NCBI GenBank assembly: GCA_949751835.1
Contig: CATKHK010000055.1
Coordinates: 248,001 to 312,000, forward strand
DNA: 64,000 nucleotides
Direction of reading: 5' to 3'
From: Blepharisma japonicum
Lineage: Eukaryota > Ciliophora > Heterotrichea > Heterotrichida > Blepharismidae
Positions 1 through 64,000 of the stretch are shown here, in pieces. A program made the position numbers and the translations under genes. The first letter of the stretch is position 1, and the number at the start of each line of letters is the position of its first letter. The notes beneath the pieces are model-generated. The model saw only the letters and a list, made by a program, of their open reading frames with translations, did not search any database and was not told where the DNA came from.

Positions 1-1300
1 AAGGTAAAGCAAGCGCAAAGCTTGCTTTTTTCTTGGTAAATGCTGACTGCATAGCTTCATGTATGGCTCGATATGCATCATCATAATCATACTTCAGCCT
101 TCACTTGTAGTCTTTAGCAACCCAAGGCTTACTAGTCCCAGTTATCGCATCATGATGCAATGATAAGCTTGTATTATAAGCTATATATGCTTCTCCTTGA
201 ATTAAAGCTTTCGCAATTTCAGCAGCTCTAACTAATCTGTGTGTCTTATTTATAAGCTGCTTTAATGCTGGCCGTGTTGTATAAAACCCAGTCCAAAATG
301 CAGGGCGGTTTCCAAATCGATAACTTTGATAAGGGAAAAAGTCACTCTTATATACAGGGAATTTTGCATTTGATTTTCTGACTTCATCAAAATACTCAGT
401 TGCCGTTGCAAATTTTATATCAAAATCTGGATATAGTCCAGAAAATTTCATCCAATCCATAACTTGCTCAAGTCTTTCGAAAATTAATTTTGCTTCTGGG
501 AAATAGTTAAAAAAGAAGTCTCCTCCATATATCATCATAAGCTTGTCTGTTTTATAACCTCCCGACCATTCTAGACATGTGTTGTAAAGCCTTTCTGCGC
601 TATTTAGAAATTACCAAGCTTTAATATCATTTTGAGTAGGCTTTGCATTACCGAAACAAGCATCAGGACTATTTGTTTGAAGAAAGCCTGGAGGATAGTA
701 ATAGTCATATAAAACATGTGTAAAAAGTGCCTCATTGCTTCCAAAATTTACCCCTTTTCATATAAATTCCATGTCCCCTGAACCTCTTAACTGAGATCGA
801 AATGCTTCGTTAATGCGATTAATAACAAGATATTCATAGCCAAACCTCGAAAAAATACCCGGAGTCAAAGCAGAATGACCAAAAATATCAATTTGCCATC
901 CAGTTCTCACTCTATCAACTCCAAATTCTTTATACAGATATTGATGGCCAGTTTCAATTTGCCTTATAACCATATCAAAATCTGGATTTGCTTCATCCCC
1001 TTGCACATATCCTCCTCCCACAAATTCTATTTGGCCTTTTTTAACCAAGTCTCTGAATTTGTTTGTAATGTTTGCATGTTGATCATCCATTCACATTTTA
1101 AGATATGAAGTCTCTGACCAAACAAATTTCCTATTTTCATCTTCTTCAAGCAAAGTTACAACATTGTTTAAAATTGATTTTACTTTTGTTTGATAATAAG
1201 AATCAAAAGTTTCCAGTCAGCCAGGGTCGCAGTGAGAGTGTGGCACTATGAATAATTCTAATCCTTCGCAAAGTGTAAGGAGAAGGATCAAAATTATCAT
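1..1300 (-). CDS. GH38 class II alpha-mannosidase (C-terminus outside window)
   Basis: Glycoside hydrolase family 38 enzyme that removes alpha-linked mannose from N-glycans, in the lysosome or Golgi. The ATG at 1298-1300 begins a hydrophobic signal peptide (MIILILLLTLCEG). Next comes HSHCDPGW, carrying the His and Asp zinc ligands, then GWQIDIFGHS with the predicted catalytic nucleophile Asp, and HHDAITGT with another zinc ligand His near 150-175. The frame needs TGA=Trp at about 1217-1219 (DPGW), 1090-1092, 758-760 and 101-103, and removal of a 15-nt intron at 600-614. It stays open to base 1, so the C-terminal part is missing only because of the window edge. Family membership is firm. Lysosomal versus Golgi subtype is open, since the first motif looks Golgi-like and the region after HHDAITGT is mixed. 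Confidence 0.93.
600..614 (-). other. 15-nt spliceosomal intron in the mannosidase gene
   Basis: On the minus strand GTAATTTCTAAATAG follows codon bases TG. Removing it joins TG to C (Cys) and continues as the expected GH38 residues ACAERLYN. Left in place it gives an in-frame TAA. It is a phase-2 intron with GT..AG borders. Confidence 0.9.
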
Positions 1301-2735
1301 TTTTATAAATGCCAAAGAATCGACATATTTTCAACACAACTAAAATGTGATGGATAAATAATATTTGACAAATAAACTTATTTAATTTTAAAAAATTATT
1401 GCGATTTAGATCTTAGTATTTCCTAAATATCCAAACTTCCGATATTTTGCTAAAATTTGAAGAGGAATAGTAAATGGATTAATTATTTAGTCATTTCCAT
1501 TATGCAAGTTTTCTCAATCAATCTCAATATTGAGTTCCCTTGCCACTGTCAAATATTAAATCACCACTCTTGAGTCTGTCCCTTTTTCTGAGCATCCCGC
1601 CTGTATCATAAATGTCTACTAGTTTGATCTAAACGGCTTATTGGCCTTTGGTTTACAGCTGCATTTTCAATTCTCAGGTAAAGATATCAATGTCCACAAG
1701 GTTTGAGTATCTGCTACCTTAATTAGAGGAAATAGAGTGAGCATCGTCGCTATTTGGGTTCTTGTTGGAGGCAATAGTTAAATAATTCATCAATCGAAAC
1801 TAATGTCATTATTAAAATTGCTGGCAGATGATTTCTGTTCGGAAGTATAAGAAATTAAAAAACAGCTATATTTGATTGCTAATATTTTTTATATTTTCTC
1901 GCATGAATGATGATATTTTATTAAAGTTAAGTGCTTAGCTTTTATAATAAAAATTATTTGTAATGATATTGAAACAATTTCTTAATGCTTTCTTCTGATG
2001 CTTGCTATCATGTGAAAATTATATTCATTTTAAAATGCCATTAAAATAAAATTAAAAAAATATAATTGTAATAAAGTCTTTTGTTTTAAAAGAGAGTATT
2101 TTAAGAAAGTTATGCTTTATATTGATTACCACATCTATAAAAATAAATTAGAGGTGAAAAGCAGGCTAAGTACCAAGTGCCATTCTAACTAAATAATAAT
2201 AATAATAAATGATTTACATAATAATCTGAGTCTTTTATTATTCTTCATTTTCATGCTCTAAGTGTAGATTTTCTTTACCAAATATACCTAATTGTATTAT
2301 CTTTAAAAATCTCATGGATAATTAATTGAAAAGATATCAAAAACCCTAATTTCCATAAAGAAAATGGCATAGATCTTCCATTTTTCTTCAGTTTAATTAG
2401 TCATAATTAATTTTTTTACCCATCTCATAATCAAATTTACTCTTTTAGCTTTTATTCTCAAAGATTGGCTAATAAGCATTAAGCTAAAATTAATTTTTTT
2501 AATTTTAATAAGTTCCGCCCGATTAATCAAGGTCATCATTTTCATAAATTTTTGCTTAACTTAAAATTGAAAATCTTTAATGATTTTTTTATATGAAATC
2601 TGATATAATTATGAAATTATTATATATTTTATTAATAATTCGAAAGATTAATTTAAAATTTTTGTAATTACCAAAAGATTAATTGCTCAGAATTTATTTT
2701 AAGAATTATTCTCTGAATCCATTTATTTTCTAAAA
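1301..2735. other. Intergenic, 1.4 kb, between divergent genes
   Basis: Region between the mannosidase start and the histidine kinase start, so it should contain both promoters. Most is very AT-rich, with a short AAT repeat at 2191-2210. The piece from about 1450 to 1830 is visibly less AT-rich and has a short minus-strand frame without TAA or TAG, but no recognisable domain. No RNA gene was seen. Confidence 0.6.
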
Positions 2736-4877
2736 ATGATGAAGAGTACAAAGGAACAATGGATCGTTGAAGAAGTCGAGGAATCATATAAATTTTTAAT
2801 TTTATTCAGCAATTTTCTAATAGCCACATCAATAATCTCCAGGGTATGTGACTTGATTTTTAGTCCTTCACCTTTCCTATTTGAAATTATTATCCCATGG
2901 ACCATCATGCATATACTGGTCACTTTATCCATAAAAGTTGTCCAGAATAAATCTAAAAATTACAAAATTGCAGCATCTCTCTTTTACGCAGAGTACTTTA
3001 GCCTTGTTTGCAAGGGTTTTGCAGATAAAAGTCTAAAAAATCAATATTCGATTACTGAACTATTTGCATTTTTGATCGTATCATGCTTCCAATTTTCTGT
3101 AGTGAAGAATAAGATTGCTTTCAATTTACTGGTTATAAAATTTATATATTTATGAGAAATTCACGACAGAATTTTTGGTTTTAAAAAGATTGAAGAGAAT
3201 CACAACCCTGCACACCTTTGAATTGCCATTACTTTACTAGTAAATGTATGTCATTCTTGGTCAAATAAAGTTTCTTTTGAAAGATTTAGCTATAAATTGG
3301 AATTGGAAAATACCAAAAAGAGGCTTAATATTGTAACAGAATCATTTTCTGATGGGTTTTTAATTATTTCAGAAAATATAAAAATCGAATTTTCAAATTC
3401 TTATGCTCAGGAACTCCTAGGATGCAGTTTTGAAAATCTTCGCATGTCAATTTTGCAAATAGAGTACCTTCAGAACAAAAGAGTCTGTAATTTTGGCATT
3501 TCTAACTCTTTAAAAGATGATCTAATGTATTTATTATCAAATTGACACTTAGAAGAAACTACACTTGGGTATGCTTATTTGCAAAACAATAACATAGAGT
3601 TTAAGGCGAAACAAATTTTCTGAGAAAATAACCATGCATTATTTTTGACAATTAGGAATGTAAATCAATCAATTGAATTAGAAAAAAAAATCGCTAATGA
3701 TCGAATGAAAAATCTATTGTTACGTTCTGTCTCTCATGAATTGAGAACTCCATTAAATTCAATAATATACTTTACAAATGAATTAATATCAAAATTTTAT
3801 GAAAAGCCATTAGCTGATTATAAGCAGCTTAAAATTATCTGAATATCAAGTAAACTTATGCTTTCATTAATCAATGATATAGTTGATTATACTAAACTGC
3901 TATCTGGAGCATTTTCAATTCAAAAATCTCATTGTAATATCAGAGAAGTAATTAGGCAAGTTTATGAATTATTTAATATTCAAGCAATTAAGAAGCAAAT
4001 ATCAGTTATAATAAGAGTTGATCCAAGTATTCCAGAATTTATTTATACAGATTCAATAAGACTAAGCCAAATTCTTCTTAATTTAATGAGCAATGCTTTT
4101 AAGAATACTTTGAGAGGAAAAATCGAAATTTGCTGTGTGAGCACAGTTAGTAATAAGATGAAAATTTCAGTTCAGGATTCTGGAATTGGAATGAATGAAG
4201 AATTTATGGATAGCTTGCTTAGGAATTTAAATATTTTAAATACCCCAGCACTAAATTCGAACGGAACAGGACTTGGCCTTTACATATCAAACTTACTTGT
4301 AAAACAGTTAGGTGGGAAAAGATTAAAAATTAATTCAATCCCCGGGAAAGGTTCAACATTCAGCTTCTCAATAGCTATTTTTGAAAATAATTTATTGACT
4401 GGTATCCATGAAAAACTTGAAAGTGATTTTAGTGAAGATTATGTTGAATTAAATAGTGAGCACAGATTTTTTTCAAAATCAAGGCAAAAAGATGTTTTGA
4501 TAGTTGATGATACAGAATTTAATTTAGAAGTTCTTTCTTCAATATTAAAGAAAAATAATATTTCATACGAAGAAGCTTCAAATGGGAAAATAGCACTTGA
4601 GAAGGTGATAAAGCAAGACTCTATAGATCAATCATATAAAGTGATTATTATGGACTGTGAAATGCCAGAAATGAATGGATGGAAGGCATCAGAATATATT
4701 GAAACATTGTTTAGACAAGGTAAATTAAGAAATTTGCCACATATTATAGGGCATTCTGCGTACAATTCTGAAGAAGATATAAGGCTTTGCTATCAAAGTG
4801 GAATGGCTTATTTTTTACCAAAGCCCTGCTGTCCAGATAAATTAATAAGTGTGGTGAGAAATTACCTGAACTGTTAA
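2736..4877 (+). CDS. Membrane-anchored hybrid sensor histidine kinase
   Basis: Two-component phosphorelay kinase of 713 aa when TGA is read as Trp; all pieces lie in one frame and no intron is needed. Residues 1-180 hold several hydrophobic helices. A PAS-like segment follows around 190-300. The HisKA H-box SVSHELRTPLN lies near residue 333. The HATPase has an N-box (NLMSNAFKN), DSGIGM and GTGLGLYI. The C-terminal receiver domain begins with VLIVDDTEFN near 586, has the phospho-acceptor Asp in IIMDCEMPEMNGW near 639, and ends with the PKPCC lysine motif. It would sense a signal at the membrane and pass phosphate from His to its own receiver Asp, then to an unseen HPt protein. It ends at TAA. 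At least five Trp codons are TGA (3153, 3216, 3543, 3621 and 3840, approximately), so a standard-code annotation would split it into four fragments. Confidence 0.92.
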
Positions 4878-5364
4878 GCCTTATATTTTCATAATTTATA
4901 ATAAGGATTTTCGCTATGAAATGCTTTTTTTAAGAAACTGACTGCCAATTAAATTCACTGTCTTAATGAATTCGCAAGTGATTAAAATATTATTGATTGT
5001 GAGTGTTAGAGTTATAATTATAGCATTTTCAACTTTCATCAAATATAATAGAAGCGTTATCCTTAAGCCAATATAATTAATTACATAGAATGTTGTGTAA
5101 TCAATTAATATGCTTATTAAAATTAGTCAAAACAGACAATAAGTTAATGCGGCCATGATAAGGAATTTAATTTATAGGTCTCTAGACAAAAAATTAATCG
5201 GCTTACTTAAATAATGAAACATGCAATTTAGCAAAAAAGTGCTTTTTGTAGACAATGTCTAATGATTTAAATAATAAATCTTTAATAAATTAAAGAATAG
5301 AGAAGAAATTAAAGTTATTTTAAACTTAAGCTCTTGATTACATGTTGGTGCTAAATAGAAATTA
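4878..5364. other. Intergenic between convergent genes
   Basis: AT-rich stretch between the 3' ends of the histidine kinase and ETFDH. No open frame, RNA gene or clear repeat was seen. Confidence 0.6.
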
Positions 5365-7029
5365 CTAGAAAGGTCCTCCATTTCCTTCTGGCACTGTCCA
5401 TTTGATGAAATTGTTTACAGCTTTGATATCACATGTTTTGCAATGAATGCAATTTTGAGAGTTTATATGAAGCTTATTGTCAATATATTCATAGACACCA
5501 GCAGGACAGAAATTCTGTTCAATTCCTGCATAATACTTTAGTGATAAATCTGGCTTTCCATCCATACCTGGCTTAATCTTTAAATGGCAAGGCTGATCTT
5601 CATGATGATTGGTACCTGTTTTTGAGACTTGGGTTAATAAATCAAATGTTAACTTCCCGTCAGGTTTTGGGTAATCTATAGGTTTACAATCTCTTGCAAA
5701 ATGTGTGGCAGCTGAATCATTTTCTGGATTTTTCTTTTCTGTTAATGCGATTCTATTTCCTCCAAAAACTGAATTACTTAGCCAAGCTTGTACTGATCCC
5801 CACCAAATATTTTGAGAAAACCCTTCTCTAACATTTCTTACATCATAAAGTTCTTTCCATAGCCAGGATTTCCTATATTTATGATAATACTTGAATAGCT
5901 CTTTTCCTTCCGCATCTCCATGATCAAGCGCTTCATGAACTGTTTCTGCAGCTAAAATACCTGACTTCATAGCTGTATGAGTTCCTTTGATTTTTGCTGT
6001 ATTCATGAATCCAGCTGAGCAACCAAGAAGCATGCCACCTGGAAATGTAAGTTTTGGCACAGAGTAATAGCCACCTTCATTTAGGGCTCTAGCACCATAT
6101 GATAAACATTCACCACCTTCAAGGTGTTTCCTGATGTCTGGGTGAGTTTTGTATCTTTGGAGCTCTTTAAATGGAGAGATATAAGGATTTTTGTAATCCA
6201 ATCCAAAAACAAGCCCTACATGAACAATATCTTGGAGCTGGTGGTATAAAAAGCCACCACAAATTGTAGTAGAGTCAGTTGGCCATCCTATTGTGTGCTG
6301 CACAAATCCTGGTTTAGATTTGGATGGGTCAATCTTCCATACTTCTTTTATCCCAATCCCGTAAATTTGATTCATCACTTGTCTTTCTCCATCATTGAAA
6401 TTTCTAAGATCAAATTTTTTGATAATTTCTTCACTTAGGCTTCCTCTGCATCCTTCAGCAAATAAACTTTGTTTTGCTTTAATTTCTACACCTGGCTGAA
6501 AATCTTCTCTTGGCTTTCCATCTTTTCCTATGCCAAAATCCCTAGTAATTATTCCTTCAATATGTCCATTTGGACTTACCAACAGCTCATTAGCTGGGAA
6601 ACCTGGATAAATCTGCACACCTAAGTCTTCTGCATATTTTCCAAGCCATCTGACAAGTTCGCTAAGGGAAATTACATAATTCCCAGCGTTGTGCAAAAAT
6701 CCAGGGATTAAAAAATGTGGAACATCAATGGAATGCTTTTCAGTCAATACACAAAATTTGTTAGTAGTAACTGGGGTTTTAATTGGGGTGTCCAATTCAC
6801 GCCAGTTTGGGATTAGCTCATCAAGAGCTTTAGTTTCAAAGCAATTTCCAGAAACAGTATGAGCACCAACTTCTGCTGCTTTTTCAACAACACAGACTTC
6901 ATAATTTGGATTTAACTGCTTTAGCTTTATAGCGGCACTAAGTCCAGCAGGCCCGGCTCCTACAATCACAGCATCACATTCAATTCTTTCTCTAGCTTGG
7001 CTTGCAAATCTGCGAACTGCCCTCCACAT
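5365..7029 (-). CDS. ETFDH: Electron transfer flavoprotein-ubiquinone oxidoreductase
   Basis: 554-aa mitochondrial inner-membrane flavoprotein that takes electrons from ETF (fatty-acid and amino-acid oxidation) and reduces ubiquinone. The N-terminus MWRAVRRFASQARER is a basic, Arg-rich presequence. The FAD dinucleotide-binding motif GAGPAGLSAA follows at residues 23-32. The C-terminus has the four cysteines of the 4Fe-4S cluster in FCPAGVYEY and NCIHCKTCDIK, and ends PEGNGGPF, where the human protein has a near-identical ending. The stop is TAG, which shows TAG is a true terminator here. It has no TGA codon: about a dozen tryptophans are all TGG, unlike the surface-protein genes. Slightly shorter than the human precursor (617 aa), but no domain is missing. 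Confidence 0.97.
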   Translation of the reverse strand: MWRAVRRFASQARERIECDAVIVGAGPAGLSAAIKLKQLNPNYEVCVVEKAAEVGAHTVSGNCFETKALDELIPNWRELDTPIKTPVTTNKFCVLTEKHSIDVPHFLIPGFLHNAGNYVISLSELVRWLGKYAEDLGVQIYPGFPANELLVSPNGHIEGIITRDFGIGKDGKPREDFQPGVEIKAKQSLFAEGCRGSLSEEIIKKFDLRNFNDGERQVMNQIYGIGIKEVWKIDPSKSKPGFVQHTIGWPTDSTTICGGFLYHQLQDIVHVGLVFGLDYKNPYISPFKELQRYKTHPDIRKHLEGGECLSYGARALNEGGYYSVPKLTFPGGMLLGCSAGFMNTAKIKGTHTAMKSGILAAETVHEALDHGDAEGKELFKYYHKYRKSWLWKELYDVRNVREGFSQNIWWGSVQAWLSNSVFGGNRIALTEKKNPENDSAATHFARDCKPIDYPKPDGKLTFDLLTQVSKTGTNHHEDQPCHLKIKPGMDGKPDLSLKYYAGIEQNFCPAGVYEYIDNKLHINSQNCIHCKTCDIKAVNNFIKWTVPEGNGGPF

Positions 7030-7396
7030 TTTATTAAGGAAAGATATTAAAAATTTTAAAATTTGCAGCTTATATCGCTTTATTTATTTTCATAATAGAA
7101 AAATTGATAAAATCATAAAACTTAGCTATTTACTTTGATCTATTGGAGATCTAAATATTTCAACTAATGTATTTCTCTTCTAAAGTTAGAAGGTCAAATA
7201 TTTGTCATAATTTTTCCCTTAGGTATATATAGCAGAAGAAATCTGAATAGAAGAAACCTCATAAAATAATCATGGTCATAATGGAAAGTATAAACTTAAA
7301 ATATATAAAAAAGAAGCAATCCATCAAAATATTTATAAAACAAAAGTTGTAAGTAATCAATAAATTATTTGTATTTGCTAAGACTTTATTCTTAAA
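7030..7396. other. Intergenic, upstream of ETFDH
   Basis: 367 bp of AT-rich DNA between the ETFDH start and the stop of the next minus-strand gene; presumed to hold the ETFDH promoter. No motif could be assigned. Confidence 0.5.
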
Positions 7397-8062
7397 TTAA
7401 AATGAACATTCAGTTAAAGAGTCAATCGGGGCTAGCAAACTTAAACACAAAAATGGCTCATATACAAAATATTGCATTACAAAAAAAATCATCCCATTCA
7501 AAATGACATGTATTAATGGAATAAATCTTGCCTTCAGCATGTTATGATATCCAGCCAAAAACTCATTATTATATACCATAAACCTGATTTTATTGTCATA
7601 ACTTCTTCTCTCCCTTAGCATAGTCATTATCTCAGGGTCAAACTTAAAAGACTCCAACTGCTCTGATGCAATTTCAAAGTAAAGATAGCTTGTTGACCCA
7701 CGATTACATAAAATTGGTGAATATACCATATACATGAAAGGGTCTGGGATTCTTTTTTGATTAGATTTCAAGACACACACAGCAAATTCATGAATAAGAA
7801 GTGTAAAGCAGTTCCCGATAAAGGTAAGAAGGTTGATAAAAGGAATAAAATAGAAAAAAAGCATACAAAATAGACAGCGAGATTCCAATGCAAACCAGAG
7901 CTTATAGAGAAAATCATTGTGAGCTGTTTTTAAAAATACCTCGCCTTCACGGTTTACTGCATCATTGTATTGCTCTATCACAAGATTGCAACGAGATATA
8001 GGATCAAATTTTCCTTTTATTTGTTCGCCAAGTTGTGTAAGACCGATTCCTCTTTTATACAT
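7397..8062 (-). CDS. Small multi-pass membrane protein, unknown function
   Basis: 221-aa protein without a recognised family. Residues 1-50 are hydrophilic (KRGIGLTQLGEQIKGKF). Two hydrophobic stretches lie at about 62-98 and one long one at 182-212, so it probably spans a membrane two to four times. A charged loop (residues 125-175, containing MTMLRERRSYDNK) lies between them. It begins 8 bp after the stop of the upstream gene on the same strand, closer than a usual promoter. It ends with TAA and contains no TGA. The length, clean frame and typical stop support a real gene; function is unknown. Confidence 0.7.
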   Translation of the reverse strand: MYKRGIGLTQLGEQIKGKFDPISRCNLVIEQYNDAVNREGEVFLKTAHNDFLYKLWFALESRCLFCMLFFYFIPFINLLTFIGNCFTLLIHEFAVCVLKSNQKRIPDPFMYMVYSPILCNRGSTSYLYFEIASEQLESFKFDPEIMTMLRERRSYDNKIRFMVYNNEFLAGYHNMLKARFIPLIHVILNGMIFFVMQYFVYEPFLCLSLLAPIDSLTECSF

Positions 8063-8070
8063 AATAAAAA

Positions 8071-9216
8071 TTATTTTAAGTATTTATTTATGTCTTTAAG
8101 GAAGTTTTGAAATTCAGGTTTGGATTTTATATTTCTTTCCTTGACTATATCTAACAAAATTTTAGATAACTCTTCGTTATCATTTATGTTTAGATGATTT
8201 AGCCCATAGATTATATGTAAAATAGTCAAATCAGCTTCATATTTTAGCTTGGACTTGAATTGAACCAACACATCTTTCAGCTGGTTTAAGAAATCTGTCT
8301 TTTGCTCTAATAGTTTTGGACTCATATACCTCGAATATGCATTTAAAATTCCTGAAACGTTTTGAATTGTTATATCTTTTTTCCCTTTTGTTATCAGCAG
8401 ATTTTCAATATCGCTATAAATTTTTGGATTTCCTTTATTTGCTTTTACAAGCCCAGATAAAATTATCGTGAAATCATAAGCCGTCATTCCCTTTGTTGTT
8501 TCCTCAATCCTTTTAATTAACCCTCTATAAAGATCATCACTTCCTATTTTATGCTGTGCAAATGTATATAAAATCCTGCTTGCATCTACGCCATCTAATT
8601 CACCTGAAGTTCTCAATACTTGCTGCTCTAAAATGAGCAAAATCTTTTCATTAAGCCTATGAAGCTTTTTAAATGCGTGCATGATAACAGCAACAGTGCT
8701 TGCTCTCATGCTATGTAGTGGACATACTCTTTCAACAATAATCTCTTCTATTTTATTCCAAAATTCTGGAGAACCTTTCCTGGAAGTTGAAAAGACTTGA
8801 ACGACGCCATAAATGTTTTTAGAGTCAATTGAATTGTAATGGGTCGTCAAAATGCTTTTTTCAAAGGCTTGCCACAACTCTTCGTTCACGATATTGAAAT
8901 TGGAGCATTCTCTTATGATTTTTATAAGAGATTTGAAGTCATAATTTTCAATAATTGAAATTAATTTGGATGAAACTAGCCTTATAGCAGGTAATGTGGC
9001 AAAATCTACCTTAGGAAGAGCAAGGCTTTTCTTTTTCTTTTTGTCGGTATCTTGGAGAAGCTTAAGAAGTTTGGAAGCATTCTTGGGATTTGATGTGTCG
9101 AGCTTTGAAATAGCTTCAAGGTTATATGCGATTTTTCGAGGGAGATGGCTGTATTCTGAAATTCTGGCAAATTTAGAAAAAGGTCGGAAGAAAAGAGGGT
9201 ATATCCGAGAAATCAT
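8071..9216 (-). CDS. Probable mitochondrial helical-repeat (HPR/FASTK-like) RNA-binding protein
   Basis: 381-aa mostly helical protein. The N-terminus MISRIYPLFFRPFSKFARIS is basic and free of acidic residues, typical of a mitochondrial targeting peptide. The body is made of about 35-residue helical pairs with recurring patterns such as YGVVQVFSTSRKGSPEFW, VAVIMHAFKKLHRLNEKI, SRILYTFAQHKIGSDDLY and TIILSGLVKANKGNPKIY. This is the layout of heptatricopeptide or FASTK-type repeat proteins, which bind organellar RNA or rRNA, especially in alveolates. No RAP domain is visible at the C-terminus. The assignment rests on the repeat pattern alone; another alpha-solenoid class is possible. Its start is 259 bp from the divergent plus-strand gene. 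Confidence 0.7.
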   Translation of the reverse strand: MISRIYPLFFRPFSKFARISEYSHLPRKIAYNLEAISKLDTSNPKNASKLLKLLQDTDKKKKKSLALPKVDFATLPAIRLVSSKLISIIENYDFKSLIKIIRECSNFNIVNEELWQAFEKSILTTHYNSIDSKNIYGVVQVFSTSRKGSPEFWNKIEEIIVERVCPLHSMRASTVAVIMHAFKKLHRLNEKILLILEQQVLRTSGELDGVDASRILYTFAQHKIGSDDLYRGLIKRIEETTKGMTAYDFTIILSGLVKANKGNPKIYSDIENLLITKGKKDITIQNVSGILNAYSRYMSPKLLEQKTDFLNQLKDVLVQFKSKLKYEADLTILHIIYGLNHLNINDNEELSKILLDIVKERNIKSKPEFQNFLKDINKYLK

Positions 9217-9475
9217 ATTAACATGATTTTGTATGAAATTTAATGATGAATGAAATATGAAGAGAATTTAGATTTTATTGATTTAGCTCAAAATTTTGTG
9301 TAGATAGATAATAGAAGTAATATGGAAATTATGTCGATTATATTTATAGTTTAGGGCATTACCTAAATTTAGTATCAATCAATACCATGTTTTATTTCTC
9401 CACATGATAACACAGTCATTACATTTTCGCTTATTAGAGAAATGATCATCGTCCAGTAATTTCTTTATATAATAA
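9217..9475. promoter_or_regulatory. Divergent promoter region
   Basis: 259 bp between the starts of two head-to-head genes, so both promoters must lie here. The sequence is AT-rich with no assignable element. An ATG at 9442-9444 upstream of the plus-strand gene meets TAA after five codons and is not the gene start. Confidence 0.5.
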
Positions 9476-12400
9476 ATGATCATACTTGCAAATCTTTTTC
9501 TGATCATCAAAGTTGTTTCAGCCTTTTGTCCACTAGATTATGGTTTAATCACATCATCATGTTTAGGCTGCTTTCCACCCAAGAAGCTTCTCAAAGATAA
9601 AATTTGTGTCTCCACTTGCCCTTCTAACTCATTTGAAATCCCATCCTGTGATGGCCTTTCAATGATCTGCAGTCCTAATACAGGTGCGATTTTTAGCTTG
9701 ACCTTCTCGACAACTCATAACTTGACAAGCAATTCTATTGGCCGATTCACAAACTTTAGAAATTTGCCTTATTCTAATTCTTTAGGTCATAATCCATTAC
9801 CATACAGTGAAAGAGGCTTTTATTTCTTGCCCACCTCACAAATGTCCAGTAAATATCCTTACATACCATCAGTCGAGTTTACCCTAAACCTCTGAATTTG
9901 GGCTCAGGAAAATGGACAACTTTTGAACATCGAAGATAATGTCGATCGTTATCTCAGATTTGAGTCAATAAATGGAAAGTATAGGATCACTTTAACAGCT
10001 AAAAATTCATATAAAAATGCAGAAAGCTCAAGAATCGCATTTATTTCTGAAGGATACCCTAAAGCATGGCACAGTCTCACTGTTCAGTTCAACCAAATTG
10101 ACTGTGAAACTGTCGAAATGATGATAAAAATAAATGGAATTGCCAGCTCTAATCAGTTCTTTGGGTATGAAGCAGGATACGATGGAGAAAATTCTTTGTG
10201 AACACTTGGACAGACAAGAAATGAAAACTCTTTTAGAGGGTTTATTTATTGACTTGAGGCTAGAAATGACTTATTTATTGAGTTTCCAGAATTTGCAAAC
10301 AGATTGGAATGCAACTTTGGAAGCTTTTGGAATGGAAAAAAATGCGAAAAATATGAAAATCCATGGCCGCATCTTGCAAATTCCACTTCAGATAAAGGTA
10401 GATTATTATCAAACTGCTTTTATGGCTGCCTTTGCTCGACGAATACAGGGCTTTACACTGATTGTACAGCTTGTGATTATGCAGGCAATTATTATATGAG
10501 TGTTGGAAACCCTATCATATGTGTGGATTGGTGTCCAGGTGGATATAGTGACAATAATGATGGGACATGTGGCTGATATAGCGATATTGCTACTTCACTT
10601 GACTTGAATTCTGGGTCAGTTTCTCTCAAAAAATCAGGAAGTTGAAAATTTGGAGTGAGCTCAACAAATAATCAGCCAAATTATGATGCGAACGATCCAT
10701 ATCCAGCTCTTCAAAGAGGGTATTATTTCACATCAAACTCTATAGCAAATATAACAGGTATAATGATCGGCCCCTATTTTACGTTAAATTATTGGGTGAA
10801 AGCAACATCCAGTGGAACTTTTATGACCCAAATCAATAGTATGGGCAAGATATTAGTTAATTCAGATGGAACAACTACTTTGACACTAAAAATGCACGAC
10901 TCTTCAACTGCATCAGTAAATTCTGCAAAGATAGTTGGCTCCTGGCATAATTTGGTTTTTGTGGGACAAGCAAATGCTAATGGATCTTATCAACTGTTTG
11001 CCTATGTCGATGGAGTTCAAAGCAATACAGCTTCTTTTTACAATAAGGTCTACATTGATGATAATTCTCATGATGCATATCAGTCAATTCAATTAGGAGA
11101 CCCAACAAGTGGCTTTACCGGATTTATAGCATCATTCATTCTTTATAATTCAAATGACCCAAAATTTATATCTGCAAATTATACAACTTCAGGCTGTGTA
11201 GGGACTTGTAGCTCATGCCCAACAAATCTGCAGTGCTTAAGTGACTGTGCGTTAAACACTTATCCTCCTAGCTGCACCTCATGCTTGAGCTCGTGCACAA
11301 AAGGATGCGTGAATGGTCAAGCGTGCACTTTATGTCAGGATAGTCCTTGCACTACATGCACAAGTTATACAGGATCTTGCTCTGCTTGTGTCGCTTCTGC
11401 TACACTAACTAGTGGGCATTGCTCTTGCAACAATGGACTAAACTGGTTTTCCTCGTCTCTTTCTTGCACAACTGGGCCTGTATGCCCTTCTAGCTGTTCA
11501 GCATGCACTGATTCTTTGACATGCACTGGCTGTACTGGGTCTTTATACTTAATCCAAGGTACTTGTCTGAGTTTTTGCCCAACTGGCTATAAAATTAGCG
11601 GGAGTTCATGCAATTTGGACGGTTTAAATGGATTTGTTTTTAATTTGATGCCGCATGCAATTAGCGATGCTGTCAATGATTTGCAGTCAAATATCCCTGT
11701 TGTTACTGGATCAAGTAATGATTTCTATCCAAATTATAAGTCAGACGATCCTTATGCAGAAATATCAAGAGGTTATTATTTTTCAGGGTCCTCAATTATG
11801 TCGCTTCCCCCTAATTATAAAGACTCTACAACTCTTTTGACATTTTCTCCACAGTTTCTTATGGCAACCTGAATTAATCCTGTGAGTGATGGAGTATTAT
11901 TTTCTAAGCAAGATTCTTCTAATAATGAATATTTCACATTTAGCACTGCAAGTGGACACCCAAAAGGAACAATTAAATTACCAGATGGAAATTCTTATAC
12001 AGCAACAAGTACTTCATCAATAGTGATGAATCAATGAAATTTTGTTTATATAAGCTCTTTTATTAGCAGCTCTCAAAAGCAAGCAATTAAATTTTTAGTT
12101 AACACTGTTAGTGATACCACTGAATTTGTGTCCTATTGGTATCAAGATCTCCAAAGCTCATTTACAATTACTATAGGAGCTAAAAAAAGCTCAAGCACAT
12201 ATGCGAATTTTTATACAGGATTTTTATGGGATTTAAAAATTTACAATATAATACCTACTTCTTCCTTATACTCTACTTCATACTCATCAGGGTGCAGTTA
12301 TTGTCCTATTGATAATTCAAATACATGCCTACCAAACTGTCCGTTATCAAAGTATCCATCTGGAACAACTTGCGGAGACTGCGACGGATCATGCAATAAA

Positions 12401-15400
12401 GGTTGTGTTAGAAGTTCTGATTGCAATCTGTGTAATGATGTCATTTGTGATGTATGCAGTGACTTTACGTCAACTTGTACAACTTGTAAATCAAATGCAG
12501 CTGTGAGTGGATCATCTTGTGCTTGCAATTCTGGATACTATTGGAGTTCAGCATCCCTATCTTGTACCCATTGTCCGTCGAACTGTGATGTTTGCAGTGG
12601 ACTTTTTTCGTGCACTACCTGCACTGGAACATATAATTTAATACAAGGACTTTGCATGCTATCATGCCCTCTTGGATATAAAAGCAGTAGCGGAGTATGC
12701 AATTTGGATGGTTTAAATGGATTTGTGTTTAATTTGATGCCGCACGGAATTAGCGATGTAATTCATGATTTACAATCTAATATTCCTGTAACTACTGGAT
12801 CAAGTAATGATTTCTATCCAAATTATAAGTCAGACGATCCTTATGCAGAAATATCAAGAGGCTATTATTTTTCAGGGTCCTCAATTATGTCACTCCCTCC
12901 AAATTATAAAGACTCTACAACTCTTTTGACATTTTCTCCACAGTTTCTTATGGCAACCTGAATTAATCCTGTGAGTGATGGAGTTTTATTTTCTAAGCAA
13001 GATTCTTCTAATAATGAATATTTCACATTTAGCACTGCAAGTGGACACCCAAAAGGAACAATTAAATTATCAGATGGAAATTCTTATACAGCAACAAGTA
13101 CTTCATCAATAGTGATGAATCAATGAAATTTTGTTTATATAAGCTCTTTTATTAGCAGCTCTCAAAAGCAAGCAATTAAATTTTTAGTTAACACTGTTAG
13201 TGATACCACTGAATTTGTGTCCTATTGGTATCAAGATCTCCAAAGCTCATTTACAATTACTATAGGAGCTAAAAAAAGCTCAAGCACATATGCGAATTTT
13301 TATACAGGATTTTTATGGGATTTAAAAATTTACAATATAATACCTACTTCTTCCTTATACTCTACTTCATACTCATCAGGGTGCAGTTATTGTCCTATTG
13401 ATAATTCAAATACATGCCTACCAAACTGTCCGTTATCAAAGTATCCATCTGGAACAACTTGCGGAGACTGCGACGGATCATGCAATAAAGGTTGTGTTAG
13501 AAGTTCTGATTGCAATCTGTGTAATGATGTCATTTGTGATGTATGCAGTGACTTTACGTCAACTTGTACAACTTGTAAATCAAATGCAGCTGTGAGTGGA
13601 TCATCTTGTGCTTGCAATTCTGGATACTATTGGAGTTCAGCATCCCTATCTTGTACCCATTGTCCGTCGAACTGTGATGTTTGCAGTGGACTTTTTTCGT
13701 GCACTACCTGCACTGGAACATATAATTTAATACAAGGACTTTGCATGCTATCATGCCCTCTTGGATATAAAAGCAGTAGCGGAGTATGCAATTTGGATGG
13801 TTTAAATGGATTTGTGTTTAATTTGATGCCGCATGGAATTAGCGATGTAATTAACGATTTACAATCGAATATTCCTGTTGTTACTGGATCAACGAATGAT
13901 TTTTATCCAAACTATAAGTTAGACGATCCTTATGCATCAATATCAAGAGGCTATTACTTTTCAGGATCCTCAATCATGTCACTTCCTCCTAACTATAAAG
14001 ACTTAACATCACTACTTACCTTGTCTCCTCAATTTGTTATTTCAACCTGGATCAATCCTTCATCAGACGGGGTTATTTTTTCAAAGCAAGATTCATCTCA
14101 AAATGAATACCTCACATTATCGATAGCCAGTGGGTATCCTAAAGTGACTATCACTTTAGGCGATGGCAACTCATATTCAGTGTCAAGCACCTCAGCAGTT
14201 ACTTTAAATAGCTGGAATATTCTTGTAATTACCTCATCTCTCTCCACAACTGAAACCATTAATTTCCAACTAAACACCGTTTCCAATTCCCAATCTCTTG
14301 CTGCCTTTTTTTACCAAGATATATCAAGCTCTTTTATCATTACTTTGGGTGCCAAAAAATCCTCATCGTTTACTAGCTTCTATACAGGCTTTTTATGGGA
14401 TCTGAAAATCTATAATAAAATTCTAGCATCGAATTTATATTCTTCTACTTGCTCATCAGGGTGCACTTATTGTCCAATTGACAACTCGAATACTTGTCTG
14501 CCTAACTGTCCTCTTTCGAAGTTTCCTTCAGGATCATCTTGTAGTAACTGTGCTTCCAGCTGCAAATCTGGCTGCGTAAGAAGTTCTGACTGTAATCTTT
14601 GTAAAGACACTATCTGTGATATTTGCAGTGATTTTACGTCAATTTGCACTACTTGCAAATCTCACGCAACTCTTGTAGGCTCTTCTTGTCAATGTGATAA
14701 AGGATATGGGTGGGATTCACCAACTTTGTCCTGTTTACCATGCCCATCTAACTGTGACTCGTGCAGTGGAGCTTTAAAATGCGATTCGTGCTCTAATGCA
14801 TTTTACTTGATCCAAAATCTATGTGTTGATACCTGCCCTACAGGATATACTGGAAGTAGTGGGAACTGCGCAATTGATGCATCAAGAAATGGATTTGTAT
14901 TTGATATGAAATTAATAAAAATTGAAGACAGAGTTGTGGATTTACAGTCAGGAATTCCAGTTGAAACCGGAAGCAGCAGTGACTTCTATCCTAATTATTT
15001 AAGTAGCGATCCTTATGCAGCTACTGGAAGAGGATATTGGTTTACTGGCACTTCTTATATGGCTTTGCCTCCTAATTTTAAAGATGCTTCGTTGTTGCTA
15101 ATAATATCGCCAGAATTTACCCTTTCTTCATGGATAAATCCAACAAGCGATGGAGTTTTACTATCTAAGCAAGATTCTTCAGGCAATGAAATTCTTACAA
15201 TGAGTACATCAAGTCAAAATCCATCAATAAAAATCAAACTTGAAAATGGGCAAACTTATTCAATATCCAGCACCTCAAAAGTTACCTATAATCAATGAAA
15301 CTTTATTTCTTTCACATCCTCAATTGATAACTCCCCAAGCGAAACAATTATATTTAACACTAATGGAGTTTCTGATACCTCAGCAGCATTATCTACAAGC

Positions 15401-18400
15401 TGGTTTAAAGATATATCATCTTCTTTCACAATTATAATAGGTGGGAAATATAGCTCAGGAGCTATTACTTCATTTTATACAGGATTTATATGAGATATAA
15501 AAATCTATAACATAATCCCAAGCTCTTCATTATTAAGTTCAAGTTGCTTAGGGGGATGCGCTTATTGTCCAGTAGATAACTCAGGAAATTGTTTACCGAA
15601 CTGTAAAATATCCCAATATCCAAACTCAGGTTCTTGCTCTAATTGTGACTCTTCTTGCACGACTAAAGGATGCGCTAATAGTAATTCTGATTGCAATTTA
15701 TGCCAAGACCAAAAATGTGACGTTTGTGGAGATTATACATCGACCTGCACTACTTGCAAGACCAATGCATACTTAAATAGGTCTATTTGTGATTGCAAAA
15801 CCGGGTATAATTGAGACCCAACCACATTTTCCTGCTATAAATGTCCTGCTAATTGTGATTCTTGCTCTGGGCCTTATACTTGTACTACTTGTTCCGCGAC
15901 ATATTATAACACCCAAAATCTTTGCCTATCATTTTGCCCAACAGGATATAATTCAAGTGGCAACAAATGTGTTCTTGTAGCTTCTTTAAATGGCTTTATT
16001 TTCAATTTAATGCCTCATAAAATAGAAAATAGAGTCATTGACTTGCAGTCTGGAATTCCAGTAGTTGCTGGGACAACTTCTGCTTTCTATCCAAATTATC
16101 ACTCTGATGATCCTTATGCAGCTATTGATAGAGGATACTTCTTTACAGGATCTTCTATAATGATGCTTCCACCAAACTACCAAGATTCTACACCGTTACT
16201 AGCACTATCTCCTCAATTTGTTATATCTGCATGAATAAACCCTTCAAATGATGGAGTAGTTTTTTCAAAACAAGACTCATCGAAAAATGCTTATTTTTCA
16301 TTCGAAATCACTAGTAGTCATCTAACTATTGGAATCAAGCTTCAAGATGGAAACTCTTATTCATCTACAAGCACAGCTTCAGTGGTTAAAAATTCATGGA
16401 ATATTGTATCAGTCACATCTACTGTAAGCTCAGCCCAAGTAATTAAGTTTGAAATTAATGGAGCTTCAGAAACATCTTCAGGAATAGCAATTAGTTATTA
16501 TCAAGATATCCAATCAGCTTTCACAATTCTGATAGGAGCAAAATACGATATTTCATCAAAGTTTTCTAGTGCATATACAGGCTTTTTATGGGATTTGAAA
16601 ATTTATAACACAATCCCTGGATTTTCTTTATATTCAGCAAGCTGTTCTGGTTGCTCATTATGCCCATCAGATAATTCAGGTAACTGCATACCAAACTGTC
16701 CTATTGGCCAATTCCCAAGTGGAAGCAGCTGCGCTGCTTGCAATTCTAAATGTTCATCTCAAGGCTGTGTAAGAAATGACAATGTTTGCAATTTATGCCA
16801 AGATGAACTCTGCAGTGTTTGTGATGATTTCACGTCTGTTTGTACAACTTGCAAAGATCATGCTTCTATTTCTGGATCCTCATGTGCTTGTGATGCAGGA
16901 GCCCTTTATGATAAAACAAATCAAATTTGTTTTGCGTGTCCTGACCAGTGCATTACTTGCGACTCGAATAACTTTTATTCATGCACCTCATGCGCTAGTG
17001 GCTATTTTATGATGAATAGTATGTGTCTAAAAACTTGCCCTGCAGGCTATGAATCTGATAGCAGTGGGAATTGTACACAGAAAATAACAGCTATTTTTAG
17101 CTTAGACCTGAACACATTAGATGGCGTTGTATATGATAAAAATAGTAATATTCCTGGAGTTACAGGGTCAACTGCTAATTTTACAAATGGATATGATAAA
17201 GATGATCCGCTCCCAGCTCCATTAAGAGGTATGTACTTTAATGGAAACAGTTCCATTATCAACTTGCCTGAGTTCGGTACATATTTATCACCAAAGCTAG
17301 TTGTTGGACCTTATTTTACATTTAGTACCTGAATTAATCCTAGTTGCTCAAACTCAGTGCTTTTTGCAAAAAGAGACTCAAACTTAAATGAAATTTTGAT
17401 AATTTCTCTACTGAACGGTAGCCCGAATGTAAGGATTTATTTGGATTATGGAAGTCTTTATTCCTTCACGGCTCAGAATACAGTGTATATGAATGATTGG
17501 AGTCTTTTTATGGTAACTTTTGAAGTTGTATCAGGAAATACAGTCATCACAAGCTTTATTAACTCTGTACAAGACACTTTACAAGGAATTTCAAATGGAT
17601 ATTTTAATGATATTTCTGGCCATATGAGAGTAACTATTGGAGGAGACTCTAAGTCTCCTTCTCGAGAGAGGGTTCTAACAGAAGGATCATTTTTCAATGG
17701 CTTTATTTATAGTTTAAGCATTCAAAATGAAAAAATAGCATCTCCTTCATATTTTCTATCATCGACATGTAGTAGCGATTGTTCATCATGTCCAAAATCT
17801 GCTGGCTGCATTCCAAGCTGCGGCATAAATCAATATTGGGATGGTACCAGCTGTAAAAATTGCCAATCTGGGTGTCCCAGCTGTTCTGGAGACAGTTCTT
17901 CTTGCACTCTGTGTTCTAATCCAAAGTGTTTGCTATGCAGCAGCTATGGAGCTATGGTATGCACTTCGTGCATAGATCCTTCAGCTATTTTACCAAATTG
18001 TGAGTGTGGAAATGGATTTTACTGAAATTCAGGCACAGAAAGCTGTGAAGTTGTGCCAGATGGTTATTACCTTGAAAATGATGATACCTTAATTAAATGC
18101 CCTGATTTTTGCTCATTATGTACTTCAGATACTTTCTGCTCCAAGTGTATAGAGAATGCATCAATTGTTGACAATTTGTGCAAATGTGATGAAGGATTCA
18201 GTGGCACAGCTCTTTGCTCTGAAGTAGAATTCTACGCTACCTTAGATCTCTATAAAAACAACACCCTTAGCTTGCTGTTTAACGATAATTTAGTCAACGA
18301 TCTAACCAAGAAAGATATTTCTATTTTTATTAACTCAACTAAGCTGAATTTTACGATAGCAAAAATGAGTCAGAAAAGTTACTTTATCGATTTAAGACTA

Positions 18401-19789
18401 GACTCAGAAATTAAGCAGGATACTATAGTTACCTTGGAGTTCTTAGAAATTTTGAAAATCAAATCTGTTTCAAACGGACTTCTAAAAACAAATAAAATAT
18501 ATGGAGGGCTATATGCATATGATCCATATGAATGAACAGCTGAAATGATAGATTTAAGCTCTCATATAACTATAATAGTCCAATCTACGCTTGCAACGTC
18601 ACTTGGACTTTCATTTGTAAATTTTAATCCTGTTGGATTATGAAGCCTGATGAACATCATCTCAATGGCCACTTATCTGCCATTAGTTGATGTGAAAATG
18701 TCAGAAAAATTGACGGATTTTTTCAAAGACACTGGAAATTATAACCCTATACCAAATATTTTTGAATATTTTATTGATAAAAGTGATGGAGAATCTCCTT
18801 ATGAGCTAGCAGAAAGAGCAGGGTTTGATAGCGATTTGCTTCTTATTAATATTGGGAAGAGTCTAACTTTGCTCGCTGGATTAATAGCAGGAATACCAAT
18901 TTCATATGCCTTTTCTGTTATTTCTCGCTTATATTTAGGAGAAAAATACTTTAATCAATTAGTATCATACAAGTATTCACTTTTTGCCAGGTTTTGGATC
19001 CAATGCTACTTATCTTTTACCATTTCTTCGCTTATCGCTATTATAACAGTAATTTTTATTTAGTTTTATTGTGGTAATACAACCCAAAGCATTAACCAAT
19101 TACTGTGCGTTATCACGATATCTTTATCAGCTGTTTCGCCTGTAGCTTTATTTTTGCTGACTTATTTATGTGAAATCAAAATTGTTCAGCATAGCCAATC
19201 TTTTGGGAAATATTTCGGATCATTTTATTATGAGTTCAAGACTTATAAATTCTTAAGTACTCAATATCATGCAATATTTTTTATAAGAAGAATCGTTTAT
19301 GCAGGAGCTTTAATTCTTCTTAGAAATTCATCATCAGCTCAAATCGCTATTTTAATAGTAATATCACTAGCACATATGATTTACTTAGTTGTCATATGAC
19401 CTTATAAAGATTTCATTATGGGCGTATTTCATACGCTATCAGAGCTATGCTTAGCTTTAATTATGACTTGCATGTCAATTTACTCTTCAAGCATGAATCA
19501 ATCTACAATTGGAATGTACGAGCAAGCCATTGTCGGGCTTTTTATACTTATTTTAGCTTTACACATCGCAGCATCTATTATACTTCCTATCAAATCAATC
19601 ATTTCGTTTATACAGTCTAAATCTAAAAAGATCTCAGGGGTTAGACAAGAAATCGTCCTAGATACAATTAATGAAACTATGGAAGCTGAAATTACAGCGA
19701 TGACTTCGAGAAATTCACCAAGCCGTAGCTTTTTCAATAAAGCTGCGAAAAATCAAGGAAAGAGTGGAAAGATAATTACCCTGGAGTAA
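9476..19789 (+). CDS. Giant cysteine-rich / LamG-like multi-pass surface protein (family member A)
   Basis: One frame runs from ATG 9476 to TAA 19787-19789 if TGA is Trp and the 15-nt intron at 19049-19063 is removed: 3,432 aa. It has a signal peptide (MIILANLFLIIKVVSA) and an N-cap. Eight LamG-like beta-sandwich modules begin near residues 65, 368, 720, 1083, 1446, 1806, 2171 and 2540. Their marks are the FYPNYxxDDPYA..RGYYF and GFLWDLKIYN motifs. Each is followed by a furin-like cysteine-rich block (CxxCxxxCxxGC..CxLCxxxxCxxC). An Ig-like domain lies near 2920, and membrane helices run from about 3027 to 3380 with a short Ser/Lys-rich cytosolic tail. The membrane part resembles fungal Flc/TRP-like proteins in layout only. 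A surface receptor, adhesin or channel is inferred; the function is not known. Confidence 0.9.
11704..13859 (+). repeat. Near-identical tandem duplication of a 1,089-bp module inside gene A
   Basis: 11704-12770 recurs at 12793-13859, an offset of exactly 1,089 bp (363 codons). The copies differ at only a handful of bases near the start and appear identical from about 12050 to 12740, which includes silent sites. One LamG-like plus one cysteine-rich block make a unit. The next module downstream is clearly diverged at the DNA level, so this duplication or conversion is recent. Confidence 0.95.
19049..19063 (+). other. 15-nt intron in gene A, homologous position shared within the family
   Basis: GTAATTTTTATTTAG, phase 0, ends with an in-frame TAG. 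Splicing joins a membrane helix ending SLIAIIT to FYCGNTTQSINQ, which aligns with uninterrupted sequence (GLVAFSYKNPTQIIN) in the 54739-60615 paralogue. Confidence 0.92.
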
Positions 19790-20218
19790 TTATTATTTAA
19801 CTCGTTTTTAAAAATATGTATGTTCTTAATTTAAATATCCTAAATGCATGAATTTTTGGTCGCATATTACACTTATATATTATTTTTATAATATTTTTAA
19901 ACTAAATATAATCAGCACATATCAATCATAATGCAATTTAATAATGAATAAAATAGTTTGAAGCAAAATTTTACGAGATTGTAAAGTCAAGTCTAGTTCG
20001 TCATAAAATCTATATTTGATATGCTAGATAAAAATCTTGTTTTAAGGTTTTATATTATAACTCACAGTTCTGAATAAAGCTTTTAATATTTTTAAATAAT
20101 TGGTATTGAGAAAACCACTAGTTAGCACAAATTATTAATTTCACTTGAATTTTTCTTGTAATTGTTTGAGCATTGGAATAAATAATAGCATATTTCTATT
20201 ATAGTTGAAATAATAAAA
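19790..20218. other. Intergenic between tandem family genes A and B
   Basis: 429 bp, strongly AT-rich, with 3' sequence of gene A and presumably the promoter of gene B. No frame or RNA gene was seen. Confidence 0.5.
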
Positions 20219-23200
20219 ATGATCGAACTGGTTGTTGTTCTTGTCCTATTTGAGCTTGCTAGAGGAAGCTGCCCAGATAGATATATGAGCTTATCTTCTT
20301 CCTGTTATATTTGTTTGCCAAACAAAAAAAATTTGGCTGATAGATTGTGCGTTGATGTATGTCCAACAGGCTCATTTGAATATAGTTCATGCTCCGAAAC
20401 TGAATACTGCAGCTCTCCACAGGGTTCTATTTTTACTATAAATTTTAATCATCAAAAGCATTCAGTCCAAACATTTACTAGGGATAGCGACCTATTAATT
20501 GACAGTAAACCACCTAAGCTGCTTATTTCTCAAAACAATAACTTATTTTATTTTGCTTCCAATAAGACAATAGAAAATAATGAAAACTATATTCCCAGCT
20601 TTTCTTTTTCATTTAATCTATGACTCAAACCTCTAGACAATGGAAATATTATAAGGGTTAAAAGCTCAGTTGGAAGCCATTTTAAGATAGAGGCAAGAGA
20701 GAATAAATATTTATTTATTTTAACTGTCTCAAATTTGCTTAATAAGGATGCCTTAGAAGACATTTTCATTGATACTAACTATTATCAAAACTTTTGGCAA
20801 GCTTTGTCTTTTCAATTCAGGCAAGTGAATTGCAATATTATGGAACTTATGATAAAAATCAATGAAAAAAAATCAGTTAGATCATTTCTAAACGTAGAAG
20901 CAAGCTTTCCTAATGAGCTCTATAGATGGACAATAGGAAGTGTAGATGAAATGCCATCTTTTAGAGGATTCATTTACTGGCTAGAGGCGAGAAATAACTT
21001 AGAAGTTAGTTTTCCACAGCTATTCAATATATTAAAATATGCTGAAAACTCATATAGAGGTGAGTTTCCATGCAAATATTGCACCCCTGCTCAATTTTCA
21101 GGGTCGAAAAGCAATCAAACTATTTATAGGAGAAATCTTCCGAGCTGTTTTACAGGCTGTTTAGCATGCTCATCACCAAGTTTTAATGATTGTACTAGCT
21201 GTAATTCAGGTCTTGTCCAATATAGTTATTTTTGCTTAAATGATTGTCCTACAGGTAAAAGTTTAAGCTCCAATCAATGCACAGGTTCTGATCTTGGATT
21301 TAGTTTTGATTTGACAAATTCCCTTCTTTTAAGTAGCATTGGAGTGTGGGATATAGGAAGTAATTATGGTAACGTTTATCCAAATTTTGATGCTAATGAT
21401 CCAAAGCCAGCTATAAACAGAGGCTATTACTTCAAAACAGTTGATAGAATAACCACAAGTGGACTAATCGCGCCTTCTTTTACACTTTCCTTATGATTGA
21501 AAGTTGTAAATTCTGGTTTTATTTTGATAAAACACTCTATAAGTGATTATTTGACGATTCAAGAAGGATCAGGAATTATTACAGTTTCTATGATAATGAC
21601 AGATGGAGTGTCATATGTATTAACTGTCCCAAGTGTAAGCGGGCAATGATTCAACCTAGAGCTTTCTGCTGAGCCAGGATCTTCTGGATTCACTCTTATA
21701 AAAGTCTTTATAAATGGAAGCCAATTAGCAATCCGAAATGCAATGGCAGCTGCATTTTTTGACTCCCTTTCTTACCTATATGTAGGTAGTGATCAAAATT
21801 TTAGTAATGGTTTTGAAGGGTTTATTTCAAAGTTGCAAATATATCAAAATAGTAATTATCTAGGATCAGATATTATTCATAATGCCTGCACAGGGGCTTG
21901 CTCAGAATGCCCAAGCAATTCTTTGTGCTTTAGCGAGTGTAATTTTAAAAATTTCCCTGATAATTGCAACAGTTGCGATATTATGTGTACAGATGGTTGT
22001 AAAAGTGATGGCTTTTGTAGTTTGTGCAAAAATAAAGAATGTTATGAATGCTCAAGCTACTCAAATACCTGCATAAACTGCATGACAAATGCTGAATTTT
22101 CAGGAACAGATTGCAAATGCAAAAGCGGATTTGGCTGATATTCTGGTGACCAATCATGCAAATCTTGCCAAGTAATAAACTGTGAACTTTGTGCTGACGA
22201 TAATACACTCTGCACCAAGTGCTATTCCCCTTACTTTTATATTAAAAATGTATGCTTAACGTTTTGTCCTACAGGCTATACAGCCAGCAATGGTGCATGC
22301 ATTCAAGATCCAGTGCGAAGTGGGTTTGTGTTTGATTTAAAACCACTTAAAATAGAAGATGTAGTATATGATTTGCAATCGAATATTCCAGTTGTGACAG
22401 GAGTTACCAATGATTTTTATCCAAATTATCATGCCACAGATCCCTATGCTGCCATTGAGAGAGGGTATTATTTTACTGGATCTTCTGTTATGATGGCTCC
22501 TCCAAATTGGAATAATGCTTCACCACTACTAACAATTTCTCCTGAGTTCGTGATTATTATGTGGTACTATCCAATAGATAACGGATGAATATTTTCGAAG
22601 CAAGACCTATCTAGCAACATTCGAATTGCAGTTGGGGTTGTCTCTCAGCAGCCAGCAATAACAATTACTTTGCAGGATGGATCTACAATACCATTGGTAG
22701 GGCCTACAACAATGACCATGAGCCAATGAACTTTTACTATTTTTTATTCCACAACTGAATGGAATAATGAAAATATTTGAATCAATACAAATGAGGCTAT
22801 TGATGATTGAAGTGGATTGTCAGGTGCATTTTTTGTAGATTTAGAAAATTCATTTACAATTTTATTCGGAGCAAAATATGATAGCTCAGGAAATTTTGCT
22901 GAAAGTTTTAAGGGATTTCTATGGGAATTTAAAATTTACAACAAAATTCCAACTGAATCATTATATTCATCATGCACATATTCATCTCTTACCTCTTCTT
23001 TCTGTCCCTTAGAGCTTTCTGGAAATTGTATTCCAGACTGCTATATAGATGATTATCCAGATAATGGCAGCTGCTTAGATTGCGATACAAATTGCTCATA
23101 TGGTTGCAAAAGAAATGGTTCATGCAGTTTATGCTTGGATCCACTATGCTATAAATGTAGTGATTACGGATCAAATTGTGACTTATGTAAAGACAATGCT

Positions 23201-26134
23201 GATTTCAGTGGAGGATCTTGTAGCTGCAATTCTGGGTATTTATACGATTCAAGCACTGAAATATGCATCCAATCGACAATAATTTCTTGCGATGTTTCCT
23301 GCAATACTTGTAGCGATATCTATTATAATAATTGCATTACATGTGCTAGCAATTACTATTCTTTTGCTGGCTTATGTTTAAGATATTGTCCAAGAGGCTA
23401 TTATATAGATTCAAATGGAATTTGCCAGCTTGTAAATTCGATAATATTTGAACTGGATTTGAATACTTTGAATGGAGTAGTTTATGATAAGAGGTATATG
23501 ATTCCTGCAGTCACAGGATCAACTCAAAATTTTTACAAAAATTATGATCCAGATGACCCTCTTCCTGCTTATTTAAGAGGGTTTTATTTTAATGGTATCT
23601 CGTCATTGCTTAACTTGCCTGGCTTTGGATCATATACTTCTCCCGTGCTACTAATTGGGCCTATTTTTACCTTTTCTGCGTGGATAAATCCCGAGCTAAA
23701 TAGCTCAGTTCTTTTTACTAAAAAGAATAATTCTTTGAACTCATATTTGATCATCTCTTTGTCTAATGGCTACCCAAAGGTGCTTATAAATCTTGCTCAT
23801 GGCATCTTATTTTCACTCATCTGTCAAAGTTCATTGTCATTATTTCAATGAAATCATTTAGCAATAGTATCGGATTATGATGGCTCAAACACTTTAATTA
23901 CTTGTATTGTCAACACAATTCAAGATGCAAGTGGAAATTCTCCTGGATACTTCAATGACATTTCAACAAACATGAGGGTAACTATCGGATCTGATTCTTC
24001 TTCACTTATATCAGGATCTTCTTATTATAAAGGCTTCATCTACCACATTCATATATATAGCATTGCAAATTATAATACAGATCTCTCTATTACATTGTGC
24101 TCTGAAGACTGCTTATCTTGCCCATTAAGCCATAATTGCATTCCCAATTGTCCGATATATGAATACTGGCTTGGGCCAAGCTATAAATCATGCACTGATT
24201 GCTCTTCAGGTTGCTTAACTTGCAAAGACAAAAGCCTATCATGCAACTTATGTTGAAATAAGATTTGCGACATATGTGATGATTATTCTGAAAATTCATG
24301 CTCAAATTGTATTGAAAATGCATATAGCCCAGAAAATTGCCTTTGCAATGAAAATTATGCGTGGAATTCAACTTATGAAAATTGTAGCAAAATTAATGGG
24401 CATTATGCAGGGTCGGATGGAAATCTATATCCTTGTCCTGATTTATGCTTAGCTTGCTCGTCAAGCATTTTATGTACAGCATGTGTTGAAAACTCAATCA
24501 TTGTGGATGGGTTATGCAATTGTAATGATGGATATCATAGTGATAGTCAATTATGCACTAAGATGCTATTTTCAGCATCTCTGTTAATAAATCAAGATAA
24601 TTCATTGATATTATCATTTAGCGAAGAATTGATTACGAATATCTCAACTTCTGATATGGATATTTTTATTAATGCTGAAAGCATAGCTTTCACAATGGAA
24701 AGTAGCTCTTTGAGTGCATTTTATATTTCAATGAAGATTGAAGATCATATTTCTAAAGGTACAGAAGTAATATTGCATTTCATTGATAATACAAATATTA
24801 GGTCTAGACAAAGATCATATCTAATTACAAATAATTTATATGGGGTTTTATTTGAATATTACCCAGATACTAAATCTGAAGATGCTAACTCTATAATACT
24901 GCAAACTACGGCAATAGTACAATCTGTCGTATCAGCTTCTTTGATTTTATCAATTTTAAGTGGCAAATTAACTTCTTTTTGGAATTTCTTAAACTTCTTA
25001 ACACTGCTATCTTATTTACCTTTGTCAGGAATAGATTTTTCTCAAAAAATCAGATATTTTTTCCAAAATTTGCTCAGTTTTAATCTACTTCCAAATATTT
25101 TTGAATGGTTTGTTGATGAGGACACTGGAGGAAGACCATATAAAAACGCATATGAAGCTGGATTCGAAACAGATTTAATTTTTTTAAATGCTGGGAATGA
25201 TTTTACAGCTATTTTATTTTTTATAATCGCAATTCCATTTGTCTATTATTTTTCCAATTGCTCTTATAAATATATTGCAAAAAAAGTCGAAAAAATATTG
25301 AAATCATACAAGTTTGCAATTTTTTTGAGGTTTTGGATTCAAGTTTATCTAGAAATTGGGATTTCCTCATTAATATGTCTTCAAACAGTAATCTTTATAT
25401 AGTATGAAAACTGAAACCTTATACAATATTTTAATAAAGGCTTATCAGCAATCCTTATGCTGTTTTTATTTATAACTCCTATCTTATTTGCTATTTTCTG
25501 CTGGAAAAACAAAGATTATATTACTGGGCGGGATAAGTGCTTTCTATCAATTTGGGACACATTTTTCTACGAGTTTAAAAATAATGAAGGATTTATGAGT
25601 ACTCAATTTTATACAGTTTTTTTTCTTAGGAGATTAGTATATATATTTACTTTGATTATTTTAACAGATTATCCGAATGCAGAAGTTACTATAAATATAG
25701 TTCACTCCTTTTTAAATACGATGTATTTAATTCGATATTGGCCTTATAACGATCTTCCAGTTCAAGTAGCGAATTTGATTACAGAAATAGGTATAGTAAT
25801 TGTAATGAGCCTTACTGGAGCATTTCTGTTTGATATGGATCACATCGCATTAGCAAACATTGAAGATGCAATAATATGGACAGTAAATTCCATAATTATA
25901 GTAAACCTGATTTGTTCAACGATTACTTCTGTAAGAGATATTTGAAAAACCATTAAAGAGAATTTTATTGCAAAGGATAATGTTGAAACTACTAATAAAG
26001 ACATTGGCGTATTAGGAAGCGCTACTGCAACTATTGATTGTATAGCACTAGAGGGAACAGAGAAAGCTTCTAAAGTAGTTAAAGAAAGATTAAAAAAGGG
26101 CTCAAAAAATAAGATAAAAGTAATAACAATATAA
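20219..26134 (+). CDS. Cysteine-rich / LamG-like multi-pass surface protein (family member B)
   Basis: 1,966 aa after reading TGA as Trp and removing the intron at 25388-25402; every piece lies in one frame and the stop is TAA at 26132-26134. The signal peptide is MIELVVVLVLFELARGS, and the mature chain starts CPDRY. There are four LamG-like modules, near residues 70, 359, 702 and 1076, separated by furin-like cysteine blocks. The last carries ELDLNTLNGVVYD, the signature of the final module in genes A, B and I. The Ig-like domain is near 1450. Membrane helices run from about 1560 to 1905 and include the family motifs RFWIQVYLE and FFLRRLVY. A basic cytosolic tail follows (KERLKKGSKNKIK). Same architecture as gene A but with half the modules; the role is inferred from layout only. 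Confidence 0.9.
25388..25402 (+). other. 15-nt intron in gene B
   Basis: GTAATCTTTATATAG, phase 0, ends with in-frame TAG at 25400-25402. It lies at the same position in the membrane domain as the gene A intron; the frame resumes as YENWNLIQYFNKGL. Confidence 0.9.
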
Positions 26135-26258
26135 AAATATATATAATGGCTATTTTACCAGTCATAATAAAAAGTAAGAAAACCGATTAATGAAAATAGA
26201 AAATTAAAAGAATGATATTTTAAAATACCATATTATGGTAAAAAAGATATTAAAGATA
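26135..26258. other. Short spacer between convergent genes
   Basis: 124 bp separate the stop codons of gene B and the ABC transporter. It must hold both 3' UTRs; no hairpin terminator is expected or seen. Confidence 0.5.
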
Positions 26259-29200
26259 TTAAAGATTGCTGATCATATTATAGAAATAGCCTCCTTGACT
26301 CATTAAATCTTCTCTTGTTCCGATTTCTAAAATTTTTCCACTTTCGAGCACCATTACTTGATGAGCTTCTGAAATTGTCTTAAGTCTATGAGCAATCATT
26401 ATAACAGTTTTTCCAGCCATTACATCTTTTATAGCTGAAAGTAGCAAGAGCTCAGTCTTAGGATCCAGAGCACTTGTAGCTTCGTCGAAGATTAATATTT
26501 TCGGATTTCGTATAAGGGCTCTGGCAATCGCAATACGTTGTTTTTGTCCTCCGCTGAGTTGGCTTCCTTTAATACCAACTTGACGATCAAAGCCTTCAGG
26601 GTATTTTGGATCTGTAATAAATTCAATAGCTTGAGATTTTTTGGCAGCTTCTTCAATTTCTTCTTGGGAAGCTTTGATTCCATAAGCAATATTTTCTGCG
26701 ATAGAACCTGTAAAAAGCACTGGCTCCTGACCAACAAGTCCGATTTGGCTTCTTAAATACTTAAGGTTGTATTCTTTTATATTGAGATCATCAATTAAGA
26801 CTGACCCGTTTAATGGATCATAAAGTCTTAATATCAGTTGGATGACTGTTGATTTTCCTGAGCCTGTTCTTCCAATAATGGCAAAATGAGTTCCTGGATT
26901 GACAACAAAACTAAGAGATTTGACTGCCATATAGTTTCTGTTAGGATAACTGAAGTTAACCTCTCTAAATTCAATTTTGCCTTCTAGTTCTTTCCTTTCT
27001 CCTTCTTTACTGTTAATCTGGATAGTTGGCTGGTACTCTAAAATCTTGAAAAGCCTTTTTGCAGCTTCTACTCCATTTTTAACATCTGGGGCATAGATGC
27101 CTGCCAAGAAAAAGCCATAAGATCCAAACATGCAGGTCATCATTGCAACTGTCATATTTTTATAGGTATCGAGATCTTCTACAACTATTTTACCGCCCCA
27201 CCAGAATAATAATGCATAAGCACACCAAATTAACCCAAAGCCTAGCCCATATGTAATTCCGGAGTATTTTGCTTTTTTCCTGATACCAGCAAACTCTTCT
27301 TTTGTTGGCTCCAAATATTTGTCTAGCATAATAGTCTCTAAATTAAAAGCTTTTGCAGTCCTGTAATTCATAATAGCATCAGCAGCCTGAGATGTAGTAG
27401 ACTCATAATTAAATTTAACGACTCCAACTGACTGAGCCATAAATGCAGCTGCTGTTGAAAAAATGATGATTGGAATGATGGCTAAGAAAACTAAACACAT
27501 CCTCCAAGAATAGCCAGCAGCAACTCCATGGGCAACTGCTAAAGAGCTGACAAGCCCAAGAACGATCCCTATCATGTGCCCACCCAGTCCATTAACTTTC
27601 TCACAGTCATTGCAAAGTCTTGCTGAAAGCGCACTACAGTTATTTTCAGGCAAGTCAAAAAACGCAGTCTCATACTTAAGTAAAGCTTTAAAGCTTTCAC
27701 GTCTCATTTTTTCAGTGATGTTTGCGCTCATTTTTGGATAGCCTACTGATTCAAACATCAATCCAAGCGATACAAAAAAGGCTATAAGGAATATATATCC
27801 AGCATATTCTGAGCTTTTTGAAATCATATCGCTACCTTGATATGCCAGTACAAAAGTTTCTTTACCAACAAACATTCCTACTAGAGGGTATCCAGCGCCT
27901 ACTAAAAGGGACCCAACCATCCCTAAGTAAAGCCACCCTCTTTCACTTTTGCTCATAGACATCATTTTTTTCCTCACATCAGACGGATTGTAATCTTCAA
28001 CAACTTGCTGTGCTTCTTTGCTTTTCAATACTTCTAGATCAGTGGCCTTCGCTATGTTTTGGTCCTCATCTTCATTTTTCTGTTGAATTTTTTGCATTTG
28101 TATAAGATGGTAATATTTTGATTTATTTTTCATAAGTTCTTTGTGACTTCCGTATTCCAAGACAACTCCTTGGTCAATCATTATAATGAAGTTTGAGTCT
28201 CTGATTGTGAGCAGGTTCTGAGCTATTGTAATTCTCGTGGAATTTGGCATAGCTTTGTCAATAGCTTCCACTACTGCTTGCTCTGTTTGGCGGTCCAAAG
28301 CACTGGTAGCTTCATCTAATAGGAGAATTTTGGGATTTCTAATAAAGGCTCTTGCAATAGCAATTCTTTGTTTTTGCCCTCCAGATAGCTGAGAACCTTT
28401 TGTGCCTGCAGAGGTTGAGTATTTGTCAGGTAATGACATAATAAAGTCATGAGCGCCTGCTTCCTTGGCTGCAAATTCGATTTCTTCTTGTGAAGCATTA
28501 AGTTTTCCATATCTTATATTTTCATAAATACTTGTATTAAAAAGAAGTGGCTCTTGGCTGACAAGTCCAATGTTTTCTCTTAGGAAACTTATTGAATAGT
28601 CCATAATATTGTTACCATCAATAGTTATAGTCCCTGAAGTTGGTTCATAGTACCTCAGAAGAAGCTGAACAATTGTGCTTTTTCCTGATCCGGTACTACC
28701 TACAACTCCTAGCCTTTGACCTGGCTCAAGATCAAAGCTCATACCTTTAAGGATTTCTGATCCTGGAGCTGATGGGTATGCAAATTTAACATCGCGGAAT
28801 GAGACAGCTCCGCTAATCTCCTTTCTGCTGTCTCCTTGGGTGAGTTTCGATTTTGTGCTGATGATTTCATTAATACTGCGTACAGCTACTCTTCCCTGAC
28901 TTATTAGTTTAAGACTCGGAACACACAATGAAATATTGTTAAAAGCCATCAAGCTTACCCACATGACAGTTATGACCATCGATAAGTCATATTCTTGTCC
29001 TCCGGTCCAGTTTTCTTCATTTTTATCTATGAACCAGGCACCAACGATAAAGATTACCCCATTCATGAACATAAAAGACCCCATCCCTAAGGCAGTTCCT
29101 CCTCCAACTTTAAGTCCAGCTGTAATCATTGATTTTTGTGAGTCCTTAATTCTTTCTGTATATTTCTTCGCTTCGTGCTTCTGGCCATTCATCGAAGAAA

Positions 29201-29927
29201 CAGTTTTGATTTCTTGCAAAGCTTCTTCTGCTACTCCTCCAGCTGCTTTATAAGATGTGTCAGCCATTTTTGAATTTTGCTCAAGTCCTTGATGGGTCAG
29301 GATAAATCCTGCTGTCACTGTAGGCATGAATATGAAGCAGAATAGTGTCAGCTGAAGTCCTTTGACTATTGCTATGATGATCGAGGAGATTATCATACTG
29401 GCACCTTGTACAAGTATAACTTGTTTGTCACCTGTAGCTCTTTCAATCATTAAGGTCTCTGTTGCTATAGACTGAGGAAGTTCAGCTACATTTCTAAGGT
29501 CAAACCATGAAGGGTCTGAATTTATGATGGCTTTGAAAAATTCTCTTCGGTAGTGAAATCCTTGCCTTGCTCCAACATTAACAAGGCACATGACGGCAAG
29601 TGTTCCAGCAATTGTGAAGACAACGGCTGAGCCAATAAGTTCATAACATACAATTTTTGAAGCATCGTAAAATTCATTCTTTGAGGTGTTTTCGTCCATA
29701 CTTCCAAAGAAATCTCCCATGAAGAGAAAGAAAAGGGGTTGGATTGCTCCAAGGGCTGCAGAAGAGATGAAGCCAACTATAAAGAGAAATAAGTCAGTGT
29801 AGGTGGCGTATTTGTATAATTCTTTAAGAGTTCCTTTTCCTTTTGGAGTTTCAGTCTTTTTGTCTCCTAATGGAGTGTCCTCGTCTGAATCTCTGACTTT
29901 CATTTTATTATTAATTCCATTGATCAT
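26259..29927 (-). CDS. Full-size ABCB (MDR/P-glycoprotein type) ABC transporter
   Basis: 1,222-aa ATP-driven membrane transporter with the order TMD1-NBD1-TMD2-NBD2. NBD1 has Walker A GSTGSGKST near residue 409, signature LSGGQ and Walker B ILLLDEATSALD. NBD2 has GRTGSGKST near 1017, LSGGQ and ILIFDEATSALD. Both NBDs have Q-loops (VSQEP, VGQEP). The H-loop of NBD2 is canonical (IAHRL), but NBD1 has IAQNL, with Gln in place of His, so site 1 may hydrolyse ATP poorly. The first helix follows a charged cytosolic N-terminus (residues 1-38), and each TMD has about six helices. The frame is intact, with no TGA and no intron; it starts at ATG 29925-29927 and stops at TAA 26259-26261. The substrate is unknown; lipids, peptides or drugs are all possible. 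Confidence 0.96.
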   Translation of the reverse strand: MINGINNKMKVRDSDEDTPLGDKKTETPKGKGTLKELYKYATYTDLFLFIVGFISSAALGAIQPLFFLFMGDFFGSMDENTSKNEFYDASKIVCYELIGSAVVFTIAGTLAVMCLVNVGARQGFHYRREFFKAIINSDPSWFDLRNVAELPQSIATETLMIERATGDKQVILVQGASMIISSIIIAIVKGLQLTLFCFIFMPTVTAGFILTHQGLEQNSKMADTSYKAAGGVAEEALQEIKTVSSMNGQKHEAKKYTERIKDSQKSMITAGLKVGGGTALGMGSFMFMNGVIFIVGAWFIDKNEENWTGGQEYDLSMVITVMWVSLMAFNNISLCVPSLKLISQGRVAVRSINEIISTKSKLTQGDSRKEISGAVSFRDVKFAYPSAPGSEILKGMSFDLEPGQRLGVVGSTGSGKSTIVQLLLRYYEPTSGTITIDGNNIMDYSISFLRENIGLVSQEPLLFNTSIYENIRYGKLNASQEEIEFAAKEAGAHDFIMSLPDKYSTSAGTKGSQLSGGQKQRIAIARAFIRNPKILLLDEATSALDRQTEQAVVEAIDKAMPNSTRITIAQNLLTIRDSNFIIMIDQGVVLEYGSHKELMKNKSKYYHLIQMQKIQQKNEDEDQNIAKATDLEVLKSKEAQQVVEDYNPSDVRKKMMSMSKSERGWLYLGMVGSLLVGAGYPLVGMFVGKETFVLAYQGSDMISKSSEYAGYIFLIAFFVSLGLMFESVGYPKMSANITEKMRRESFKALLKYETAFFDLPENNCSALSARLCNDCEKVNGLGGHMIGIVLGLVSSLAVAHGVAAGYSWRMCLVFLAIIPIIIFSTAAAFMAQSVGVVKFNYESTTSQAADAIMNYRTAKAFNLETIMLDKYLEPTKEEFAGIRKKAKYSGITYGLGFGLIWCAYALLFWWGGKIVVEDLDTYKNMTVAMMTCMFGSYGFFLAGIYAPDVKNGVEAAKRLFKILEYQPTIQINSKEGERKELEGKIEFREVNFSYPNRNYMAVKSLSFVVNPGTHFAIIGRTGSGKSTVIQLILRLYDPLNGSVLIDDLNIKEYNLKYLRSQIGLVGQEPVLFTGSIAENIAYGIKASQEEIEEAAKKSQAIEFITDPKYPEGFDRQVGIKGSQLSGGQKQRIAIARALIRNPKILIFDEATSALDPKTELLLLSAIKDVMAGKTVIMIAHRLKTISEAHQVMVLESGKILEIGTREDLMSQGGYFYNMISNL

Positions 29928-30917
29928 CAGATCAAATTAGCATGATGTTAATTTCTCCAATGGATAATTAGAACAGAAATAGAGACTAACTAGACTGATG
30001 AGTTCTATTCTACCTTAAATCAATTAGTTTTTTGGTTAAAAAAGAAAACTCTAGATAGTCTCTCTAGGAGAGATTAAATTTGATTTTTTATTGAATCTTA
30101 AGAGAAAAATAATTTTTCGAATAGAATCTAAATAGATGCTACTTGTTTTAGTCTTAAAATCCTAAAATCTTGGCTAAAAGTCTTAGCAGTTAATAGTTTC
30201 GATAATTTTTGAATGATCTGATGAACTGTCTGTATAGATAAAGAAATTAAAAAATAAGCAGTTTTAAAGTAAAATAGTAAAGAGAATAATTGTTCTGTGG
30301 TCAACAGAAGAGAATTTGAATTTTTTGGCTTCTGGATAGGGTATATGGAAGAATTGCCTTATAAATAGGTAAAGGGTTCAAAAACTATTAAGTACTTAGG
30401 AATTTAATCAGATGCCAAACTTAGAGACAAGAAACTCGAAAGCGCTTTTTAAAAGTCGAGATTCTTCTAAAAAAGATAAATTTAAATTAATTTTTTGAAA
30501 ATCTAATTAGAAGTAAGCAATTAAAAATTTTAAACAAATTTCTCTTGTCATTTTATGTTGGTAACTAGTTAAGCTAAGCTAGAATTCAAGCTTTTAAAAT
30601 TACCATAAACAATTTGGATGATTAGAAACCATATTTTATGTTTGCTTATATTACAAAATCCCTTTATTATTAGAAATACTTCTTTTTCAAGCTATTTAAA
30701 CAAAACTTAAAAATAAAAGAAAGCTGGGAAACAAAGGAATCTTAAATCATAAGATAAAATAAAATATTCTGCTTTAAAATCTCAATATAAATAATTATAT
30801 TGATAAATAATTCTAGGTAAAGAAGATTAAGTCTATAGCCTAGAATTAATGCAATTTCAAACTATAAATTATGCTAATAAGTACTTTCAATGCAAAAACA
30901 CTTTTTATTGACAACAA
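29928..30917. other. Intergenic, about 1 kb, upstream of the ABC transporter
   Basis: AT-rich DNA between the ABC transporter start and the stop of the next minus-strand gene. No coding frame, tRNA or clear repeat was seen. It is unusually long for this gene-dense window, so an unrecognised non-coding RNA or extended regulatory region cannot be excluded. Confidence 0.5.
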
Positions 30918-31409
30918 TTAAATTATGATGCATCGGCTTTCTTTTCTCTTTTCATCAGCAATTAAGCATGATTGGCATCATCAGCTATGCCCTATTTCAT
31001 TTCTTTCAATTGCAACATTCAATACTTGAGCTTTGCTTATTTTACTTGAATATATATTTTCGACTTCTTTTATTTCAGGCTTTATATCTAGGCCAAAAAT
31101 TTTATCTTTAACTTCTTCTTTATCATCTTCCTCTATTGTAATTATTGAGCTTTCCACAACAAAAGCTTGATTCATATCCTCTTTGCCTTCTGATTCTTCA
31201 AAAGGCCCTCCGAAATTATCAAAATACTCTTCCCCTTTGCTTTCACTAGACTTAGAAAAAAATGAGCCTTTCAAATCATCGAGGGCAGCATCAAAACCTG
31301 AAAAATTTTCTGTGTCAAAAGAAAGATCTAGCTCGAGCCCTTTATCTGGTGGAGAGTCTTGTGCAGCTTTTCTCGATTGGCGCTTTGAAGATTTATGTTT
31401 ACTAGACAT
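30918..31409 (-). CDS. Small acidic protein with adaptor-binding-like motifs
   Basis: 163 aa when two consecutive TGA codons (30978-30983) are read as Trp; the stop is TAA at 30918-30920. The N-terminus is basic (MSSKHKSSKRQSRK), the middle highly acidic. It repeats aromatic-acidic motifs (FSGFDAALDDL, EYFDNFGGPFEES) resembling the short linear motifs that bind clathrin adaptor ear domains, plus LELDLSF, loosely clathrin-box-like. The Trp-Trp-Cys C-terminus (GHSWWCQSCLIADEKRK) is unusual. The protein is otherwise predicted disordered. A role in vesicle coat assembly is a guess from motifs alone; the gene call rests on the clean frame and composition. Confidence 0.65.
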
Positions 31410-31566
31410 AGTTTAAATAAATAAAGGAACTGCGATTATGGGAAATTTATTCAATACTTTTTAAATCTCGAAAATGTTATAATAATTTTTATATATCCAA
31501 CTAAAATTACCTCATAAGCGAAAATTTTTTATTTCAACCATAAAGAATTATTAAAGAATCATAATA

Positions 31567-34132
31567 TTATTCCAAACTCGCTTTACCTATCTCATCTGAA
31601 TGCAATAATTTTTCCTTTGCTGCTTCTAACTGTGCATGCTGCTTTATCAAATCAGTCCTAATTTCCTCTTCAGTTTTTTCAATCTAAATATCGTTTACCG
31701 TTCTCAAATTTTCCAATTCTTCAATCAGTCTTTTCCTCAAATCTTCTAATTTCGCATCCTTTTGAGACTGTTCTGCTAATAAATCCTTTATTTCATTTGC
31801 TAACCTTGCCGCTTCTTTGAATTGTTTGCTTGCCGCAGCTGTTTTCTTTTCTGCTTCTAAGCCTGGGATTTTGTTACTAATTTCTCTGATTTTATCTTCT
31901 TCTTGGCGTACGATTTCCCTGAGTGACTCTGTTTGCTGCTTATTTACATTATAATACTCTTGGGCATCTTTTAAAACTTTTTCTTTTTCTTGGACTTGCT
32001 TTTCGCTTTCAGAAATTTCTTTTAAGCACTCTTCCCTAGCAAGAATCAGCTCATCAAGTCTGTCTTTTTCAGATTTTAATAGAGATGCACAGTCTTCTAG
32101 TGACTCTAGTTGACCGCTTTGCTCTTCGAACTTCTGAGTCTGTGATTCAGTTTCAACTGAAAATGCAACCTTTCTGCTTGAAAGACTTTCTTGGGAATTT
32201 TTTATTTCTTGCAGTTCACTTGAAATTTTTTGTTGTATTTCTTGGCTAGATGACAGCTCATCTTCGAATTCCTGCATGCTTTCATACAGCTTTGACTCTG
32301 CAAGAGATAAGCTTTGACGAAGCTCTTTCGATTTCTGTGTTTTTTCTTTGAGAATTCTTTGAAGCTCTTCAATCTCAGACTCTAGCGAAGAGAGTTCAGA
32401 TTCTAATGTACTTTTTTCATCTTTAAGTGATTGGGTCTTTTCATTGATTTTACTTTGTAAAACTTCATAGCTTTCTTTGGCATCCACTTCAGTGCTTTCG
32501 AGAATTTTTTCTTGCTCACTCAGATACTCTTCTTCTTGCTGGAAGCTTTCTTGATTTTCTTTTGAGAGAATCTCGAAGTCTTCTTTATTTTTCTTTAAGA
32601 GTTTTTCAAACTCAGTACGATACTTTGCACTTAATTCATTAGTTGTATTGATCCATACATTTTGAGATTTGTAAATTTCTGTTTTGGAGATTTCCAATTC
32701 TGAGTATAAGTTTGAATTTTCATTTAATTTGGAGTGGTTTGACTCTATTAAAGATCTAAGCTCACCTATTTCTTGGTGATAGTTGTCTGCAGTTTCAAAA
32801 TCATCATTTGCTGCAGCTATGTCTTCAGCCTCCTCAAGCTTTTTTATCTTTTCCTCGGCGTCTAATATCTCTTGTCCTAGCTGAATGCTCTGTTCTTTAA
32901 TTCTTTCTTGCTCTTTTGTTTTTTCTTTAATTTGATTAGAAAATTCTTGAATGGTGCTCTTTATCATTTCTTTCAAGGTTTCAGGATTTTCATAAATTTC
33001 TCTTTCCTTTCTTTCCTTTTCCTGCTTTAATTGCTCTTCTTTGGCTTTATTCAATTTTTCTTCTTGTTCTTTTCGCTTTTTTTCTTCAATCATTTTTTTG
33101 AAGCTATTTTCTTGAGAAGATTCAGTCCTCTTCTCTTTGAATCCTTCCTGCTTTTTCTCTTTTTGAGGCAAAGAAAATGGTGTTTCTGCCTTTTTGTCTT
33201 TATAAATGACTTCTTCATCTTTTGGCAATTTAAATCCCTTTTCTTCTGATCTTTCTTCTTTACTTGGCAATGAAAAAGGCTTGGAGGTTTCTTCAATTGT
33301 ATTTGGCTTTTTTTCTTTGGCTGGCAAGAAAAATGGTTTTGGTTGATCTTCGGCAATTTCTTTCTTTTCTTTGGGTGGTAAATAAAAACCCTTTGATGGT
33401 TCCTCAGAATTTTCTTGCCTTTTTTCTTTGAGATTCATAAAAAGAGGCTTAGGCGAATCTTCTGGAGTTTCTTTCTTTTCTTTAAAATATCCACTCACAT
33501 CTTCTGAATTTACTGATCTTGTCTCACTTCCAGCGCTTTCTTCAGTTTCTGACTCCCCAAATCTCATTTTTCTTGATTTCGCGAAAAATGATGCTTCTTC
33601 TTTGTCATCAGGATAATCTGTAAACTGTTTTGTCGATTTAAAGTTTGTCCCAATTGCCTCTTCTCTTTCTAATTTATTTTCACTCACACTTCTAGATTTT
33701 TCATGTGAAACTTTTTTGAATTCTTCGTGCTTTATAGTTGGCTCAGTTTTAGGTATTTCTAGGCTTGCAAAAGGATCACTTGTTGAAGAATTCATCGTGA
33801 ATCCTCCTCTATCAGAAGCATTATTAAAAGCGTCACTATGAGAAAGCCCAGCTTGAAATGGAAAACCTTGAGAATTTTGTCTTAGATTTGAAGATATATC
33901 ATCAGACATCATTGGTGGCTTAGAAGCCGGCATAGGGAGTTGTGGAGGAACATAATCGCTTGCCTTTTCCTGCTGTACATTTTTAGATGTCTGTCTGACT
34001 GAAAGTCCTGAAAACATATTCATAGGTGCAGGCGAAGGAGCAGGAGCTGGAGGTAGGTTTGGCTTTTGCCTTGACTCTTCTTTCTTAGTTCCAAATATCG
34101 CTAAATTAGTCCTTACTTGAAAGAAAAGACAT
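31567..34132 (-). CDS. Coiled-coil protein with UVR-like motifs and a KPFxLPxKEKK repeat
   Basis: 844 aa after removing two introns (16 nt at 34101-34116 and 15 nt at 31684-31698). The true start is ATG 34130-34132 (MSFLS then TIFGTKK), not the internal Met at 34023. Residues 1-190 are Pro/Ser-rich and disordered, with a DPF motif (SDPFASL) of the type that binds AP-2. About residues 205-315 hold six degenerate copies of a roughly 20-residue unit with FxLPxKEKK. From about 330 on it is nearly continuous coiled coil. Two UVR-like helical hairpins lie near 435 (DDFETADNYHQEIGEL) and 762 (KQFKEAARLANEIKDL). It starts 45 bp from the stop of the next gene upstream. It is probably a cytoskeletal or vesicle-associated scaffold; no orthologue is recognised. 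Confidence 0.8.
31684..31698 (-). other. 15-nt intron, last intron of the coiled-coil gene
   Basis: GTAAACGATATTTAG, phase 0; retained it would end the protein at ENLRTVNDI. Removed, the frame continues IEKTEEEIRTDLIKQ to a TAA at 31567-31569 in matching coiled-coil composition. Confidence 0.85.
34101..34116 (-). other. 16-nt intron, first intron of the coiled-coil gene
   Basis: GTAAGGACTAATTTAG splits a 16-nt first coding exon (ATG TCT TTT CTT TCA A) from the rest. It is phase 1; because 16 is not a multiple of 3, splicing is needed to join the start to the main frame. Confidence 0.85.
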
Positions 34133-34177
34133 TTATTATATTATTGCCCTAATATTGAAACACTGCTGATTATTTAT

Positions 34178-36028
34178 CTACCCTTCAAATGTTTTAAAAG
34201 CAGAAATTATGGCTAGAAATTGTCCTGGGTGGATATCATTAGAAATGGAAAACAAAACCTGTTCTTCTGGCAGCACTTCAAGCTTCAAGCCCATCTGCTC
34301 ATTCTGGTATTCGATTTCTTCATCTTCTACCAATTTTGGTTGTTTTAATTTTTGACATAAAGCATCCTATATATAATTTACCAAATTGTTATAATCCATT
34401 ACATCCTGCAATCGATTCCGAATTCTCAAATAGTCTATATACAATTTTATATTCCTAGATGCTGCATGACTCTGGTCATTGCTAAAAAGCATTTTTCCAA
34501 AAGGACTATAAACGTACCTGTCAAGGCCTTCTTCTTCTGGAGTTAAGGAAATTGGAATAAACTGTTTATACTCGGAATAATAAAGATTTTTCATTGATTC
34601 TAATTTAATTTCTGCTCCCATCCTTTCAATTTTAGTTCATGTGCATGGCAAAAATGCTCTCTGGGCAAGTTTTAAATCTTCTCCTAAAATATAAATTTGT
34701 GCAGTATATGGATAGCTTGAGACTTCTTCATAAAACTGCTGAGTAAGCTTCAAAACTTTTTCGTGCAAAAGTTGATATTCCCCATCACCTTTAAATCCTG
34801 AGTGGTCAATAAAATAGATATTTAGTTCATTAACTGATAAATCGACAATAGCCTGTATTGCTTTAATCATTACATTAGCAGTATCTTCTTTTATCGCCCT
34901 GTTTACTTCTCCTTTAAAAGTTGGGCACTCTTTAACAATCATGTTTCTTTGATTCTGCAATATATTGAAGATAGAGTCTAAAAGATAGTCTTTCAGCATA
35001 TAAAACACATGCCTTCTTCATATTATTATCATAAGCCTCAACACTGTGAACGGCGGCATTTTTGGGGCATTAGGCCAATGTATGTCATAGCTTTGATTAA
35101 TCAAAATGCTGAACGCTAAAAATATTTTGTCTAACCAATAAATGCTTGCACAAAAAGCATCCCACTACATAGAATATACCCTTAAACAATATTCACTCAA
35201 TAATTCTGTGGCTTCTTCAATTAAATTTAAACAATTCCAGCTAGCCACACAATGGATTTTAATTGTTTTTTTCAGTGTACAAAAAAGTTTTATTATCAAT
35301 GGACTGGCGTTAATCAATTTATTTTGAAAATAAGTCGTCAATAAAGTGTTATCAAAATCACCTGAGCTTGAATAGCAGGTCGACTGATTTCCTGAACTTC
35401 CTAACGATAAACTTTTATTTATATCACATTTATTTCCTTTCAAAGCCCATTTAATTATAGCTATTTGATCGATGCTGACATTATCTCCAATCTAAATAAT
35501 GTTTACCTCGTCAATAAGATTTTGATTCATGACCCCCTCAATTATCATTTCAGATTCGGTTGGGAGATTGAAACCAATTTGAGAAGGCTCTTCAAATATG
35601 TGCGCTAATAAGTCTTGGATAATAGTAGGGAACGTTTTAGGCTCACGGCGAAGTGGTGGGGGTGGAAGTAAAGGCTCTTGAAGGGTCAAAAACACTTCAC
35701 GCCGTAAAGTGTCTAAGTCGTCATGTGTAAAACTGTCACCTTTTAGAAGAAGCCAGGAGTGACGGGTTTGGATCAGCTTTTTTAAGAGATGCCTCCAGTG
35801 AGGCTCACGAGTGGGCTTGTAAAGATACTCATCACCTTTATAGATTGAGCTAAATATTAAATACCCAAAAATATCATAATTCCCAAAATAAACCCTCAAG
35901 CATTCACGTTTCCATAATTCGTCCTTTTTTGATACAGAGTTGAATAGCTTATTTACTTGACCAAATGAAAGCAAATCCCTGAATGTCAAATGACGAGCAA
36001 TTATAAAGAGAATGTTTGCTGTGTTCAT
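34178..36028 (-). CDS. F-box protein with a cullin-repeat-like C-terminal half
   Basis: 601 aa from four exons after removing three 15-nt introns; the start is ATG 36026-36028 and the stop TAG 34178-34180. Residues 1-50 are a good F-box (NILFIIARHLTFRDLLSFGQ, then VNKLFNSVSKKDELWKREC), the module that binds Skp1. From about residue 265 the pattern follows cullin N-terminal repeats. It has a W..F..S...L..IF block, then WRRHVFYMLKDYLLDSIF, matching the cullin TWRD helix, and then LTQQFYEE, YILGEDLKLAQRAFLPCTW and EEEGLDRYVYSPF, matching the FY.rES, Y..kaE.rL.eE..r...yL..sT and eDL.rMY.L segments. There is no cullin-homology/NEDD8 domain. It probably acts in SCF-type ubiquitination. The cullin match is my alignment by eye and should be searched. 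Confidence 0.72.
34367..34381 (-). other. 15-nt intron 3 of the F-box gene
   Basis: GTAAATTATATATAG, phase 0, ending with in-frame TAG. Removal joins YNNL to DALCQKLKQPKLVEDEE, open to TAG at 34178-34180. Confidence 0.85.
35165..35179 (-). other. 15-nt intron 2 of the F-box gene
   Basis: GTATATTCTATGTAG, phase 0. Removal joins SEYCLR to WDAFCASIYWLDKIF, which is continuous with the cullin-like pattern. Confidence 0.88.
35492..35506 (-). other. 15-nt intron 1 of the F-box gene
   Basis: GTAAACATTATTTAG, phase 0. Removal joins NQNLIDE to IGDNVSIDQIAIIKWALK, linking the F-box exon to the downstream exons in one frame. Confidence 0.85.
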
Positions 36029-36639
36029 TTTTTAAGTGTTTATTAAATTAATAGATTTGAGTAGGAGCTGAGATATTAGAAATTATATAGAAATTGGACT
36101 TAGCCAAAAAAGGGAAAATTTTAGTTTCTTAATAGATTTTATTTAAATTAATAAATTCCATAAATTAAAGTTTTTTAGAATCTAGAAAGGCAGCAAACCC
36201 ATCTGGGTAAAATAATTCATTTTTATAAATTTGATTATTTATATAATGTTTAAAATAGTGTTTAAACCGTTTATATTTAATATCCCAAAAAGATTTTTGA
36301 TAAAGATATTACATGAAACTATAATTGATAAATTCTGTTTAAGGAATATATTAAGATGATATTTAAAAATAATTTTATGTTTTATGCTATCTCTTATCCT
36401 TCAATAAAATCTCGGTATAACATCCACAATTTGAAAATCTATTTTCAAAATTTGCTTTTTAGTCTCGTGAATTCATGCTGCTCCTTATTGCCAATAAATT
36501 GAATAATTATGTAATAACTTTTTAAATTATATAATTAAAACAAAAAACAATATTTTTTAATAAGTTGAATAATTAAATATCTAAATTTACTTTAAAAACT
36601 GAGATAATTAATGTCCTTTAAAATTATATTTATTATTAA
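36029..36639. other. Intergenic, upstream of the F-box gene
   Basis: 611 bp, very AT-rich, between the F-box gene start and the stop of the giant gene at 36640. No coding frame or RNA gene was seen. Confidence 0.5.
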
Positions 36640-39600
36640 CTAAAATGGATCTCCTTCTCTAGTTTCCAGTCGATGCAAAGCTCTGGCATCGTGATCCATA
36701 GTAATTGAATGATCAAGTGTAATAGTACGCTCACCTTCATGTATCACATAATTCCTTCCACGGCTTTCACTGTTAATCACTTGCAATATTTTTGGCTTCA
36801 CAATCGTATATATTGTTCTAAAAAATGATGATAAACTTGCGAACATTTGTGTCACCATAATAGCAGCAACATTCACATAAATTATTTTTTCAAGCCAAAG
36901 CTCAGCATCATCACCTAAATTCATTACAAATGCTGTAGTCAAAATCATTACAATTCCAACGACAATTTCTGTAAAAATGTTGGAAAATTGATGTAAGAAA
37001 TCTGAATAAGGCCTATAAGTTAACAAATATGAGATAGTCACGACTGAAAGAACAATGTTTATTAGGCCCTGATATATTGGAATACCAGATAGAAAAACTA
37101 ATGATGACATGTAGATTAACCTTCTTATGAAAAATATTGTATAATATTGATAGCTCATCATACCTTGATTGGGTTTAAATTCATAAAATAATGAATCAAA
37201 TTTTTGGAGAAATGGCATTTTTCTTTTAATTATTTGGTACTTATTTACGTATAGAATATAAATCAAAGCAACAGGAGTCACAAATATATACATCTAAATA
37301 AAATTTACACAAAAAGTAATGCAAATAACTGCATTGATAATTTGTGTTTCATTGTTATACGAAAACTAAATAAATTTTACGATGAGTAAGCCAATGATAG
37401 CTGGTGCTCCTATGTCCAAATAGCTTTGTATCCAAAATCTTAAAAATACTGAATACTTATAATGTTTCAAAATTCCGGTGAACCTTTTCCCGAATCATTT
37501 GTTAGAGCATTGAGAAAAGAAGATAACTGCAGGATAAACGATCATTATAGCACTAAAGACAGTTAATAGGTTTCCTGCATTTTGTAAAATAAGATCTGTT
37601 TTATATCCGAATTCTTTGGCTTCTTTATAAGGGGTTTTTCCATCACTTTCTGGAGCTAAAATCTCATAGAAGTTTGGGATTACATCATAGCTATTTAAGC
37701 TGTTTAAAAATAAATATAGTGATGAGGATAATGGTATCCCTGAAAGTGTAATGAATGATAAGACTTGCAATGTGTTTAAAGTAGTCCACAAGCATGATGG
37801 ATCTGGATTAATCAAAGCCATAATCAGAGAAGTAGCAACACTTATATGAATTGCTGCAGTGGTTTGCTGGGAAATTGCTTCAACATTTGATGAGCTTGTA
37901 GCATAATTAAATTCAAATAGTTTTCCAGTTAAATTTTTTTCTTGGAGTATTGAATTATTTGCAGACAAAATTTGGTCATCTACAAAATATAAAGTAACAG
38001 TTGTATTTTGTTTTATATCAGAATCCATCAAGATAGATATATAATATTCTTTAGACCCTCTCATTTCCATAGATCATTCAATTTTTGACTTGTTTTCTAT
38101 TGCTATTTCTATGTCTTTTGAAGTTATATCTTGCATGAGAGTTTCAGAGAAATTCAAATATAAGGAATTATCATAATCTACAGATAAAGTTGCGTTGAAA
38201 AGAGAAATAATACAAATCTTTTTGGATAAGTTATATCCTGGCTTGCACACACAAGCTCCGTTTGATATGATAGCATCTTTAATGCAGCTTAAACAGCTAT
38301 TTGAACTTTCACAAGTAGTGCAGTTTGAAGGGCACTCATAGCATTTCCCATCAGATTCTCCTCTATATTGTGTGCTATTACAATAAGAGCAGGACTCAGT
38401 CAAAGGATCATATCCATATGGCGAGTTGCAAATGCATGTGCTATTAAATGTTGAATTAGTCTTACACTCTATGCAACTGCTTTGATAATCTGCACAATCA
38501 TAGCAAAGAATATCTCCACATAAAGTACAGGACGGGCCTGAATATCTACAAGAATTTGTGCAATTGTTATTACAAGCTCCGCAATTATTAAAGTTTGGCC
38601 CTTTTCAATACTCTAAAATAGGGCAATTTGGGATGCACTTTTTGGTTATCAAACAGGCCGGGCAGCTTTCAATGCACGAGCTATAAGGTAAGGCTAAGTC
38701 ATTTATCGATTTTACCGAATTATAAATAGCGATTTCATATATAAACCCTTTATAAAAGTTTTCATAATTGCTCGTGGTTGTTTGTCTGGCTCCAATTTTT
38801 ACAGAAATACTTGATGCATCATCTTCAAAGTATTGCAGAGGAAGAGATATAAGAGAGGTATCAGAAATTGTATTAATAAAGCAATTTATAGCAGAATTTC
38901 TTGTAGAGTCAGTTGTTAAAATAAATGTTATATGCTGCCAAAATAATTGTGTAATTGGATTTTCACATTTGTGAGTGATTTGTATACCCCGCATTAGTAA
39001 GATTAAGGTGGGATAGCCATCAGCTATTTTTAATTCAAACAATGAACTTCCTACTGAAAGGTGGCTTGATTTATAGAATACTGTTCCAGTAGAGCTTTCA
39101 GTGTTTATTCAAGTCGAAAATGTGAAAACCGTCCCTAAAACCAAGGTTGGGGAAATATAGCTTTTATATTTTGGTAGATGCATAATTGATGAGTTTCCAT
39201 TAAAATAAAATCCTCTCAAGTACGCTGGAAGAGGATCATAGTAATCATAATTGGGATAAAATTTGGTTGAATTCCCTGTCAAGGCTGGGATATTACTGAT
39301 ACTGTCATAAATAACTCCAGTCAGCTTGTCAAATTTCATATCATAAACAAATTCATTCACAAGTTTGCAAATATTTCCGCTCTGAACATATCCCAAAGGA
39401 CAAAATTTCAGACAAACATAGCCTATCATGAAAAACTCAGAGCTGCATTCACTGCATCCAAATGCGCTTGGCTCAATACAATAATTGCATGCCGCACTAC
39501 ATGTCGTGCATTCTAAAGAAACTTCATCTCAAAAATATCCGCTATCACACACACAAACCCCTGTATCTAAATGAGCATTAGTGATGCACTGGATGCACGT

Positions 39601-42600
39601 TGACGCGTAATCATCACATTTATAGCATAAAGGGTCTTGGCAGAGATTGCAATTCGATAAAGAATCTTTACATCCTACAGATGAGCAGGAAATATCACAT
39701 GAAATGCAAGAGGAGCCATCCCAGTATTGAGAAATAGAGCAGGTAGGATAACAGATATTGGAAAGAGGACAAATAGAGCAACTAGAGCAGGAGGTGGAGA
39801 ATAATGATTGAGGGGAGATTAAGAAGTTGTAAAGAAATAGCTCGTAGAGAAAGCCGGTGTAAAAGGAACCGAATGAAGTTGAGGAAGTACGGCTAGATGA
39901 AATGGTTATGTAATAGGAAGAGGTGCAATCTTGAAATCAAGAGCTTGCAGGAAGAGATCGAATATCTACAGAAAGAGAATTAATAATAAACGAAAATTTG
40001 TGAGTTTGCGATGAATCAATTTTATATGTTGCTGCTATAAAGTTTCAGGAATTAGCGGAAACTGAATTCAAACTTGTAGTTGAAACTGTGCTCCCATCTG
40101 TTAAGAGTAACGATAATGTAGGATTATATGAAGAAATTCCAAAAGAATAGATGGATGTTAAAGTTGCATCATTTTTTTGCTTAGTAAACAAAGTTCCTGT
40201 TCCCCCAGTAGGATTGATTCATATAGCTATAGTGAATTCAGGAGAAATAACTAAACTTGGTATTGAAGACACATAGCTATCAGGTACTTTCATATAAGAA
40301 CTGCCTTGAAAATAGTAGCCTCTGTATTTTGCTGCATATGGATCTTTGGTCGTATAAGCTGGATAAAAATTGCTATCATCTCCAGTCATAAATGGCATTC
40401 CTAACTGCGAGTCAATAACAATATCTTTTATTTGGTTTAATTTCAAATCGATGACAAACCCATTTAGCCCAGTAGTATCAAGAGCACAATTCCCAGCATT
40501 TTGAAGGTATCCTGATGGGCAATTCTGTATACAAATATTACTTAAGGAAAAATAACCAGAAGTACACGAAGTACAATCAATGAATCTTAATCCATTACAT
40601 CCAGAACACACAGAATAGCATATTTCGCAGGTCTCCGTTGATTGTGATCATACAGCATTAGAATTACAAGAGCAGCTTCCGCTACTTAAGCTTGCATTAG
40701 GAATGCAAGAGCTGCAAGGGCCATCAAATTTGCTACAAGCTAAGCATTCTTTTTGCTTGCAGAGTCTACAAGTTAAGAGACTTCTACACCCATAAGAGCT
40801 ACAACTTGAAGAGCATGAAGTGCATCCTGATGAATAAAATTGATTAAAAATACAAGAATCAGGGCATAGCAACTCTGAAGGGCAGTTTGAACATCCTGAT
40901 TGGCAGCTAGCTGAAAACCATTCACTTAAAGCATAATTGTTGTCATTGTATATAATAAGACTCCATAAAAATCCTCTAAAACTATTCGAAGATCCAGTGT
41001 TTCCAATTGCAATTGATCCAGAACTGATAAACGGTGATGAGTTTGAAGAAGGCTGAGTAAAGACTTGTGACCCATCTTTATAAAAAGTTATTGATGTTTT
41101 ATAGGCTGAAATAGTCCCAGTAAAAGCTATATTATGCCAACTGCTGAATAAATTTGAAGTTGAGGTGTACAAAGCTGAAGAAGAATCCTCTAAAAGAAGA
41201 GAAATAGTAGCATGACCGCTTGAATCAAACGAAATTGATAAAAGTTGGATTGCACCATTGAGTTGAGTTAAAAAATTACCTTGCCCAGTAGGCTTTACCC
41301 AAACAGTTATTGTGAACCATGAAGAAATGATATAAGAGTTTGTTGAGGTCATCATTGAACCAGTTTTGAAATAATATCCTCTGTAAATTGTGGGTATTGG
41401 ATCATTGCTATCCCAATTTGGATAAGTATTTGTATTGCTCGATCCTACATTGAAAGAATTGACAGTATCCAAATATATTAAATTTTCTAATTGAATTGAG
41501 ATAATAGGAGATGATGGAGGATTTGTGCATTGATTCAAAGAAGAGTCTTCAGTATATCCTGTAGGGCAATGGGCATAGCAAATTCCATTTAAAAAGAAAT
41601 AGCCAGCATTGCAAGCAGTACATTGGGTTGATAATGTTCCAGAACATCCTGAGCAATTTAGAGCGCAGCCTCAAATGCAAGATAAGCCATCAGTAGAAAC
41701 TTTATAGTTTGTATCACAGACACAAGACCCTGAATTGACAGAGGCATTTATTACACAATGAAAGCATAGCCCTAAAGTAAACCCTGTGCATTTGTCACAT
41801 AATAAATCATAACAAATATTGCAAGTAGTTCCTAGTCTGCAACCTAGCGAACATGTTGGGCATGATATGCATGAAGAGCCTGAATAATAGTGACTTAGAT
41901 CGCAAGGCCACAGACAATTTGATCCTAATCCTGCCCCACACAAATCCGTTATTTGAGAAGAAAAATCGGTAATAGGAGTATTTCATAAGGAAAAGTGATA
42001 AATAAATCCATTAAATGAAGAAGTATTGCTTTTTCCAATGAGAAGAGTTTTGCCTACTATATCTCTAAATATGAAATTATTAGATACTATTGGGGTTTGT
42101 GGAGATATATTGCGATAGACTGTAATTGTAGTTGCCCCTAAGGAATATTTCACGGTCAAAGAGATATAATTTCAGTTTGTAATCGTTAAAGAGGCACTTG
42201 AAAGTGTAGTAGTCGATTGCAAAGGGCTTTCTAAAGTTAAAGTAAAAACTCCCAATTCATTCATATACAAAAAATCTTGTTTCTCAAACACATTACCTGC
42301 ACCTATTACAAACACTCATAAACCAATCGAAAAGCTATGTGATAGGTAAATCGGAGCATTGGACTCTAAATATGAACCACTAGAAAAGTATAACCCTCTA
42401 TAATATGCTGGAATAGGATCATAAGTTTCGGGGTTATTATAAAAATAATAAGAACTTGAGCTTAAAGCTGTAGTAAAAGTCCCATATGACCCTTGAAATG
42501 CTGTATCAAAATTCTCATCTATTACGACTGAAGTTGAACTTATACACCCAGGCATAGTAAACCCTGTAGGGCAATCATTTACACAAGCATTTCCAACTTT

Positions 42601-45600
42601 GAATTTCCCTGCTATGCATGCACTGCATTCAAAATAGTAATTTCCAATGCAAGTCTGGCAATAATTATCGCAAATCTCACAGCTCTCAGATGCTTGTATT
42701 CATATTGCATTATTATTGCAGCTACACACTCCAGAATTGAGCTGGGCATTTGTTATACACGAAAAGCAATTTCCATCAAAATGATCACACGTAAGGCATT
42801 CTTTATATTTGCAAAGCCTACAAGTTAATGAGCTCCTACACCCATAAGACCCGCAGCTTGCTGAGCAAGAAACGCAACTTGATGAATAAAATTTATTAAA
42901 ACCACAGCTATCAGGGCATAGTAGTTCTGATGGGCAACTTGAGCATCCTGAACTGCATCCTGTGGTTATTCATTCGGCTAATCCATGATTATTGTCATTA
43001 TAAACATATAAGCTCCATAAAAACCCAGTAAATCCATTACTGCCATCTGAGCTACCTATTAGAATTGATCCTGAACTTGCAAATGGAGATGAACTTGGAG
43101 AATCTAAATAATTAACTAAAGTTCCATCCAAATAAAAGCTTATCCTTGTTTTTGTGTTAACAATATCCCCAGTAAATGCAATATTATGCCAACTGTTAAA
43201 TAATATCGTTGTTGATGTATATAAGATTGTTGAAGCATCTTGTAAAGTCAATATAATTGATACCACGCCAAGAGTGGTAAATGAAAATTTAAGCATAGTA
43301 GGTAATTGCCATAGCAAATATCCCCCAGAAACAGGCTTAACTCATAAGGTTATCGAATATAAAGGACTTATTATATAAGTATTTGTAGAAGCAGCAGAGG
43401 AGGCACCTGTGAAATAATAACCCCTATTAATTGAAGGAATTGGATCATTAGCATCATATGTAGGGTATGTGTTTGTGCTTGAAGAGCCTATTGAAAAGGT
43501 ATTAACGGTATTCAATAGTATCAAATTTTGGAATTGTAAAGAAATTATTGGAGAAGTTGGAGGAGAAGTGCACTGATTTAACCCAGAATCCTGTGTATAT
43601 CCAGTTGGGCATGCAAGTAAGCACATATTGTCATATAAATACCATCCTGAAAAGCATGATGTGCATTGAGTATAAAGAGTCCCTGAGCAGCTAGCACATC
43701 CAGAGTAGCATCCTCATATGCAAGAAAATCCATCAGCTGAAGGGATATAATTTGCATTGCATGCACAAATTCCACCTGTAAGAACGCTAGCATCATTTAC
43801 ACAAGTTAAGCATTGGCCTGAATTAAAAAAGCTGCAAGTTGCACATAATGAATCATAACAAACATTGCATGAATTTAATCTTCTGCAGCCAAGTGGGCAA
43901 GTACTGCAAGAGTTGCATGCTGACCCAGTAAAATATTGGCTTATATCGCAATTTCACAAGCAGCTTGAGCCTAATCCAGTTCCACATAAGTTATTCACTT
44001 CAACAGAAAAATCAATTATTACGGAATTTCATACAGTAACCCAATACAAAAATCCTGAAAATGAAGTACTTAAAGAACTTTTTCCAAGAAAAAGGGCAGA
44101 TGAAAGAGTATCTCTAAACATCTTGCTTGTAGAAGATATTGGCGTACCTAGATTATTATTGATGTAATTAGTAATTTTTGAGTCACCATTCAGGTATTTT
44201 ACTGAAATTGATATATATCCTCATCCTGTAAATGTCAGAGCTGATGCTGTTACAGTGCTAGTAACTTGCAAAGGGTTCTGCAAATTAATTTTTATTTGGC
44301 CATTACTACTTATTGTAAACCTATTTTGTTTCTCTAGAATATCTCCAGCACTTTCTACAAGAACCCATATGCCGAGAGAAAAGCTTGAAGATAAATATTG
44401 AGACACAGAGCTTTCTAGGAATTTTCCGCTTGAAAAATAAAGACCTCTAGAAACAGCTGGGATTGGATCGTCAGTTTCAGGACTATGTGAGAAATAATAA
44501 GTGCTTGGATTTGCTCCTACATTGAAAATCCCATAATTTCCTTGAAAATTATTATATAAGGAAACACCAACTATTGGAGATGATGAACTGGTACAGCCAG
44601 AACTGCTAAATCCAGTTGGGCATTGATGCAAACATACAGTACCTACAAGAACTTCTGTAGCAATACAAGTAGTGCATTCAAAATAATAGCTTCCAGCGCA
44701 GCTGCTACAAAGATTATCGCAGATTTCACAGGTTGAAGATAATTGAACCCATATAGAATTAGAGTTACAAGCACAATTTCCACTATTCAATGAAGCATTT
44801 GTAATACATGAACTGCAATCTCCAGTAAAATCAACACAGGATAAACATTCTTTTTGCTTACACAGCCTACAGGTTTGTGTTGATCTGCAGCCATAAGGAC
44901 TGCAGCTTGCTGAGCAAACAGTACAGCTTGAAGAATAAAAATATCCAAAATCACAAATATCAGGGCATAATTTTTCTGAAGGACAGTTTGTGCATCCTGT
45001 AGGACATCCAGATGTCATTCACTCACTTAGAGAGTGTATATTATCATTATATATTTTTAAGCTTCAAATAAAGCCAGCAAACGAATTACTAAGACTTTGC
45101 TTTCCTACAATAATTTGTCCAGCACTGATAAACGGCTGCTTATTGCTACTTGACAAATTTGATTTAGCAACTCCATCCAAGACATAATAAGCAACTGTAT
45201 ACCCATTCACAATGTCTCCATAAAACGCGATATTGTGCCAAGAGAAGAACAAATTATTTGTTCCATTTATCTGCACTGTTGAAGAATCTTCCAATTGTAT
45301 GATAAAATTTATATGCCCGTTTGAGTCAATTGAAATGCCCATCATTAAAACAGTTCCATTTAACTGCGAAACTATGGCTCCTTGATTCATTGGCTTTGCC
45401 CAGATATTTATCGTATGTCAAGGACTTATAAGGAGGTTTGTGGTTGAGGTCATGTATTTTCCAGAAGAAAAATAATAGCCTCGACTTATTGAAGGAACTG
45501 GATCTGCAGTATCAAAGGAAGGATAAGGGCTGGAGGCTGAGCCAACTGTAAAAACATCAACTGAATCGAGATGAATTAAATTTTGCAAAGCTAATGTAAC

Positions 45601-48600
45601 TATAGAAGATGATGGAGGATTTGTGCATTGGTTTAAAGTAGTATCTTGTGTATAGCCTGTTGGGCATGAGGAAAAGCATTGATTGTTGAGTAGATAATAA
45701 TTTGTATTGCAAGATGTGCATTGATTGTATACTAAATTCCCCGTGCAGGTTGCGCATCCAGTTGTGCAAGCCCAACTACATGAAAGCCCATTAGCCGAAA
45801 CCCAATAATTTGCATTACAAGCACAGGCCCCAGCTGCAGGAGTGGCATTCAAAACGCATGCCGTACACTCTCCTGGTCCAAATCCGCTGCAAGTGGTGCA
45901 TAATGAGTCATAGCAAATATAACAACTCTGGCTTCTTCTGCATCCTGAGCTGCATGAACTACAACTAGTGCAAGAAGATCCTGTATAATAATTATTTATA
46001 TCACAAGCCCACAAACAGCTTTTGCCTAGCCCTGATCCACATAAATTATTTACTTGTGAAGAAAAAGCAGTAATTGGGACATTTCATAGCGTAAACCAAT
46101 AAATAAAGCCTTTAAAATTAGAAGATGTACTTTTTCCAATATATAATATTTTCGACATTTGATCTCTGAAAATCATGCTGTTAGAAGTAACAGATGTTTT
46201 TGCTACATTATTAGAGTAAACAGTAATAGAAGTAATTGTGCTTGAAGACACAACTGTAAATGAAATATAATTTCACCCGGAAAGAGATGAAATCGCGGGT
46301 GAGCTTGATGAAGTTGCAACTTCATTTGGATTTTCTAGTAAAACTGTTAATAATCCGTTAGATGCTAATTTTAAATAAGTCTGTTTATATATGATATCAC
46401 CATTTGTAATTGAATATACCCAAACTCCCATTGAAAAACTATGTGAAAGATAAACCTCTACGCTTGAATATAGAAATTGGCCAGGAGAGAAATAAAGCCC
46501 TCTGCTATAAGCTGGAGTAGGATCAACTGATTCAGGAGAATTTCAAAACTGATAAGAGGATGCACTCGTCCCTGTTATAAAATTCCCATAGCTTCCGACA
46601 AAGTCCCCATAAAAAGTTTGGTCAATTACTGCAGTTGATATCAATCCACAGCCAGAAGAAGTAAATCCATATGGACACTCTCTTATGCATAAATTTCCTA
46701 TTAAAACATTTCCAGTGCCACAAACACTGCACTCAAACAATGCAGTTGATGCACAAGTTTGGCATAAATCATCGCAGCTAATACAGCTTTGCGTTGGTAT
46801 ATCAAAAACAGCATTTATGTTGCAATAGCAAGACCCCGTGTCAAGATATGCGTTAGGTATGCAAGTAAAGCAATCTCCAGTGAATTCATCACATGATAAG
46901 CAAGTGCTTTGCTTGCATAGCCTACAAGTTAGCCCATTTATACAACCATAGTTGCAGCTTGATAAGCAGTTACCACAAGTTGTTCCAGGATATGTGTCTA
47001 TTAAGCACTCACTAAGGCATACAAGAGTGCTAGGACATTTAGAACAAGACCCGCTGCATCCCGTGCTTACATAATCCAGCCCGTAACTAGTTGCATTTGT
47101 ATATATGTTGATTCTATCAATAAACCCTTGGAATCCATTACTCATAGTATAATCACTTCCTATATAAAGTAGCCCTGAAGTTGAATCTCCAAAATAAGAA
47201 AGCGCAGCCACTGTTTTAGTTTGGTCGACAGCCCCATTAACATATACATTAAAAGTTGTCGCCCCGTAAACACTCAGATCTGATATCTGTGAAGTATCGG
47301 AAAACAAGCTAGCTGTTGTTGAAAAGAAATATCAAGAGTTAAATAAACTTGTATCTGTGGTTATATTTATTGTAGATGCAGTTCAAAATGTTGCCATTGT
47401 GCAATTTAAGGTTGCTTGGCCTTGACTATTTATTCTTATCTGCAGTATTGGGCTAGTAGTGTATTTCATAAGGACAGTTCCATTTTGAAGAGCTTTAAGC
47501 CACATAGAAATAGTAAAAGTTGGCCCAAACATGTAAGATGTAGATACAATATCTGAACCAGAAAAATAATAACCTCGATTTATTGCTGGGGAAGGATCAT
47601 TAGTGTCGTAATTAGGGTATGTATTTGTGTTGTCAGAGCCTATATCGAGAAAACCTATTGTATCAAGCTTAAGTAGGCCATAAAAATCTAGAAAATATGC
47701 AGTTGAGCTGGAGAGATCGCAGTTGTTTGTTGAAGGATTCATAGTATATCCATCAGGACATTGAGTTACACACATGCCGTTGTTTAAGTAATAGCCTGAG
47801 AAGCATATGGTACAAGAGTTATAAAGCCAGCTCAAGCAATGTTGACAGCCTGTTTGACATGCTTGACAAATATAATTGTGCATAGTGAAATATCCATCAT
47901 TGCATACGCAAGCTTGAGAACCACCTCCTGTAGCATTAATTACGCAAGTTGTGCATGATCCTGGGCTGAAATTGGTGCATGTAGCGCATAATGGATCATC
48001 ACATTGATTGCAAAGAATGTTTCTGAGACAGCCTGTTAGCGAGCTGTCACAAGCAGCACAGCTTGAAGCATCATTATATAAAGTAGAAGTATAGTGATAT
48101 AAGCATGTGCTTTTAAGTCCAGTTCCACAAATATTATCATTAATTCATGAAGAGAAATCAGTGACCAAGACATTTCACAGTTGGAATGAGTAAATGTATC
48201 CTGTAAAGCAGTTATAATAAGCATTGATTCTTAAGTAACTTATAATTTTTGGCCTAAATAAATAATTATAATTCGTTTGAGTTGTGACAGAATTTCCATT
48301 CGCATAGATATTGATATTGGTGCTACCATATCCATAGCTTATTGTAAATGATAAATAATTTCATGAATTGCTAGGTATTGCCGCACTTCCTAGTGAAAAT
48401 TTATATTTTGTTCTCCACTTATCATTTAATTGATAGAGCAAAGATCCGTCAGTAGAAAACACAAAATCATAGTTATAAAATGATGAAGAATAAGATACCA
48501 TATTTCCATCTGTCAAAGTATTCACTCAAATACCAACTGAAATGTCATGATTAAGCCAAACATTATTCGTTTGCAGATATATTGCTTCATTAATGAATAA

Positions 48601-51600
48601 TCCTCTTTGATCAGGCGTAATCACATCATTATTATCAAGGGTTTGGAAAAAGCTGTAGCGATTCGAGTCCATTTTGGTTTTGAATACTCCATAAGTTCAC
48701 TGAAGACTGCTATTAAAAAATTCATCGATAACTGGAGTTGATACTGGGGAACAGCCAGAGCCAAAGCCATATGGGCAAGCATATAAGCAGTTCAATCCTA
48801 TGGGAGTAAATTGTAGGTAGCATTCTGAACACTCAAAATATGTAGTGCCTAAGCATGTTTTACAAGCTGAATCGCATAGATCACATTTAAGAGTAGCTGG
48901 ATACCAAAAATATTGATCATTTCAAAAGCAGCCACCATTTCCATCAGGAGATGCATTGGGAACGCATGTAGTGCATGGACCTGAAAATGATAAACAGCTA
49001 TAACATGGAGGCATTTGGCAAAGTCCACATGAGACGCTATTCTACATCCATTTGTGCAAGAAGCAAGACAGCTCGTGCATGCTGATGTTGAAGAGTCTAG
49101 ATATGATAAAAATGAGCACATTGGTAATGCTAACCCACTTGGACATGGAGAGCCTCCACAGCTAGCTGAATTTCAATCAGCGCCATATTTTGTTTCGTCA
49201 TTATAAGCTGAAAGGCTTCACAAGTAGCCTATGAATCCTCCAGATGATTTGCCAATATACATATCCCCTAAGTCATACAAGTATGCTAAATTTGTTGACG
49301 TAGATGAAGCTACAAGAGCATTATTAATATACATATTCAATTTCGTGTTACCAGAAGAAACCAATCCAACTATTGATAGATAATTTCAACTATTTATCAC
49401 AGAAGAAGTTTTTGATAAATTCAATGTAGAAGCGTCAGATAAAGTTAATGAAACTGTTGGGTAGCCTGTTCCTGATATAATCGAGATTGAAATATAAGTT
49501 ATAGTTGAAGATTTCTGAAATAGAATACCTCCAGATGTAGGATATATCCAAAAATTCAAAGAAAAATAAGGTGATATGTAATTTCCTGAGCTTATTAAAT
49601 ATCTTGAAGATCTAAAGTAGTATCCCCTATCGTAAGATGGTGTAGGATCATTGCTATCGTAGCTTGGATATGCATTATCATTTTTTGAGCCAACCTGAAA
49701 AGAAGAGATCATGTCTAGAATAATAATTTCATAGAAAGTGCTAGATATTACCAAATTTGTAATTTGGGTGCACTTATTTAACGTGCTATCTTGAGAATAT
49801 TGTGATGGACAACTAGCCATGCAAATTCCTCTAAGTAAATAAGTCCCCGATGGGCAGGTAGTGCATGAATAATAACCTGGGCCAGAGCATGCAGTACAAG
49901 AAGTGTAGCATTGGTTGCATATAGATAGTCCAGCTGGTTTATAATACCCAGTATTGCATACGCATGGATTTCCTGCTGCATTAGATATGCATTGAATACA
50001 GCTTCCGCTATTAAAAGAACTACAAATTTGGCATAAATTATCATCACAAATATTGCAATTTCCATTTAAAATGCATCCAAGCGAGCATGTTCCGTCACAT
50101 GCAATGCAATCTGATCCCCAAAACAAAAATCCGCAATTTCACAAACAGTTAATCCCATTCCCAGTTCCACATCCTCCACCTCCCATTTCTACAGAAAAAT
50201 CATTGATAACTCCTCCCCAGAGTTTAAAATAGCTTGCAAATCCATTATAATTATCTGAAACACTCTTTCCTATAAATAATTGATTATTGCTAGCAGGTCT
50301 AAATACATAGTTGCTTATGAAATTCGGTGTGCTAGGAGAGTTATTGGAATACACAATAAGTGTTGTTTGTTTATTGGAGAAGTTGACTGAAAAAGATAGA
50401 TATGCTCAGCTAGAAGCGCTGATAGAGACTGAGTTAGATAAAATGGCTGTTGCTGTATTATCTCATGAATCTAATCGCAACGTAACTAAGCCTGACGAAG
50501 AAGCCTTGAGACTTCCATATGAATTTCCTAATATATCGCCTGATCCAGGTCTGACTCATAAGGAAATTGTAAATGTATGTGAAAGATCAATATTGCCTGC
50601 TAAATATTTCCCAGAAGAAAAATAGAGACCTCGGTTTTGAGATGGCACAGGATCTAAAGCTTCTGGGGAGCTAAAAAATTGATAACTTGAAGAGTCAGTC
50701 CCAGTGATAAAGATTCCATAGCTCCCTGCAAAAGGAGTATTAAAATCAGTGGAAATCAAAATTCCATTATTTGTGGCACAGCTTCCAAAGCCATAAGGGC
50801 AAGAATTTAAGCATACTCCATCAATCAAAAATTTCCCAGTTTTGCATGTACTGCAGCTCCAAGTTTGACTACAAGTATCACACAAAGCGTCACAGCAGCC
50901 TGGAACCAGTCCAGTGCTGCAAATTGTGCACATCGAGGTTTCGTAGCCATCGCAAGCCGTACAATCCAAGCTTTTGCATATTAAACAATTTTCATTTTTA
51001 TTTCTGATACATCATGGCCAATTTTGACAAGTATCACATGAATTGCAATTTGATCCATCCCAGTAATAAGAATTTGGACAGAGAGGAGGACTGATGGCTG
51101 GATAATATATTGTATTATCACTATTAACTTGGATCCAATAAATAAAACCTTGGAAAGAATTTGCTGGATCTCCTATAACTCAATCATAGCTACCATTAGG
51201 AAAGTTTGCCTCTCTGTCTGAAATAATAAATGATGCTTGAGCATTATTTATAATAATTTGTAAATCAATTGAATTATAAGCTGTTTGAATAAATTGGAAA
51301 GTTACGGCCTCTCAGGCATTAGTTAATCCAGGTGCTTGCTGAATCACTAAATCATTATTTCCAGAGTTGAGCCTATTTTTCAATAATAAGCTTAGTTGAT
51401 AGTTCCCAGATAAAGCTTCAATTTTAATATATTCTAAAGTTCCAATTTTTGTTTTAAAAATAACACCAGAAGAAAGAGGGAAAATTCAAATATTCATTGT
51501 AAATAGATAGCCAGGGATATAATCATTCGAATTTTTCAAACTTGAAGTAATCGCAAAGTAAAATCCTCTATCTACAGTGGGAAGAGGAGTATTTTCACTT

Positions 51601-51908
51601 AAATCATTGAATGGAAGGCCCGACGGGGTTGAAAAGCTACCAATTGAATTTGCAGTAAGATCTTTCTGAGTTGTAAAATCAATAAGGAAAATTACACCTG
51701 ATGGGACTGAGCAGGTTTGAATTGGAGTTGGAGAAAATGCTGAGTTAGTTGGACAAGTTTCTAAACAGAGTAAATTCCCTATCAGACTGTAGCCAGTAGA
51801 ACAGAGAGTACAGGTAGTCGCACAATAAGAAAGATCACAAAATAAGCAACATTGAGAGATTACCAATGGCAGTAGAGAGAGTATAAATAAACATATCTGC
51901 ATCCTCAT
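36640..51908 (-). CDS. Giant cysteine-rich / LamG-like multi-pass surface protein (family member G), one apparent frameshift
   Basis: The largest gene here, about 5,080 codons. The signal peptide MRMQICLFILSLLPLVIS starts at 51908 and the stop is TAG 36640-36642. It has thirteen LamG-like modules, each followed by a furin-like cysteine block, an Ig-like domain near residue 4570, and membrane helices from about 4670 to 5030 with RFWIQSYLD and FFIRRLIY. Middle modules alternate between two subtypes. Many Trp codons are TGA. Two 15-nt introns (37366-37380, 37294-37308) lie in the membrane domain. The frame changes once near 49038-49043: upstream and downstream parts match the family in different frames, as if one base were missing. 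Read without correction, it would end at TAG 48849-48851 after about 1,019 residues, secreted and without a membrane anchor. An assembly error, a real mutation or recoding are all possible. Confidence 0.85.
37294..37308 (-). other. 15-nt intron unique to gene G
   Basis: GTAAATTTTATTTAG, phase 0, ends with in-frame TAG; joins NAVICITFC to MYIFVTPVALIYILY. The corresponding site in genes A, B and I is uninterrupted. Confidence 0.88.
37366..37380 (-). other. 15-nt intron in gene G at the shared family position
   Basis: GTAAAATTTATTTAG, phase 0; joins PAIIGLLI to FSYNNETQIINA. It is at the homologous site to the introns at 19049-19063 and 25388-25402. Confidence 0.9.
40640..48750 (-). repeat. 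Alternating higher-order LamG/Cys-rich modules in gene G
   Basis: Consecutive LamG-like modules begin near 48735, 47700, 46640, 45610, 44580, 43550, 42535 and 41510, about 1,030 bp apart. They alternate between subtype 1 (DxxFxGSYGxF then SSYxF; the 48735 copy is the most diverged) and subtype 2 (LDTVxxFxVGSxNTxYPxxDxxDPxP). The repeating unit is therefore a two-module, roughly 2,060-bp pair present about four times. Copies are clearly diverged at DNA level. Confidence 0.8.
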
Positions 51909-52017
51909 TAATTTATATTCGGAGAAAATTAAAATTATAAGCTCTCATACAACAACTCACCATTTTATTCAACAACCATTTAGGAATATTCAGAAAGATC
52001 TATTATATAGTTATTCG

Positions 52018-54081
52018 CTACTTATCTTGTACTTCAGAAGCATCTACTTCAGATTGTGTAGGATTGAAATAGTTTTTCCTTCTCTTAGTTTCATAACACT
52101 CCAATATATCTCCAACTTTTAGAATTACATCGTCTTCTAATCCGATTCCTCCTTCATGGCCTTGGACGACTTCTTTTACGTGCTCTTTTAATTTCCTTAA
52201 ACTATCTGCTTCAATGTCTTGATAAACAATGTCTCCATCTCTGATAACATTGAATTTTCCTCTTCTTTGTATTGTGCCACTAATAACGTATATCCCTCCA
52301 ACTAATTTGCTTTTACTTCCTTTTTCTGTTATGCTGAAAATTTGTTTCACTTCAGCTTTCCCCAAAGATTCTGTTATATATAGTGGTTCTGTAAAATCAA
52401 GGATAAGGTTATTAACATCAGCCAACAGGTGATATATGATTTTGTGGGATTTAACTGCGACGCTGAGTTTTTGAGCTTTTACCATGACGTTCCGTGGTAT
52501 TTTTAGATCCATACACAGTATGACTCCGTTTTGCTCTTTTGCAAACTCGATTTCTTGGGTTGTTATTGCTCCAACTTCAGACTGCATTATTTTAATTGGC
52601 ACCTTTTTCTCTCTGGCAATTAAATTTATAGAATCTTCTAATGCTTCTAGCATCCCAAAGTTCTGTGCTTTTAAAAAGACATTAATTGACTTTTCTTCTT
52701 TATCACTAAACATTTCTTGAATTTTTCCTAAATTTTCTTCAAATGACATGCCTTTTCCTAATTTGTCTTGAATTTTCTTAAGATCTCGGAAAGCACCTAT
52801 CTCCGCTCCAGATTTCACTTGCTCGATTTCTTCTTTCAACCTCTCCACAATCATATTTGTTTTTTGGGTCCTAAGTCCTCTTCGCTCTTGATAATTTAGC
52901 TTAGGTAAAACAATTTTTATATCCTTTTCTTTCTTTTCTGCCTCTTCTCTTTCTTTTTCATTTTTTCTTCTGTCTGCAATAGCTTTGGCTTTTGCTGGAG
53001 TTGATACAATTATAAGATCGTCTCCAGAATCAGGCAGATCTTTCAATCCTGTGACTTCAACAGCTTGACTTGGTAATGCTTCTTTTAAATTTTCCCCAAA
53101 CTCGTTTAGTATAAACCGAATCTTTCCATAGACATTTCCACTAACTAAATTATCCCCAGGCTTAAGGGTTCCTTTTTGCACCAAAAGACTGCATAAACTG
53201 CCTCTACCTTCCATAATTTTAGATTCAATTATGGTCCCTCTCGCAAAGCCACTTTTATCAGCCCTCAAATCCATTAATTCTGATTTAAATAAAATCGCTT
53301 CTTCTAGCTGGTCTAAGTTCATCCTCTTTTTCGCGGAAATTTGGATACTCATCACTTCTCCTCCGAATTTTTCCAATTCAACCCCAGCATCAAGCAATTG
53401 TAGCTCAACACGATTTGCATCAGCGCTCGGCAAATCAATTTTATTTAAAGCTACTATAACAGGCACGTCAGCTTCTCTCGCGTGTCGAATGGACTCAAGA
53501 GTTGTAGGCTGAACGCCTTCTGTAGCACATACAACTAAAATGATTATGTCTGTGATTTCAGCTCCACGTGCTCGCATATTTGTAAAAGCTTTATGCCCTG
53601 GGGTGTCTATAAATGTGATAATTCCGCCTGAGCTGGTTTTCATTGAAAAAGCTCCAATTGACTGTGTGATTCCTCCATGCTCGGTAGCACATATATTTGA
53701 ATTCCTAAAGCTGTCCAGTAATGTAGTTTTCCCATGATCGACATGACCCATGATAGTGACCACTGGAGGTCTCAAAGGAAATTTTGCTTCTTGTTGTGGA
53801 TAAGTCGGCAAACAGTTGAACTCATGGGCCAAAATTTCTGCTGTTTCTGCAGATACAAAGGATTCTTGGTCTAGTTTATTGTTGGATTCGATTTCTCTTA
53901 AAGCATTCAAAAGGGTATTCATATTGATATCCATTTGGGTTGCAAGATTTGATAAAGTCATAGAAGGAGAGATAATGACTTGTTTCTTTTTGATTAGTAG
54001 TGGAGAGGTTTTCGTTATAATGCTTCTTGAAAGGCTAGGAAGTTTAGGAAATAGGGGAGATAGCCTTTTTAAGTATAACAT
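52018..54081 (-). CDS. MTIF2: Mitochondrial translation initiation factor IF-2
   Basis: 687-aa GTPase that places initiator tRNA on the small ribosomal subunit in the organelle. A basic N-terminus (MLYLKRLSPLFPKLPSLSRS) looks like a mitochondrial presequence. A short IF2_N-like helix (LSNLATQMDINMNTLLNAL) follows. The G domain has G1 GHVDHGKTT near residue 111, G3 DTPGHKAF and G4 NKID. Domain II follows, then a charged linker, then the IF-2-specific domain 3 (FLKAQNFGMLEALEDSI) and a C-terminal beta-barrel ending with the family phrase GDILECYE. Intact frame, no TGA, no intron needed; the stop is TAG at 52018-52020. It ends 109 bp upstream of the start of giant gene G on the same strand. The short N-terminal domain fits the mitochondrial rather than the cytosolic IF5B type. 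Confidence 0.96.
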   Translation of the reverse strand: MLYLKRLSPLFPKLPSLSRSIITKTSPLLIKKKQVIISPSMTLSNLATQMDINMNTLLNALREIESNNKLDQESFVSAETAEILAHEFNCLPTYPQQEAKFPLRPPVVTIMGHVDHGKTTLLDSFRNSNICATEHGGITQSIGAFSMKTSSGGIITFIDTPGHKAFTNMRARGAEITDIIILVVCATEGVQPTTLESIRHAREADVPVIVALNKIDLPSADANRVELQLLDAGVELEKFGGEVMSIQISAKKRMNLDQLEEAILFKSELMDLRADKSGFARGTIIESKIMEGRGSLCSLLVQKGTLKPGDNLVSGNVYGKIRFILNEFGENLKEALPSQAVEVTGLKDLPDSGDDLIIVSTPAKAKAIADRRKNEKEREEAEKKEKDIKIVLPKLNYQERRGLRTQKTNMIVERLKEEIEQVKSGAEIGAFRDLKKIQDKLGKGMSFEENLGKIQEMFSDKEEKSINVFLKAQNFGMLEALEDSINLIAREKKVPIKIMQSEVGAITTQEIEFAKEQNGVILCMDLKIPRNVMVKAQKLSVAVKSHKIIYHLLADVNNLILDFTEPLYITESLGKAEVKQIFSITEKGSKSKLVGGIYVISGTIQRRGKFNVIRDGDIVYQDIEADSLRKLKEHVKEVVQGHEGGIGLEDDVILKVGDILECYETKRRKNYFNPTQSEVDASEVQDK

Positions 54082-54738
54082 TAATTAAAATTTAATATGA
54101 GGTGGTATAAGAAGGAATGGGAAAAATGACAAATTGGAATAAGAAAGTAAAGAAGAGAAGAATTATTTAAAAAAAGGCAAAAATAGCAAATTGTGACCAA
54201 GAGCTTTTTCGAATACTTAAAGTTGTAAGTAAAGTAAATCAGCTTGCTTGTTTTTTACATATTATTGATTTTTAGAGTTAACTATGATGGGTTTAATGAG
54301 TAGAAATAAATTCTTGAGAAGGGATTAATAAAATATGTTTTGTGTAATTGGAGTTCTATTTTTGAGATCTATTATTTAGCGGATTGAATTTTATGAGCAT
54401 AATTTTACTTCCATCTTATTTTTTGATACTGATAGAATTTATAAAACGACTTAAAAGATCCATTTAATTAATTTTCAAGCTTTCCGAAGTCATAATTAAT
54501 TTTTAGAATATTGTCCAGCGCATATTAAGAATAAAAAAAGATCATGATCCTGAGCTTGGGAGACTTTTATTCATATCATGTATTAGCATCACCAATAGTT
54601 CTTTCAATTTTAATGTTTTATTATTTATTTATTTAAAAATCAAATGCATAAGCATTCCTGTTCATAACTGTAGATTTACCCACATATTATTATGCATTGG
54701 CATAATTTTTGAAGTATTATATTAGACAGTAGTTATAA
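54082..54738. other. Intergenic divergent promoter region, 657 bp
   Basis: Between the starts of mitochondrial IF-2 (minus) and gene I (plus). AT-rich, no frame or RNA gene seen; should contain promoters for both. Confidence 0.5.
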
Positions 54739-57700
54739 ATGACATTGCTGCTTGTAAGTTTTATCTCCTTATTTTTGTTGATTTTTTCAGCATGCCCTAA
54801 ATACAGTCTTTCTGGCTCATGCATTGATTCAACTTATAGTTTAATGACTGATGGGAAGGTTTGCGCTGCATACTGCTCTTCGAAATTCACAAAAGTTTGC
54901 ACCACAACATCAGGTTCAACTGTTTGCACAGCCTGTAGTCTCCCAACTTCTCCGATACTATTCCAGCTGAATTTCTGAACTGTCCAGGATTTAACCAAGA
55001 ATTATATTTCAAATGCTCTTGTTCCTTCAGAACACTGATCAGGAGGAAGTACTTTTAGTTCTACTACAAAAAGTTCTCCTCTCCCTACTGTAGATCGAGG
55101 ATTTTATTTTGCTCCGCCTTCATCATTGGCACTTACTCCAGGATATTATGCAGCTCTTTATTTTACCGTAAATATGTGAATCCGACCTTTAGTTGCAGGA
55201 CAAATTTTGACCTTTTTTTATAATTCTGGATATTATGTTGAATGTATCGTAGGCGCGAGCACTTTTGTATTTAAAGTGCTATTATTAGATTCCAATGATT
55301 CTAATCAGACAAAAGTAACAGCTTATAGCAACATATATACCTCTGTTTGGCAAACGGTGTCGTTTCAGCTTGAGCAAGCATCTTGCAACCAAGTAAATTT
55401 AAAATTCTATATGAATTCCTCTCCAACTGTTACTAGTTTTTATAATTATGAAGCGAACTATCCAATAGACCCAAGCAATGCCAGCATATGAAAAATTGGA
55501 AAACTCGTTAATAATGGATCTCCAAATGCTTTTACAGGATTTTTATATTGAATTGAAGCAAGAAACGATTTAACTATTAATTATGTTACTATGCAAACAC
55601 AAATTAATTGCAATGATAAGCAATATTGAGATGGAACTTCTTGTCAAAATTGCAGTTCAACTTGTCCTAGTTGGCCTTGGTGCATAAGAGGTGATAGCTG
55701 CAGCACTTGTAATACAGTAAGCTGTGGTTCTTGCACTGGATACTCTGCATCTATGTGCACATCATGCACCACAGGATCTTTGCCTTATTGCTGTGATATT
55801 TTGGCTAGTGCTTGCACTTCAACTTGGCAAAGTACTTCATGCACTAATGGTATCAGTCCTATTAATGGGATTTGCTTATATGGGTGTCCTTATGGCTTTG
55901 GCAATTGCTCTCCTGTATCTACTCCTGCAATTACGATAGACTTTACTGGCGATTTCGCAGGAATTTATGATAATATTTTTGTTACTGGATCTGACCCTTT
56001 AAGCTACAATTTTTGAAATTCTCCAGAAAGCTATGATCCATTTCCAGCAAAATGAAGAGGACTTTATTTTATCGGGCTGACTTATCTCAAAGGAGCTATT
56101 AATTTATCACCTACTTTAAGTTTTGGAGCATGAGCTTATCTTATTAGCGGAAGCTGAATAGGTTACAGCTATAATAATTTTCTCCTAAATTCTAATGGGT
56201 CTTTCCAAACATCTATGCAAAAATACAATGGATCATATACATTATTAACAGTTTCTATGGCAACACCTTTGAGACAATGAAGTTATATATCTTACTCCTT
56301 TGGATTTTCAAATGGTATATCTACAGTTACGCCATATTTAAACAATGCTCAGGGTGCTGCAAGCACAATAAGCAATTATATATTTAGGACTGCTTCTGGG
56401 GGATATTTTTATCTTGGGACTGGAGACTTCAACGGTTTTATAAGCTATTTCCAATTATGAGGAGTAACTATTACTGATTTTTCTTCAGCCCTAAATTACT
56501 TTAATTGCAACATAGGAACTGATATAGAATGCTTATGGAATTGCGACTATAATTATTACTTTGATGGTTCATCTTGCCATCAATGCTCAAATTCATGCCA
56601 AAATGGCTGTGTAAGAGCTAATTCTTGCAATATCTGCGAAACTGATATATGCCAGCAGTGCTCATCATTTTCAGTTGATTCTTGCACTTTGTGTGCAAAT
56701 CATGCTTCAGGAAGCACGTGCATCTGCAACAGTGGCTACTACCAGCCTTCAGGTCAAGCTATATGCTCACCATGCTATAATTTATGCACAGACTGCATTG
56801 GGCCATTTTATACGCAGTGTAATTCATGTATTTCAGGCCACTTTTATATTCAAACATTGTGCAATTCTTTTTGTCCAACTGGGTATATTGCAAATAATAA
56901 TATTTGTGAAATAGATACAAGTCTCAATGGCTTTGTATTTAATTTAAAGCCTCATCAAATAAAAAATATCGTTGTAGATTTGCAAAATAATATTCCAGCT
57001 CTTTCAGGAAAAGACAATAATTTTTACCCAAATTATGACGCAACTGATCCATTTGCAGCAATATATAGAGGATATTATTTTACTGGAACATCTTATATGC
57101 AGCTTCCTCCTTATTTAGGTATTTCATCTCCTTTACTTACTTTTTCTCCTCAGTTTGTTATGGCAGCCTGAATAAAACCAGTATCTGGGACAGGAGTCAT
57201 TTTTTGTAAGCAAACTAACAATGGAGCATTTACAAAATATATTAGCTTTGAACTAATAAATAAATACCCATCACTTACTTTAACTCTCAAAGATTCCTCA
57301 ACTGTGACTTATACAAGTTCTAACCCATTATCACAAGCTACTCTTGAGCAGTGAGTATTTATATCGGCAGTTTCTGGAATAAGTTCTACTCCTGAGCAAA
57401 CAATTAGCTTTACAGTAAACTCATTCAGCGATACTTCTAGTGATTTAGGTGCGAGTTGGTTGGAAGACTTAGAAAGCTCATTTTTGATATCGATTGGAGC
57501 ATCTCACCTTGACTCAACACATTTTAATTCATTTTTCAACGGTTTTTTATGAGACTTAAAAATTTATAATGTATTAAATACTCCAGTTTTAACTCAGACA
57601 ACTTGCAATGGATGCTCGCTTTGTCCTACCGATAATTCGAATACTTGCTTGGACAGTTGCCTAATAAGCGATTACTGGAATAGTAATAGCTGTGCTTCTT

Positions 57701-60615
57701 GTTCGTCTGGATGCTTAAGTTCAGGCTGTGTGAGAAGTGATAAAAATTGTAATCTTTGTCAAGACATCATATGTGAATTATGTGATGATTATTTAACCAC
57801 ATGCATTACCTGCAAATCAAATGCAAGCTTAAATGGTTCAATCTGTCAGTGTGATATTGGTTTTTACTGAAATATTGATAATGAAAGCTGCGATGCATGT
57901 GATGTTTCTTGCAAAACCTGCACATCATCGAATTATTTAGATTGCTTAGCTTGTGCTGATGGCTTTTATCTTATATCAGGTATTTGCTTAGCAAATTGTC
58001 CTATTGGGTATTCTCCGTCAGGAAATAAATGCGTCCAGACTCAAGAAAAAATTTTTGATCTCGATTTAAATACATTAGAGGGAGTTGTTTACGACAAGGC
58101 AAGCTCAATTCCAGTCATAACTGGCTCAACTAAACAGTTCTACCCAAATTATGAAAATGATGACCCTATACCTGCCTATTTAAGAGGATTCTACTTTAAT
58201 GGCTTATCTTCAATTTTAAGGCTGCCTGAATATTCAAGCTATACATCTCCAAAGCTTGTAATTGCACCTATTTTCACAATTTCTATATGATTAAACATCG
58301 AAACTTCATTCTCTGCAGTTATATCAAAAACTGACATTTCCAGCAATTTATCAACACTTTGAGCTGTATATTTAATGAACAGTTATCCAGCGCTATCTTT
58401 GATCATTAGCTCATCTGCGATTGCTTACATTTGTCAAACTGCACTAAAAAATAATGAATGAAATCACGTTTCATTTACTTTAGAAATAACTAAAGATGGG
58501 AATAGTATGATTTCTTGTTATATAAAAGGCATTTTTGACTCGTCTGGGATTGCTAGTTATGGATATTTTCAAGATAGAAGTTCTAAAACAACAATGACAA
58601 TTGGAGCTCAAATCTCATCAGATTCAATATATAATTTTTACCAAGGATTTATTTACAAAATTCAAATTTTTAATGCAGTCGAGCCTATATTCAAACTATC
58701 AACTACAGCCTGCACTGAAAGTTGTGGAGTTTGTCCTACGAATCAAATATGTATACCTAATTGTAAAATAAATGAGTACTGAAGCGGTCCAAGCTATAAT
58801 TTATGCTATAAATGCAATATAAAATGTAAGAAAAGCTGTCGGAATTGGAGACCAACTTGCTTTCTCTGTGATAATTTATTATGTGAAACTTGTACAGATT
58901 ATTCAGGATGCAAAGCTTGTAAAGAAAATGCAATAAATCCAGAATCATGCACATGTGATACTGACTTTGTGCTGGATACTGATAATAATAGCACTTGCAT
59001 ACAAATTCAATCTGGCGGATTTAAAGGTCCTGATGGAATTTTTTATTTTTGTCCAAATTTATGCACTTCATGTGAATCTCAAATTAAATGCACAGCTTGT
59101 GTAGAAAATGCAAGCTTGTCTAATGATTTATGCTATTGTAGCATTGGATATAATGGTACAAGCAATTGCACTTTAGTTTCTTTTTGAGCTGAACTCACAG
59201 TTTTAGATGACAATTCTTTATATCTTACTTTCTCTGACTCTCTCACAAATAATCTGGAGGCCTCTGATTTTATCATAGCAATTAAAAAACATGATCCTTC
59301 ATGAAAAATAGAGCAGATAAATGATAAAAGTTATTATATAACTTTAAGTATAGAAAATATAATCCCTAAAGGTACATTAGTGACTCTTGAGTTTTTAAAC
59401 TTGACCGAATTGAAATCAGTTTCTAATGGAATTTTAAACACATCCGAAATTTCAGCTTCTCTTAATTATTATGACCCTGCGCCGTATTCTTCAACTGTTG
59501 AAGGGGTTGCATCCCAAGCGACTGCTGGAGCTCAATCTGCAGTTTCTATTGCTGCTGCTTTATCAGTTGCAAGTCCAAGCCCAAGTTCTTTATGAAGTTT
59601 GATAAATACCTTGCAAATTCTGAGCTACTTAACTCTATCTGGAATTCCGCTTTCAAGTAAAATAAGTACATTTTTAAATAATCTGAATTCATTCAGTATA
59701 TTTCCAAATGCTTTTTCTTATTTCGTAGAAGCAAAAGAAGGAACAGTTCCATATTCTCAAGCAAAAAATTTTGGATTTGATACTGATCTGATACTTTTAA
59801 ACCAAGGAAATGATTTTACACTTATTCTGGTTTCGATATCTCTATATCCTATAGTTTTTCTATTTTCGAGATGCTCATATAGATGATTTGGCAAAAAATT
59901 TAAAAAAACAGTGAGGGCTTATAAATACGCATTTTATCTAAGGTTTTGAATTCAATGCTATCTTGAATTGGGAGCAGCAGCTAGCATAGGGCTTGTGGCT
60001 TTTAGTTATAAAAATCCTACACAAATTATAAATATTATCTTGTGCTCAATTGTTTATTTACTACTAGTTTTCACCCCACCTCTCTATTTTTATTTTTCTT
60101 TTAAAAATAAAAATCGAATCCAATCACGTGAAAAGTCTTTATATTCTTTATTCAGCACTTTTTGGTATGAGTTTCAAACTGACAAAAGTTTGCTATCAAC
60201 CCAATATTACTTTGTATATTTTTTGAGAAGACTCGTTTATATAATTGGTTTAGTCTTTTTGAGAAATTATCCAGGAACAGAAGTTACCATAAATATTGTT
60301 CTTTCTTTAATAACCGTCCTTCATTTAATTTTCTATTGACCATTTGAAGATCAGATACTACAAATCAGCAATCTATTGACAGAAGTATTTGTTTTAATCG
60401 TAATGTGTGCAACATCCGTTTATTTATTCAATTTAAAGCAAGAGATTATTTCAGGTGTGGAGAGCGCTATTGTATTAAGCGTAGCCTTAGCAATGGCCGT
60501 TCAGTTTTTATCTTCAGTAGCAATATTTTCAAGGACTTTGTATCAAGTGATTCATCATAAACTTACAAAGTCTGGAATTATAAAAAAGAAAGCTCTAAAA
60601 ATTTCATCACCCTAA
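54739..60615 (+). CDS. Cysteine-rich / LamG-like multi-pass surface protein (family member I)
   Basis: 1,958 aa in one uninterrupted frame when TGA is Trp; it starts at ATG 54739, after which comes the signal peptide MTLLLVSFISLFLLIFSA, and the mature chain begins CPKYS. The stop is TAA 60613-60615. It has four LamG-like modules (near residues 74, 395, 732 and 1104) with furin-like cysteine blocks, an Ig-like domain near 1485, and membrane helices from about 1595 to 1925. Membrane-domain marks are NTLQILSYLTLSGIPLSSK, RFWIQCYLE, FLRRLVY and YWPFEDQ. It lacks the intron that A, B and G share. By hand count about 27 Trp codons are TGA and about 8 TGG. Its N-terminal third is closely matched by the gene at 62842, a tandem duplicate. 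Confidence 0.92.
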
Positions 60616-62841
60616 AAAGTATTGAAATAACTTCAATACTAAATGATATATAGTATAAGAATTAAAGTAGCTATTTAAGATCTTTACTTCACATGGCTGG
60701 AGTTCTTGACGTCTAAGTATTCTGGTGGCACAAGTAAATTGGTTGGCTTCCAGCTCTGGAGTCTCTTAAACAAGGCTGAAATCCTGGTGTTTTCGGTAGT
60801 AGCATCACTCTTTTTTGATCGATTAACTTGTCTGGCACAACCATTTCAATTAATCCTTTATCTGTCTAATTACTCCTCCCATCCATCATCTCTTGCCACT
60901 TTCACCTGAAGGCCTTTTTACCAGAAGTATCTGCTGTCTAAATAATCGTCTAATTAGTTTCCCTTTTATCAGATTATACCTGATAAAATTCTTAACTACT
61001 TCTCAATTTGCAGCAGACCATCATGATGTTTTGCGCTTGAGCAGTTGAGCAAACTTGCTTTATTTTGTGCTTTTACTGGCATGTGTGCTGCTTCTAAAAA
61101 AAACTAGTAGCTGCTTTGTTATTCGGGCCACAAAACAACTAGTCTCTGCTCAAGACTTTAAATTCAGGGCTACTAATATTGCTGTACGAGCTTCTGCCTT
61201 CAAAAGCCCTTTGCGGATATACATGAGTTGCTGAGAGAACGTTTCTGATATTACTCACTATTTTATGTATATCAATGTTAAATAATAATAACTAAGTATT
61301 GCAATAAACTTAACTCTCAATAAGTCTATTTTATTATACTACTTAAACTTTGTATCTGGGATAGAAAAACAGCTATTAATCTATGTCATGCTATACTTAT
61401 AGTAGTTAGCAGCAATTTTGGCTAAGTACATTTAATTTATACTCACATTTATTCACTACAAAGCTGATCTATTAAGAAAAATAATTGTGGTCTATTATAA
61501 AATACATATTTCTTGTTTTAAGAGGCGATATTCAGCTATTCATATTAAAAACTAAGGTTCAAATGCCCCATTTTATTTCAAAGGCTGCATAATCTCCTTA
61601 AATCTTCAATGTTTAAATTCATTAATTATTTTACTAAACCTCTTAGAATAGAAAAAATCGCTCTTAAGTAAATTTAATGTGTGTGGGGTATAAGAAAGAA
61701 TAGAAAAAGTAAAATATGGAAAAAAAATTAGAGTGAGGTGAAAGAAATTAGCCTGGAGATATAAAATTTTTAGCGAGTCTTAAAAGAATTATTAGTAACT
61801 TTTGTATGTTTGAAATTAATAGCACAATAAGATTATTTGTGTATACATCTTTAAATTAATAGCAATAGCTATGCTAAAAATAATTTGTTCCTCAGAAAGA
61901 AATACTCATTAGACTCTTCAAAAGCACAAAGCAAACTAAAAAAGTGAGAAAGCAAAAAACTGTTGGGGAACCCGCAAAAGAAACAGCCCAAAAAAATAAA
62001 TCTGCAAAAATCTTTTTCATTTGCACAAAAAAGTTAAAAAAAAATTCGCAGGTTTTTTGTTGTTTCCCAACAGCTTTTGCTTCCTCAGTTTTTTTGGTTT
62101 GCTCCCTCTTTTTGGCTTTTCGCAATCCCAATTCTCCATTCAGTGCTCTCTGGTCTAATTTTCTCTCGCAATCACATTCTGTCGTATTTTGAAGATTCTA
62201 ATTGAGTATTTTAATAAAAATTATATTATGATAATATCAAATCTCTTTACCTTATATTTATCTTCCTATCTTCATAAATATTCAAACCCATGTTGATTTT
62301 CAAATAAAGTTTTAGTTAAATAAGTTCAATTTTTTTAATTTTGATCTTCTTTTTAGTTAAATATCAAATTTTTATTATAATCAATACTCAGACTCTTACT
62401 TTCTAATTTTCATCTACCACATCATTTTCTACTAATCACAGAAAAAAAATATACTAATCCTTCTAATAAGTCAAAGATTTCTCTCTTTTAATATTTTCGA
62501 TTCAAATAATTAAATCTTATAGTTCCAAGATATTTTAAATTCCAAGAAGTCACACGAGCAAAAATAAATAAAGATATAATATTTTATAAAATATTAATTA
62601 ATTCTACCCTTAATCAACTAGTGTCATTTCTTCTCCTTATCTATGGTAAAGAAATTTGATATATTTAATCCAAATCAAATTATTAATTCAATTAAATTAA
62701 TGATGCTTCAAATTTCAATAAATATAAGAGATATGATTCTTATATTTTTATTTATCAGTTAAAAAAATAATATAAAAACTTGCATCAACACATATTAGAA
62801 AAATTCTCCTTTACGCCTATGGCGAGAATTTCATAAAATTA
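60616..62841. other. Longest gene-free stretch, 2.2 kb, between tandem genes I and J
   Basis: 60660-61260 is clearly less AT-rich than other spacers and looks like decayed former coding or mobile DNA, but its frames carry TAA or TAG stops and show no recognisable domain. 61260-61900 is AT-rich with nothing assignable. 61919-62120 is an imperfect inverted repeat. The rest, to 62841, is very AT-rich and should hold the promoter of gene J. Confidence 0.5.
61919..62120. repeat. Imperfect inverted repeat (foldback), about 55-bp arms
   Basis: The left arm (61919-61971) and the reverse complement of the right arm (62062-62120) share blocks such as CAAACtAAAAAA / CAAACcAAAAAA, GAaAGCAAAA / GAgGAAGCAAAA and CTGTTGGGgAAC / CTGTTGGGaAAC, with a few mismatches and one short length difference. 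The spacer is about 90 bp. The DNA or a transcript could fold into a long hairpin. Confidence 0.75.
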
Positions 62842-64000
62842 ATGAAATTATTAGCGCTTAATTTTGTCTCCTTTTTATTGTTTGCTGCTTCCGCATGTCC
62901 TAAAAATAGTAGCTCTGGCTCATGTATTGTTCCTACTTATAGCTTGATGATTGATGGGAAGGTATGTGCTGAAATTTGTCCTTCTAAATTTACTAAAGTC
63001 TGCACCACAACAGGAACAATTGTTTGTACAGCATGCAGCCTTCCAACTTCTCCCATTCTATTCCAGCTTGATTTTTCAGCAGTTCAGGATTTGACGGCAA
63101 CTTACATAGCAAATTTGATTAATTCTGGAGAGCATTGAAATAATCCTTCAGCAGTCCCTTATAGCTCGACTTCAAAAAGTGCTCCTCTTCCTACTCTAGA
63201 CCGTGGCTTTTATTTTGATCCAGCTTCATCAATATCATTTACTCCGGGATATATCGCGGCACTTTATTTTACAGTAAATGTTTGGATTTACCCTTTGAGT
63301 TCGGGACAAATTTTAACCTTTTTTTATAATTCTGGCTACTATATTGAATGCGCAGTAGGGGCAACAAATTTTATAATGAAAGCCATTTTGCAAAACTCGA
63401 ATGATTCTGGTGAAACTAGCGTAACAGCTTATAGTGATACATATGCTTCTGTTTGGCAAAAAGTATCGTTTCAGCTTGAACAAACATCTTGCAATCAAGT
63501 AAATTTAAAAATATATATAAACTCCAGCCCAATTCTGACTACTTTTTATAATTATGAAGCAAATTTTCCAATAGACGGAACTAATAAAAATATATGAAAA
63601 ATTGGAAAATTAATTGGAGGATCTGCTCCAGATTCTTTTCAAGGATTTTTATATTGGATTGAAGCGAGAAACGACTTGATTATTAATTATTCTACAATGG
63701 CAGTTAAAATAGAATGCAAAAATAAGCAATATTGGGATGGGACTTCTTGTCAAAATTGCAGTTCTACTTGTCCTAGCTGGCCTTGATGCATAAGAGGTGA
63801 TAGCTGCAGCACTTGCAATACAGTAAGTTGCGGTTCTTGCTCCGGATATTCTGCATCTATGTGCACATCATGTACCACAGGATCCTTACCTTATTGTTGT
63901 GATATTTTGGCTAGTGCTTGCACTTCAACTTGGCAAAGTACTTCATGCACTAATGGTATTAGTCCTATTAATGGGATTTGCTTATATGGGTGTCCTTATG
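62842..64000 (+). CDS. Cysteine-rich / LamG-like surface protein (family member J), 3' part outside window
   Basis: Tandem duplicate of the gene at 54739. It starts at ATG 62842 with the signal peptide MKLLALNFVSFLLFAASA, and the mature chain begins CPKNS. The N-cap and first LamG-like module match gene I at most residues (SPILFQLDF, PLPTLDRGFYFDP, SGYYIECAVG, FQGFLYWIEARNDL), and the first cysteine block follows. TGA codons at about 63136, 63595 and 63784 are read as Trp. The frame is open to base 64000, so the remaining modules and any membrane domain lie outside the window. Several Trp codons differ from gene I only as TGA versus TGG, which supports the code assignment. Confidence 0.9.

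Follow-up and report, generated by a model that had tools for sequence, protein, structure and literature searches.

Single polypeptide chains that carry an N-terminal F-box followed by a half homologous to the N-terminal domain of cullins are encoded by at least ten genes in the genome of Blepharisma japonicum. Known SCF ligases have these two components on different chains, with Skp1 joining them. One of the ten genes lies at 34178..36028 on the (-) strand of the window, by which we mean the whole stretch of 64,000 nucleotides that was analysed. A sequence-only reading of this DNA had proposed one chain containing an F-box and cullin N-terminal repeats, and this is borne out by single open reading frames, by Pfam and by a family profile; the coordinates, strand, frame and both halves that it gave were likewise recovered when the minus strand was read with TGA as Trp. 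Among the titles and abstract openings listed for such architectures and for partial cullins, in literature that lies mostly outside subscription journals, none describes an F-box-cullin fusion, an absence that is not proof of novelty. A conserved one-chain family that has no catalytic end suggests that a cullin half has been recruited into an F-box protein, and provides a natural construct with which to ask if the N-terminal domain of cullins can act as a receptor, a decoy or a scaffold.

The coding region in the window comprises five exons, all on the (-) strand, and gives a product of 596 amino acids that ends at a TAG stop codon when TGA is read as Trp. Exon 1 (35865..36028) starts with the ATG at 36028 and is followed by exon 2 (35507..35849), exon 3 (35180..35491), exon 4 (34382..35164), which encodes most of the cullin-like half, and exon 5 (34178..34366), which encodes a family-specific C-terminal tail. 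Introns 2 (35492..35506), 3 (35165..35179) and 4 (34367..34381) are each 15 nt long, have GT..AG ends and are all required for an open frame. Aligned by eye, introns 2 and 3 occupy the same positions in the copies on contigs C17, C47 and C5 (members are named here after their contigs), with intron 3 of C47 being 16 nt, and intron 4 is present in C17 too. The 15-mer at 35850..35864 (GTATTTAATATTTAG) also has the pattern of an intron and can be translated through in the window copy. It is very probably intron 1, because the closest paralog, C17, carries an in-frame TAA in the homologous 15-mer, and counting it shortens the product from 601 to 596 amino acids. The three 15-nt introns described earlier are all needed, but their number is probably four. 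In the related Blepharisma stoltei TGA encodes Trp and introns as a rule measure 15 or 16 bp, according to the part of the published account used here (PMC9942806).

The F-box comprises residues 6–45, encoded at 35894..36013 (-), and is recognised by both the Pfam F-box-like model (2.9e-6; 27.4 bits against a cut-off of 24.3) and the F-box model (3.6e-4; 20.8 bits against a cut-off of 20.5). The F-box-like cut-off is passed at all ten loci, nine in the genome search and the tenth, C35, in a scan of the protein (27.1 bits). Since nine of the 50 F-box-like matches in the genome at E<=0.001 belong to the family, it is not marginal for the cell. Downstream of the F-box the family alignment contains a linker motif, P..P.P.LRR....FPTI.QDLL, which is conserved in several members, lies at approximately 35605..35695 (-) in the window and has no Pfam match. 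A separate tandem expansion of F-boxes was seen on contig C87, where positions 7566–29151 hold twelve F-box-like matches within 22 kb, all on the + strand.

The family was collected by searching the 45.2 Mb of the genome (224 contigs), in which match counts are lower bounds. Exon 4 as query gave ten matches, window included, and exons 1–2 (35507–36028) gave ten matches at the same ten loci, each on the same strand as, and upstream of, the exon-4 match. Two further member proteins used as genome queries gave no new locus with both halves and only a few short, weak matches elsewhere. The ten genes (L025–L034) form five pairs with 44–81% identity within a pair and approximately 22–33% between pairs, rising to 40–42% between C2/C37 and C20/C56. 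In six members (C37, C2, C20, C56, C99 and C35) both halves lie in one uninterrupted open reading frame of 526–562 codons from the chosen ATG, and tiny introns are required only in two pairs, window/C17 and their nearest relatives C47/C5. No relatives were found in phages, and of seven pattern matches in viral contigs none was confirmed.

As six members are uninterrupted open reading frames, the fusion cannot stem from splicing. The alternative raised with the initial proposal, that the window locus yields two separate transcripts, is in effect excluded by these single frames and by the C17 copy, which aligns with the window gene as one unit; together with the shared introns they led us to reject an artefact of two genes or of splicing. 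By blastn, window positions 34139–36047, which comprise the gene and little more, match the C17 copy at 78.5%, and the only other match between 12 kb of the window and 9.5 kb around C17 is 37 bases long. None of the three window open reading frames flanking the gene has a tblastn match beside the C17 copy. The flanks of the two copies are thus unlike over the stretch compared, and the duplicated unit is therefore the gene. Both of its halves are under purifying selection: dN/dS between the window and C17 copies is 0.077 overall, 0.12 for the F-box and linker and 0.063 for the cullin part. Three other pairs gave values of 0.154, 0.167 and 0.222, and C47/C5 gave 0.165 at a dS of 3.1 that makes it hardly usable.

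The relationship of the C-terminal half to cullins is remote, and its detection requires profiles on both sides. Searched alone against Pfam (limit E 10, with HMMER filters discarding most matches above approximately 0.1), the window protein has no cullin match, and phmmer of exon 4 against the PDB sequences returned no cullin, only weak matches to non-cullin proteins (TMEM175, RPA32). It had been suggested that the lack of a cullin hit in profile searches would refute the fusion; applied to the window protein alone this test would wrongly reject it, while profiles of the family are positive. Pfam Cullin is above its cut-off in two of the ten members, C2 (4.3e-11) and C37 (6.6e-11), which are also above the F-box-like cut-off (4.7e-8 and 1.3e-9, respectively) and were already above cut-off when the genome was searched with Pfam Cullin. 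Scans of seven other members with Pfam (four whole and three by exon 4 only, including C47 and C5) gave no cullin match, and in total eight members, including the window gene, fall short of Pfam Cullin, C47 and C5 being judged on exon 4 only.

A family HMM was built from an alignment of the ten members (A1; six whole, four by exon 4) and compared with the sequences in the PDB. It matched CUL1 at 8.4e-9 (1ldk_A) and 1e-8 (6wcq_D, chain positions 88–311, the same stretch as in 1ldk_A) and CUL5 at 8.1e-6, while its first positions matched F-box/WD proteins at 1.7e-5, so that one profile matches both families. The profile-supported homology to the cullin N-terminal domain corresponds to approximately 34550..35275 (-) in the window, which lies opposite positions 88–311 of the CUL1 chain and which, by the usual repeat borders, would take in repeat 2, preceded by the later part of cullin repeat 1 and followed by the start of repeat 3. 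We then compared alignments directly with hhalign, using eight cullins of the same genome as the target (A3). A1 reached a probability of 94 and a score of 69.6, and an alignment restricted to window exon 4 and its counterparts in the other members (A2) reached a probability of 80 and a score of 50.2. The best scores in 100 column shuffles of A3 were 30.4 and 29.6 for A1 and A2 respectively, and the reversed A3 gave 21.9 and 20.5. With the score of 69.6 so far above both kinds of control, chance resemblance to cullins was rejected.

Searches between the family and single cullins of the same genome were less uniform. An HMM of the family C-terminal part did not single out the eight own cullins among 2000 shuffled and eight reversed sequences: the best of them, L001, came after five shuffles with an E of 1.6, and the other seven were absent from the best 14 matches. 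In the opposite direction an HMM of the own cullins placed six of the ten members (C56, C2, C99, C35, C37 and C17) above all 2010 controls; C20, C47, C5 and the window member were not above all of these, and the window member scored no better than shuffles. Residues W257, R329, Y392 and T421 (C2 numbering) are common to cullins and invariant in the family, which also has a conserved motif of its own around D.S.NE....F.NHS. We conclude that the helical half is homologous to the cullin N-terminal domain, a likeness that is more than chance.

Structure prediction had been proposed as a check on the cullin half, and it ranked cullin complexes first for both C2 and window exon 4, with modest matches in both cases and weak E-values for the exon. 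AF2 of C2 with the family alignment gave a mean pLDDT of 62, the F-box and much of the linker being poorly predicted; over residues 221–450 the ten-residue means were 64–92, except for 51 at 361–370. The predicted helices span residues 147–180 and, after a low-confidence loop, 220–245, 249–270 and 272–285, ahead of a long helix at 297–333. By the usual repeat borders, their arrangement in this model resembles cullin repeat 1 continuing into repeat 2. Sequence support for helices 1–2 of repeat 1 is weak and comes from the alignment of C99 and C35 to the own-cullin HMM; with the helix order in C2 it places these helices and the loop tentatively at 35276..35566 (-) in the window. When the full-length C2 model was searched against the PDB with Foldseek, rows 1–39 were all entries of cullin complexes (prob 0.97–1.00; the table names entries and not always chains) and row 40 was the first other. 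The best E was 3.2e-4, three matches were at E<=0.001, query TM-scores were at most 0.34 and rmsd was often above 7. Window exon 4, modelled with the family at a pLDDT of 83, gave 14 leading rows from cullin complexes (prob 0.84–0.99, query TM-score 0.43–0.50), the best E being 0.098 and none being at E<=0.001.

No RBX1- and NEDD8-binding part of a cullin was recovered in the family. The match to Pfam Cullin extends no further than position 230 of the 620 in the profile, the 14 matches to this model across the genome include no C-terminal one at any of the ten family loci, and the whole window protein has no Pfam match to the cullin homology, RBX1-binding C-terminal domain. For the winged-helix neddylation segment, Pfam gives no match in the complete proteins of the window gene and C17 or in the six single-frame members. 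The initial statement that a NEDD8-site/RBX1-binding domain is absent is thus upheld by Pfam scans of proteins and genome, and because this end was not found it is unlikely that the family protein itself acts as a ligase scaffold.

The adaptor side of the cullin-like half is less clear. In a HMMER alignment to CUL1, a Tyr of CUL1 that we take to face and contact Skp1 is matched by L, A, M or S in every one of the ten members; the column lies two positions before an invariant Asn (N279 of C2), in the helix preceding the long one. By motif the Tyr is present in seven of the eight own cullins, no such motif being found in L007. With the own-cullin HMM, by contrast, a nearby Tyr of C99 aligns to the cullin Tyr, and since the two alignments disagree the loss of this residue is a weak argument. 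As read from the sequences, the replacement would lean, weakly, against a protein that competes for Skp1. For CUL3, clusters of Tyr in helices H2 and H5 are described as touching the adaptor in the part of the source consulted (PMC10564622).

A canonical SCF on which these proteins could dock is likely to be present in the cell, because Skp1, an RBX1-like RING and near-full-length cullins were all matched in the genome. There are 12 matches to Skp1, nine near-full-length cullins and 122 matches to RBX1-like RING, of which the best is at 4.5e-22 and most others were taken as different RINGs. Skp1 has been multiplied too, with five of its 12 matches lying close together on contig C108 (84304–98665). 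Three cullin matches are C-terminal only: L051 on C39, which by eye we take to resemble APC2, L052 on C18, a divergent cullin-like open reading frame, and L053 on C94, an incomplete copy close to a divergent full-length cullin. These three loci were read as candidates for a cullin C-terminal half acting in trans, and no link to the family was seen.

Our tentative preference, held at somewhat less than even confidence, is that the family proteins are F-box receptors docked on Skp1, with a cullin-derived half that binds a partner. The C-terminal half would descend from the adaptor-side, N-terminal domain of a cullin, probably of CUL1 type, minus the C-terminal domain. One of the Skp1 proteins of the cell would hold the F-box and so put the chain on a complete cullin-RBX1, as it does for any F-box protein. 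WD40 or LRR domains occupy the receptor half in other F-box proteins, and the cullin-like helical array would here take their place and bind a partner or substrate, perhaps an adaptor, a regulator or another protein that also partners cullins. Going by a single alignment column, the array may have lost the cullin way of binding Skp1, in which case one chain would not fold back onto its own F-box through Skp1. The CUL7-FBXW8-SKP1-CUL1 assembly is a precedent for a cullin acting as receptor on another cullin, as far as the part of its description used here extends (PMC9507964).

Whether the cullin-like half binds Skp1 decides between such a receptor and a competitor. As a competitor the half would still bind Skp1 or Skp1-F-box pairs, either as a clamp, with the F-box and cullin repeat 1 of one chain bridged by a single Skp1, or by capturing Skp1 modules from real cullins and, having no RBX1 end, damping SCF activity. 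Both Skp1-facing modules are in one chain, the catalytic end is missing, CUL1 is the best solved relative, the order of helices in the C2 model could represent a complete cullin repeat 1 and the C99 Tyr falls opposite the cullin Tyr under the own-cullin HMM. We nevertheless regard a competitor as rather doubtful, given the replacement of the Tyr in all ten members under the CUL1 alignment and the weak sequence support for helices 1–2 of repeat 1. It is more doubtful again, and indeed distinctly improbable, that the half still binds Skp1 and so gives every chain a Skp1 site at either end. Were this true, chains could join head to tail via the numerous Skp1 variants as F-box-Skp1-cullin strings, or self-close, and the SCF ‘front end’ would reside in one polypeptide with no catalytic arm, a novel tier of regulation for cullin ligases.

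The array might also be no more than a rod of helices, acting as a spacer or as a surface for binding partners and no longer tied to the partners of cullins. The strong divergence between pairs (mostly 22–33% identity) and the family-specific motif around D.S.NE....F.NHS fit a rod, which is nevertheless unlikely as selection is strong and W257, R329, Y392 and T421 of C2, all shared with cullins, are invariant. A helical half that is not derived from cullins, resembling them by chance or convergence, would agree with the lack of a cullin match for the window protein alone, with the weak Foldseek result for exon 4 (best E 0.098) and with the failure of the family C-part HMM to find own cullins, but is very improbable in the face of two Pfam Cullin matches above cut-off, the CUL1 match at 8.4e-9, the shuffle controls and the 39 leading rows from cullin complexes in the C2 fold search. 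The window copy does require three or four tiny introns, predicted from DNA, which is what would be seen if a neighbouring F-box gene and a helical gene had been wrongly joined over 15-nt introns. The probability of this is close to negligible: single frames in six of ten members already exclude an artefact for the family as a whole, four members have introns 2 and 3 at common positions, the C17 copy matches the gene as a single unit, and Blepharisma stoltei as a rule has introns of this size (15 and 16 bp) in the portion of the source drawn on (PMC9942806).

Compared with known families, the proteins are like the F-box proteins that serve SCF as substrate receptors (such as FBXW, FBXL, FBXO) in having an N-terminal F-box above the Pfam cut-off, a larger C-terminal half and a multigene family, and differ in that this half is a cullin-type helical array and not WD40, LRR or another receptor domain recognised by Pfam. 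With cullins, of which the nearest solved are CUL1 and then CUL5, they share the homology of the N-terminal domain and the first ranks in fold searches; they differ in the F-box in front, in lacking the cullin homology domain with its RBX1-binding and neddylation parts, and, under one alignment, in the replaced adaptor-side Tyr. Partial cullins exist elsewhere, an example in animals being CACUL1. Small cullin-like proteins, of plants to go by the context, are also partial cullins, and the part of the source that covers them mentions no F-box (PMC2785787). In the CUL7-RBX1-FBXW8-SKP1 complex with CUL1 a cullin relative is likewise joined to a catalytic CUL1 via an F-box protein and SKP1, although what is one chain here is divided there between CUL7 and a separate F-box protein, as described in the section consulted (PMC9507964). 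The same section has CUL7 lacking cullin repeat 1 but binding RBX1, while the family shows the reverse, with at least part of repeat 1 and no RBX1 end. Gene fusions in CUL7 and PARC/CUL9 also place cullin sequence in unusual domain company; the domains named in the portions of the two sources used are ARM, CPH, DOC and RBR, and not F-box, and both proteins are without cullin repeat 1 (PMC2785787, PMC11257990).

Two other long frames were seen on the (-) strand of the window. Next to the gene, at 31684–34140, there is a frame of 818 amino acids that by eye is strongly charged and coiled-coil-like with repeated short motifs, and that has no tblastn match beside the C17 copy. The other, at 37366–49041, is open for 3891 amino acids with TGA as Trp (34 codons being read otherwise than in table 11) and appears by eye to be Cys-rich, with repeated blocks and with hydrophobic stretches near the C-terminal end, which makes it a candidate for a giant surface protein.
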